Program-made: the position numbers and the translations under genes | Source: Thermoproteota archaeon | GTDB taxonomy: Archaea; Korarchaeota; Korarchaeia; Korarchaeales; Korarchaeaceae | Assembly: GCA_027491395.1 (NCBI GenBank) | Contig: JAOZFI010000039.1 | Coordinates: 73,147-115,043 of the forward strand | DNA: 41,897 nucleotides | Reading direction: 5' to 3' | The notes under the pieces: model-generated | What the model saw: the letters and a program-made list of their open reading frames with translations, nothing else | Told to the model about the DNA's origin: nothing | Database searches by the model: none | Shown: piece by piece, positions 1 through 41,897 of the stretch | Numbering within the stretch: position 1 is the first letter of the stretch | Layout of the letters: each line of letters opens with the position of its first letter

Positions 1-33
1 GAGGAGAATAAACGCGCTAACGACTGGAAACTT

Positions 34-840
34 TCACGATCCCCTCACCCTGATCCCCCACTCCCTTATGCAGGAGAAACCCCTTCTCAACCCTCCATCT
101 CGTATTATGTTCGCCTCCTCGTCGAAGACAACGGCCTTGAAGGCAATAACGACCTCCTCTCCCGCGAACTCTGTGGCATAGGTGAGCCTGAGGCTTATCC
201 CCTCATCGGTGAGGTTCCTCCTCAGGTACCTCACGAGGGAGGTCAGTTCCTCCCTCATCTCTTGGGGGGCTGCGGTGACATTCTCCTCACTCGAAAAAGC
301 TTTCCTGACTATTTCTATGGTCCGGTGTCTTAGACCGGTGAGGACCTCCCTGATGAGGAAGTAAGCAGTGGGCTGGCAGGCCCCGACATCGAAGTACCTC
401 CTCGCCTTGATGCCGAGTAAATCATCCCTAATCGTTAGCCTCGACGATGCAGCGACTTTTATCCCTCCATCCCTGCAGTAACCTCCGAAGGCCTGATCTG
501 AGGAATCGCCCTCTCTTGACTCGTCTATTGAGTAATGAAGATCCCCCGTCAGGGAGAAACCCTTACTCATCATGTCCTCCCTCAGGAGTTGAACGAACAG
601 ACTACCGTTCGGAGGCGGGGGAAGCTCCTCGCAGGCCGTCGAGTTTACTCCTGCGAGCCACCTATCCACCCATGACCTAGCAAAGATCAGGGATCGAGCT
701 TTGAGCGTATCGGCTTCCGCACTCATCTCATACATCCTCAACTCCCCCATGTAGAGGAACCAGTCCTCATCGGAGCGCGGCACGTTGACTAAGAAGGAGG
801 CCGTGAGGAGGGCGATAAGGATGAGGACAAGCTCCTTCAT
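34..840 (-). CDS. secreted/membrane-anchored hypothetical protein, last gene of a pilin-like cassette
   Basis: 268 residues. I do not recognise a family. The first ~20 residues form a hydrophobic signal or anchor segment, followed by a soluble, mostly helical and mixed region of about 245 residues. Four spaced cysteines (near residues 69, 122, 154 and 258) would allow disulfides outside the cell. Its ATG overlaps the TGA of the preceding 91-residue gene (ATGA), so it is translationally coupled to five tiny upstream genes, all for N-terminally hydrophobic proteins. The context suggests an accessory or tip protein of a pilus-like or other cell-surface assembly; this is inference. The gene is complete; nothing further can be read in bases 1-33. 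Confidence 0.75.
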   Translation of the reverse strand: MKELVLILIALLTASFLVNVPRSDEDWFLYMGELRMYEMSAEADTLKARSLIFARSWVDRWLAGVNSTACEELPPPPNGSLFVQLLREDMMSKGFSLTGDLHYSIDESREGDSSDQAFGGYCRDGGIKVAASSRLTIRDDLLGIKARRYFDVGACQPTAYFLIREVLTGLRHRTIEIVRKAFSSEENVTAAPQEMREELTSLVRYLRRNLTDEGISLRLTYATEFAGEEVVIAFKAVVFDEEANIIRDGGLRRGFSCIREWGIRVRGS

Positions 841-1112
841 GGTGAACCAACCCTCATCTTCTTAGATGGCGAGGTTCCGGGTATCAGAACGCAGTAATAG
901 ATCCCCTTCTCGCCCCCGCACGTGCTTACGAGCTCTCCCTGCCCCGATTGACCAAGGAGGATCCTATATCCGAGCTCGTTCACCGTCCTCTTAAGATCGC
1001 TGCATGCCCTAGCTTTCCACCTCACCTGCCAGCCGAGATGAACTCTAGTCGGGATCACCAAGACGTAGGACACGACGATTATTGAGATTAACGCAGCAAG
1101 CATCCATTTCAA
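837..1112 (-). CDS. small membrane-anchored Cys-containing protein
   Basis: 91 residues from a TTG that overlaps the TGA of the upstream 27-codon gene (TTGA); an ATG at residue 4 is the alternative start. One hydrophobic helix (about residues 4-22) leads into a short extracytoplasmic domain with three cysteines, two in a Cys-x7-Cys arrangement near the middle. No family recognised. The N-terminal helix plus small Cys-bearing domain resembles a minor pilin or pseudopilin, but no clear class III signal peptide is visible. The end overlaps the next gene by ATGA. Confidence 0.6.
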   Translation of the reverse strand: MKWMLAALISIIVVSYVLVIPTRVHLGWQVRWKARACSDLKRTVNELGYRILLGQSGQGELVSTCGGEKGIYYCVLIPGTSPSKKMRVGSP

Positions 1113-1192
1113 CCTAGAGCACCCGCCAAAGCCATCAAGAGTAGGGCCACTAGGAACATGGTCAATAATGACTCTAAGAGCTCCTCTAGCAT
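1109..1192 (-). CDS. 27-residue single-helix membrane peptide
   Basis: A very short frame, almost entirely one hydrophobic helix after an acidic start (Met-Leu-Glu-Glu-Leu-Leu-Glu). Support comes from packing: its ATG overlaps the TAG of the upstream gene and its TGA overlaps the TTG of the downstream gene, so it exactly fills the gap between two membrane-protein genes. Without it the operon would have an unusual hole of about 75 bp. It could be a small structural or regulatory membrane peptide, or simply a coupling frame that keeps ribosomes moving. No homologue is recognised. Confidence 0.45.
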   Translation of the reverse strand: MLEELLESLLTMFLVALLLMALAGALG

Positions 1193-1392
1193 CCCACGAC
1201 CCTCCTCAGATAGTCGGAAGCGTCCAAGTCCAGCGAGTCAGCGAGTTTCCTTAACTTCCGCTGAGCCTCGACCATTCTAGTACAATCGCGACTCTTAAGG
1301 GCGGGGGTGAGGGAGGACAGGGCAAGTAGCACGATCAATAGAAGAGCGATCAGCGATATAAAGGAGAAAGAAGCGCTTAATCCCTCCTCCAT
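1186..1392 (-). CDS. small pilin-like membrane protein
   Basis: 68 residues when started at the ATG at 1392; a longer frame reaches 1431 but would overlap the upstream gene by 55 bp. The N-terminus is short and acidic and reaches Gly4 (Glu-Glu-Gly-Leu), then about 22 hydrophobic residues. That layout is compatible with a class III (archaellin/pilin) signal peptide cut after Gly. A short charged helical tail with two cysteines follows. It overlaps the upstream 130-residue pilin-like gene by 16 bp and the downstream 27-residue frame by 7 bp. Pilin-like assignment is inference. Confidence 0.6.
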   Translation of the reverse strand: MEEGLSASFSFISLIALLLIVLLALSSLTPALKSRDCTRMVEAQRKLRKLADSLDLDASDYLRRVVGC

Positions 1393-1769
1393 GCTCCCGC
1401 CCATCCCAAGGATACGTACTGCTCCCGCCAAACGCTGACGAACCTGCCGAAACCCACAGCTTCACCGTGACACCTGACTTCGAAGGGATATCTGAGGCTG
1501 GCAGAGGCGTTCCCCGAGCTCACCCTGACCAAGTGCCCGCTGCAGGAAAAGCTCACCTTACACGGGAGGTACACGTAAGTCTCCGAGAGTCCTCCCCCTA
1601 GCGAATTGGTTATGGCCAAATCTATGGATCTGATGGCTGTATTCACACAATTCACGGATCTCTTCTCATCTAGCGATTTCATGGCCCTGCTGACCGGTCC
1701 ATTGACGGAGTAAAGTATGAGGGCCAACCCTGCCGCCATTAGGAGGGCCCTCTCTAGGGAAGCCCTCAT
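1377..1769 (-). CDS. pilin-like secreted protein with N-terminal hydrophobic helix
   Basis: 130 residues from the ATG at 1769, chosen over a GTG pair at 1787/1784 because this ATG shares ATGA with the preceding 42-residue frame. After seven polar residues comes a hydrophobic helix (about 8-20), a polar helix with repeated Ala/Ile positions, and then a Gly-Gly-Gly-Leu-Ser-Glu-Thr turn into beta strands with the pattern 'tyrosine-valine-tyrosine-leucine-proline'. That helix-to-beta arrangement is common in archaeal type IV pilin-like proteins. Four cysteines (one helix, two strand, one late) are unusual for pilins and suggest disulfide stabilisation. Neighbours are five other coupled small membrane proteins. 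Confidence 0.65.
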   Translation of the reverse strand: MRASLERALLMAAGLALILYSVNGPVSRAMKSLDEKRSVNCVNTAIRSIDLAITNSLGGGLSETYVYLPCKVSFSCSGHLVRVSSGNASASLRYPFEVRCHGEAVGFGRFVSVWREQYVSLGWAGAWRRD

Positions 1770-1894
1770 CTCCTCATCCTCCACCACGCCAGTAGGTACG
1801 CTGCTGCGGCTGCTATCGGGTAAAGGGAAGGATCGATCATTAGGGAGGCAGCCAGAGCGGCAGGAAGCAGGACTAAAAGGAATGCTCCTCTCAT
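1766..1894 (-). CDS. 42-residue membrane peptide, first gene of the cassette
   Basis: The frame starts at an ATG at 1894 with a strong ribosome site (GGAGGT, complement of 1898-1903) four bases upstream, the best one in this cassette. The product is two hydrophobic stretches separated by Asp-Pro and ends in Trp-Trp-Arg-Met-Arg-Arg, giving a positive-inside tail. Its TGA overlaps the next ATG. It is too short for automatic callers, but the ribosome site and coupling make it credible as the lead gene. No family recognised; it may be a two-helix membrane peptide or the remains of a larger one. Confidence 0.5.
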   Translation of the reverse strand: MRGAFLLVLLPAALAASLMIDPSLYPIAAAAAYLLAWWRMRR

Positions 1895-1962
1895 AGGACC
1901 TCCATCATTATAAGAGGGAGGGATAATGAACGATCGAAAATCGCGTTAAAATCGGAAAAATT
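1895..1962 (-). promoter_or_regulatory. probable promoter of the pilin-like cassette
   Basis: This AT-rich gap between the surface-protein gene and the cassette holds TATA-like stretches on the minus strand (TTTTAAC near 1942-1948 and CTTATAATG near 1908-1916), then the GGAGGT ribosome site. It is the only sizeable gap before six overlapping genes. Confidence 0.4.
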
Positions 1963-3381
1963 TCAGGATGCCGGCCACTTCCTCCTCCTGAACTTGGTGA
2001 GGGCGAAATAGGCTACGAGAGCGACCACTATTCCGATTACCAGTCCCCAATACGGTGAAATCCCTTCACTGGGTGTCGAAAAGCTGACGGCGACAGCAGC
2101 AGAGGCGACTGCCACCCCGTAGCTCAACACCGTGACGGTGTAGTTTCCCGGGCTCACTCCTTTGAACACTATTAGTTGACTGGAGCCAGGATCCAGTGTG
2201 ACGGAGCTGTGGTCGATCTCCTCTCCCTCCCTGAGCAGGACGATATCAAACGTTCCAAGTACGCCGCCGACGTTAGTTAGGTTGACCTCTATCGTTCCGT
2301 CGGAGGGCGAGGCTGACAGGGAGACTGGGAGAGGCATGACTTGGAATGAGAGCGAGTGATCGTTATTCGCCCTGTTAACATCCACCCCATCTAAGGGTAT
2401 AAGAGAGACCGTTAACGTGTGATTCCCGACCGCCAGCTCTAAGGTTGGGATCTCCACATCGGCGAAGCTCTCTCCCTTGGGAGGTAAGGTATCGAGAAGC
2501 TGGGAGTCGATCAGCATGTCGTCCACGTACACGGAGACATTTACTCTGGAGGGAGATGGACCCTCGTTCATCACCCTGATCTTACCAGAGAGGACCTCGC
2601 CCCTCTGAACCCTCTTGGGGATCGAGACCTCCTTGACGAGGACATCGCATGATGGTCTGACTTGCACCTCGGCTGAGGCCTGGCTGTAAGGCCTGTCCCC
2701 CTTCGTTATCAGGGCGGTCAATTTGATGGTCCCAGCTGACAGGGGAGCGAAAGGGAACTCAGCCATAGATATGGATTTGGGGGGAACGTAGACGCCCTGT
2801 GCTCCTATCTCCGTATCGTTAACGAACAGCCTCACTCTTAGATCGAGCGCGTCACCCGAGGGGTTCGGGATGTGGACCTTCACGAAGTAGTCCCTTCCTT
2901 GGATCATCTCCCTCTCTACATCGATAAACGCCTCGACCAGCGGAATTACAGAGAACTTCATCTTATAGGTGTTGTCTTCGGGACGCGGGTCCCCGTATTC
3001 CTTGGGCTCCACCGTCACCTTCAGGTCATGCACTCCTACGGTGAGGTTAGATGTTGGGACTCTCGTAGTGACGGTCGTGTATCCCCCGGACGGAATTGGG
3101 ATGGATCCCTTGGACACATTACCTATTTCCCAAAACTCCACAACCTTAAGATCCTCATCCACGTAGACGCTCACCTTGACGATCCCGGAGAAGACCTTGG
3201 ACTCTTTGTTCCTGATGTAGATAGTGAGAGTGAGGGGCTGTCCTTGCTGCACCTCTCCGTTAAGGGGCAGTACCGTTATCCTGTCTATAGAGAGGTCCCA
3301 GTGCTGCTGGGAGGTAGCATGAGCCAGCGACATCATGAGGAGAGGGATGAGCAGCAGTAGGATCCCTGACTTAGACGACAT
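1963..3381 (-). CDS. surface-anchored protein with CARDB-type adhesion repeats
   Basis: 472 residues: signal peptide (1-22), three to four Ig-like beta domains of about 110 residues, and a C-terminal membrane helix (about 445-463) followed by Lys/Arg-rich residues. The repeat pattern (hydrophobic 'vtvsVyVDd', then 'L.P.g..' and 'G.h.ltv.v.P...D.n..Nn') is that of CARDB (cell adhesion related domain in bacteria) repeats, seen clearly near residues 30-145 and 240-350. The protein should sit outside the membrane, anchored at its C-terminus. The start has both a GAGGTGAGGG ribosome site and a TATA-like box around 3402-3409. Function (adhesion, S-layer association, oligosaccharide binding) is not decided by sequence. 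Confidence 0.8.
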   Translation of the reverse strand: MSSKSGILLLLIPLLMMSLAHATSQQHWDLSIDRITVLPLNGEVQQGQPLTLTIYIRNKESKVFSGIVKVSVYVDEDLKVVEFWEIGNVSKGSIPIPSGGYTTVTTRVPTSNLTVGVHDLKVTVEPKEYGDPRPEDNTYKMKFSVIPLVEAFIDVEREMIQGRDYFVKVHIPNPSGDALDLRVRLFVNDTEIGAQGVYVPPKSISMAEFPFAPLSAGTIKLTALITKGDRPYSQASAEVQVRPSCDVLVKEVSIPKRVQRGEVLSGKIRVMNEGPSPSRVNVSVYVDDMLIDSQLLDTLPPKGESFADVEIPTLELAVGNHTLTVSLIPLDGVDVNRANNDHSLSFQVMPLPVSLSASPSDGTIEVNLTNVGGVLGTFDIVLLREGEEIDHSSVTLDPGSSQLIVFKGVSPGNYTVTVLSYGVAVASAAVAVSFSTPSEGISPYWGLVIGIVVALVAYFALTKFRRRKWPAS

Positions 3382-3489
3382 CCCTCACCTCTCCCTCCAC
3401 CAATTAAATACGTTTGTTCGATCCTAGCCTATCCCCCTCACGACCGACAGGATTATGAGTTCAAAGAGGAGCGATGTCCGGGTGCGATC

Positions 3490-4197
3490 ATGTCGGAGCT
3501 GCTCTACATGGATGACTCCTACCTGAAGGAATTCGAGGCAGAGGTCGTTGAGGTATCGGGGGACAGGGTCGTGCTCGATAGGACGGCTTTCTATCCCGTC
3601 GGTGGCGGATTACCCAGCGACACGGGCGTCCTTTTGAAGGGAAGCGAGGAGTACCGGGTCGAGGAGGCGAGGAAGGAGGGAGGCAAGGTCTGGCACATAG
3701 TCCCCGGACACTCACTCTCGCCGGGAGATGGAGTGAGGGGAGTGATCGACTGGGACAGGAGGTACAGGGTGATGAGGATGCACACGGCACTCCACGCCCT
3801 CATAGCGGTGATGAATCAGAAGTTCGGGGTACTCGTGACAGGAAACAAGGTGGCTCCAGATAGGAGCAGGGTGGATGTCAATTTAGAGAAGCCGGATAGG
3901 GAGCTAGTGGAGAAAGTAATTGCCGAAACGAACGAGGAGCTGGCCAAGGGACTTCCGGTCAAGATCTACTACCTTCCTAGGGAGGAAGCCATGAAGATAC
4001 CCGGCATAGTGAAGCTGGCCAAAGCTCTCCCCCCAAGCGTTCAGAAGCTCAGGATAGTCGAGATAGAGGGGCTGGACATCCAGGCGGACGGTGGCCCTCA
4101 TGTCTCTAATACGAAGGAGGTAGGGAGGATAGTTTTCCTGAAGTTGGAGAACAAGGGGAAGAACAACAGGAGGATCCACTTCACCCTCGAACCCTGA
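3490..4197 (+). CDS. alaX: AlaX-type alanyl-tRNA editing protein
   Basis: 235 residues, in the range of AlaX-M proteins. These free-standing editing proteins hydrolyse Ser-tRNA(Ala) or Gly-tRNA(Ala) made in error by alanyl-tRNA synthetase. The N-terminal beta-rich domain has the family Thr-Ala-Phe-Tyr-Pro-x-Gly-Gly-Gly motif (residues 32-40). The zinc-binding HxxxH is at 98-102 (His-Thr-Ala-Leu-His), and a late Gly-Gly-Pro-His-Val-x-Asn-Thr motif surrounds His204. The position normally Cys in the CGGTH motif is Asp201 here, a change to note at a metal site. The gene stands alone with a short 5' gap. Confidence 0.9.
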   Translation: MSELLYMDDSYLKEFEAEVVEVSGDRVVLDRTAFYPVGGGLPSDTGVLLKGSEEYRVEEARKEGGKVWHIVPGHSLSPGDGVRGVIDWDRRYRVMRMHTALHALIAVMNQKFGVLVTGNKVAPDRSRVDVNLEKPDRELVEKVIAETNEELAKGLPVKIYYLPREEAMKIPGIVKLAKALPPSVQKLRIVEIEGLDIQADGGPHVSNTKEVGRIVFLKLENKGKNNRRIHFTLEP

Positions 4198-4220
4198 GGA
4201 GAACGACAAAAAGCTCAAAG

Positions 4221-4229
4221 GATTTATCC
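4221..4229 (+). promoter_or_regulatory. TATA-like box of the phosphatase operon
   Basis: GATTTATCC lies about 26 bp before the ATG at 4252, which would place transcription start almost on the start codon (leaderless). A GAGGTG at 4237-4242 could serve as a ribosome site if transcription starts earlier. Confidence 0.4.
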
Positions 4230-4251
4230 GTGCTCCGAGGTGTCACCTCTC

Positions 4252-5175
4252 ATGAAGCTTCTCGGCGAACTACTATCGAGGATCAGAGGGAGCGAGGGAG
4301 GAGAGAGGAAAGAAGACATAGAGGACATCCTGAAGAAAGCTCTGAGAGGGGAAGTTCTAGAGTTCGAGGAAGCCATGTCCTTCCTTGGAGCCGTCGAGGC
4401 CAAGCTGTCGAGGGAACCCCAAGTGAAGAGGGTCAGAGGAAAGGTGGTGTTCATTGGAGACACCCATGGTGACTTCAACTCATCCAAGGAGGTCCTCAGA
4501 AAATTCAAGGACCACAAACTCGTGTTCCTTGGCGATTACGTTGATAGGGGGAAGAAGCAAATAGAGAACGTTAACTTCCTTCTAGCCCACTACTACATAG
4601 ATCGGGATAGAGTGATACTGCTCAGGGGAAACCACGAATCTCCTGTGGTCAACCTGAATTACGGATTCATGGAAACGCTCTATCACACGTACGGCTCGGA
4701 GTGGCCCTTCCTGTTCATGAGGTATAATGAGGTGTTCGCCAACCTTCCGTACGCTGCTGAGGTCTCTGGCCTACTCGCCCTTCACGGCGGGATAGCTGAG
4801 GGATTGGAGTCGGTGAAGCAGATAAGGAAGCTACCGAAGAAGGACATGATACCCAGCGACAAAATAGCATTTCAACTTCTATGGAACGATCCCTATGAAG
4901 GGATAGAGGGCTTCGGAGAGAACTACAGCAGGGGAGGTGGCACCAAGTACTACGGAAGGAAGGCCCTCGAATCCTTCCTTAAATCTAACGGTCTGAAAGG
5001 ACTGGTTAGAGCTCACGAGGCCTACCCAGAAGGCTACGCCTGGCTCTTTGACGGTGAAACCGGGATAGAGGGCATGGAGAGCATACTATTATCAGTCTTC
5101 ACATGTAGGTATTACGGCATCCCGCCCACGGTGGCGGTGTTCGATGGCAAGAAGGTGGAGGTCGTCAGGCTATGA
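4252..5175 (+). CDS. PPP-family serine/threonine protein phosphatase
   Basis: 307 residues from the ATG at 4252 (an in-frame GTG at 4240 is possible). Metallophosphatase signatures appear in order: Gly-Asp-Thr-His-Gly-Asp (69-74), Gly-Asp-Tyr-Val-Asp-Arg-Gly (94-100), Arg-Gly-Asn-His-Glu (125-129), a later Leu-His-Gly-Gly and an Arg-Ala-His-Glu. These are the di-metal ligands and phosphate-binding residues of PP1/PP2A-type enzymes. About 65 extra N-terminal helical, charged residues precede the catalytic domain. The gene overlaps the next one, for a membrane-anchored thioredoxin, by 4 bp. The product should be cytoplasmic and reverse Ser/Thr phosphorylation; its substrate is unknown. Confidence 0.92.
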   Translation: MKLLGELLSRIRGSEGGERKEDIEDILKKALRGEVLEFEEAMSFLGAVEAKLSREPQVKRVRGKVVFIGDTHGDFNSSKEVLRKFKDHKLVFLGDYVDRGKKQIENVNFLLAHYYIDRDRVILLRGNHESPVVNLNYGFMETLYHTYGSEWPFLFMRYNEVFANLPYAAEVSGLLALHGGIAEGLESVKQIRKLPKKDMIPSDKIAFQLLWNDPYEGIEGFGENYSRGGGTKYYGRKALESFLKSNGLKGLVRAHEAYPEGYAWLFDGETGIEGMESILLSVFTCRYYGIPPTVAVFDGKKVEVVRL

Positions 5176-5897
5176 GGCACGCCCTGCCCATCGCGTTGTT
5201 GATCCTAGTTATGATTCCCCTCCTAACATCGCTGGCTCTCCCACGGGAGGGAGAGGAGGCCCCCTATTTCAATGTCTCGACCTATGAGGGAGACAGAGTA
5301 TCCCCAGAGAGGTTGAAAGGAAAGGTCTTCGTGCTCGTATTCGCAGCGGAATGGTGTCCCCACTGCAGAGAGGAGCTTCCTGCCCTATCCAGAGCTTGGA
5401 AGGATGCTGGTCTGGATAGAGAGGGTACGATGTGCGTCGTGATGATAGTTTCCAGCTCGCAGGATAAGGCCATAAAGTTCTACAAATCCGTCGAACCCCC
5501 ATCCAACTGGAGGTTAGTGCCAGATGCCAATTACATCGCCGAGAAGTACGGCGTGAATGCGGTTCCGACGATGATAGTGGTAGACCAAGAGGGAAAGGTC
5601 GCGAAGATCTTCAGAGGAGCGGTTCCTCCCCAGCAAATAACGAATCTGGTCGCTGACCTTATAGGGGTAACGCCCCAACAGGGTAACTACACCTCTCCCT
5701 CGCCCAGTGCAACGCAGACGCATGTGAGCACTACTCCGAGCGAGGAGAACAATGGTCTGGGTCTGAAGCCGGGTCACATAATCCTGATAGGCTTGGGAGT
5801 TGCCCTCGTCGTCATATTCGGCATCTGGTACTACAGAACCCTTAAGAAGTTCGAAACATCGAAGAAGGGAAAAAAGAAGGGTAAGAGCAAAAAATGA
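5172..5897 (+). CDS. membrane-anchored TlpA/thioredoxin-like protein
   Basis: 241 residues: signal/anchor helix (4-22), a thioredoxin-fold domain with Trp-Cys-Pro-His-Cys (active cysteines 62 and 65) and a cis-Pro motif Val-Pro-Thr near residue 133, a Thr/Ser-rich linker (about 170-197), and a C-terminal helix (about 204-220) followed by a Lys-rich tail. The CPHC site and topology indicate an extracytoplasmic disulfide reductase or isomerase held at the membrane. It starts inside the phosphatase stop codon and its own end overlaps the next gene by ATGA. It could serve the many Cys-bearing secreted proteins of this organism; that link is inference. Confidence 0.88.
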   Translation: MRHALPIALLILVMIPLLTSLALPREGEEAPYFNVSTYEGDRVSPERLKGKVFVLVFAAEWCPHCREELPALSRAWKDAGLDREGTMCVVMIVSSSQDKAIKFYKSVEPPSNWRLVPDANYIAEKYGVNAVPTMIVVDQEGKVAKIFRGAVPPQQITNLVADLIGVTPQQGNYTSPSPSATQTHVSTTPSEENNGLGLKPGHIILIGLGVALVVIFGIWYYRTLKKFETSKKGKKKGKSKK

Positions 5898-6607
5898 GGA
5901 AGCAGGAGGATGATAATTGGGAGGGGAGGGCCCTCTCCTTCCTGTTGACAGCCACCGTCCTCATGATGGCAATCCCAACCCCCTATCTCAGGGCCTTCCT
6001 CTCACTCATCATCTTCGCTCTACTGGTTAAGTACCATGGGGAAGACCCTAAGATAGGTACCCTGAAGGGATCCGTGACCGCGTCTATCCTTGCGTTTGCA
6101 ATGACCTTGCCCCTCCTACTATTCTCCCAACTTGAATTCTCAGGTTTCGATCCTGCATTTCTACTCAGCATGATCCCCTTCCATCTCTCAGTTGCTGTGT
6201 GGGAGGAAGTTGTCTACAGGGGATATCCCCTCCTGAGGTTTTCACGCACAAGTCTCCTAGCATCATCCCTGGCCTTCTCTCTCATCCACGCATTCAACCC
6301 GGGATTCGGATTGCAGGCCTTCTTGGGCGTATTCGTAGCCGGTCTAGCTCTAGGGTTGATGAGGCGAGAGTGGGGTCTCGGACCTGCAATGTCGATGCAC
6401 TTCTCGTGGAACATATTAATGGAGCACCTCTGGGGATATCCCACGAGTGGATTGCGGGGACCCAGCGTATTCGTATCAAAACTCGTCGGATCAGATATCT
6501 TGACTGGTGGAGATTTCGGACCTGAGGCCTCTATTATAGTGATGATCGAGTTCTTTTCGCTCTTCTTGGCCTTTCTATCTATATTGCAAAGGGACCGCTT
6601 ACCTTAA
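5894..6607 (+). CDS. CPBP-family intramembrane metalloprotease (Abi/Rce1-like)
   Basis: 237 residues with about seven membrane helices. The family catalytic motifs are present: Glu104-Glu105-x3-Arg109 (EEVVYRG), His132 (Ile-His-Ala-Phe-Asn) and His169-x3-Asn173 (His-Phe-Ser-Trp-Asn). CPBP proteases cut substrates within the membrane; in other organisms they process prenylated CAAX proteins, bacteriocins or membrane-bound regulators. The ATG overlaps the stop of the thioredoxin gene, so phosphatase, thioredoxin and protease form one coupled unit. The substrate is unknown. Confidence 0.9.
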   Translation: MRKQEDDNWEGRALSFLLTATVLMMAIPTPYLRAFLSLIIFALLVKYHGEDPKIGTLKGSVTASILAFAMTLPLLLFSQLEFSGFDPAFLLSMIPFHLSVAVWEEVVYRGYPLLRFSRTSLLASSLAFSLIHAFNPGFGLQAFLGVFVAGLALGLMRREWGLGPAMSMHFSWNILMEHLWGYPTSGLRGPSVFVSKLVGSDILTGGDFGPEASIIVMIEFFSLFLAFLSILQRDRLP

Positions 6608-6610
6608 AGG
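6603..6610 (+). promoter_or_regulatory. TATA-like box for the SDH-protease gene
   Basis: CTTAAAGG is centred about 26 bp before the ATG at 6633 and overlaps the last codons of the CPBP gene. This implies a separate leaderless transcript for the downstream protease. Confidence 0.35.
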
Positions 6611-6632
6611 TTTTCATCCGCATTCAACGCCT

Positions 6633-7469
6633 ATGTGGCTCGATCCCATATCACTTCTATGGTGGTTATTCATATTCTACCTGCTCATGGCCCCCCAGCT
6701 CCAGCATAGGGCCATCCAGAACGCCAGAAGAAAGGTCATGGAGGCCCTAGCTAGGAAGAGGGGGAGCAGCGTGATAACTCTCATCCACAGGGAGGAGTCC
6801 ATCGGCCTGTTCGGGATACCCTTCTACAAGTTCATCGATATCGACGATTCCGAGAGCGTCCTTAGAGCGATAAGATCCACGCCTCCGGACACCCCCATTG
6901 ATCTGATAATCCACACACCTGGAGGCCTCGTGCTGGCAGCCTCCCAGATAGCTAGGGCTCTGAAGAAGCACCCGGCGAAGACAACTGTCATAGTCCCCCA
7001 CTACGCCATGAGCGGTGGTACCCTCATAGCCTTGGCAGCTGACGAGATAATCATGGACGAGAACGCCGTTCTAGGTCCGGTAGACCCTCAACTGGGTCAG
7101 TTCCCAGCCCCATCTTTGATAAAGGTCGTTGAGAAGAAGAGCGTGGACAAGGTCGATGATCAGACCTTGATACTAGCTGACGTAGCCGGAAAGGCGATAA
7201 ATCAGGTGAGGGAGCTCGTTACATGGCTTCTTGAGGATAAGCTGGGTAGGGAGAAGGCTGAGGAGGTGGCGAAAACGCTGACAGAGGGAAGATGGACTCA
7301 CGATTATCCCATAACCGTAGAAGTTGCGAAGGAGCTAGGTCTTCTCGTTTCCACTGATGTGCCGTCAGAGGTCTATCAACTCATGGAACTCTTTCCACAA
7401 CCCTTGAAGACGAGGACTCAGAGTGTTGAATTCTTCCCTGCCCTGCCCAAGGGCGAGGGCAAGGCATGA
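6633..7469 (+). CDS. SDH-family membrane-bound serine protease (ClpP-class)
   Basis: 278 residues. One N-terminal membrane helix (7-20) precedes a cytoplasmic ClpP/SppA-fold domain. Hallmarks are His94-Thr-Pro-Gly-Gly in the strand that shapes the oxyanion region, the nucleophile motif Ala-Met-Ser127-Gly-Gly-Thr, and the following Asp-Glu-Ile-Ile-Met-Asp plus Leu-Gly-Pro-Val-Asp-Pro-Gln segment. This is the SDH (serine dehydrogenase proteinase-like, PF01972) family, common in archaea as membrane-anchored proteases. It follows an intramembrane metalloprotease and a membrane thioredoxin, suggesting a membrane-protein turnover neighbourhood. Confidence 0.9.
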   Translation: MWLDPISLLWWLFIFYLLMAPQLQHRAIQNARRKVMEALARKRGSSVITLIHREESIGLFGIPFYKFIDIDDSESVLRAIRSTPPDTPIDLIIHTPGGLVLAASQIARALKKHPAKTTVIVPHYAMSGGTLIALAADEIIMDENAVLGPVDPQLGQFPAPSLIKVVEKKSVDKVDDQTLILADVAGKAINQVRELVTWLLEDKLGREKAEEVAKTLTEGRWTHDYPITVEVAKELGLLVSTDVPSEVYQLMELFPQPLKTRTQSVEFFPALPKGEGKA

Positions 7470-7483
7470 CTTTCACCATAGTT

Positions 7484-7502
7484 ATTATTTTTATTTTTCT
7501 GT
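7484..7502 (+). terminator. T-rich terminator after the protease gene
   Basis: TTATTATTTTTATTTTTCTG-like T-rich tract just after the protease stop codon, a typical archaeal intrinsic termination signal. Confidence 0.45.
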
Positions 7503-7525
7503 AATGGTCATGTAGGGAGATGCCG

Positions 7526-7966
7526 ATGGATTCCGAGGAGATTAAGGCCAAGATCCTTTATGCCCTTAGGTTCGTCACGGATCCCGAAATACCGATAAAT
7601 GTGGTCGACTTGGGACTGATCAGGAAGCTGGAGGTGGAAGACTCTAAAGTGTATCTGAGGGTGGTGATGACCGCCCCTGGCTGCCCGTATTCCTCAATGA
7701 TAGTTCAGCAGATAGAGGAGAGCATAAGGAGTGCGATACCCGAGCTCGAGGAGGTCAAGGTGGAGCTCGAGATATTCCCCCCTTGGACCCCATTCGACAT
7801 GACCGAGAGGGGGAGGGAGCAGTTCAAGAAGATGTACGGTTATGATCTGGCCGAGGGGTTCCTGAAGAGGTACGGTAGTGTAGAAAACTACTATGAACTA
7901 GTGAGAAAGTACTACGGCCTAGACAAGGAGTCCAAAAAAGAGGGTGAGAGGGATTCCCAAGCCTGA
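7526..7966 (+). CDS. MIP18-family (DUF59) Fe-S cluster assembly protein
   Basis: 146 residues from the ATG at 7526; GGGAG six bases upstream favours it over the ATG at 7520, which would sit directly on the ribosome site. The DUF59 fold is marked by Asp-Pro-Glu-Ile-Pro-Ile-Asn-Val-Val-Asp-Leu-Gly-Leu near the start and Met-Thr-Ala-Pro-Gly-Cys-Pro-Tyr-Ser, whose Cys is the conserved functional residue. A second conserved piece is Pro-Pro-Trp-Thr-Pro. About 45 C-terminal residues, rich in Tyr, Lys and Glu, extend beyond the core domain. Relatives (SufT, PaaD, Cia2) help mature Fe-S proteins. It is a single-gene unit. Confidence 0.88.
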   Translation: MDSEEIKAKILYALRFVTDPEIPINVVDLGLIRKLEVEDSKVYLRVVMTAPGCPYSSMIVQQIEESIRSAIPELEEVKVELEIFPPWTPFDMTERGREQFKKMYGYDLAEGFLKRYGSVENYYELVRKYYGLDKESKKEGERDSQA

Positions 7967-7998
7967 AATCACCTGAATTTAGGCATCCTCGTATCTTT

Positions 7999-8010
7999 CA
8001 AAAATTTTTG
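7999..8010. repeat. 12-bp perfect AT palindrome upstream of the saccharopine dehydrogenase-type gene
   Basis: CAAAAATTTTTG reads the same on both strands and lies nine bases before the ATG at 8019. It could be part of an A/T-rich promoter, an operator, or the tail terminator of the upstream gene. Confidence 0.4.
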
Positions 8011-8018
8011 TCGTTATA

Positions 8019-9260
8019 ATGTCGAAAAGACCTAATGCGATTCCCCAGATCGCCTTTTTAAGTAATCCCTTCCATTCTAGGAGGGGGTGTCCTCCCATTA
8101 GAGCAGCAGTTTTGGGTGCCGGATCAGTTGGTAAGGCCATATCGTATGACCTTTACGAAAGGGTGACGGGTTCCGACCTCATCCTCGTCGACAAATGCAG
8201 GCCCTGCCTTGAGGAGGCCTCAAAACTTATCGGCAGGTCTGAAGTCAAGCAAGTGGAGATAAGGGGAGAGGACGACATCTACAGGATAATAAAGGATGTG
8301 GATGCGGCTGTCAACGCCCTCCCCGGGCGCTTCGGCAGGGCCTCCTGGATGGCCGCCATTAAGGCTGGCGTAGACCTAGTGGACGTGAGCTACTCCCCTG
8401 ATGACCCCACCCAGTACCATGTGCAGGCTAGCGATGCCGGGGTGACGATAATTCCGGATGCCGGTGTGGCCCCTGGACTCAGCAACATGATGGCTGGAAG
8501 GGCCTACGCCCAGCTTGAGGAGGTCAAGGAGCTCAAAATATACGTTGGCGGAATTCCCGAAAAGCCGATACCTCCTCTCGGATACCTGGTGACTTGGAGC
8601 CCAGAGGACCTGATCGATGAGTACGTTAGGCCCGCTAGGGTCATCAACAAAGGTAACATCATTGAGAGGCCTGCTGTCAGCGAGATCGAGAAGGTCTTCA
8701 TACCCGGTGTGGGTGAGCTCGAGGCCTTCCTCACCGACGGACTCAGGACCATGCTCAAGACCCTCAAGGGAGTGGAGGTCATGGAGGAGAAGACCCTCAG
8801 GTGGCCCGGGCACGCAGAGAAGATAGAGCTTCTGAAGGTGCTTGGGTACTTGGACAAGGATCCACTCGACCTCAACGGATCGAGTGTGAGCCCCGCTAAT
8901 GTGACCGCCAAACTGTGGAGGGAGAAGCTCAAGGGGGACACGAAGGATATGGTGGTCCTCAGGGTAATTGCCAGCGGTAGGACGAGCCTTAACAATGTAG
9001 AGATAGAGTACAGGATGGTCGACAGGTACGACGAGAACACGGGATTCTCGGCGGTGGCTAGGACTACCGCCTTCGTCGCCACCGGTATGCTCAAGCTCAT
9101 AACCGAGGGATCCATTCCGGGACCGGGAGTGATTCCACCGGAGGTCATAGGGATGGATGAGAGCCTCTTCTCATCAGTGGCTGAGTGGCTCTCTTGGAGG
9201 GGAATAAATATACTGGAGAGGGTGACCGAGTCTAGGAGGATCCCCTCTATTCCTTCCTGA
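8019..9260 (+). CDS. saccharopine dehydrogenase-family oxidoreductase
   Basis: 413 residues from this ATG. The Rossmann motif Gly-Ala-Gly-Ser-Val-Gly starts only at about residue 34, so the first ~27 residues are an unusual extension. A TATA-like CTTTTTAAG at 8053-8061 and AGGAGGGGG at 8081-8089 suggest an alternative start near 8098 (ATT). The dinucleotide-binding domain is followed by the conserved Asp-Ala-Gly-Val-Ala-Pro-Gly-Leu and an inserted alpha/beta domain with Leu-Arg-Trp-Pro-Gly-His, typical of lysine 6-dehydrogenase/saccharopine reductase-like proteins. The substrate is not assigned; lysine metabolism is the usual role. It converges on and overlaps the next gene by 14 bp. Confidence 0.8.
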   Translation: MSKRPNAIPQIAFLSNPFHSRRGCPPIRAAVLGAGSVGKAISYDLYERVTGSDLILVDKCRPCLEEASKLIGRSEVKQVEIRGEDDIYRIIKDVDAAVNALPGRFGRASWMAAIKAGVDLVDVSYSPDDPTQYHVQASDAGVTIIPDAGVAPGLSNMMAGRAYAQLEEVKELKIYVGGIPEKPIPPLGYLVTWSPEDLIDEYVRPARVINKGNIIERPAVSEIEKVFIPGVGELEAFLTDGLRTMLKTLKGVEVMEEKTLRWPGHAEKIELLKVLGYLDKDPLDLNGSSVSPANVTAKLWREKLKGDTKDMVVLRVIASGRTSLNNVEIEYRMVDRYDENTGFSAVARTTAFVATGMLKLITEGSIPGPGVIPPEVIGMDESLFSSVAEWLSWRGINILERVTESRRIPSIPS

Positions 9261-9543
9261 GTTTCTCCTCCACCACCCTCACTTTGTAATCCATCGTTAT
9301 CGTCTTGTCCCTCCTGTCATCTATCTTTATGACGGTAACCACTCTAGGCGCTCCCTTGGAGAAGGGAACCTCGTGCATCTCCTTCAACACCTTGAAGAGT
9401 TCGTCTAGGTCCCCCTCTATTACCGTAGATGTGGGGGTCAGCTGGTAATTGAGACCCGACCGCTTCACCACCTTCAAAGCCTCGGCAACGTAATCGCTGA
9501 CGCTGGCCCCCACCCCAACGGGGACTATCGTTATTTCCGCCAT
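9247..9543 (-). CDS. MTH1187-family thiamine-binding protein
   Basis: 98 residues from the ATG at 9543, nine bases after GGTGAT; longer frames to 9549 or 9570 exist. The start Met-Ala-Glu-Ile-Thr-Ile-Val-Pro-Val-Gly-Val-Gly, the Asp-Tyr-Val-Ala-Glu segment, and Tyr-Gln-Leu-Thr-Pro-x-x-Thr-Val-Ile-Glu-Gly fit the YqgV/MTH1187 family. These small ferredoxin-fold proteins bind thiamine or related ligands. The 3' end overlaps the convergent dehydrogenase gene. No thiamine gene is adjacent. Confidence 0.85.
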   Translation of the reverse strand: MAEITIVPVGVGASVSDYVAEALKVVKRSGLNYQLTPTSTVIEGDLDELFKVLKEMHEVPFSKGAPRVVTVIKIDDRRDKTITMDYKVRVVEEKLRKE

Positions 9544-9582
9544 GGGCATGAGATCACCCGCGCTTACCAAGAGCTGAACAGA

Positions 9583-9936
9583 TTAAGTATTACCCTCACC
9601 ATCGCTTCCATCCTCGTTGGAGCTTCGATCAAATCGCCTGCCTAGGCTGATGAAGAACTCTCTATTCAGGTGTATATCGAAATCTGCCGTCCTATAATAC
9701 TTCCTGATGATCGCTCTCTCCTCATCCACCTCAGTTTCCACGGTGAGCAGTCCTTTCTTAACAAGCTCCTTGAGATGGAGGATAAGAAGGGGCTTAGAAA
9801 CTCCTAAGAGACTCCTGAGTTCCCGGTTGCTCCTTCTCCTCAAGGAACAGAGGGCTAGAATTCTAAGTCTTAACGGGTGGGATAAAGCCTTCATTAGAGA
9901 GGACAATGATTTTACCTCTTCCTCTGCCTCATTCAA
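9583..9936 (-). CDS. ArsR-family winged-helix transcriptional regulator
   Basis: 117 residues. The N-terminal winged helix has Leu-Met-Lys-Ala-Leu-Ser-His-Pro-Leu-Arg-Leu-Arg-Ile-Leu-Ala-Leu (14-29), a recognition helix around Gly-Val-Ser-Lys-Pro-Leu-Leu-Ile-Leu-His-Leu (44-54), and a beta wing with an Arg-Lys-Tyr-Tyr-Arg strand. There is no CxC metal site, so it is not a classical arsenic or zinc sensor. It follows a small membrane protein gene by 7 bp and probably represses that pair through the palindrome at 10354-10375. What it senses is unknown. Confidence 0.85.
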   Translation of the reverse strand: MNEAEEEVKSLSSLMKALSHPLRLRILALCSLRRRSNRELRSLLGVSKPLLILHLKELVKKGLLTVETEVDEERAIIRKYYRTADFDIHLNREFFISLGRRFDRSSNEDGSDGEGNT

Positions 9937-9943
9937 TAAACCT

Positions 9944-10351
9944 TCACTCCCTCATTTCTTCCCTTAACTCTCTTATCTCCCGTTTTAATCCTCTGATTTC
10001 CTCTAGGAGTTCCTTAATGAGCGTGGAAAGCTCCTCTTCAGAGTCCGATCTCGAGAAACTACTTGAGGGTTTCCCTAACAACTCTTTGAAGAGATAGAAG
10101 ATCACTAAGATCACTCCTACTACTATAATGATGTTCAACAGAGGACTTAGTACTGGTCCCCAGTCAGGTCCGGGTGGTAGAGGCGGTAGGGCATCTGGAG
10201 AGGAAGGCCCGATTGGTTCTGCTAGAGATTGAGCCTCAGGAGACTTGGGTGGCTCGATAGGTATAAGCGCAACGGTCTGTGAGAGAACCGCCATCGTGGA
10301 AGAAACGCCTATCAGCAGCATCAGAGTGAAGATCACCATATACTTTGTCAT
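9944..10351 (-). CDS. small membrane protein with signal peptide and coiled coil, partner of ArsR regulator
   Basis: 135 residues: signal sequence or helix (4-24), a Pro-rich extracytoplasmic segment (33-67), a membrane helix (about 70-88) and a cytoplasmic Glu/Arg/Lys-rich coiled coil at the C-terminus (about 104-135). Topology places the Pro-rich part outside and the coiled coil inside. No enzyme motif. It is cotranscribed with the ArsR-type regulator, so it could be the membrane sensor or the regulated product. I recognise the layout, not a named family. Confidence 0.75.
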   Translation of the reverse strand: MTKYMVIFTLMLLIGVSSTMAVLSQTVALIPIEPPKSPEAQSLAEPIGPSSPDALPPLPPGPDWGPVLSPLLNIIIVVGVILVIFYLFKELLGKPSSSFSRSDSEEELSTLIKELLEEIRGLKREIRELREEMRE

Positions 10352-10353
10352 AG

Positions 10354-10375
10354 ATATCTTACCCGGATAAGATAT
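10354..10375. promoter_or_regulatory. 22-bp palindromic operator over the predicted start of transcription
   Basis: ATATCTTA and TAAGATAT arms flank CCCGGA, giving a nearly perfect 22-bp palindrome with one mismatched pair. It ends two bases before the ATG of the membrane protein-ArsR pair. On the minus strand a TATA-like CTTTATTAG (about 10387-10396) puts transcription start near 10365, the palindrome centre. Size and position match ArsR-family operators. Confidence 0.65.
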
Positions 10376-10450
10376 TACTAACCCTATCTAATAAAGTTTT
10401 CTCGAGATCTAGTTCGGAAACATTATACGGGAATAGCTAACACATCTTCG

Positions 10451-11224
10451 GTGAATATGAAGCCAGAAAGGTTCAAATTCGGTGTGGAACCCCTAGATTT
10501 CCTCTTGCCCCAGGGCATACTCAGGAGCAGTCTGATAGGCGTCTTCGGGGAAACTGGTACTGGAAAGAGTGTCCTGCTAAATGAGATAGCGTATCGAACC
10601 CTCAAACGAGGTGACAGGGTCCTCATGGTCCTGCTGGAAGATACACCCGCCTCTAGACTGATGAACTTCGCCGCTCTGGGCTTTGATGTGATGGGCTACG
10701 TGAGGAAGGGCGACCTTGAATTCTTGGACTGCTTCTCCTACAGGCTCAGGGAGAAGGGTATAGATCTGCCCGAGGACCTCGCCAAGGTCTTGGACGGTGC
10801 CAAGGGAATAGTGAACGTCGAGGATCCTAGGAACCTTGACACATTCTGGGATCAGATTGAAAGGGACGCCAGAAGCATGAGAGGGAGGGGGATCGTCCTG
10901 ATAGATTCACTGACCGAGTTTCTGACGATAACCCCAGATCCATCCTCGCTCTTGGACCTGATGAAGGTAGTGAAGGCGGTAGTGAGTAAGCACTACATGG
11001 TCCCAGTCATATACACCTTCCACTTCGGGTTCTTCGACGACTTCAGGTACGTACTGGAGGTCGCCTCTGACGGGGTCTTGGACCTCAGATTCAACCCAGA
11101 GGTGATAAAGGAACTCCTGATAAAACAGATGAGGGTAAGGAGGATGAGCGGGTCTAGGCACAGGCCTGACTGGGTTACCTTCGATGTGGAACCCGGCAAG
11201 GGGCTCGTCATCCTGAGGAAGTGA
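10451..11224 (+). CDS. KaiC/RadA-like RecA-superfamily ATPase
   Basis: 257 residues from a GTG; an ATG at 10457 is equally possible. TATA-like CATTATACGG near 10419-10428 would start transcription almost at the GTG. Walker A is Gly-Glu-Thr-Gly-Thr-Gly-Lys-Ser (33-40) and Walker B is Gly-Ile-Val-Leu-Ile-Asp-Ser. It is a single-domain KaiC-like ATPase, widespread in archaea and often tied to signalling or to motility and DNA functions. The next gene encodes a nuclease-fold protein with a helical C-terminus, suggesting they act together, but no partner motif is visible. Confidence 0.85.
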   Translation: MNMKPERFKFGVEPLDFLLPQGILRSSLIGVFGETGTGKSVLLNEIAYRTLKRGDRVLMVLLEDTPASRLMNFAALGFDVMGYVRKGDLEFLDCFSYRLREKGIDLPEDLAKVLDGAKGIVNVEDPRNLDTFWDQIERDARSMRGRGIVLIDSLTEFLTITPDPSSLLDLMKVVKAVVSKHYMVPVIYTFHFGFFDDFRYVLEVASDGVLDLRFNPEVIKELLIKQMRVRRMSGSRHRPDWVTFDVEPGKGLVILRK

Positions 11225-11242
11225 TCCCGGTTGAGAAGCTCG

Positions 11243-11875
11243 ATGAATGCAGCTAAGGCGATCCTGAGATCGATGGGTTTCGAGATCGTCGGGGAGAGGA
11301 TTCCGATCAGGAGGGGAGGCTTCGAGATAAGCGACGTGGACATCATGGCCTCAAAAGGAGGTGAACTTTACGCAGTGGAGGTCAAGAGCGGCAGGCTGGA
11401 CGTTGGAGGGGTGAGACAAGCTTATGTAAACTCCCTCCTGGTAAATGCGAAGCCCTTAGTCGTCTGTAGGGGATTCGCAGATCCTTCAGCTGAGATTCTA
11501 GCAAAGGAGCTGGAGATAGAGGTGATTGTGCTTGAGGACCTCCTCTTGTCCGACCCTGAGGAGTTGAGATCCATCATAAGGGAAGAGATAAGGAGGGGGA
11601 TCATGGAAGTACTGCCCGCGGTGATCAATCCCCCTGAACTGGAATCCGTGGACTTGAATGTGCTTAGGGCGATAGCCTCCACGGAAGGGTTCAAAGAGGC
11701 TGCTGAGATCCTCAAGGTCACTGAAGACGATCTGGGTAGGGAACTGGGAAGGATGAGGCGTCAGGGGAAGATACCTAGGTGGGTGAGGGATTACTCCGAG
11801 CTGAAGGAGTGGGCCATCTCCCTCTTGAAATCCCATGGGGAAACTTTTTCTCGTAGGTCCACTGATAAGGAGTGA
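11243..11875 (+). CDS. RecB/YraN-like nuclease-fold protein with C-terminal helical domain
   Basis: 210 residues from the ATG at 11243; a TTG at 11231 may be used instead. The PD-(D/E)xK nuclease core is visible early: Asp-Val-Asp then Tyr-Ala-Val-Glu-Val-Lys-Ser-Gly (Asp...ExK), followed by Gly-Gly-Val-Arg-Gln-Ala-Tyr. This resembles Holliday-junction resolvase/YraN-type domains. After about residue 140 comes a helical region with an HTH-like Ala-Ala-Glu-Ile-Leu-Lys-Val-Thr-Glu-Asp-Asp-Leu segment. It is 18 bp after the KaiC-like ATPase, and its TGA overlaps the next ATG. Role: DNA processing, inferred. Confidence 0.75.
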   Translation: MNAAKAILRSMGFEIVGERIPIRRGGFEISDVDIMASKGGELYAVEVKSGRLDVGGVRQAYVNSLLVNAKPLVVCRGFADPSAEILAKELEIEVIVLEDLLLSDPEELRSIIREEIRRGIMEVLPAVINPPELESVDLNVLRAIASTEGFKEAAEILKVTEDDLGRELGRMRRQGKIPRWVRDYSELKEWAISLLKSHGETFSRRSTDKE

Positions 11876-12459
11876 TGAGGGCGATTCTGATAGTCGTTGC
11901 GGTGCTGATCATCTTGGGTGCTATCCTTCTCCTTTTAGGAACATCCTTAAGCCCTCAGAAATCTCCCGAGACCACTTCAAGTGCTGGTGGAGGTGGGAGT
12001 TTGTCCTTCACCTTGAAGTCCGTGTTCGCTAATGGTGAGAGGATCCCCATCAAGTACACCTGCGATGGGGAGGATATATCCCCGCCCCTGAGCTGGGAGG
12101 GTCAGCCCGAGGGTGTCGTGAGCTACGTGTTGATAGTGGAGGATCCCGACGCCCCGATTGGGACGTTCACCCACTGGGTCATGTACAACATACCTGGCAA
12201 GCTGACCTCGCTACCAGAGGGTGTCCCCAAACAGAAGGAGACAGAGCTCGGCATGCAGGGGATCAACGATTTCAGGAGAGTAGGTTACGGTGGCCCCTGT
12301 CCTCCACCCGGGAAGCCCCACAGGTACTTCTTCAAGCTGTACGCCCTTGAATCCACCTTGGACCTCCCTCCAGGTGCGAGGAAGAGGGATGTCATCGAGG
12401 CCATGGAGGGTCATGTGCTGGCCCAATCCCAGATCATGGGCATCTACGGCAGGGGTTGA
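11875..12459 (+). CDS. PEBP (YbhB/YbcL-like) protein with N-terminal membrane anchor
   Basis: 194 residues from the ATG overlapping the previous stop (TGATG). A hydrophobic helix (3-22) and Ser/Gly-rich linker precede a phosphatidylethanolamine-binding-protein domain with Asp-Pro-Asp-Ala-Pro-x-Gly-Thr-Phe-Thr-His-Trp and Gly-Pro-x-Pro-Pro-Pro-Gly-x-Pro-His-Arg-Tyr. These form the anion-binding pocket of the Raf-kinase-inhibitor-like family. The domain probably faces outside the cell. Prokaryotic members have no settled function. Its coupling to a KaiC-like ATPase and a nuclease-like protein is not explained. Confidence 0.9.
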   Translation: MRAILIVVAVLIILGAILLLLGTSLSPQKSPETTSSAGGGGSLSFTLKSVFANGERIPIKYTCDGEDISPPLSWEGQPEGVVSYVLIVEDPDAPIGTFTHWVMYNIPGKLTSLPEGVPKQKETELGMQGINDFRRVGYGGPCPPPGKPHRYFFKLYALESTLDLPPGARKRDVIEAMEGHVLAQSQIMGIYGRG

Positions 12460-12650
12460 CCCTCCTCATCACCCATTTTTGTGGAGCACCGCGATCAGCG
12501 AGTCCACTGAACGTTGGCTTGCCGATCAATCTCTTCATAATTGAGCTTTATTGAACCAGCGTCAGAAATGTAGGTTCCTATGGAAACTACTCTTGGAAAA
12601 ATGAGATCATGGGTTAAGGCTTTATTTTATCGATCGGCCGCTAGGCCCAA
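12460..12650. other. 191-bp intergenic region with promoter of the aminotransferase
   Basis: It contains a short T-rich stretch after the PEBP gene, a 21-bp imperfect inverted repeat at 12570-12590, and a TATA-like TTTATTTTA (12621-12629). The TATA box is about 26 bp before the GTG at 12651. No tRNA or small gene was seen. Confidence 0.5.
12570..12590. repeat. imperfect inverted repeat upstream of the aminotransferase promoter
   Basis: GTAGGTTCC-TAT-GGAAACTAC: arms match at 8 of 9 positions. It lies about 40 bp upstream of the TATA box, a position suited to an activator site or chance. Confidence 0.35.
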
Positions 12651-13967
12651 GTGATTCTCATGGGTAGACTCTCTAGAGAGGATGTGATCCGATTTTCCGA
12701 CCAGTATATGATGACCAACGTGGCTAGGTGGTGGAAGGACGATCCAGTGGTCATAGAGTCAGGTAAGGGAGCAATTCTCAGAGATATGGATGGGAGGGAG
12801 TACATAGATCTCCATGCCATGCATGCGGTCGCCTCTCAGGGCTACTCTCATCCCAAGATAATTCAGGCGGTTAAGGAACAGCTTGAGAAGGTTTTTGTGG
12901 TAGCGACTGACTTTTATAACGAGCCCCAAGCCCTCCTCGCCAAGAAGCTTGCTGAGATAACCCCTCCAAAGCTCAAGAGGAGCTTCTTCGTGAATTCGGG
13001 GGCCGAAGCGGTTGAGACGGCCACCCTCCTCGCCAAGAGGGCCACCGGAAGGCCTGGAATTATAGCTCTGTGGGGTGCCTTCCACGGCAGGACCCACATG
13101 CCGAGGACCCTGACGGGTTTCTCGAAGTACAAGAAGGGCATGGGTCCCTTCCCTTATGGGGTGATGCATCTCCCCAACTACTACTGCTACAGGTGTCCCC
13201 TCGGCTTGGAGTATCCGAGCTGCAACCTTCAGTGCGCTAGAATGCTCGACGATGCCTTGAAATACGCTGCTCCTGAGGAAGTAGCGGCCTTCATAGCGGA
13301 GCCCATTCAGGGTACAGCCGGGAACATAGTTCCCCCGCCTGATTACTTCAGAATAGTCAAGAACATCCTCGATCAGTACGACATACTCTTCATCGCGGAC
13401 GAGGTGATCACCGGCTTCGGTAGGACCGGGAAGCTCTTCGCTATAGAGCACTTCGGGGTGGAACCCGACATAATGACCATGGCCAAAGCTCTCGGGGGAG
13501 GCTTCCCGGTTTCCGCAGCTATAGCTAGTGAGGAGGTGGGTACGGCCTTCAAGCCTCTGGACCATTACTCCACCTATGGGGGCAATCCGCTCGCCATGGC
13601 AGCGGCCCTCGCAGCCATAGAGGTCATAGAGGAGGAGGATTTGGTGGAGAAGTCGGCTAAGAACGGGGAATACATGTTAAAGAGGCTCAGGGAGCTCATG
13701 GACAAACACGAGTTGATAGGGGAAGTAAACGGCAAGGGATTGCTCATCGGCTTGGAACTCGTTAAGGACAGGGAAACGAAGGAACCAGCAGTGGAAGAGG
13801 CGGCCAAGTTCAGAATAGAACTCAGGAAGAGGGGCGTTATAATAGGCCCGCCGGGATGGACTGGTTCCAGAATTAGGATAAATCCACCACTCGTGATCAC
13901 TAAGGAGCAGATAGACCGCGCGATAGAGGCCATCGACGAAGCGCTCACGGTTATAGAGAGAGAATGA
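12651..13967 (+). CDS. class III pyridoxal-phosphate aminotransferase
   Basis: 438 residues from GTG (ATG at residue 4 is alternative). Fold-type I signatures: Asn-Ser-Gly-Ala-Glu-Ala (115-120), Phe-His-Gly-Arg-Thr (144-148), Ala-Asp250-Glu-Val-x-Thr-Gly-Phe-Gly-Arg-Thr-Gly, and the Schiff-base Lys279 in Met-Ala-Lys-Ala-Leu-Gly-Gly-Gly. Members transfer amino groups from 4-aminobutyrate, ornithine, beta- or broad amino acids; the exact donor cannot be read. Four cysteines at 179, 182, 191 and 195 form a CxxC...CxxxC cluster, as in thermophilic archaeal relatives. The gene precedes an amino-acid-type ABC transporter, suggesting transported substrates feed it. Confidence 0.88.
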   Translation: MILMGRLSREDVIRFSDQYMMTNVARWWKDDPVVIESGKGAILRDMDGREYIDLHAMHAVASQGYSHPKIIQAVKEQLEKVFVVATDFYNEPQALLAKKLAEITPPKLKRSFFVNSGAEAVETATLLAKRATGRPGIIALWGAFHGRTHMPRTLTGFSKYKKGMGPFPYGVMHLPNYYCYRCPLGLEYPSCNLQCARMLDDALKYAAPEEVAAFIAEPIQGTAGNIVPPPDYFRIVKNILDQYDILFIADEVITGFGRTGKLFAIEHFGVEPDIMTMAKALGGGFPVSAAIASEEVGTAFKPLDHYSTYGGNPLAMAAALAAIEVIEEEDLVEKSAKNGEYMLKRLRELMDKHELIGEVNGKGLLIGLELVKDRETKEPAVEEAAKFRIELRKRGVIIGPPGWTGSRIRINPPLVITKEQIDRAIEAIDEALTVIERE

Positions 13968-13968
13968 T

Positions 13969-13985
13969 TCTCGTCAGCTTAACAC
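13969..13985 (+). repeat. 17-bp direct repeat, copy 1
   Basis: TCTCGTCAGCTTAACAC starts just after the aminotransferase stop codon. The second copy at 14221-14237 matches 16 of 17 bases, 252 bp downstream and at the predicted livJ transcription start. Confidence 0.45.
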
Positions 13986-14220
13986 TAACAATTTTTTTAC
14001 TTTTTATCGCTCTTTGTCGATACGAATCTCGGACTTATTTATTGACTTTTTTACGACGTAATTTCTCTAGTAAATTTTATTCAATTAAAACTTATATAAG
14101 GTAAATTGAGCCAAACATAAGGCCTTTATCCACCTATAAGAAAAACGATTTTCCCCGTTTTCAGCTCATATTGAGCGCTGACTGGGACCTACTGTAGGAG
14201 AGGCTTTATATTTTATCGAA

Positions 14221-14237
14221 TCTCGTCAGGTTAACAC
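14221..14237 (+). repeat. 17-bp direct repeat, copy 2, at the livJ transcription start
   Basis: TCTCGTCAGGTTAACAC matches copy 1 (13969-13985) at 16 of 17 positions. It overlaps the left arm of the inverted repeat at 14229-14253. Confidence 0.45.
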
Positions 14238-14253
14238 CTTAGGGGGTGTTACC
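14229..14253. promoter_or_regulatory. inverted repeat overlapping the livJ ribosome site
   Basis: GGTTAACACC and GGTGTTACC are complementary apart from one bulged base and enclose TTAGGG. The right arm includes part of the GGGGGTG ribosome site. It could act as a DNA operator at the transcription start or, if the leader is long enough, as an RNA hairpin. Confidence 0.45.
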
Positions 14254-14256
14254 CTA

Positions 14257-15636
14257 ATGGATACGAAGACATGGATCTTGGCTATCGTATTACTGATTGT
14301 GGGTCTACTGGTGGGATATTTTGCCGCAGGTCCAAGTCAGGTTAAGACTATCACCACCACTAAAATGGTGGAGAAGACCGTTACCGTCACGAAGACGGTG
14401 GCTGGCACTACTCCTCAGCCGACCCAGACCACCACTGCCCCTGCTAAGAAGGTTGAGGTCAAGGTCGGTATTCTGCTTCCCTTGTCGGGAGGTTCCGCTT
14501 TCTCTGGTCAGGAGGATCTGAGGGGAATCCAGCTGGCTGCTCTTCACATAAATCAGAGTAAGTATCCGAATATCAAATTCACCATGAAGCTGGTAATCGC
14601 AGATACTCAGACCAAGCAGGATGTGGCCGTTACGGAGCTGAGGAGGCTCGCTCAGGAGGGAGTGGTAGCGATAATAGGTGCTTATAACTCTGCAGTTACT
14701 TACCCGTCCGCTGCTGAGGCTGAGAGGATCGGGCTACCTTACGTCGTGCCCGAGTCTGTATCAGACAAGATCACTGCTCAGGGATGGAAGTACGTGTTCA
14801 GGACCTGCGCCAACGCTAGTAAGTATGCTTACGACACACTCTGGGCCATGGCCGACATCGCTAAGGCCAATGGCGTGGAGGTAAAGTCCGTGGCCCTCAT
14901 ATACGAGAACTCCGACTTCGGTGTCACAACCACGGAAGGACTGAAGAAGTATCTGAACAAATTCTTCCCGAACGCTAAGATCGTGCACGAGGAGAGCTAT
15001 CCGGCTGAGGAGATAACAAGCATGGACGACATGGTCGCTAAGCTCAAGGCCGAGAACCCTGACATAGTGTTCCACGTGGCCTATCTGAAGGACGCTGTCC
15101 TCTTCGTGCAAACCATGAAGAAGCTCAACTGGTACCCGAAGGCCTATGTGGGTGCCGGTGCTGGTGGACAAACTAGGGTAGAGTTCATAGAGCAGCTCGG
15201 AGCCGACGCCAACTACGCCTACACCCAGACCGAGTGGCAGCCCGACTTCCTGAACTCCAAGGCTCTCGCCAAGTGGGCTTGGATAAATGAGGACTTCAAG
15301 AAGCTCTATGGTAGGGACATGGTCGGCAGCTCCGCCCTAAACTACGTGGGCACCTACGTGCTCGCCGTGGCCATTCAGAAGGCTCTTGATTCGGGAGCTA
15401 ACCCGAGCGACATAAAGGCGTTTAGGAAGGCCGTGAGGGATGCCCTCGAGACAATTAAGATACCCGCTGGCGAGCTTCCGCTCATGCCTTGGGGTGTAGA
15501 TCTAACTGTACCCAACCACCAGAACCCCGAGGCCGCCGTGGCAATGGCCCAGATACTTGAAGGTAGGTTCAGAGTGGTCTGGCCAATAGAGTTCGCTCCA
15601 GTGAAGGCCGTGTTCCCAGCGCCCGGCTGGGGCTGA
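14257..15636 (+). CDS. livJ: branched-chain amino acid-type ABC transporter substrate-binding protein
   Basis: 459 residues. An N-terminal hydrophobic helix (6-24) is followed by a Thr/Pro-rich linker (about 30-67) typical of archaeal membrane-tethered binding proteins. The type I periplasmic-binding fold then begins with Val-Gly-Ile-Leu-Leu-Pro-Leu-Ser-Gly and contains Ile-Ile-Gly-Ala-Tyr-Asn-Ser. It belongs to the LivJ/LivK/AmiC group, which binds leucine/isoleucine/valine but also amides, urea or other small solutes. It heads the permease and ATPase genes. A polypyrimidine stretch after the stop may partly terminate transcription and raise its level over the permeases. Confidence 0.9.
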   Translation: MDTKTWILAIVLLIVGLLVGYFAAGPSQVKTITTTKMVEKTVTVTKTVAGTTPQPTQTTTAPAKKVEVKVGILLPLSGGSAFSGQEDLRGIQLAALHINQSKYPNIKFTMKLVIADTQTKQDVAVTELRRLAQEGVVAIIGAYNSAVTYPSAAEAERIGLPYVVPESVSDKITAQGWKYVFRTCANASKYAYDTLWAMADIAKANGVEVKSVALIYENSDFGVTTTEGLKKYLNKFFPNAKIVHEESYPAEEITSMDDMVAKLKAENPDIVFHVAYLKDAVLFVQTMKKLNWYPKAYVGAGAGGQTRVEFIEQLGADANYAYTQTEWQPDFLNSKALAKWAWINEDFKKLYGRDMVGSSALNYVGTYVLAVAIQKALDSGANPSDIKAFRKAVRDALETIKIPAGELPLMPWGVDLTVPNHQNPEAAVAMAQILEGRFRVVWPIEFAPVKAVFPAPGWG

Positions 15637-15670
15637 TTCCCATTTCTTCCCATTTTTCACTTCTTTCTCA

Positions 15671-15684
15671 GGAGGTGAACCTCC
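15671..15684 (+). promoter_or_regulatory. livH ribosome site inside a small hairpin
   Basis: GGAGGTGAACCTCC lies directly before the ATG at 15685. GGAGG pairs with CCTCC around a TGAA tetraloop, so the ribosome site is masked in the free mRNA. This may set permease level below that of the binding protein. Confidence 0.5.
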
Positions 15685-16575
15685 ATGGTGGAATTTAGCG
15701 CGTATACGCAGCTGTTGGTATCCTATGCCATACTAGGTGGTGTCTACGGGCTCACCGCTCTAGGGCTCTCACTGATCTGGGGCGTCATGAAGGCTGTAAA
15801 CTGGGCCCACGGTGATTTCCTCATGGTGGGTATGTACACAGCTTTCTGGACGGTCACCCTCTTCGGCATAGACCCCTATATCGCTGCCATAGTGGCATTC
15901 ATTCTTCTTGGCCTGTTAGGAATGGTAACCCATGTGATAGCTATTGAACCGGTCGTAGAGAAGCCCGGCGGCCATGAGGCTACCTTACTTACCACATTGG
16001 GCATTTCAGTTATACTGGAAAGCTTGGCTCTCATACTCTGGTCTCCTAGCCCTAGATCGTTCCAGAATGTCTATAAGAGCACCTACATAGAGGTATTCGG
16101 TATAAGGACGAGTGTGGCCGAGGCCATAGCTTTCGCAGTCTCCATAGTGGCAATAGTGGCTGTTGACCAGTTCCTAAAGAGGGTAAGGATAGGGAAAGCT
16201 ATAAGGGCCGTGTCTCAGAACCCCGTAGGGGCTAGAGTGGTGGGGATAGATGTTCCCAGAATAAGGCTTATGACCTTCGGTCTCGGTGTTGCCTTGGCTG
16301 GAATGGCAGGTGTGCTTGTGGCCACATTCTACCCGAACATAAGACCTCTGGCCGGATACGTGTGGGACATAGCCTCTTATGTCGTAGTGATATTCGCTGG
16401 ATTGGGTACGATATACGGAGTGATATTTGCAGGGATTATTATTGGAGTCACCGAAGGTCTCGGAACCATAGTGTTCTCAAATGCCTTCAGGCAAATACTG
16501 GTCTATGTGGTGTTCTTGACCGTTCTACTCCTGAGACCACAGGGACTCTTCGGAAAGGCCTTGAGGAGGGTTTAA
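15685..16575 (+). CDS. livH: branched-chain amino acid-type ABC permease LivH
   Basis: 296 residues with about eight membrane helices. The start (Tyr-Gly-Leu-Thr-Ala-Leu-Gly-Leu-Ser-Leu-Ile-Trp-Gly-Val-Met-Lys) and the Asn-Trp-Ala-His-Gly-Asp-Phe motif are typical of LivH. The Arg-Ala-Val-Ser-Gln-Asn-Pro region forms the cytoplasmic loop that contacts the ATPase, and the end has Leu-Arg-Pro-Gln-Gly-Leu-Phe-Gly. It forms the translocation channel with LivM. It lies 48 bp after livJ with a hairpin over its ribosome site, and one base before livM. Confidence 0.93.
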   Translation: MVEFSAYTQLLVSYAILGGVYGLTALGLSLIWGVMKAVNWAHGDFLMVGMYTAFWTVTLFGIDPYIAAIVAFILLGLLGMVTHVIAIEPVVEKPGGHEATLLTTLGISVILESLALILWSPSPRSFQNVYKSTYIEVFGIRTSVAEAIAFAVSIVAIVAVDQFLKRVRIGKAIRAVSQNPVGARVVGIDVPRIRLMTFGLGVALAGMAGVLVATFYPNIRPLAGYVWDIASYVVVIFAGLGTIYGVIFAGIIIGVTEGLGTIVFSNAFRQILVYVVFLTVLLLRPQGLFGKALRRV

Positions 16576-16576
16576 G

Positions 16577-17545
16577 ATGGAATTTAAGTTAGCATGGAAA
16601 TGGGTAGTGATAGCGATACTGCTGATCTTGGCTCTCATCTTCCCCCTGTTCGCTGATGAGTTCTTGGTATCCATCCTCATGCAAGCGTACCTCTGGGCAT
16701 TCTTGGCGATGAGCTGGGATGTTATCGGAGGATATGGAGGGCAGTTCTCGCTGGGGCATGCGGCTTTCATTGCTCTCGGAGCGTATACCTCCACGATCCT
16801 TCTAGAGAGTTACGGAGTATCTCCTTGGATAGGTATGTGGGCTGCTGGCTTGGTGGCCGGAGCTGCAGGTGCATTGGTGGGGGTAGCCTCTCTGAGGTTG
16901 AGGGGTCCCTTCTTCGCACTGGGTACGATAGCATTTGCCGAATTAGTCAAACTCCTCCTGCTATACTTCAAAGGCATAACGGGCGGTCCACTGGGAATCC
17001 TGATCACTAAGAGTGGCCCGGAATACATGTTGTTCGAAAGCCAAGCCCATTACTACTACCTGATGTTCGCGTTAATGATCGCCGGCCTTCTCTTCCTCAA
17101 GTGGTTTGAAGCTTCAAAATTCGGTATAGGTTTGGTCGCTATAAGGGAGGATGAGGAGGCGGCGGAGGGAGTCGGCATAAATGTTTACAGGACAAAGGTA
17201 ATAGGGGCGGCGATAAGTGCATTTCTCACTGGTATAGGAGGTACTATCTACGCCCAGTGGATTCACTTCATCAGGCCGGACATAATCGTGAAGCTCGAGT
17301 ATTCAACGCAGATAGCCGCAATAGACGTTGTCGGAGGGGCGGGAACGCCATACGGCGGATTAATAGGGGCCTTGATCTTGGTGCCTCTCTCCCTGTACTT
17401 GAACGCCATATTCGGAGGGATGATAGCAGGTCTCAGCCTGATACTCTATGGTGTCGTGCTGCTGGTCGTGGTGGTCATGGTACCCGGAGGAATCTATGGA
17501 CTTGTCAGGAGGAAGTGGTTAAGTCGCAAAAAGGGAGGTGAGTGA
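16577..17545 (+). CDS. livM: branched-chain amino acid-type ABC permease LivM
   Basis: 322 residues with eight to nine membrane helices. Family motifs are Ser-Trp-Asp-Val-Ile-Gly-Gly-Tyr-Gly-Gly-Gln-Phe-Ser-Leu-Gly-His-Ala near residue 45 and Ala-Ile-Arg-Glu-Asp-Glu-Glu-Ala-Ala in the ATPase-coupling loop. AGGAGGG lies eight bases before the ATG. It overlaps or abuts livG and partners with LivH. Confidence 0.93.
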   Translation: MEFKLAWKWVVIAILLILALIFPLFADEFLVSILMQAYLWAFLAMSWDVIGGYGGQFSLGHAAFIALGAYTSTILLESYGVSPWIGMWAAGLVAGAAGALVGVASLRLRGPFFALGTIAFAELVKLLLLYFKGITGGPLGILITKSGPEYMLFESQAHYYYLMFALMIAGLLFLKWFEASKFGIGLVAIREDEEAAEGVGINVYRTKVIGAAISAFLTGIGGTIYAQWIHFIRPDIIVKLEYSTQIAAIDVVGGAGTPYGGLIGALILVPLSLYLNAIFGGMIAGLSLILYGVVLLVVVVMVPGGIYGLVRRKWLSRKKGGE

Positions 17546-17546
17546 T

Positions 17547-18272
17547 GTGCTTGAGGTAAAGGATGTGGTGAAGAGGTTCGGCGGCCTGGTGGCCCTCAAC
17601 AAAGTGAGTCTTACTTTGAAGGAGAACGAGCTCCTCGGACTGATAGGACCGAACGGATCTGGAAAGACCACGCTATTCAATGTGATAACGGGGTACTATA
17701 GACCTGAGGAGGGTAAGGTATTCTACAGAGGAGAGGAGATTACGGGACTCAGACCTCACCTAATAGTCAAGAAGGGCATAGCTAGGACTTTTCAGATACC
17801 GAAGCCATTCGGCAGGCTCACAGTCTTGGAGAATGTCATGTCAGCGGCAATGTATGGTAGAAAGGCTGCATCTAGAAGTGAGGCTAGGGAGATAGCCATG
17901 GACTGGCTCGAGTACGTTAGGCTAAAGGACAAGGCTGATGTGGAGGCCAAGGCCCTCAACATAGTGGAGAGGAAGCTGATGGAGCTGGCGAGAGCATTGT
18001 CGACAGGCCCAGACCTCCTGCTGCTTGATGAGCTTGTGGCTGGACTCAACCCCTCCGAGATGATGGAAGTAGTGAAGCTTGTCAGGAAGCTGGTGGATGA
18101 GAGGGGGCTCACAATAATAATGGTAGAGCATGTGATGAAAGCGGTGATGAGCATCTCGGACAGGGTTTTCGTCCTTCACAGGGGTGCGAAACTGGCAGAG
18201 GGTAGACCCCAGGAGGTCTCAAGGGATCCGAAGGTGATCGAGGCTTACTTGGGAGAACCGATCCAAGTGTGA
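17547..18272 (+). CDS. livG: ABC transporter ATP-binding protein LivG
   Basis: 241 residues from the GTG at 17547, eight bases after GGAGG and one base after the livM stop. A GTG at 17538 would lie on the ribosome site and give three extra residues. Walker A is Gly-Pro-Asn-Gly-Ser-Gly-Lys-Thr-Thr. Unusually, the C-signature is not the canonical LSGGQ but reads Leu-Asn-Ile-Val-Glu-Arg-Lys-Leu-Met-Glu-Leu-Ala-Arg-Ala-Leu, where LivG normally has Leu-Ser-Tyr-Gly-x-Gln-Arg. Walker B is Leu-Leu-Leu-Asp-Glu, and the H-loop is Val-Glu-His. It powers the importer with LivF. Confidence 0.92.
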   Translation: MLEVKDVVKRFGGLVALNKVSLTLKENELLGLIGPNGSGKTTLFNVITGYYRPEEGKVFYRGEEITGLRPHLIVKKGIARTFQIPKPFGRLTVLENVMSAAMYGRKAASRSEAREIAMDWLEYVRLKDKADVEAKALNIVERKLMELARALSTGPDLLLLDELVAGLNPSEMMEVVKLVRKLVDERGLTIIMVEHVMKAVMSISDRVFVLHRGAKLAEGRPQEVSRDPKVIEAYLGEPIQV

Positions 18273-18283
18273 GGTGATTTTGT

Positions 18284-18991
18284 ATGCTCCTCGAACTCCA
18301 GAAGATAAACGCTGGATATGGTGACCTCCAAGTTCTCTGGGATGTTAACCTCTCCGTGGACAAGGGAGAGATAGTGAGTCTGCTGGGGAGCAACGGTGCC
18401 GGGAAGACCACCACATTAAGGGTGATCTCAGGTCTACTGAAGCCCTTCAGTGGTAAGGTGGCGTTTAACGGTCGGGACATTACCAAGCTGCCCAGCAACA
18501 AGAGGGTGGAGATAGGTCTAGCTCTGGTGCCCGAAGGCAGGCAGCTCTTCCCTGAGATGACCGTCTTGGACAACTTGGAGATGGGCGCATACACTAAGAG
18601 GGCTAGGGACAAGTTCCACGAGACGCTCGAGTGGGTGTTCTCCCTCTTCCCCAAATTGAAGGAGAGGAGAGCCCAGCTGGCAGGAACGATGAGCGGAGGA
18701 GAGCAACAGATGCTCGCGATAGCTAGAGGACTGATGAGCAGACCAGAGGTCCTCATGATGGATGAGCCCTCCATGGGACTCGCGCCTAAGCTTGTCCTAG
18801 AGATATTCGGGACGATAAAGAAACTCAGAGAGGAGGGGGTGACCATCCTCCTAGTGGAGCAGAACGCCAAGGCTGCCTTAGATGTGTCTGATAGAGCCTA
18901 CATCTTGGAGACCGGGAGGATAGTGCTCCATGGACCGGCGCAGGAGCTCCTCGGAATGGACGAGGTGAGAAAAGCTTACTTGGGAATTTAA
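18284..18991 (+). CDS. livF: ABC transporter ATP-binding protein LivF
   Basis: 235 residues, ATG six bases after GAGGTGA. Walker A is Gly-Ser-Asn-Gly-Ala-Gly-Lys-Thr-Thr-Thr. The LivF-specific Val-Pro-Glu-Gly-Arg-Gln-Leu-Phe-Pro-x-Met-Thr-Val segment is present, followed by the signature Met-Ser-Gly-Gly-Glu-Gln-Gln. Walker B is Val-Leu-Met-Met-Asp-Glu-Pro-Ser, and the switch region Leu-Val-Glu-Gln-Asn replaces the His loop, as is normal for LivF. It is the last gene of the transporter operon; a T-rich stretch follows at 19004-19013. Confidence 0.94.
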   Translation: MLLELQKINAGYGDLQVLWDVNLSVDKGEIVSLLGSNGAGKTTTLRVISGLLKPFSGKVAFNGRDITKLPSNKRVEIGLALVPEGRQLFPEMTVLDNLEMGAYTKRARDKFHETLEWVFSLFPKLKERRAQLAGTMSGGEQQMLAIARGLMSRPEVLMMDEPSMGLAPKLVLEIFGTIKKLREEGVTILLVEQNAKAALDVSDRAYILETGRIVLHGPAQELLGMDEVRKAYLGI

Positions 18992-19092
18992 GGGTTCCCC
19001 TCCCCCTTTTTCGGTAAGAACTCTCCAGCATTCGACTGAGAATCAAGCTTCAGACAGATAGCTTATAATCCCCCGCTGCCTAGTCTAACCGT

Positions 19093-19403
19093 ATGCTGAC
19101 CCTCAAGCCACGCAGTCCTGAGATGGCGAGGGCCCTAGTGAACTTCGCTCAGGGAGTTCAGAAGTCCTTCGGGGACAGGCTGGTTGCCCTCTACATAGCA
19201 GGCACCCGTCCATAGAGGTCGACGGATACAACGCTTTGGTCGTCTTGAAGGAGGTCAGGCCCGGTGATCAGGAGCTGGCCATCAAGCTAGCAATAGAGTC
19301 GTGCAGGGAGCTGGATCCCGAGGATCAGATAGCTCCCTTGGTTGTGGGGGAGGATGAACTTGAGAAGGTCGAGATCCCCTCAGAGTTTCGCAGAAAAGTC
19401 TAG
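19093..19403 (+). pseudogene. degenerate MNT-type nucleotidyltransferase
   Basis: From ATG 19093 the frame gives an N-terminal helix and Leu-Tyr-Ile-Ala-Gly-Thr-Arg before a TAG at 19213. Reading on in another frame from about 19209 gives a further 64 codons ending Glu-Phe-Arg-Arg-Lys-Val and TAG at 19401. Together they resemble a minimal nucleotidyltransferase (Gly-Ser-x10-Asp-x-Asp-Leu-Leu-Val-Val), but the metal-binding Asp-x-Asp position reads Gly-Tyr-Asn. So there is both a one-base frame disruption and loss of catalytic residues. It is followed by a HEPN-like frame, as in HEPN-MNT toxin-antitoxin pairs. Confidence 0.55.
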
Positions 19404-19715
19404 GCTGCTATTACATCAGGCCGAGCTGGATCTCTTCCACGGTTGCTTTGAGAAATCCGCAAGCGCTTCCTACTTTGCGGTAGAGAACGCTCTCAACGCA
19501 CTTTCCCTAGAGAGACAGGGGAACCTCCCCAAGGGATACAGGAGCAGCTGGCGCTCATGGGCAGGTGGTTTCCTGAGGAAGCCACAGAGTTCGATCGGAT
19601 GCATAGGGTACGTGTGAAGGCGGATCACTGGGACGATCTCATCCCTGAGGAGGATGCTAGGAAGCAGCTAGAAAGTGCCAAGAGGCTAGTGGAGAAGTTA
19701 CTCTCCCCGCTCTGA
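19357..19715 (+). pseudogene. broken HEPN-domain protein
   Basis: The frame from ATG 19357 (or 19342) encodes a HEPN helix pair: Glu-Lys-Ser-Arg-Leu-Leu-Leu-His-Gln-Ala-Glu-Leu-Asp-Leu and Ser-Ala-Ser-Tyr-Phe-Ala-Val-Glu-Asn-Ala-Leu-Asn-Ala-Leu. At about 19533 the reading has to slip to another frame. It then continues with a charged helical end (Asp-Ala-Arg-Lys-Gln-Leu-Glu-Ser-Ala-Lys-Arg-Leu-Val-Glu-Lys-Leu) and stops at the TGA at 19713. The unslipped frame ends in unrelated sequence at 19617. It overlaps the nucleotidyltransferase remnant by about 47 bp, the usual arrangement of such pairs. Confidence 0.55.
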
Positions 19716-19757
19716 GTAGGCAGATCTGGAACCCTATTTTGACTCTGACCTTCACCT

Positions 19758-20771
19758 TCACATACGTTCCAGCACGGCCTCAGCGACCTCGAAGGTTGTG
19801 GCATTCCCCCCGAGATCGGGGGTCAGCACACCATCCTTAACGGCCCTCTCCACCGCTTCGCGCATCTTCCTCCCTATATCATCGAGCCTTCCTTCCCTAT
19901 ACTTGATTCCCAACCATTCGAGCATCATGGAGGCCGCCAATATCGTTCCTAGGGGATTGGCTATTCCCCTTCCAGCTATGTCCTCCGCGGTCCCATGGAT
20001 GGGTTCGAAGGCGGCATACTCATCTCCTATTTGCGCCGAGCCGCAGAGTCCCAAGCTGCCGATCACCCCGGCGGCCACGTCCGAGAGTATATCCCCATAT
20101 AAATTGGGGAGGAGCATCACGTCGAAGGGACGATCGACCTTCACGAGCCTGTAGGCAGCGGCATCCACTATGTAATCATCCGCTTCAACGCTGGGATGTT
20201 TGGAGGCCACGTGATAGAACTCCTCGAGGAAGAGGCCGTCGCTAACCTTCAAGACGTTTTTCTTGTGGATGGCCGTGACCTTGGCCCTGCCCTCCCTCTC
20301 AGCGAGTCGGAAGGCGAACTCCGCTATCCTCCTGGCGCCTCTTCGAGTTATCACCCTCCTGGTAACAGCCACATCCCCCCGGAGCTCCTCCTCACCTGAG
20401 TACAAACCTTCTACGTTCTCTCTTACCATCACAAGATCCATGCGCCTGAGGGATATGCCATCATAACTCTTGAAGGGTCGTATGTTTGCGTATAGATCGA
20501 ACTCCCTCCTGATTCTCAGGTTAACGCTCGGATAGCTCCTCCCCTTGGTGGGGGTGGCAATCGGGCCCTTGAGAAGGGCGTCACTCTCCCTCAACTTATC
20601 CATCCCGCCCTCCTCCATTGGCAGCCCGGTCTCATTGAAGTAGGCCTTGCCGGCCCTTACCTCCACGAACTCCGCATCCACGACCCTTTCCAGTAGGGAG
20701 AGAGTGGCGTCAATGACCTCGGGTCCCACGCCGTCGCCCCTTATCACCGCTATCCTGGGCCTCAAGCCCAT
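19758..20771 (-). CDS. NAD-type isocitrate (or homoisocitrate/isopropylmalate) dehydrogenase
   Basis: 337 residues from the ATG at 20771, which overlaps the preceding TGA; a GTG at 20774 adds one residue. It is a beta-decarboxylating dehydrogenase. In the numbering of the longer form, Ser83-x-Asn85-x3-Arg89 and Arg99 occupy the positions that hold isocitrate's gamma-carboxylate (Ser113/Asn115/Arg119 in E. coli). LeuB has hydrophobic residues there. The cofactor loop His-Gly-Thr-Ala-Glu-Asp265-Ile266 has the Asp/Ile of NAD enzymes. It oxidises (2R,3S)-isocitrate to 2-oxoglutarate if this reading is right. It is last in an operon with a hydro-lyase pair and a citrate-synthase-like enzyme. Confidence 0.85.
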   Translation of the reverse strand: MGLRPRIAVIRGDGVGPEVIDATLSLLERVVDAEFVEVRAGKAYFNETGLPMEEGGMDKLRESDALLKGPIATPTKGRSYPSVNLRIRREFDLYANIRPFKSYDGISLRRMDLVMVRENVEGLYSGEEELRGDVAVTRRVITRRGARRIAEFAFRLAEREGRAKVTAIHKKNVLKVSDGLFLEEFYHVASKHPSVEADDYIVDAAAYRLVKVDRPFDVMLLPNLYGDILSDVAAGVIGSLGLCGSAQIGDEYAAFEPIHGTAEDIAGRGIANPLGTILAASMMLEWLGIKYREGRLDDIGRKMREAVERAVKDGVLTPDLGGNATTFEVAEAVLERM

Positions 20772-21268
20772 CACTCCCAGGGCAGTTTCCCGTGCCTCTT
20801 GTAGTAGGACTCTATTCCTCCCTCCTCGAGCAGCGACATTATCATCGGTGGGAACGGCTTGAAGTTCGCCTCCGTTCCCTTGGAGAGGTCCCTGACGGTG
20901 CCCTCTCGTAAGTCGACTTCCATCTCGTCACCATCCTCTGCCTCTACCCTCGCCTCCACTACGGGAAGGCCCACGTTTATCGCGTTCCTGTAGAAGATCC
21001 TCGCGAAGCTCTCGGCCACGACAGCACCAACTCCCACGAGCTTGAGGAGTCTAGCGGCATGCTCCCTACTCGATCCGTATCCGAAATTCCTTCCGGCCAC
21101 TATAATGTCATTGGGCCTGACCCTCTCGCTGAACCCGGGTATGAGATCATTGAACACGTACTGCCTCATCTCCTCTAGGGTCCTGACCTTGTACTTGAGC
21201 CTGCCCGGGATTATGTGATCCGTGGTAACGTGATCCCCCAATCTCCAAGCCCTGCCCCTGATCCTCAT
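20771..21268 (-). CDS. aconitase/homoaconitase-type hydro-lyase small subunit (LeuD-like)
   Basis: 165 residues from the ATG at 21268, which overlaps the large-subunit TGA (ATGA). A longer frame to 21454 lies inside the large-subunit gene and is discarded. The swivel domain shows Asp-His-Val-Thr-Thr-Asp-His-Ile-Ile-Pro-Gly-Arg, then Arg-Asn-Phe-Gly-Tyr-Gly-Ser-Ser-Arg-Glu-His-Ala-Ala. The Thr-Asp-His-Ile form resembles aconitases, where LeuD usually has Thr-Asp-x-Ile-Ile-Pro. The specificity loop after Gly-Arg (Leu-Lys-Tyr-Lys) differs from the usual YLRT of homoaconitase and YLVY/M of isopropylmalate isomerase. Partner of the large subunit just upstream. Confidence 0.88.
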   Translation of the reverse strand: MRIRGRAWRLGDHVTTDHIIPGRLKYKVRTLEEMRQYVFNDLIPGFSERVRPNDIIVAGRNFGYGSSREHAARLLKLVGVGAVVAESFARIFYRNAINVGLPVVEARVEAEDGDEMEVDLREGTVRDLSKGTEANFKPFPPMIMSLLEEGGIESYYKRHGKLPWE

Positions 21269-22500
21269 GATAGCAACCTCCTCGGATCGGTAAGCTGTCC
21301 CCTCACAGCGGTCGCTGCTGCCGTCACCGGGGAAGCTAGGTATATCTGGCTGGACGGGTGACCCATCCTTCCCGGGAAGTTCCTGGTGGAGGTAGAAACC
21401 ACCACCTCCTCCGGACCGAGCACTCCCATGTGGGCTCCTATGCACGGTCCACATGTGGGGGGACCTATCACGCAGCCAGCCTCCGTCAACTCAGCAAGGA
21501 TGCCCGACTCTATTAGGGTCATGTACACCTCCTTAGACGCCGGGGCCGCGATGCACCTCACCCCCTTCTTGACCCTGTTCCCCCTGAGCACCCTGGCCGC
21601 CTGCAGGAAGTCCTCGAATCTCCCTCCTGAGCAGCTGCCGATGAACACCTCGTTGACATCCACTCCCTCCATCTCCTCTACGGGCCTAACATTATCCAAA
21701 TTTCCGGGGAGCGCCACATTCGGCTGGATTTCCCGGGCATTGAATACGATCTCATCCCTGTAGTCAGCATGGGGATCCGGCTGGAGGGGCTCCGCCTCGA
21801 CACCCCTCTCCCTCAACCATCTGAGGGTCACACCGTCAGCTGGCACCAGCCCTACCTTGGCCCCCATCTCGACGCTCATGTTAGAGAGCACCGCCCTTGA
21901 ATCCACGCTCATCTCCTCCACTACCGATCCTAGAAACTCCACTGCCTTGTAATTCGCTCCATCGCTTCCCAATCTCCCTATTATCTCGAGAATTACGTCC
22001 TTCGCCATGACACCATCCTCCAGTTTCCCCTCTACAGTGATCGCCATCGTCTCGGGAACCCTCAACCAGATCCTCCCTCTAGCCATGGCTATCGCCGCGT
22101 CAGTGCTCCCCACTCCTGTGGCGAAGGCCCCGTAGGCTCCTAAGGTCACTGTGTGGCTGTCGGCCCCTAGAACCACCATCCCAGGCCTGACTAACCCAGC
22201 CTCGGGGATGACTTGGTGGCTTATCCCGTTCCCCACATCGAATATCTTGATACCGTGCCTTGAAGCGAAGGCCCTCATCTGAATGTGCAGCGCCGCCGCC
22301 TCGGCATGCGGAGCTGGAGCCGCGTGATCTATGGTGAACACCACGTTCCCCGATACAGAATCAAATCCTAGGCCCTCGAGCACGTCTATGGCGAGGGGCG
22401 CGGTGCCGTCGTGGGCGTACACCAGATCCACATTAACTACCACGTGCTCGCCAGCCTCCACATCCCTCCCCAGCTTCGAGGAGAGTATCTTCTCGGTCAT
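21265..22500 (-). CDS. aconitase/homoaconitase-type hydro-lyase large subunit (LeuC-like)
   Basis: 411 residues from the ATG at 22500, overlapping the preceding TGA. The [4Fe-4S] ligands are the Cys in Gly-Ser-Cys-Ser-Gly-Gly and the pair in Cys-Gly-Pro-Cys (within Pro-Pro-Thr-Cys-Gly-Pro-Cys-Ile-Gly). Gly-Ala-Asp-Ser-His-Thr-Val-Thr-x-Gly and Asp-His are also as in the family. Split LeuC/HacA-type enzymes serve in leucine, lysine or citrate pathways. Here the neighbours (citrate-synthase-like enzyme and isocitrate-type dehydrogenase) favour citrate to isocitrate. It forms the active enzyme with the small subunit. Confidence 0.9.
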   Translation of the reverse strand: MTEKILSSKLGRDVEAGEHVVVNVDLVYAHDGTAPLAIDVLEGLGFDSVSGNVVFTIDHAAPAPHAEAAALHIQMRAFASRHGIKIFDVGNGISHQVIPEAGLVRPGMVVLGADSHTVTLGAYGAFATGVGSTDAAIAMARGRIWLRVPETMAITVEGKLEDGVMAKDVILEIIGRLGSDGANYKAVEFLGSVVEEMSVDSRAVLSNMSVEMGAKVGLVPADGVTLRWLRERGVEAEPLQPDPHADYRDEIVFNAREIQPNVALPGNLDNVRPVEEMEGVDVNEVFIGSCSGGRFEDFLQAARVLRGNRVKKGVRCIAAPASKEVYMTLIESGILAELTEAGCVIGPPTCGPCIGAHMGVLGPEEVVVSTSTRNFPGRMGHPSSQIYLASPVTAAATAVRGQLTDPRRLLS

Positions 22501-23792
22501 CGTCCCTCCCAAACCTCGATCCCCTCCACCAGCTCAGGTACATATCTTCTCAGGATCCCCAGCACCTCCTCATCACTCAGAGGCTCGGTCCTCCCACCTT
22601 CAAAGGAATTCAGGACCTCTCTATAAGCTATGTCTAAACGAGGATCTCCCTTCAGGGACATCCAGTCCTTGACCCCAGCCTTCTTCACGAGCCAGTATAT
22701 CAGACCAGCTCTTCCAGAGTATGGCGTGATCTCCACATCGTAGGGTATTCCGAGCACCTCCTCGGGATCGAATGGCAGGTAAATGGCAGGATTCTTGAGC
22801 AGACCGTCGATGTGTATCCCCGCCTTGGTCCTGAACGCGTTCTCCCCTAATATTGGGTAGAAGACCGGTACGTGGAAACCCATCCTCAGGAAGAGGTCCC
22901 TCGCCTCTCTCAGCGCTTTCAGATTGAGGGGCGACCCCTTCACCAGCTGGGCGTGGAAGAGGGCCATGGCTTCAAGAGGGCAGTTACCTGCCCTCTCCCC
23001 TATGCCGAGGAGGGTGCAGTTGGACAGGGAGGCCCCGTACACCCAGGCGGCGAGGTGGTTGGCCACGACCAAGTGGAAATCGTTGTGCCCGTGAAACTCC
23101 AATTGAGTGCTCTTCAACCCGAGATCATCCAGCAGGAGCCTTATCAGCCTCGGTATACTCCTGGGGAGCGGAGCCTCGACGAACGGCAGTCCCATGCCCA
23201 GCGTGTCGGAGAGCTTGAACCCAACCTCCGTACCGTGCCTCTCAGCCAGCCTCAGCACCTCATCCAAGAAGGGGAGGAGGAACCCGTAAACATCACACCT
23301 CGTTATATCCTCCATGGCCACCTTGAGCTTCAGGCCCATCTTCAGTCCCTCCTCCACCGCCCTGAGGTACTTGGCCTTGGCCGTCTCCCTGTCCATCCCC
23401 AGCTTGTGGACTATATGGTAGTCGGATACAGAGGTGAGGACTATCGTCTCATCCAATCCCGCCTCCTTGACCAGTCTAAGATCCTCCAGCCTGGCCCTGA
23501 CCCACCCTATGGGCCTAGGATACGTGGCGTAGTCCTTTATCCTCCTTATGACCTCCCTGTCCTTTCTAGTGTAGGGAAAGAGCTCAATGTCCCTAACAAC
23601 GCCGCTCCCATTATCCAGCTCAACGAGAACCTCGTAGATGGCCATCGCTTCCTCGATTGTGAAGGGTCTGCTCCCCTGCTGCCCATCCCTCAGCGTGGTA
23701 TCGGTCAGTATGAGCTCGTGAGTCGGAGGTCTCCTGAAAAATCTCGGAACGCCCAGCTCGGGGAAGAACCAGCTCGGATCGGACGCCCCCAT
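22497..23792 (-). CDS. Re-citrate synthase-like / homocitrate synthase-family enzyme
   Basis: 431 residues from the ATG at 23792. A frame from 23840 exists, but its first codons overlap a TATA box (23831-23837), whereas 23792 has GGTGAAAGG four bases upstream. It is an HMGL/DRE-TIM barrel enzyme: Asp-Thr-Thr-Leu-Arg-Asp-Gly-Gln-Gln (31-39), His-Gly-His-Asn metal motif, and Leu-Gly-Ile-Gly-Glu-Arg-Ala-Gly-Asn-Cys-Pro-Leu-Glu. The Thr-Ser-Val-Ser-Asp-Tyr-His-Ile segment, the Pro-Arg-Ser-Ile-Pro-Arg-Leu-Ile segment and the missing C-terminal regulatory domain match, as I recall, Re-citrate synthase of anaerobes better than LeuA or LysS. It would condense oxaloacetate with acetyl-CoA. Homocitrate or citramalate synthesis are alternatives. 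Confidence 0.8.
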   Translation of the reverse strand: MGASDPSWFFPELGVPRFFRRPPTHELILTDTTLRDGQQGSRPFTIEEAMAIYEVLVELDNGSGVVRDIELFPYTRKDREVIRRIKDYATYPRPIGWVRARLEDLRLVKEAGLDETIVLTSVSDYHIVHKLGMDRETAKAKYLRAVEEGLKMGLKLKVAMEDITRCDVYGFLLPFLDEVLRLAERHGTEVGFKLSDTLGMGLPFVEAPLPRSIPRLIRLLLDDLGLKSTQLEFHGHNDFHLVVANHLAAWVYGASLSNCTLLGIGERAGNCPLEAMALFHAQLVKGSPLNLKALREARDLFLRMGFHVPVFYPILGENAFRTKAGIHIDGLLKNPAIYLPFDPEEVLGIPYDVEITPYSGRAGLIYWLVKKAGVKDWMSLKGDPRLDIAYREVLNSFEGGRTEPLSDEEVLGILRRYVPELVEGIEVWEGR

Positions 23793-23828
23793 TCCTTTCA
23801 CCGGATTCGGACCAAGTGGTCCTGTGAA

Positions 23829-23838
23829 ATATTTATAC
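23829..23838 (-). promoter_or_regulatory. TATA box of the citrate-to-2-oxoglutarate operon
   Basis: Minus-strand TATAAATAT is the best TATA match in the window. Start of transcription would fall near 23808, leaving about 15 bases of leader with a GGTGAAAGG ribosome site before the ATG at 23792. Confidence 0.6.
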
Positions 23839-23943
23839 ATTCCTTTTATCGTCGCATATTATCCGAAAATCGAATATAGCGGGCGTGAAACTTGTATAGT
23901 CGTAAAACTAAGGGTGCTACGTCTCTCGTCTAATTGCGTTTGA

Positions 23944-23956
23944 ATATATAAAAAGA
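23944..23956 (-). terminator. T-rich terminator after the surface-protein gene
   Basis: On the minus strand CTCTTTTTATATATTC follows the surface-protein stop codon by about 15 bases. Confidence 0.4.
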
Positions 23957-23970
23957 GTTAGGTGAGTAGA

Positions 23971-25563
23971 TCATGCGGCCCCCACAGGAGCAGGAGTAGG
24001 TACGGGCCTCCTTCTAAGGAGGTAGACAGCCGAAATTATTGCGGCTGCACCCACTATTCCCAATCCCAAAACTGTGGGATCTAGCTGGGGCCTCTCCACC
24101 GTCACGGTCCTCACGGAGCTCACGGTCCGGGTTACGGTGACTGTCTTGGGCTGCTGGATCGTCTGGGTCCGCGTGGCCGGGGCTCGGGCCTGAGCGGTCT
24201 GGATGGGCGGTCCCTTCACCTCAACCACTATGTCCGTGGTGTTAACGCAGCCGCAGTCTTCAGCCTTCGCTATCAGGGTGGCCGTGTACTCCCCGGGCGG
24301 GGCGTCCCTCAAAGTGAGGTTAATTGATCCCAGCTCACCAACCCTCAGTTTGGCTGGTAAGGAATATGAAATGCCGGATGGTAATCCTACCAGCGTCAGG
24401 ATCGCCTCATTCACGTCAGGTGAGTTGAGAATCACGACGAGCTCTGACTCAGGATTGTCCTCTGTAAGAACCACGTGGCTCGGCCTCACGTCAATCGTTA
24501 TCTCGCCCACGGTTCTCTCGACGAGTATCATCACCTGCCTGCTCTTGAGGAGCTCCTCCTCCCTGTACAGCTCAACGCTCATCCCATAGGTACCCGGGCT
24601 GGTTCCCTTTGGGACGGTGACCCAGAGGTCGAGGTGGCTGGTCTTAGACAGTCTGCTGGGATAGCGGCTCACGTACCACCCCGGGGGCGGGACGACCCTC
24701 AGGGTCAGGGGTTCCGTCGTCTCCCCTCCGGTTATCCCCACCGTTACTCTGATGTGGAACGTCTCATCCGGCTTTACTTTCACCGTCACGGGATACACGA
24801 TGAGATTGATCTCCTCCTCGCTCACCCCCCCGACGGTGAGCGTGGCGTAAGCCCTGTCGCAATAGCCATCGTAGCAACCCTCGACGATGATGCTGTAGTT
24901 CCCCGGACTCATTCCCGATGTGTCTATGGTTAGGGTGGATGTGTAGATGTAGCAGGGGATGGCAGGACAGCTGCAGGATGTCGAGCTAGGGCACATGGGG
25001 TTCGGGTCGAAGGTGTGACTGGCGCAGGCCGGGCATATCAGGGAGAGGTATATGGGGTGATTGAAGCCGTAGAAGGGAGCTGCCTTGACCGTAAAGACGG
25101 CCTTATCTCCCCTGCTCACCGTGAGCGAGCTTGGAGATATGGAAAGCTCGAACTCAGGCTCGTAAGGCGGCAGGACCTCCAAGGTCACGTCGACGTAAAC
25201 GTTCTGATCCGTAAGGGGATCCCTTCCCCTCACCGTGATCGTGTACACGCCGGGTGGCGTGTAAATAGAGGTTCTCACCTCCATGTCTGAGTCAATGTCT
25301 CCCGTGGGGTTCAAAGGATTGTCGGAGAAGACTACCGAGACGGCAGGAGGTTCGAACAGGGCCCTGAGGTAGACATCATTGGAGTAGCCGGGTGTGATGG
25401 TGATCAGGGTTACGGTGAAGTGGGCAGTCTCACCGGCTCTCACCCTCCTGTATGTGGGGCTCACGTCCAGGTCGAAGTCGGCCGCTCTCACTTCAATCAG
25501 GGCGGTGGAGAGAATCGTCGCGAGTACCAGTACCAGCAGGAAGAGTGAAATTCTGTTACCCAT
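23971..25563 (-). CDS. surface-anchored multi-domain Ig-like protein
   Basis: 530 residues from the ATG at 25563; a TATA-like stretch (CATTTTTATT, about 25584-25593) makes this a leaderless start. Signal peptide (1-27), then about four beta-sandwich repeats of about 105 residues, each with 'G..a.f.v' and 'p.G.Y.i.v' strands, and a Thr/Arg/Val-rich stalk (about 460-495). A C-terminal membrane helix and Arg tail follow. One domain near residues 178-200 carries six cysteines, including Cys-Pro-Ala-Cys, likely disulfides. Related in style to COG1470-type archaeal surface proteins. It lies between the 2-oxoglutarate operon and glutamine synthetase without evident link. Confidence 0.78.
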   Translation of the reverse strand: MGNRISLFLLVLVLATILSTALIEVRAADFDLDVSPTYRRVRAGETAHFTVTLITITPGYSNDVYLRALFEPPAVSVVFSDNPLNPTGDIDSDMEVRTSIYTPPGVYTITVRGRDPLTDQNVYVDVTLEVLPPYEPEFELSISPSSLTVSRGDKAVFTVKAAPFYGFNHPIYLSLICPACASHTFDPNPMCPSSTSCSCPAIPCYIYTSTLTIDTSGMSPGNYSIIVEGCYDGYCDRAYATLTVGGVSEEEINLIVYPVTVKVKPDETFHIRVTVGITGGETTEPLTLRVVPPPGWYVSRYPSRLSKTSHLDLWVTVPKGTSPGTYGMSVELYREEELLKSRQVMILVERTVGEITIDVRPSHVVLTEDNPESELVVILNSPDVNEAILTLVGLPSGISYSLPAKLRVGELGSINLTLRDAPPGEYTATLIAKAEDCGCVNTTDIVVEVKGPPIQTAQARAPATRTQTIQQPKTVTVTRTVSSVRTVTVERPQLDPTVLGLGIVGAAAIISAVYLLRRRPVPTPAPVGAA

Positions 25564-25644
25564 CTTCAAGTAACTGCCCGTGTCAGAATAAAAATGTAGC
25601 CAGATAAAGGGCCGATCCGGCCAGAGATCGCGTCAATCAACGTA

Positions 25645-26940
25645 TCATACGCTCAAATATGCTCTGTACTCGGCCTCGCTTGGCCAAGATCCGATCTCCG
25701 ATGCCTCCTTCCTCTTGATCTCGATGTAGGACTCCAAGGTGGAGGAGTCGAACACGCCGCTCAGGTAGGCGTTATCAGATTCGAGCTCGTCCAAGGCCTC
25801 GTGCAGGGTTCTCGGGAGCCTCTTGGCCTTTAGCCCGTGGGTGTAGGCGTTCACATCGACCGGATCTCCCGGATCGACCTTCCTACTTATGCCATCCAAG
25901 CCAGCGGCGAACGTGGCGGCGAAAGCTAGGTAGGGGTTACAGCTCGGATCTGGAACGCGGAACTCCACTCTTTTTGAATTCTTCCCACCCTTCCTGTACA
26001 CGGGAACTCTTATTGCGGCACTCCTATTAGCCCTGCCCCAGATCGCGTATATAGGGGCCTCAAAGCCCGGGACCAAACGCTTGTAGCTGTTGACTGTAGG
26101 CGCGACTATGGCTGCGAGGGAGCCTATGTGCTCGATTATGCCGCCCACGAAGTACCTACCCAGCTGACTCAGTTCAGCATACTCATCGTCCGGATCGTAG
26201 AAGAGGTTTCTACCACCCTCCCATAGACTCAGGTGTAAGTGCATCCCGCTCCCATTGTCCCCGGGAACGGGCTTGGGCATGAACGTGGCTATGAGGCCCA
26301 AATCCCTAGCCACCTCCTTTATACCCCTCTTGACCCTCATCACCTTATCCGCCGCCCTGAGAGGCGTGTCCGCCCTGACCGAGACCTCGGACTGGCCCAC
26401 ACCTACCTCGTGGTGCGTGACCTCCGGTTGCAGGTTCAGGCTCATCAGCTCGTCCATCACCTCGAGCTTGAACTCGTAGAGGGGATCTGAGGGAGAGCTC
26501 AGGTGATAGTTAATTTTGGGAGCATTTCCCCACGCGAAGACAGGTCTCAGGTCCTCGTTGAGGGTCATGAACTCCATCTCGGGGCCGACCATCCCCTTGT
26601 AGCCTTGGGCGGCCAGGAGGTCCTCGGCCCTCTTGGCCACGTATCTAGGGTCCTTGGGGGATCTACCTCCTCCGAAGGGCTCCCATATCTCGCTAAGCAT
26701 TCTGAGTACATCGTCCTTGATCACGGCTGTCTGGGGATCCGGGATGAGCACGGCATCGCTCCACTCTATGACAGAGAGGCCCACGCTGCTGGCATCGAAG
26801 GAACCACCCTTCTTGGATTCGAAGGTTTCCAAGGAGAGGATCTCGCTCCTCAAGGTGCCAGAGAGATCCACGTACTCAAGCTCTACGAATTTGACTCCCT
26901 TTGATGATGCTTCTTTCAACACCTCTTCGAGGGTAAGCAT
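25645..26940 (-). CDS. glnA: glutamine synthetase (GlnA family)
   Basis: 431 residues, near the usual length of archaeal type I enzymes. N-terminal beta-grasp, then catalytic motifs: Gly-Pro-Glu-Met-Glu-Phe (metal glutamates), Asn-Gly-Ser-Gly-Met-His-Leu-His-Leu-Ser (ATP/ammonia site), Asn-Arg-Ser-Ala-Ala-Ile-Arg-Val-Pro, and Phe-Arg-Val-Pro-Asp-Pro-Ser-Cys-Asn-Pro-Tyr-Leu. It makes glutamine from glutamate, ammonia and ATP. No adenylylation-site Tyr motif is visible. The family includes gamma-glutamylamine synthetases, so substrate is likely but not certain. It is a single gene with its own leaderless promoter, next to enzymes yielding 2-oxoglutarate. Confidence 0.87.
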   Translation of the reverse strand: MLTLEEVLKEASSKGVKFVELEYVDLSGTLRSEILSLETFESKKGGSFDASSVGLSVIEWSDAVLIPDPQTAVIKDDVLRMLSEIWEPFGGGRSPKDPRYVAKRAEDLLAAQGYKGMVGPEMEFMTLNEDLRPVFAWGNAPKINYHLSSPSDPLYEFKLEVMDELMSLNLQPEVTHHEVGVGQSEVSVRADTPLRAADKVMRVKRGIKEVARDLGLIATFMPKPVPGDNGSGMHLHLSLWEGGRNLFYDPDDEYAELSQLGRYFVGGIIEHIGSLAAIVAPTVNSYKRLVPGFEAPIYAIWGRANRSAAIRVPVYRKGGKNSKRVEFRVPDPSCNPYLAFAATFAAGLDGISRKVDPGDPVDVNAYTHGLKAKRLPRTLHEALDELESDNAYLSGVFDSSTLESYIEIKRKEASEIGSWPSEAEYRAYLSV

Positions 26941-27212
26941 AAGTATAGGTAACCCTCGGTTATAAATCCCTTACTAGCGAAAGGGTTGAAACGAGTGAAA
27001 GGGGCGTATCGAGACTCATTTTAATGAGATCCTCCATATAGCACTTCTATTTAACTAAAAATAACGCTTCTCGTGTTCCATAAGCTACATGAATACAATG
27101 AAATCTTCAAATGACGGTCATCAAGACACATATATGAAACTTTTCCTGTAAAGTCGTCTATCACCAGCATTCCGAAAGGTTATTTTCGCCTTAATGTATC
27201 CAACATATAGGA
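26941..27212. other. 272-bp divergent intergenic region
   Basis: Between glutamine synthetase (-) and the DUF763 gene (+). It holds the TATA box of each gene (26959-26968 and TATTTTCG 27181-27188) and a short inverted repeat, CTCATT-TT-AATGAG, near 27016-27029. About 150 bp of AT-rich DNA show no convincing gene or RNA. Confidence 0.5.
26959..26968 (-). promoter_or_regulatory. TATA box of the glutamine synthetase gene
   Basis: Minus-strand GATTTATAACC is centred about 24-25 bp before the ATG at 26940, so the mRNA is probably leaderless. Confidence 0.5.
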
Positions 27213-28241
27213 ATGAGGAGGACAGGGGAGGCCCACCTCCCTCTTCATGGAGGGAAGGCTCCGGCTTGGCTCTTCAGGCGCATGAAGGAGCTGGCCAAGC
27301 CCATACTCTCTTCCGTGGTCTCCGAATACGGGAAGAGGGGTCTCCTCGAGAGATTGGCTGACCCACACTGGTTCCAAGCCTTAGGATGTGTTCTGGGATA
27401 TGACTGGCACTCCTCGGGAGTCACTACCGTGCTGACCGCAGCATTGAAAGAGGCCCTACAAGAGGAGGATATGGGCGTCAGGTTAGCTGGGGGGAAGGGC
27501 AGGACCTCCCTGAAAACCCCTCAAGAGCTAGCATCTATAGCGGAGGAGTTCGGTCTTGATCCCTCTCCCTTGGTAAGGGCCAGCAGGCTCTCGGCCAAGG
27601 TCGATAACTCGGTACTGCAAGACGGCTTCGATCTTTACCACCACGCCTTTGTAGTGACTGAGAACGGGGAGTGGGCTGTGGTCCAGCAAGGTATGAATCC
27701 CTCCCTGAGGATGGCTAGGAGATACCACTGGCTCGGGAGTAGGGTGGAGAGCTTCGTCATAGAGCCTCACCACAGCATCATATCCGAGGCCGGGAAGGTA
27801 AGGGTGCTCAATCTAGTGGCTAGGGAGAGCGAGGGCGTGAGAAAAGCCTCCCTCGACCTAGTTAAAGAGGGAACGGCCAGGCTCAGGAGGCTGATGAGCG
27901 AGTACAGGGTCCTCAAGATGCCGAGGAGGATAGACTGGAGCGCGCTGGAGCGAGCCTATCAACTGAATCCTTCCAGCTACGAGGAGCTCTTGGAGATCAG
28001 GGGGATAGGGAGGTCCGCACTCAGAGCCCTAGCTCTGCTCAGCGAACTGGTTTACGGGGAAAAGGCCAGTGTGAGGGATCCGGCCAAGTACTCCTTCGCC
28101 TTCGGCGGGAAGGATGGAGTCCCCTTCCCCGTTGATGTCAAGCTCATGGACGAGATAATCTCGTACCTGAGAGGCAGGGAGATCCCTAAAATCAGGGTCA
28201 GGGTTAGAGGAGGCCTGACCGATTATCTGGACCGGGATTAA
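27213..28241 (+). CDS. DUF763 family protein
   Basis: 342 residues. The N-terminus (Arg-Arg-Thr-Gly-x-Ala-x-Leu-Pro-Leu-His-Gly-Gly-Lys-Ala-Pro-x-Trp-Leu) and the segments Trp-Phe-Gln-Ala-Leu-Gly-Cys-Val-Leu-Gly-Tyr-Asp-Trp-His-Ser-Ser-Gly and Gly-Gly-Lys-Gly are hallmark DUF763 (PF05559). Near the C-terminus Leu-Leu-Glu-Ile-Arg-Gly-Ile-Gly-Arg-Ser-Ala-Leu-Arg-Ala-Leu looks like a helix-hairpin-helix DNA-binding motif, followed by Phe-Gly-Gly-Lys-Asp-Gly-x-Pro. Function is unknown; the HhH and the adjacent uracil-DNA glycosylase hint at nucleic-acid work. The two genes converge with only two bases between them. Confidence 0.9.
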   Translation: MRRTGEAHLPLHGGKAPAWLFRRMKELAKPILSSVVSEYGKRGLLERLADPHWFQALGCVLGYDWHSSGVTTVLTAALKEALQEEDMGVRLAGGKGRTSLKTPQELASIAEEFGLDPSPLVRASRLSAKVDNSVLQDGFDLYHHAFVVTENGEWAVVQQGMNPSLRMARRYHWLGSRVESFVIEPHHSIISEAGKVRVLNLVARESEGVRKASLDLVKEGTARLRRLMSEYRVLKMPRRIDWSALERAYQLNPSSYEELLEIRGIGRSALRALALLSELVYGEKASVRDPAKYSFAFGGKDGVPFPVDVKLMDEIISYLRGREIPKIRVRVRGGLTDYLDRD

Positions 28242-28243
28242 GG

Positions 28244-28846
28244 CTAGAACCAGGCCTCCAGCCCCTCATCCTGATTGCTCTCGCCTAGCATCCCCTTCAA
28301 CTTCCTGAAGTCCTCCTCCAGCAGGGGCCTCAGCCTGGGATTGTAGAGGGCAGCTGCCGGGTGGAGCGTGGGCATCAGCAACCTCTTCCTACCGAACAGC
28401 TCCACCTCGATCACCCTCCCCCTTATCCTCATGATGGACCTCTCCTCCCTTCCTGCCAGCCTCAGGAGGGTCAGAGCGCTGTGCCTGCCCAGAGCCACTA
28501 TCACATCCGGATCTATCGCCCGGAGCTGCCTCTCGAGGAAGGGTAGACAAGCTTCAATCTCCTCCGGCTTAGGGTCCCTGTTGTTGGGCGGCCTGCACTT
28601 CACCACATTGGTTATGAAAACATCCTCCCTCCTCAAACCTATAGAGGCCAATAACTCCGTCAGCAGCTTTCCGGCAGCCCCCACGAAGGGCCTACCCTGC
28701 AGGTCCTCGTTCCTCCCCGGCGCCTCCCCCACGAAAACCACCTTGGCATTGGGATTACCCTCTCCAGGCACGGCATTCGTCCTGCTGGCGTGGAGGGGGC
28801 AGCGCCTGCAGGACCTTATTTCCCTGGCTATATCCTCTAAGCTCAA
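28244..28846 (-). CDS. family IV uracil-DNA glycosylase (4Fe-4S)
   Basis: 200 residues. Four Fe-S cysteines: 13 and 16 (Cys-x2-Cys-Pro-Leu-His), 84 (Val-Val-Lys-Cys-Arg-Pro) and 100 (Glu-Ala-Cys). Motif Gly-Glu-Ala-Pro-Gly-Arg-Asn-Glu-Asp (40-48) and Pro-Thr-Leu-His-Pro-Ala match thermophilic family IV enzymes, which remove uracil from deaminated DNA, an important repair step at high temperature. Its ATG overlaps the TGA of nadE (ATGA), so the two are cotranscribed. Confidence 0.93.
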   Translation of the reverse strand: MSLEDIAREIRSCRRCPLHASRTNAVPGEGNPNAKVVFVGEAPGRNEDLQGRPFVGAAGKLLTELLASIGLRREDVFITNVVKCRPPNNRDPKPEEIEACLPFLERQLRAIDPDVIVALGRHSALTLLRLAGREERSIMRIRGRVIEVELFGRKRLLMPTLHPAAALYNPRLRPLLEEDFRKLKGMLGESNQDEGLEAWF

Positions 28847-29631
28847 AGCCTGACCCTCGCTACGGGAGGCATGGTCCTCTTATGCGCCGTTCTCGCGTGC
28901 ATCTCCAGAACCCTGTCCACATCCGCGCCGAACATCCTCCTGACCTCATCATGGCCCATCCTCAGGTCGAATATCGCGTGCAAGATGAGATCGATCCTCT
29001 CATAGGGAATACCCAGCTCCTCCTCAGCCCTGTGCCCCCTCCAGAGTTGGGGGCTGCTGGGCTTGCTGACTATCCTCTCGGGGGCGCCGAGCCACCCCCC
29101 CAGCCACCTGACCTGGGTCTTGTAGAGATCTCCGATTGGCAAGAAGTCCACGCCCCCGTCCCCGTACTTGGTGAAGTACCCTATCAGTATCTCGCTCCTG
29201 TCTCCAGTGCCGGCTACTAGTAGATTCCTGCTGTTCGCCACGTAGTAGAGGAGGGACATCCTTATCCTAGCTCTCAGGTTCCCTAAAGCCACTCTGTCCT
29301 CCGGGCTAAAGAACTCCGACTTGGTGAAGGCATCCACTATGTCAGCTATGTCCCTCTCCCAGTAGGATATGCCCAGCTCGTCAGCTACCATCCTAGCGTC
29401 CTCCACATCCTCGCGAGGGGTGATGCGGGAGTCGGGCATTATGAGGCCGAATACCCTATCAGACCCCAAGGCCCTCACGGCTAGGTAAGCGGTCACGGTG
29501 GAATCCACCCCTCCGCTCAACCCTAAGACGACGCCATTGGTTCTCGATCCGGCGACCATTCCCTTCACAAAGCCCGTTATCGACTCCGTCACTCTCTTCC
29601 AGTCCAGCCTGAGTTCGTCGAGCGTAAGCAT
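28843..29631 (-). CDS. nadE: NH3-dependent NAD+ synthetase
   Basis: 262 residues, typical of the ammonia-dependent form with no glutaminase domain. The PP-loop Leu-Ser-Gly-Gly-Val-Asp-Ser-Thr is at 38-45, Gly-Thr-Gly-Asp-Arg-Ser-Glu is the AMP/NaAD site, and Lys-Tyr-Gly-Asp-Gly-Gly-Val-Asp and Pro-Ile-Gly-Asp-Leu-Tyr-Lys are conserved. It converts nicotinic acid adenine dinucleotide to NAD+. It leads a two-gene operon with the uracil-DNA glycosylase. Confidence 0.95.
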   Translation of the reverse strand: MLTLDELRLDWKRVTESITGFVKGMVAGSRTNGVVLGLSGGVDSTVTAYLAVRALGSDRVFGLIMPDSRITPREDVEDARMVADELGISYWERDIADIVDAFTKSEFFSPEDRVALGNLRARIRMSLLYYVANSRNLLVAGTGDRSEILIGYFTKYGDGGVDFLPIGDLYKTQVRWLGGWLGAPERIVSKPSSPQLWRGHRAEEELGIPYERIDLILHAIFDLRMGHDEVRRMFGADVDRVLEMHARTAHKRTMPPVARVRL

Positions 29632-29647
29632 ATTCCATCTGGGAGAC

Positions 29648-29660
29648 TATCTTTTTTACG
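29648..29660. promoter_or_regulatory. shared TATA-like region of divergent genes
   Basis: TATCTTTTTTACG lies 60 bp from either side in a 60-bp divergent gap. It is about 25 bp before the nadE ATG (minus strand) and about 38 bp before the TTG at 29692, which has GGGAGGTG (29676-29683) as its ribosome site. Confidence 0.35.
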
Positions 29661-29691
29661 TTTTCCTGTAGGCTAGGGAGGTGCAGGCGAA

Positions 29692-30291
29692 TTGAACTGG
29701 CTAGGCGCGGCCTCCCTAGTGCTCCTGCTGTTCGTGATGATATCGCCGTGGTGGTGGATGGAGGGCTACCTGCCACAGCTAGGTGGCTACTTCAAGTACG
29801 AGGGTAACCCCCTTACCTTCATCTGGTCCTCGGGCAACAGGTCCTCCCTCAGCTTCGCCCTCCAGACCTTCACTTGGCTGTCGGAGCAGGGCAGGCTTCC
29901 TCCCGGCTCCAGGTACAGGACCGGACTTACCAAGTTCTTCCTCATGCTCAGCACGTTCATGCTCGCGCTGGGCGGCCTAGCCTCGATATACGCCCTAGCT
30001 AAGGAATCCACGAATCCATACTTCATCGCCGCTTTCCTAGTCTTCATGGCAGTTGCGTTCTACGAGATAGGCTTCTTGGTCACGGAGGCGCCTAGGTCCC
30101 TGAGCCTCTCCTTCACCGTGGGGGAGGGGCAGGCTTGGGTGAAGTGGGGAGAGGGCATCGGCAAGTATCTGGACATAGCGCTGGTGGCGCTGCTGATAGC
30201 TGCCGGCATAGTGAACAAGCTCTTCTTCGAGTACGAGCCGGGACCGCCCAGGAGGCCGCCCAGAAGGAGGACCGGGAGGTACTGGTGGTGA
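29692..30291 (+). CDS. small multi-pass membrane protein
   Basis: 199 residues from a TTG preceded by GGGAGGTG. Hydrophobic segments at about 4-18, 85-103, 109-129 and 158-176; between the first two lies an extracytoplasmic loop of about 65 residues, rich in Gly, Ser and Trp. The C-terminal tail is basic (Pro-Pro-Arg-Arg-Pro-Pro-Arg-Arg-Arg). No family recognised. Its stop overlaps the start of the next small gene, so the two are coupled. Confidence 0.65.
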   Translation: MNWLGAASLVLLLFVMISPWWWMEGYLPQLGGYFKYEGNPLTFIWSSGNRSSLSFALQTFTWLSEQGRLPPGSRYRTGLTKFFLMLSTFMLALGGLASIYALAKESTNPYFIAAFLVFMAVAFYEIGFLVTEAPRSLSLSFTVGEGQAWVKWGEGIGKYLDIALVALLIAAGIVNKLFFEYEPGPPRRPPRRRTGRYWW

Positions 30292-30608
30292 TCTCCCGAT
30301 TGGAGGGGAAGCTGGAGAGGGCCAAGGAGCTGGCTCACAGGGATCCCGGCAGCGCGCTAGCCTTGCTTAGGAAGGTGGCCGAGGAAGTGTTAAGGGTAGC
30401 GGCACCGGACTGGGATCCCTCTAGAGAGAGCTTGGCTGAGTACGCTGAGGTGAGGAGGTACCCTGACTTCTTCCACGAGATGGCCGACAGGATAGAGGGC
30501 TCCTACAGGTTCGTCATGCAGGCTGGCGAGGGGGATGTGCTGGGGGCCATCTCCTCAACAGCCTTCCTCTTGGAGGTCCTGAGGAGACTGCCCGCAAGTA
30601 GTAGCTGA
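30288..30608 (+). CDS. small all-helical cytoplasmic protein
   Basis: 106 residues from the GTG at 30288 (GTG at 30285 also possible), eight bases after GGGAGGT; the frame is open back to 30135, but that part overlaps the membrane-protein gene. The product is predicted helical with heptad-like Leu/Ala spacing and an Arg-Lys-Val-Ala-Glu-Glu-Val-Leu-Arg-Val helix. No signal or motif; it somewhat recalls HEPN-like four-helix bundles but lacks their RxxxxH. Probably a cytoplasmic partner of the upstream membrane protein. Confidence 0.6.
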   Translation: MISRLEGKLERAKELAHRDPGSALALLRKVAEEVLRVAAPDWDPSRESLAEYAEVRRYPDFFHEMADRIEGSYRFVMQAGEGDVLGAISSTAFLLEVLRRLPASSS

Positions 30609-30660
30609 AGATGCAGCAGGGATTGGGCTGATGTGCTAGGCCCTGACCTTGACCATCAAC

Positions 30661-30689
30661 TATTTAAGCGATACAATTATTCAATTAAT
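30661..30689 (+). promoter_or_regulatory. promoter and tandem repeat before vapB
   Basis: TATTTAAG (30661-30668) is centred about 27 bp before the ATG at 30692 (leaderless). Between them, CAATTATT and CAATTAAT (30674-30681, 30682-30689) stand in tandem, a plausible antitoxin-binding site for autoregulation. Confidence 0.45.
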
Positions 30690-30691
30690 CA

Positions 30692-31009
30692 ATGTCATCA
30701 ACGATAACAGTGCCTGAGGAGCTGAGGAGGAGAGTGAAGAGACTCGCTTCCCTCCTAGACGTACCTCAGCATAAGGTCTTGGAAATGCTCCTTGACCTCT
30801 TCGAGCGGGATCTATTAGAAGAGGAGGATCGATCAGTAGATCACGACGTGGCAGAGGAACTGGAGAAGGCTGAAGCTAAGGTAGAGGCAGAGGATCCCGA
30901 TTGGGCCGAAAGATCACGTAAGATAGAGAAGGCTGTCAGGAGAGGATTGACGTCCGAGCTTTTCAGAGGGAACTGGGGGATAGAGTTTGCAGAAGAGGAT
31001 AATGCTTGA
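30692..31009 (+). CDS. vapB: VapB-type antitoxin
   Basis: 105 residues. The start (Ser-Thr-Ile-Thr-Val-Pro-Glu-Glu-Leu-Arg-Arg-Arg-Val-Lys) has the beta strand plus helix pattern of a ribbon-helix-helix DNA-binding domain (about 2-45). An acidic linker and a C-terminal segment that could wrap the toxin follow. It overlaps the PIN-domain gene by eight bases. Expected role: neutralise the toxin and repress the operon. Confidence 0.75.
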   Translation: MSSTITVPEELRRRVKRLASLLDVPQHKVLEMLLDLFERDLLEEEDRSVDHDVAEELEKAEAKVEAEDPDWAERSRKIEKAVRRGLTSELFRGNWGIEFAEEDNA

Positions 31010-31409
31010 TAGCATGATCTTCAGGAATAGACCCTTCCTTTCTTGGCTCAGAGTGAACTTAGAGAGGTTCAGGATATATATTAGCCCGATTGTTCACGCA
31101 GAGACTGCTTTGTGGTACCTCTACATCGGCTTGGATCTGGAAGACCTCACATCAGACTTGAGGGCGTTGAGGGCAGAGATACCGCCTATCACTAGGGAAA
31201 TCACTGAAAAAGTGGCTGAAAGGGCGTTCACGAATAGAAGGGCCTTGCCGTTCAGGCATCATGCTAGGGATTACTTGATAGGGGCCCAAGCAGAGCATCT
31301 CGGGACTTGGATCGTGACCTATAACAAGAGGCACTTCGCATGGGTCAACGTACCGGTACTAACCCCCGAAGAGCTGATCAAGCGCTTTCGAGGTCCATCT
31401 GCCGATTAG
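31002..31409 (+). CDS. vapC: VapC-type PIN-domain ribonuclease toxin
   Basis: 135 residues from the ATG at 31002; a TTG at 30987 is further upstream. PIN-domain acidic residues: Asp in Met-Leu-Asp-Ser-Met-Ile-Phe at the N-terminus, Glu in His-Ala-Glu-Thr-Ala, and Asp in Ala-Arg-Asp-Tyr-Leu-Ile-Gly-Ala-Gln-Ala. The usual Thr-x-Asp strand end reads Thr-Tyr-Asn-Lys, so the fourth acidic position is Asn, which some active PIN toxins tolerate. It would cut RNA (often tRNA or rRNA) when freed from the antitoxin. Confidence 0.8.
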   Translation: MLDSMIFRNRPFLSWLRVNLERFRIYISPIVHAETALWYLYIGLDLEDLTSDLRALRAEIPPITREITEKVAERAFTNRRALPFRHHARDYLIGAQAEHLGTWIVTYNKRHFAWVNVPVLTPEELIKRFRGPSAD

Positions 31410-31433
31410 GAGGGTGAGCCCTATTACGATAAC

Positions 31434-32210
31434 TCAGATGAACCTGATAACTTCCCTCCCGCCAATTATCGCGTAGATTTCAACGAACCTCTCGAACTTG
31501 GTTCCCCTCAATTTCTTCATCAGGATCTCCTCTATCTGGAAGGTACCGCTCGGATCCTTCATGTATACCTCTATCCTCAGGGGTTTCTCCTCTCCCCTCG
31601 TGATCTCCACCTTCTGAACTGAGAGGGCGGAGTACTTGTGGATGTCGTGGCCTCCGAGCCTGAACGGGAGCCTGGCCCTCTCCTGCTCCATGTCGCAACC
31701 ATCGGCAGTGGCCACGACTCCAGCCTCTATGCTGGTGGGCTCGAACCTCCCCATGTGGCACATTATGGCCTCGTATATCATACTGGCAACCTTCACGGCC
31801 TTCTCCTCGTCCTCGTAGACCATGGAGGTTATCTCTTCCACGAAAGGTTTAGCTAGCATTACGCTGAGGAACTCATGCTCCTCCCTGTGTATGGAGTTCC
31901 CTATGTCGTGTAGGTAGCTGGCCACCATCACTATCAGCTTGGAATCCTCGAAGTCCCTCCAGTCTTCAGTGACCACGATCTCCGGCCCCAGTATGTCAAG
32001 GATCTTCAGCGAATTTCTGGTGGTTATCATCGCATGGGTCACTCCGTGATCGTTGAACTTGAGCCTGTGGACCAGCACTATATTGGACATGTCCAAGAGG
32101 CCCCTTACCCTCCTGTTGCTTCTGAGGTAGTCGTAGACCCTCAAGAGCCTCTCTGAACCGTTCAGCCTGCTCACAATTTCGTGATCGAGAGTTCGCTCTA
32201 AGGTGTTCAT
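31434..32210 (-). CDS. HD-domain metal-dependent phosphohydrolase
   Basis: 258 residues, all-helical first part with His in Asn-Asp-His-Gly-Val-Thr-His, the His-Asp pair in Ser-Tyr-Leu-His-Asp-Ile-Gly-Asn and a later Asp in Ala-Thr-Ala-Asp-Gly-Cys-Asp. These supply the H...HD...D metal ligands. The C-terminal ~70 residues form a beta-rich domain. It resembles archaeal COG3294-type HD phosphatases; substrate (nucleotide, cyclic nucleotide) unknown. A minus-strand TATA, GTTTAAAAGG (32233-32242), makes it leaderless. It converges with vapC. Confidence 0.85.
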   Translation of the reverse strand: MNTLERTLDHEIVSRLNGSERLLRVYDYLRSNRRVRGLLDMSNIVLVHRLKFNDHGVTHAMITTRNSLKILDILGPEIVVTEDWRDFEDSKLIVMVASYLHDIGNSIHREEHEFLSVMLAKPFVEEITSMVYEDEEKAVKVASMIYEAIMCHMGRFEPTSIEAGVVATADGCDMEQERARLPFRLGGHDIHKYSALSVQKVEITRGEEKPLRIEVYMKDPSGTFQIEEILMKKLRGTKFERFVEIYAIIGGREVIRFI

Positions 32211-32241
32211 AGGAGATGATGATGTGGAGGGCCTTTTAAAC

Positions 32242-32580
32242 TTACCCGGATGTGGAGAGCACCCTCCTGAGGGCCTCGACTATCATCCCCTTGGGAGGGT
32301 AGTCGTGGTACTTCCCAGCCCACTTGTATATCCTGCTACAGGTGGACGTGTACACCCCCTTGTCCTCGAAGGAGGGATCCACATCCACGCCGTTGATCCT
32401 CACTGTGGGGACGCCTAGAACTCTGTGCTGGGCTGCTTCCTCATCACTGGCGAGGAGAATCTCCTCCAGCTCGTAATCCTTCAATCCAGCCTCCTCAACG
32501 GCCTTCTTTATCTCCTCAACGACCGGATCCTTGGGACACTCAGGAGTGTAGTAGACCGATATCTTCACCTTGTTGACCAT
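32242..32580 (-). CDS. small thioredoxin-fold protein (DUF2703-like)
   Basis: 112 residues from the ATG at 32580, four or five bases after GGAGGAGGAGGTT; GTG at 32583 is possible. The beta-alpha-beta start has Tyr-Thr-Pro-Glu-Cys-Pro, a single N-terminal cysteine in place of CxxC. The cis-Pro motif Gly-Val-Pro-Thr-Val-Arg-Ile-Asn-Gly is followed by Thr-Ser-Thr-Cys-Ser-Arg-Ile-Tyr. This two-Cys layout is like DUF2703 proteins as I recall them. Redox or metal-thiol role is inferred. Confidence 0.7.
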   Translation of the reverse strand: MVNKVKISVYYTPECPKDPVVEEIKKAVEEAGLKDYELEEILLASDEEAAQHRVLGVPTVRINGVDVDPSFEDKGVYTSTCSRIYKWAGKYHDYPPKGMIVEALRRVLSTSG

Positions 32581-32624
32581 CACTAATAACCTCCTCCTCC
32601 CATATTTTTTATCTTTCCTCGCTG

Positions 32625-32712
32625 ATGAGGGTGGGATTGAGGATTCACTTCGTGGAAGGGAGGGTGATGGACTATCCTATACGGAATTAGACCTTCTAAG
32701 CTCTCCACTAGG
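32625..32712 (+). other. probable displaced 5' end of the RDD-SpoIIM gene
   Basis: A 21-codon frame from ATG 32625 (GTG 32631 and TTG 32637 in frame) encodes Glu-Gly-Arg-Val-Met-Asp-Tyr-Pro-Ile-Arg and stops at TAG 32688. Moving +1 at that TAG continues directly as Arg-Pro-Ser-Lys-Leu-Ser-Thr-Arg-Val-Ile-Ala-His-Leu-Ile-Asp, the RDD domain. The family's Arg lies in codon AGG 32710, upstream of the only ATG/GTG/TTG start in the main frame. TATA-like ATATTTTTTATC lies at 32602-32613. Confidence 0.5.
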
Positions 32713-34092
32713 GTGATCGCTCATCTGATAGATCTCTCCATAGTTACACTCGCGTACGTGCCCGTGGTCCTCTTTGCGGAACCCCTCATGGAGGGAGCGG
32801 GGTTCCTCGGGCTGTCGCTCCTCTCCTCCATATTCCTCCTTATATTTCTCGGTTACTTCACCCTCTTCGAGGGGCTCACCTCCTCGACACCGGGCAAGCG
32901 AGCCTTGGGGCTGAGGGTGATCTCACTGAACACCCTCTCCAAGGTATCGATGGAGGACTCGATCGTCCGGAACTTGCTCAGACTGGTGGACGCCCTGACC
33001 CTTTATCTATCAGTCCTCTTCACAGATGGCACGAGGATAGGCGATCTGGCGGCAGGAACTGTCGTGGCATCCAAAGACCTCCTCACCTTGGAGCTACCGT
33101 CCGGCAGATCTGATGTGGCCGTGGACATAAGGAAAGGGATACTTGAGGCAACGTCACAGGAGCTGATGACTATGGAGGGAGGGGAGGAGCTGGTGAAGAG
33201 GCTCTCTAGTGGGGTGAAGATCGACGAGCTGCCGGAGGAGGTCCCCGAGGAGGTCGCGAGCGCGGCCTTCGTCCTCGCCACCAGGCCCAGACTCTCGCTC
33301 ACCCTTTTAGGGCCTGAGAAAATAATAAGGATCTATGAGAGGGCTGCGGAGCTGTGTTATCACGTTGAGAGCAGGGAGATACTAAGGAACAGGGTCGAAC
33401 TGATGAGAGCCCTTATGAGAGAACCTCCGCGAGGGGGCTTCGATGTCAGGAGAGTGTTCTTGGAAGGACCGAGGGAGTTCAGGGAGCTGGCCCCTTACTT
33501 CCTCCTCTCCCTAGTGATATTCACGGCCTCCCTTATCACTGCCTACAACTACAGGCCTGCGTGGCTCGAAACTCTCTTGGAGGAGCTGTTCGGAAGGGGA
33601 GAGGCGGTGAGCCAGCTGAATCCCGTGATCCTCTCACTCCTCATCCTGATGAACAACGTCAGGGTGGCCCTCACCGTTGTTGGCACCGCTCCTGCGATAT
33701 TCCTCGCACCCCTAGTGCTGACCGCCAACGGAGCCCTAGTCGGACTCGTGATCGCTGTATCCAAGGCGGGGCCCGTACAGACCTTGGGCTTGATCCTACC
33801 TCACGGAGTTCCAGAGCTCACTGCCATATTCATCTCGACATCCATAGCCCTCTCCGCGGTGAGAGAGATTATAGCACCCCGATCGGGGGGCAGGTTAAGA
33901 TCCGCGGGTAAGGTAATAAGAGGCAAGCTCGAAGTGCTGGCGCTGGCCCTGCTAGTACTCGTGTACGCCGCGCTGGTGGAGGGGTTCGTGACCAGAAGCA
34001 TAGGAAAGGACCTCCGAATGGCACTCCTCTTCTCCCTGGTGGAGGGGTTCGTGATATACGCCTACCTCTTACTGGTGGGTCGAAGAGGATGA
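32713..34092 (+). CDS. RDD-domain / SpoIIM-like (stage II sporulation protein M) membrane fusion
   Basis: 459 residues from GTG; see 32625-32712 for a likely longer N-terminus. Residues 1-125 are an RDD domain with three membrane helices, including Thr-Pro-Gly-Lys-Arg-x-Leu-Gly-Leu-Arg-Val and Gly-Asp-Leu-Ala-Ala-Gly-Thr. Residues about 130-255 are soluble and helical. Residues about 256-459 are SpoIIM/DUF95-like: Asn-Asn-Val-Arg-Val-Ala, Asn-Gly-Ala-Leu-Val-Gly, and Leu-Pro-His-Gly-Val-Pro-Glu-Leu with several helices. These domains are usually separate genes near MoxR ATPases. A membrane role, possibly transport or envelope remodelling, is inferred. No MoxR or DUF58 gene is nearby. Confidence 0.82.
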   Translation: MIAHLIDLSIVTLAYVPVVLFAEPLMEGAGFLGLSLLSSIFLLIFLGYFTLFEGLTSSTPGKRALGLRVISLNTLSKVSMEDSIVRNLLRLVDALTLYLSVLFTDGTRIGDLAAGTVVASKDLLTLELPSGRSDVAVDIRKGILEATSQELMTMEGGEELVKRLSSGVKIDELPEEVPEEVASAAFVLATRPRLSLTLLGPEKIIRIYERAAELCYHVESREILRNRVELMRALMREPPRGGFDVRRVFLEGPREFRELAPYFLLSLVIFTASLITAYNYRPAWLETLLEELFGRGEAVSQLNPVILSLLILMNNVRVALTVVGTAPAIFLAPLVLTANGALVGLVIAVSKAGPVQTLGLILPHGVPELTAIFISTSIALSAVREIIAPRSGGRLRSAGKVIRGKLEVLALALLVLVYAALVEGFVTRSIGKDLRMALLFSLVEGFVIYAYLLLVGRRG

Positions 34093-34118
34093 TGGACTGA
34101 AGCTTTCCGAGATCGGAG

Positions 34119-34673
34119 CTAGCACTCCCTCCCCAGACTCTTTAGGAGGTCGCTCTTTGTGACTATTCCCACGATCCTTCCCCTCTCTTGGATGAGGACC
34201 GCCGGATAGAGGAAGAGCATATCCCTCAGGAGGGGGAGGGAGGCGTCAGCCGGCAGAATGGGGAAGGCCTCCTCCATGACCTCCTCCACCCTCGACTCGG
34301 GGGATAGGGAGGAAAGCTTCCTCAGTAGCCCCTCCTCCGTCACCGAGCCTACCACCCTACCGCCGGTCATCACGGGAAGCTGGGAGATCCCCCTCTCCCC
34401 CATTATAGAGATGGCCCTACGGACAGTCTCCTCCGGAGTCACATGTATCACTGGAGAGCTCATCACCTCAGACGCCTTGGTGCATCCTCTCTTCCGCCTG
34501 GCCCTCTCCAAAGCCTCGAATATCCTAAGCGCAACCTCGTAGCTGGGGACCGTCTGCCCCCTCTCGACCTTTGAGATAAGTGATTGACTCACCCCCACCA
34601 TCTTAGCGAGCTCCTTCTGGCTCAGACCCAGCGCCCTCCTCTCCCTCGCTATCGAGGAAAGGTCCCATATCAT
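34119..34673 (-). CDS. HTH (XRE-type) regulator with a CBS-domain pair
   Basis: 184 residues. HTH at about 10-55 (Leu-Gly-Leu-Ser-Gln-Lys-Glu-Leu-Ala-Lys-Met-Val-Gly-Val-Ser-Gln-Ser-Leu-Ile) and two CBS repeats (about 65-122 and 128-184), each with Gly-Ile-x-Gln-Leu-Pro-Val or Ile-Val-Gly-Ile-Val-Thr-Lys-Ser-Asp-Leu. CBS pairs bind adenosyl ligands such as AMP, ATP or S-adenosylmethionine. It is divergent from a cystathionine gamma-synthase-like gene, so sulfur amino acid or SAM sensing is a reasonable inference. It starts next to an inverted repeat likely to be its own operator. Confidence 0.9.
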   Translation of the reverse strand: MIWDLSSIARERRALGLSQKELAKMVGVSQSLISKVERGQTVPSYEVALRIFEALERARRKRGCTKASEVMSSPVIHVTPEETVRRAISIMGERGISQLPVMTGGRVVGSVTEEGLLRKLSSLSPESRVEEVMEEAFPILPADASLPLLRDMLFLYPAVLIQERGRIVGIVTKSDLLKSLGREC

Positions 34674-34689
34674 TATTCCTCTAGGAATA
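34674..34689. promoter_or_regulatory. inverted repeat at the start of the HTH-CBS gene
   Basis: TATTCCT-CT-AGGAATA, 7-bp perfect arms, directly upstream of the ATG at 34673. It lies between the minus-strand TATA region (about 34699-34708) and the gene. Confidence 0.5.
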
Positions 34690-34711
34690 TCTCATTACTC
34701 AAAATTATTAC

Positions 34712-34725
34712 CAGGGAATTTCCTG
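34712..34725. promoter_or_regulatory. inverted repeat between TATA and start of the cystathionine synthase-like gene
   Basis: CAGGGAATTTCCTG pairs imperfectly around its centre and repeats the AGGAAT-like half-site of the 34674-34689 element. It sits between AAAATTATTA (34701-34710) and the ATG at 34733. Confidence 0.45.
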
Positions 34726-34732
34726 AAGGCCC

Positions 34733-35863
34733 ATGCCAAACTTCATCCCGCTAGAGATCCCGATCTACATGACGGCCACCTTTCTCAATCCACTTCCCAC
34801 CGGTGAACCCAGCATCTCGGACAGGGGCACGGACCTGAAGTATTCGAGGGAGGAGAATCCCACCGTCCGAGCGCTCGAGAGGAGCCTAGCTGACCTAGAT
34901 GGTTTCGAGGACGGACTGGCTTTCAACAGCGGCATGGCATCCATCTCGACCCTCCTACTATCTAAGGCTAGAGAGGGCATCTTGATGGGTGTTGACGCTT
35001 ATCCAACCACGGTGGCTCTCGCCCTTCATCTGAGAGGGATGGGCTTTCGAGTTAAGCTGGTTCCGATCAAAGAGGTAGTGGATGCCGTGTCCAGCGAGTG
35101 GGGTCTCATCTTCGTCGAAACGGTAACCAACCCCATGCTGAGGGTGCCCGATCTCCCATCTCTATCGGACAGGTGTGAGGAGAAGGGGGTGGAGCTGGCA
35201 GTAGATAACACATTCGCCTCTCCTGTCCTGCTGAAACCCAGTAAATTCGCTTCATACTCGATCCAGAGCGCCACCAAGTACTTGGCGGGCCACAACGATG
35301 TAATCGCGGGTGCCCTCACATCCGATGACGTTGGAGAGCTTTGGGAGTGGAGGAGGAGACTGGGAACTATACTAGATCCCTTTAGGGCCTTCCTTGTCCT
35401 CAGAGGTTTGCAAACACTTGAGCTCAGGGTGAGGAGGTACTCCCAAACTGCCTTGGAGGTAGCCAAGTTCCTAGAGGGGTGCGATCTAGTGGAGGAGGTC
35501 AGGTACCCAGGTCTGAACTCGCACCCCGACCATCGCATCGCGAGAGAGCTCTTCCACGGGATGTACGGTGGCATCATAACCTTCATCCCTAAGGTGGATC
35601 CGGAGAGGATGTTCAGACACCTCAGGGTGGTGAGGCCAGCTCCCAGCTTGGGAGCGCCTGCAAGCCTGATCAGCAGGCCCCTGACTTCCGCTTCCTCCCT
35701 GCCTCCCTCTTTAGTTAAAGAGATGGGCATAAGTGAGAGGACCGTCAGGCTCTCGGTGGGTCTCGAGGATCCTCGCATCATAATTGATGACTTGAAGAGG
35801 GCATTAGAGCTAGCCCGCGCTCCCTCCCAAGAGGGAGGGGTCCCATCCTTTATTAGTTGGTAG
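34733..35863 (+). CDS. cystathionine gamma-synthase/lyase-family PLP enzyme
   Basis: 376 residues. Trans-sulfuration enzyme motifs: Tyr-Ser-Arg-x2-Asn-Pro-Thr (38-45), Asn-Ser-Gly-Met-Ala-Ser (65-70), Asp158-Asn-Thr-Phe-Ala-Ser-Pro and Schiff-base Lys182 in Ser-Ala-Thr-Lys-Tyr-Leu-Ala-Gly-His. The C-terminus has the usual Arg-Leu-Ser-Val-Gly-Leu-Glu-Asp. It acts on cystathionine, O-acyl-homoserine or methionine; which one cannot be read. TATA-like AAAATTATTA about 27 bp upstream makes it leaderless. Its stop overlaps the next frame's TTG start. Confidence 0.9.
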   Translation: MPNFIPLEIPIYMTATFLNPLPTGEPSISDRGTDLKYSREENPTVRALERSLADLDGFEDGLAFNSGMASISTLLLSKAREGILMGVDAYPTTVALALHLRGMGFRVKLVPIKEVVDAVSSEWGLIFVETVTNPMLRVPDLPSLSDRCEEKGVELAVDNTFASPVLLKPSKFASYSIQSATKYLAGHNDVIAGALTSDDVGELWEWRRRLGTILDPFRAFLVLRGLQTLELRVRRYSQTALEVAKFLEGCDLVEEVRYPGLNSHPDHRIARELFHGMYGGIITFIPKVDPERMFRHLRVVRPAPSLGAPASLISRPLTSASSLPPSLVKEMGISERTVRLSVGLEDPRIIIDDLKRALELARAPSQEGGVPSFISW

Positions 35864-37794
35864 AGTTCATTACTAGTGTGAGAAGGCCCCCCGCGATCAT
35901 ACTCGCCGCAGGAAAGGCTACCAGAATGCGGCCCTACTCGCTAGAGGTGCCCAAGGCGCTCTTCGAGCTCGCGCCCAACCTCACGGTTCTGGACCTCACC
36001 ATAAGGTGGTTGAGGGAGGAAGGCATCAGGGACATCATCATAGTGACTAGGCCGAGCCTAGCAAGGTTCTTCGTCGAGAGGTACGGGGACAGCGTGAAGG
36101 TGGTCACCACGGATAGGGAAGAGGGCTTTGGTAACCTCTACTCTTTCTTGACGGGTGTCAAGGCCGCTGACAGCTCCGAGTACCTCGTGCTGATGTCGGA
36201 TCACATATTCGAGCCCGAGATCCTGAGGAGGATGCTCAGGAAGGGGGGGAGCAGGGCTTTCACCCTCTCCCTCGACAGGAATCCACCTTGGGACAAGCTG
36301 GAGGAGGGCCTGAAGGTGGTGCTGGAGGACGGCGAGGTGAAGGAGGTCGGGAAGGACGCGGTGCCCCATTACGGGATAGACACGGGCATATTTTACTGCA
36401 CCGAGAAGGCTGAGGTGATAGCTAGGGAGACGATAGAGGAGAAAGGGGAGAAGGCAACGATAGCTGATGCCCTGAGGAAGGCGTTAGCCTACGGCGAGGT
36501 CTCGTACGTGGATGTGACGGGCCTCATCTGGATGGATGTGGACACCCCGGAGGAGTTGGAGGAAGCGAGGAAGATACTGCCGCTCCTCCTCAGGAGGAGC
36601 CTCATCAAGCCAGGAGATGGTCCAGTCTCCCGCTACATAAACAGGCAGATCTCCACCAGGCTCTCGGTCGCCCTCTTCTTGAGGGGCATATACGTCAGTC
36701 CGAACCTGATATCCCTCCTAGCCTTCTCCCTGATGGGGCTGGCAGCGGTCCTCATATACAGGGGGTTCCTGGTGCCCGCGGCCCTCATCATCCAGCTCTC
36801 CTCCATAATAGATGGAATGGACGGCGAGATAGCTAGGTTGTTCGGAACGGCCAGCGAGTTCGGAGGCCTTCTCGATGCCTTCCTCGACAGGTACTCTGAC
36901 CTGCTGATAGTGGCAGCGATAGGAACTGGAGTCACGTTTCTAGAACCTTGGCAGATCTTCCTCCTTGGACTAGCTGCAGGAAACGTCTTCGTGACGAGTT
37001 ACGTCTCCCACTTGGCGGGTTGGAGCACCGAGAGAGTGGTGAGACTCAGAGCTTGGAGCCCAGCCAGCAGGGACGTTAGACTCCTCGTTGCCGCCGTGAC
37101 CACCGCGCTGGGTATGTTCCTGCCCTTCCTCTGGTACATGGCTCTCGTACCACTGGCCTTCTCCGCTTACATGGTGATCGCCTCTAGGATTCCGGAGAAA
37201 CCCATCAAGCTTGAGAGAAGGACCCCTAAGCCCGAGGTGAAGGTGAAAAGGGTCAAGAAGAAGGTAACTCCCTTGGAAGCTAATCTCAGGGTACTCCTAG
37301 CCTCATCCATAAAGTTGACCCTCTGGGTAATTGTCATAAGGCTCTTCTACGGACTGGTGACGGATTTAGGCCCCTTAATGATTCTGGACCTGAAGATCAG
37401 CCCAGTGACCGTGCTTAACATTGCTGAGTTCATAGTGGTGGTTTACTTCGGCTACAGGATCCTCCTCTCCATAAAGTCCCTCCTCGACCTCCTGAGTAAA
37501 TGGCTAGTGAGGGAGATGGGCCTTGTGACCGAGGCAGCGGTGAAGAGAGCGCTGGCCGACATCTTCTACCTAGCGATCATATCCCTCCTGATAATTTTCG
37601 TCCCCAACTACTTGGAAGGAGTCCCGTTGGGAGGCATAGTCTCCAAGGTTGCCCTACTCGTGCTTCTCTTCCTCTTCCTCCTGTTCTTCTACGACTTGGC
37701 GAAGCTGTTCTACAGGAGCTTCAAGGGCTTCTTCGACAGGCAGATATCCAAGATAGCTGAGAGGCTCTCTGTAGCGGTGGAGGGAGAAAAGTGA
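35857..37794 (+). CDS. bifunctional CTP:inositol-1-phosphate cytidylyltransferase / CDP-alcohol phosphotransferase with extra membrane domain
   Basis: 645 residues from TTG; GTG at 35878 would give 638. Residues 10-240 are a sugar-nucleotidyltransferase: Leu-Ala-Ala-Gly-Lys-Ala-Thr-Arg-Met (16-24) and Met-Ser-Asp-His. Residues 258-445 are a CDP-alcohol phosphatidyltransferase with Asp319-Gly-x2-Gly-x2-Ala-Arg-x8-Gly-x3-Asp340-x3-Asp344. The pair matches IPCT/DIPP synthase, which makes di-myo-inositol phosphate, a heat-protecting solute. After a basic linker (451-473) come about 170 more residues with several membrane helices, not part of the usual ~430-500-residue enzyme. Alternatively it makes an inositol phospholipid. 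Confidence 0.85.
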   Translation: MVEFITSVRRPPAIILAAGKATRMRPYSLEVPKALFELAPNLTVLDLTIRWLREEGIRDIIIVTRPSLARFFVERYGDSVKVVTTDREEGFGNLYSFLTGVKAADSSEYLVLMSDHIFEPEILRRMLRKGGSRAFTLSLDRNPPWDKLEEGLKVVLEDGEVKEVGKDAVPHYGIDTGIFYCTEKAEVIARETIEEKGEKATIADALRKALAYGEVSYVDVTGLIWMDVDTPEELEEARKILPLLLRRSLIKPGDGPVSRYINRQISTRLSVALFLRGIYVSPNLISLLAFSLMGLAAVLIYRGFLVPAALIIQLSSIIDGMDGEIARLFGTASEFGGLLDAFLDRYSDLLIVAAIGTGVTFLEPWQIFLLGLAAGNVFVTSYVSHLAGWSTERVVRLRAWSPASRDVRLLVAAVTTALGMFLPFLWYMALVPLAFSAYMVIASRIPEKPIKLERRTPKPEVKVKRVKKKVTPLEANLRVLLASSIKLTLWVIVIRLFYGLVTDLGPLMILDLKISPVTVLNIAEFIVVVYFGYRILLSIKSLLDLLSKWLVREMGLVTEAAVKRALADIFYLAIISLLIIFVPNYLEGVPLGGIVSKVALLVLLFLFLLFFYDLAKLFYRSFKGFFDRQISKIAERLSVAVEGEK

Positions 37795-37836
37795 CCTATT
37801 AATAGCCCACTCGAACAAATGTAAAAGGCTGAGGAG

Positions 37837-38871
37837 ATGGTCGATGTGGATCCCCTAGACGAGCTCGAGGTAGAGGTGGACATAAGACTCATCAAGGATG
37901 GGAAAGTCATACTCGACGGGAGGATAGCAGATCTCTTAAGGGCCGTTTCTAGGACGGGATCCCTTCTCGCGGCCGCGAAGCTCATCGAAATCCCTTATTC
38001 GAAGGCATGGAGGGCCATCACTTCATTGGAGAGGAGGCTCGGGAGGAGTGTCATAGCTCCCAAAAGGGGAGGGAAGTACGGAGGAGGAACGACCCTGACG
38101 GATGACGGCAAGAGACTACTTTCGATCTATGAGAAAGCAGAGAAGGAGATGGGAGTGGTCCGAAAATCCGTCGAGAAGGCGATCGAAAGACCGGATCTCC
38201 TCATAGCTGGAAGCCACGATCTATTGCTGGAGAGGGCTGTCAGTAAGTTGAGTGGGGCTATTGAGGTCCACTGGATAGGCTCCTACGGGGGCCTCCTGTC
38301 CATGATGATGGGCGACGCTGATGTATCCGGCATCCACCTGCTGGACGAAACAAGCGGACGATACAACGAGCCCATCGTCAGGAGACTTTTCCCAACTGGT
38401 GGGGTATCCCTCCTCAGGGGATACAGCAGGGAAGTTGGATGGGCCATGAGGAGGGACATGGATTTCGATCGTACGGATCTCCTCAGTGGAAAGGTGGTCT
38501 TGGCCAACAGGAACAGAGGGTCCGGTACTAGATTGCTCCTCGACAGCATACTATCCAAATTGGCCGAGGATGAGGATGTAGATCCTAGGGAGTTGAAGAG
38601 CAGGGTGAAAGGGTATAACGAGGGGTTCTTCACGCACACAGATGCCTGCAGGGCGGTCGCCGAGGGAAGGGCGGATATAACCCTCACCATCAGACCCGTG
38701 GCTGAGATTTACGGCCTGAAGTTCGTGCCGATTGGATGGGAGAGGTACGACTTAGTCGTGAGCGAGAGGATAAAGGAGGACATGCTGGCATCTCTACTAG
38801 ATGCAATAAGGAGGGAAAGACCACCTGCGGGTTATAGGGTGGAGGATGACCTAGGAGAGAGGATCTTCTAG
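37837..38871 (+). CDS. ModE-type HTH regulator fused to a periplasmic-binding-like (PBP) sensor domain
   Basis: 344 residues. The ATG is inside GAGGAGATG, just after the ribosome site. N-terminal winged helix (about 14-100) is ModE-like: Gly-Arg-Ile-Ala-Asp-Leu-Leu-Arg-Ala-Val, Thr-Gly-Ser-Leu-Leu-Ala-Ala-Ala-Lys, Tyr-Ser-Lys-Ala-Trp-Arg-Ala-Ile. From about 125 it is a type II periplasmic-binding domain (PF12727-type), with Ala-Gly-Ser-His-Asp, Asn-Arg-Asn-Arg-Gly-Ser-Gly-Thr-Arg and Gly-Arg-Ala-Asp-Ile-Thr-Leu. Such fusions sense molybdate or tungstate in related proteins. It converges with a molybdopterin oxidoreductase operon, fitting a metal-dependent regulator. Confidence 0.87.
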   Translation: MVDVDPLDELEVEVDIRLIKDGKVILDGRIADLLRAVSRTGSLLAAAKLIEIPYSKAWRAITSLERRLGRSVIAPKRGGKYGGGTTLTDDGKRLLSIYEKAEKEMGVVRKSVEKAIERPDLLIAGSHDLLLERAVSKLSGAIEVHWIGSYGGLLSMMMGDADVSGIHLLDETSGRYNEPIVRRLFPTGGVSLLRGYSREVGWAMRRDMDFDRTDLLSGKVVLANRNRGSGTRLLLDSILSKLAEDEDVDPRELKSRVKGYNEGFFTHTDACRAVAEGRADITLTIRPVAEIYGLKFVPIGWERYDLVVSERIKEDMLASLLDAIRRERPPAGYRVEDDLGERIF

Positions 38872-38952
38872 CTTGATTCTTCTTATCCTTCTTTTCTAGA
38901 CCTTAGAAAAGTGAAGATGAGGGGAGAAAGAAAGTAGGAGAGGAATGAGGGT

Positions 38953-39888
38953 TCACGGGGGCAGGAAGACCGTGTTGGCCCCTACCGCTAGTACCACGTA
39001 CCTGAGCAGCAACCCTCCTATGACGACCAGTATCCCTGCTATCACGGGCATGAGGCACCTAGCTCCTATCTTCTCCGTTTCCTTATGCTCTCCCATTATG
39101 TGCACGTACTCGAGCAGGAACGGGATGGCTAGACCCATCAGCACGACACCGACGATGAACATCAGTGACAGATCTCCGAAGAGAAGTCTGTTAACCGCTA
39201 GAGAAGCCTCGATGGGACCCTGAATCATCATTCCCATGTAGGTGAACAGGATGAGGAGTTCGATGGCTATGAGGGCAGAGTCCCACTTGGATAGCATCAC
39301 ACAGTACTCGTAGTGGTACTTCCTCTCAGCTGGCGGCGATCTTATCCCGACAGCCACGTTGGTCCACATCACGGCGACCACCCCTGTGGAGAGTGCTGAG
39401 GCCACGAAGAGAAGCGGTAAAGCCGGAGTGTGCCAGATCGGGATCTGCCTCACGATGCCTATCAATACTCCAGTGTAGTAGGTGACTAGGAAGCCGAACG
39501 CCGCGGCTAGGAAGCCCGTAATGTCAGCCACCTTCTCGCTCCCGTACCATGGAAGGAACTTGAACCAGTCGTTTATTGCGGTCACGTAGAGGGCACCTAA
39601 TATCATGAATATGGTGAGGATCATCGAGCCTATGGTTATCATGGAGCCGAAGTTGAGCTTGGGACTCATGAACACCAAGTAAAATCTCTCCGGTCTTCCC
39701 AAGTCGAGTATCAGGAACAGAGTACCTACTACAACGATTATCAGGGAGAGGAGAGCGGCCTTAGATGTCACCTTTATGTCGTTGGCCTTCTTGGCTAGGT
39801 AGTAGCTGGCGAGCATGCCACCGCCGCCCATACCTCCTAGGAAGAGGTATATGGCAATATACCAACCCCACGCATCTTGAAATATCAT
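38953..39888 (-). CDS. psrC: NrfD/PsrC-type membrane subunit of a sulfur-compound reductase
   Basis: 311 residues with eight to nine membrane helices. The start (Trp-Gly-Trp-Tyr-Ile-Ala-Ile-Tyr-Leu-Phe-Leu-Gly-Gly-Met-Gly-Gly-Gly) and Asp-Leu-Gly-Arg-Pro-Glu-Arg-Phe are family signatures for quinone-reactive NrfD/PsrC proteins. It would pass electrons between membrane quinone and the ferredoxin subunit. The gene follows that subunit by 13 bp. Symbol given for resemblance only. Confidence 0.9.
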   Translation of the reverse strand: MIFQDAWGWYIAIYLFLGGMGGGGMLASYYLAKKANDIKVTSKAALLSLIIVVVGTLFLILDLGRPERFYLVFMSPKLNFGSMITIGSMILTIFMILGALYVTAINDWFKFLPWYGSEKVADITGFLAAAFGFLVTYYTGVLIGIVRQIPIWHTPALPLLFVASALSTGVVAVMWTNVAVGIRSPPAERKYHYEYCVMLSKWDSALIAIELLILFTYMGMMIQGPIEASLAVNRLLFGDLSLMFIVGVVLMGLAIPFLLEYVHIMGEHKETEKIGARCLMPVIAGILVVIGGLLLRYVVLAVGANTVFLPP

Positions 39889-39901
39889 CTAACCACCTCC
39901 A

Positions 39902-40465
39902 TCACTCCTCCACAGCTCTCCTGATGTAGAACACCTTTGGTTCGGTGAGCAGATCAGGTCTGAGCTGCACAGCAACGCCGGACTTCGCTAACTTGTACAC
40001 CTCGCTGTTCGGATCCTCCAGGTCACCGAATATCCTTGCGTGACCGACGCAGGTCTCCACGCATGCTGGCTGCCTACCCTGAAGGACGCGGTTGTCGTAG
40101 CAGAAGGTGCACTTGTCGATGACACCCTTCCTCTCGTCCAAGTACCTAGCTAGGTATGGACAGGCCACTATGCAGTACTTGCAGCCTATGCATATCTCGT
40201 GATGCACCAAAACGACCCCATCCTCATTCTTGTAGCTCGCCCCGGTCGGACATACGGTGACGCACGGTGGGTTCTCACAGTGCATGCACAGCCTCGGGAC
40301 GAAGACCCTCGTGACATTAGGGAACTCGCCGAAGAAGAACTCTGGAACGTGGGTCCTGCGCCTGCCATCCCTCCACTCCGTGTCATTCTCCAGATCGCAG
40401 GCCGCTATACAGGCCCCGCAACCTATGCAGCTGCGGGTATCCATAACCATCGCGTACTTGGCCAT
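39902..40465 (-). CDS. psrB: four-cluster ferredoxin subunit (PsrB/NrfC/DmsB type)
   Basis: 187 residues with 16 cysteines in four groups: Cys13-x2-Cys-x2-Cys-x3-Cys; Cys-x2-Cys-x4-Cys-x3-Cys; Cys-x2-Cys-x2-Cys-x3-Cys; and Cys-x2-Cys-x11-Cys-x3-Cys. This gives four [4Fe-4S] clusters. The layout is that of electron-transfer subunits of polysulfide, thiosulfate, tetrathionate or DMSO reductases. It sits between the molybdopterin subunit (11-bp gap) and the membrane subunit. Confidence 0.93.
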   Translation of the reverse strand: MAKYAMVMDTRSCIGCGACIAACDLENDTEWRDGRRRTHVPEFFFGEFPNVTRVFVPRLCMHCENPPCVTVCPTGASYKNEDGVVLVHHEICIGCKYCIVACPYLARYLDERKGVIDKCTFCYDNRVLQGRQPACVETCVGHARIFGDLEDPNSEVYKLAKSGVAVQLRPDLLTEPKVFYIRRAVEE

Positions 40466-40476
40466 CCAACCACCTC

Positions 40477-41028
40477 CTACGCCTTCTCAACCCTCACAAG
40501 GATCTCCTGCATCAGGGCGTTGGGCAGCAGCTTGTACTGATCTTCGAATATCTTCCACATCCTGTTCATCGGTACTCCCCCTACCTTCTTGGCGTTCGTG
40601 AGCCTGTCACTCTCTATTCCCCATCCGGACACGGTGAACACGGTGTCGGGCCTGACTCCCTCGGTCACGAAGGCAACTGCGGTTGCAGACTTCCCTGTGG
40701 CCAAGCTGGTCACCTTAACTAAGTCACCATCCTTTATCCCCAGCTCAGCAGCTCTCTTAGCGTTTATCCAGAGGCTGTAGTGCCCCTTCCTAGCTATGGA
40801 AATCAGGAGATCGTTATCCGATGTGTGGGTGTGGCTCGTCACGGGACTCCTGCCGTAAGTCAGATAGAAGACGTTCCCGCTAGCCTTGTTAAATACCCTT
40901 GGTGGCACCCAATCCGGTAACGGATCCCAGTTGGGATTCTTTCCTGCCTTACTGGTGATTCCGAGGAGTTTCATGCTGTAAATCTCCACTTTACCTGTCG
41001 GCGTTTGCAAGGGCTTCTTGTAGGGCAT
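40477..41028 (-). CDS. C-terminal part of molybdopterin oxidoreductase (after in-frame TAG)
   Basis: From ATG 41028 this frame gives 183 residues: Thr-Pro-Thr-Gly-Lys-Val-Glu-Ile-Tyr-Ser, then the molybdopterin-dinucleotide-binding domain with Leu-Thr-Tyr-Gly-Arg-Ser-Pro, His-Thr-His-Thr-Ser-Asp-Asn and Gly-Ile-Lys-Asp-Gly-Asp-Leu-Val. It is in the same frame as the upstream piece; only TAG at 41044-41046 plus five codons separate them. It is the C-terminus of one catalytic subunit, not an independent gene. If not read through, this cofactor-binding domain is missing from the enzyme. Confidence 0.8.
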   Translation of the reverse strand: MPYKKPLQTPTGKVEIYSMKLLGITSKAGKNPNWDPLPDWVPPRVFNKASGNVFYLTYGRSPVTSHTHTSDNDLLISIARKGHYSLWINAKRAAELGIKDGDLVKVTSLATGKSATAVAFVTEGVRPDTVFTVSGWGIESDRLTNAKKVGGVPMNRMWKIFEDQYKLLPNALMQEILVRVEKA

Positions 41029-41043
41029 AGTACCTATGAGCTT

Positions 41044-41897
41044 CTACCTTGGCGTCAGGAGGACTACTCCCTTGCTCTGGAGCTCACCCAGATCGATCCC
41101 CTTGCCCTTCGCTTGCAGCTTCCTTATGCCAGCTATTCCCTCTGCTTCGTAAGCCTGCTGCAAAACTGGAGCCTTATCCTCACCCATACCTAGTATGACA
41201 GCTAGAGCGTGGAAGTACTTCTCCTTCATGCCCATTTTATCGGCAATTGAAACCGCTATATCTATCAGGGGCCTCGCGTCGTATATCGGATCGATAACCT
41301 TGAATGCTGAGTACATGGCCTTGTCAGGAGTGAAGGCCACCCCGAACAGTGGGTCATCTCTCTCCAAGTAAGTAGTATCTGGAAGTATGACATCGGCGTA
41401 CATGGCAGTATCGGTGGCCATGTTGTCCACGACTATCACATGCTCCAGCTTCTTGAAGGCTGCCTTTACCTTATCCTCGTCCGGAACTGTCCTTATCCAG
41501 TTCCCTCCCCATACCATCAAAGCCTTTATGGGGTAGGGCTTTCCGGTTAGAATGGCCTCTATGTACGCGAGGATGTGGGGCTGAGCTGTTGATACTATAA
41601 TGCCCTTTTCCTTCATCCACTGGACATCAACCCTGCTCTCCGGTAGTGGAGAGCTGGTTACGTTCCTTCCAACAGCATTGAACACCAACCCGCCAGGCTT
41701 GTCTATGTTGCCGACCATGGCGTTGAGTACTGCAGCCATTCTCCACGTCTGAACTGAATTCTCGTACTTGGGATCGTGCCATCCCGGATCTATCACCGCT
41801 GGCCTTATGGTACCGAACTCCCTGGCTACCTTCTCTATCAACTCGGCGGGTACGTCGCACACCTGAGAAGCCCACTGCGGTGAGTACTGCTCAAGCC
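41044..41897 (-). CDS. psrA: partial molybdopterin oxidoreductase catalytic subunit (PsrA/PhsA type), cut by the window edge and an in-frame TAG
   Basis: The frame is open to the window edge; visible translation begins Tyr-Ser-Pro-Gln-Trp-Ala, then Pro-Ala-Glu-Leu-Ile-Glu-Lys-Val-Ala. Conserved pieces include Arg-Met-Ala-Ala-Val-Leu-Asn-Ala, Trp-Gly-Gly-Asn-Trp, Ala-Asp-Val-Ile-Leu-Pro-Asp-Thr-Thr-Tyr-Leu-Glu-Arg. These are typical of polysulfide/thiosulfate/tetrathionate-reductase catalytic subunits. The frame ends at a TAG (41044-41046) in a linker just before the C-terminal cofactor domain. The N-terminal Fe-S and Mo-ligand regions lie beyond the window, so substrate cannot be read. Confidence 0.8.
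   Translation of the reverse strand, partial: LEQYSPQWASQVCDVPAELIEKVAREFGTIRPAVIDPGWHDPKYENSVQTWRMAAVLNAMVGNIDKPGGLVFNAVGRNVTSSPLPESRVDVQWMKEKGIIVSTAQPHILAYIEAILTGKPYPIKALMVWGGNWIRTVPDEDKVKAAFKKLEHVIVVDNMATDTAMYADVILPDTTYLERDDPLFGVAFTPDKAMYSAFKVIDPIYDARPLIDIAVSIADKMGMKEKYFHALAVILGMGEDKAPVLQQAYEAEGIAGIRKLQAKGKGIDLGELQSKGVVLLTPR

Follow-up and report, generated by a model that had tools for sequence, protein, structure and literature searches.

What four adjacent genes of a Korarchaeaceae archaeon make is the question raised by this locus: whether enzymes resembling those of the leucine and lysine pathways could carry oxaloacetate and acetyl-CoA to 2-oxoglutarate, and whether they would do so in place of an ordinary citrate set or beside one. 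The window, a 41,897-nucleotide stretch of contig JAOZFI010000039.1, comes from a 1.7 Mb genome (G000) that is 98% complete, and our search of the phylum covered 29 genomes. The features concerned are:

22497..23792, minus strand: synthase of putative Re-citrate synthase type with an HMGL-like barrel, 431 aa (PF00682, clade, conserved catalytic motifs and structure model)
21265..22500, minus strand: LeuC-type hydro-lyase large subunit, predicted aconitase and/or homoaconitase, 411 aa (TIGR02086)
20771..21268, minus strand: LeuD-type hydro-lyase small subunit with an aconitase-like TDHI, 165 aa (TIGR02087 and loop comparison)
19758..20771, minus strand: NAD-type isocitrate-like dehydrogenase, 337 aa from ATG, 338 from the GTG at 20774
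25645..26940, minus strand: glutamine synthetase GlnA, upstream neighbour in the same orientation, outside the operon (TIGR00653, 438 bits, above cut-off)
23971-25569: repeat protein, probably secreted and membrane-anchored, between GlnA and the operon

Organisation of the operon

The initial annotation described four coupled genes in one operon, and all four are present at the coordinates above, with uninterrupted reading frames and successive stop/start overlaps. It also saw ATGA overlaps throughout. This is correct for the synthase/large subunit (22500-22497) and large/small subunit (21268-21265) junctions, but the third junction, between the small subunit and the dehydrogenase, reads GTGATG, which can be read as a one-base TGA/ATG overlap or as initiation at GTG. 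For the synthase, 23792 is the correct start, since the Met there is conserved among orthologues, and close orthologues have Thr in place of the ATG at 23840.

The four-gene arrangement is more than chance, because the synthase is found in 15 of the 16 genomes of the genus, as well as in Methanodesulfokora, and other archaeal families (Desulfurococcales, Ignisphaera, Pyrodictiaceae) show the same four genes in the same order, at 46-58% identity; absences here and below are read from draft genomes. Nitrososphaeria and Acidilobaceae have the synthase together with both hydro-lyase subunits. GlnA lies at the same place beside the operon in six loci of the genus. The repeat protein is present in most of the genus genomes examined and was not found in G012.

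The synthase and its substrate pocket

The synthase belongs to Pfam PF00682, and the catalytic TLRDGQQ and HGHND are conserved. In a 58-row tree, its family is split by a 100/99 branch from the homocitrate synthases of Thermus and Sulfolobus and from isopropylmalate and citramalate synthases, which places it outside all three groups in the phylogeny that the initial annotation had proposed as a check. Within the tree it shares one clade with the synthases of clostridial synthase-aconitase-IDH operons. Operon-linked bacterial relatives, judged to be Re-type by their operon context, stood in the tree for purified enzymes of the Clostridium kluyveri type, and measured against them the synthase is of the Re-citrate synthase type by family placement. 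The Re-citrate synthase-like segments noted in the initial annotation are borne out in this sense. Arg51-Asp52, W113-x-R115 and His250-x-His252 (numbered from the ATG at 23840) are invariant in the family.

The predicted structure (pLDDT 91) has as its nearest solved fold 6ktq, the Sulfolobus homocitrate synthase, with a TM-score of 0.76, and 6ktq and the Thermus enzyme 2ztj are nearest in sequence and fold among solved structures. A homocitrate synthase is nearest only because the PDB copy showed no closer member of the synthase family. The window synthase differs from these two enzymes in its clade, at 25% identity, and it has neither a TLREGEQ motif nor a His at the place of Thermus H72, where Trp113 stands instead. 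Its scores lie far below the curated homocitrate synthase cut-offs (127.8 vs. 413.55 bits for TIGR02146, 178.5 vs. 462.9 bits for TIGR02660).

Within the synthase family, one side (97/87) holds the bacteria together with Methanomethylicia and a single Nitrososphaerales genome, and the other side holds the archaeal operon synthases. The residue two before the catalytic Glu is His on the bacterial-containing side and Ser, Thr or Ala in the archaeal operon synthases, and Ser, Thr or Ala is also found there in the Thermus and Sulfolobus homocitrate synthases. The window pocket reads K-V-A-M-E-D, with Ala175 where the clostridial synthases have His, and so departs from the bacterial R-x-H-x-E-D, a pattern not known as defining. 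We take this position to be close to the far carboxylate of the substrate, as in the Thermus and yeast enzymes, so that a longer substrate could fit where the residue is smaller. The pocket thus speaks for a rival reading, in which the operon makes homocitrate only and forms the 2-oxoglutarate to 2-oxoadipate arm of LysW lysine synthesis, with a synthase that evolved inside the Re-citrate synthase family. The missing TLREGEQ and H72 histidine, and scores far below every homocitrate synthase cut-off, speak against it.

A split hydro-lyase with an aconitase-like motif

Both hydro-lyase subunits score above the cut-offs of their families (551 bits for the large subunit with TIGR02086, 177 bits for the small subunit with TIGR02087). 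The operon-type large subunits fall within the archaeal LeuC radiation, apart from the bacterial monomeric aconitases, so that one synthase family appears to have been joined to different hydro-lyases in bacteria and in archaea. In L069 and L100, both bacterial relatives, the order is synthase, monomeric aconitase, isocitrate-type dehydrogenase, which we take to be the clostridial Re-citrate synthase arrangement. The window shares with them the synthase family, the three-step order and the superfamily of the dehydrogenase, which has S-x-N in both; it differs in that its hydro-lyase is split, a LeuCD-type pair belonging to the archaeal branch of LeuC, where the clostridial operons have a monomeric aconitase of 640 residues, and in a dehydrogenase from a different clade.

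The small subunit carries the Thr-Asp-His-Ile that the initial annotation had called aconitase-like. Its GDHVTTDHI compares with GDRVTTDHIS in the AcnA of the same genome and GDNITTDHIM in the aconitases of bacterial Re-type operons, while leucine-type and other LeuD-type small subunits have TDV, TDL or TDT. The mark is not universal, since two Nitrososphaeria operons have TDLI. The small-subunit loop reads LKYK, which is neither the RSN of aconitase nor the YL-type loop of other small subunits, and is unlike that of IPMI or homoaconitase.

Two further archaeal pairs of this kind were seen. Methanodesulfokora has a second operon-type LeuCD pair (G026:C170, L179:9297-11122) 3' of a transport operon, with no synthase or dehydrogenase beside it, and this pair could separate aconitase and homoaconitase roles. 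In Methanosuratincola (L191:1351-4384) a LeuCD-type hydro-lyase with an RSN loop like that of monomeric aconitases adjoins an NADP-isocitrate dehydrogenase, and is another candidate for an archaeal LeuCD-type aconitase.

The dehydrogenase

Ser83, Asn85 and Arg89, which the initial annotation had matched to isocitrate, and Asp265 and Ile266, matched to NAD, are present as S83-V-N85-LRI-R89 and D265-I266 (numbered from the GTG start), with residue roles carried over from the Thermus and E. coli enzymes. The best PDB matches are the NAD-isocitrate dehydrogenases 6lky and 6m3s, and the protein lies below the curated equivalog cut-offs. The isocitrate motif S-[VI]-N-xxx-R is found in every archaeal operon dehydrogenase examined (18 of 18), including those inside lysine clusters. 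Five dehydrogenases outside such operons, from lysine contexts or of a second non-Leu type, carry Thr in three cases and Ala and Val in one case each at the place of N85 (G001, G002, G045, G044 and G036), and the Thermus homoisocitrate dehydrogenase (HICDH) has G-A-I at the place of the motif. The dehydrogenases of lysine-linked operons thus keep the isocitrate Asn, unlike lysine-linked ones elsewhere, which argues against homocitrate as the only product. The operon dehydrogenases form one clade (97/91), which the tree does not place relative to known IDH and HICDH.

A hydro-lyase split in the LeuCD manner, with a dehydrogenase from the isopropylmalate/isocitrate superfamily, would also suit the elongation of leucine, citramalate or other branched 2-oxoacid precursors. 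However, the dehydrogenase and small-subunit motifs differ from those of LeuB and LeuD in the same genome, and the synthase splits from IPMS and CMS in the tree; we consider such a role very improbable. For leucine itself it was rejected, as a separate leuA-leuC-leuD-leuB operon lies on contig C41.

Other citrate and lysine genes in the genome

The genome of the window also encodes a Si-citrate synthase (contig C45), an AcnA (1407 and 1392 bits against cut-offs of 686 and 945) and an NADP-IDH (585 bits against 484), each on a contig other than that of the operon. A LysW cluster, ArgX-LysY-LysZ-LysW-LysX-LysJ-LysK, lies on C18, again a different contig from the operon. The initial annotation had taken the operon to be the oxidative branch of this organism, replacing the usual set, and had proposed a search for GltA or AcnA, naming LysW genes or another complete citrate set as what would count against its claim. 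Because a complete ordinary citrate set and a LysW lysine/arginine cluster are both there, the reading as sole oxidative branch is not supported, while the synthase placement, the isocitrate motif and the TDHI stand.

By the signatures used for assignment (PMC10433800), LysX has N-A, as does the bifunctional Thermococcus enzyme, and ArgX has G-F. Beside the operon synthase, the HMGL proteins of the genome comprise LeuA and a paralogue of it that has no catalytic residues, and no second homocitrate synthase candidate was found among them, so that a homocitrate/lysine role, alone or in addition to another, is a possible one for the operon. Against homocitrate as the only product, the LysW cluster could instead make ornithine from glutamate.

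The LeuA paralogue (G000:C48, L003:1381-2982; orthologues L169, L170 and L172) is kept across the genus. It has lost the catalytic Arg-Asp, the His-x-His metal site and GERAGN and has kept its full length, including the C-terminal regulatory domain; it is likely to be a conserved pseudoenzyme, perhaps a regulator of LeuA.

Distribution and neighbourhoods in relatives

The synthase and a Si-citrate synthase occur together in nine genomes of the genus, and the persistence of the operon in relatives alongside a Si-citrate synthase suggests that it has a non-redundant job. In G009, G010, G013 and G022, four good-quality genomes from the genus, the synthase is present and no Si-citrate synthase, AcnA or NADP-IDH was found. 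Outside the archaea, a Re-type synthase and a Si-type citrate synthase lie next to each other on opposite strands in two unrelated bacteria, on a Deinococcus plasmid (L028) and in Coatesbacteria (L068), so that the two types can coexist.

Several neighbourhoods link the operon to lysine. In Methanodesulfokora (L042) and three Desulfurococcales (L038, L040 and L044) it is joined to LysY-LysZ, with LysX-J-K divergent alongside, and in L037 LysX overlaps the synthase; the synthase gene lies in the LysW cluster in these five loci and not in the window. An Lrp-like regulator stands between LysZ and the synthase in L040 and L044. These arrangements are like the LysW clusters of Sulfolobus, Thermus and Thermococcus, from which the window differs in the separate contig and in synthase and dehydrogenase motifs that are not those of known homocitrate and homoisocitrate enzymes. 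What appear to be a threonine synthase and an archaeal PEP carboxylase, the latter an oxaloacetate source, come after the operon in Ignisphaera (both named by eye).

LysX accompanies the synthase in all genus genomes except G013, and in nearly all operon-bearing genomes searched, where a single concatenated query of four proteins makes weak matches less certain. With LysX so widespread, its absence could not serve to isolate a citrate role. In G013, where LysX was not found, a frameshift interrupts the hydro-lyase pair and a deletion fuses the two subunits, though this could be an assembly error; with its hydro-lyase broken, this genome argues against a LysX-free citrate operon. The co-occurrence with LysX and the joint decay in G013 both favour homocitrate as the only product, as do the LysY-LysZ and LysX junctions, the Lrp-like regulator, and LysX and ArgX in a genome with no other homocitrate synthase candidate.

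Two Nitrososphaeria, G036 and G037, argue the other way. Each has a homocitrate-synthase-like protein inside the LysW cluster and the Re-type operon elsewhere, and no Si-citrate synthase match was returned by the concatenated four-protein query. The homocitrate-synthase-like name rests on motifs (TLREGEQ, VAHGRA) and place, the best NCBIfam scores being below the curated cut-offs. With that protein in the LysW cluster, the Re-type synthase that persists in these genomes would be free for citrate. LysX of G045 has a LeuCD pair and a dehydrogenase of lysine type beside it.

The LysW linkage in relatives led us at first to favour a pure homocitrate role. The operon Asn, set against lysine-linked dehydrogenases elsewhere, and the separate homocitrate-synthase-like protein of the Nitrososphaeria lowered it, and we now regard it as unlikely, though a serious contender.

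Proposed function

Our best reading, held with some confidence from family placement and motifs, is a biosynthetic 2-oxoacid chain-elongation operon whose core would lead from oxaloacetate to 2-oxoglutarate via Re-citrate. The synthase, as an enzyme of the unusual, anaerobic Re type, would form citrate from oxaloacetate and acetyl-CoA, the split LeuCD-type iron-sulphur hydro-lyase would convert citrate to isocitrate, and the dehydrogenase would oxidise isocitrate with NAD+ to 2-oxoglutarate and CO2. In the genome of the window this would be a second, NAD-linked route beside the set of Si-citrate synthase, AcnA and NADP-IDH. The LysW pathway and the glutamate family would be the most likely users of its product, and a further elongation, from 2-oxoglutarate to 2-oxoadipate for lysine, may also run through the operon.

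For the citrate-forming core we counted the adjoining GlnA, the genus genomes without the Si set, the report that most Desulfurococcales are without a recognised citrate synthase (PMC5556600) and the Re-type activity cited for the archaeon Ignicoccus (PMC12016533). Against it we counted the complete citrate set of the window's genome, LysX without another homocitrate synthase, the LysY-LysZ linkage, G013 and the Ser/Thr/Ala pocket. At the level of the enzymes, the synthase family, Asn85 and TDHI favour citrate and isocitrate; gene neighbourhood, and elimination within the window's genome, favour lysine. One operon might run both elongations, from oxaloacetate to 2-oxoglutarate and on to 2-oxoadipate, and so supply both branches of the LysW pathway, to glutamate/ornithine and to lysine. 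This is a tentative and rather doubtful proposal, to which we give a little under half the likelihood of the citrate-forming core.

A literature search, with most subscription papers outside its scope, returned no prior description of the archaeal operon. It combines a Re-type synthase with a hydro-lyase split in the LeuCD manner, a new variant among archaea: where clostridia join such a synthase to a monomeric aconitase, archaea would join it to a leucine-pathway-type hydro-lyase. The predicted citrate branch is also tied to the LysW lysine/arginine pathway. Most Desulfurococcales and part of the Korarchaeota need 2-oxoglutarate yet have no recognisable citrate synthase, and the conserved operon is a gene-level candidate for its supply. 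If both elongations do run through it, the operon would be the only source of both products in Korarchaeum-type genomes without a Si-citrate synthase, and a living example of the proposed shared ancestral pathway of leucine, lysine and arginine synthesis.
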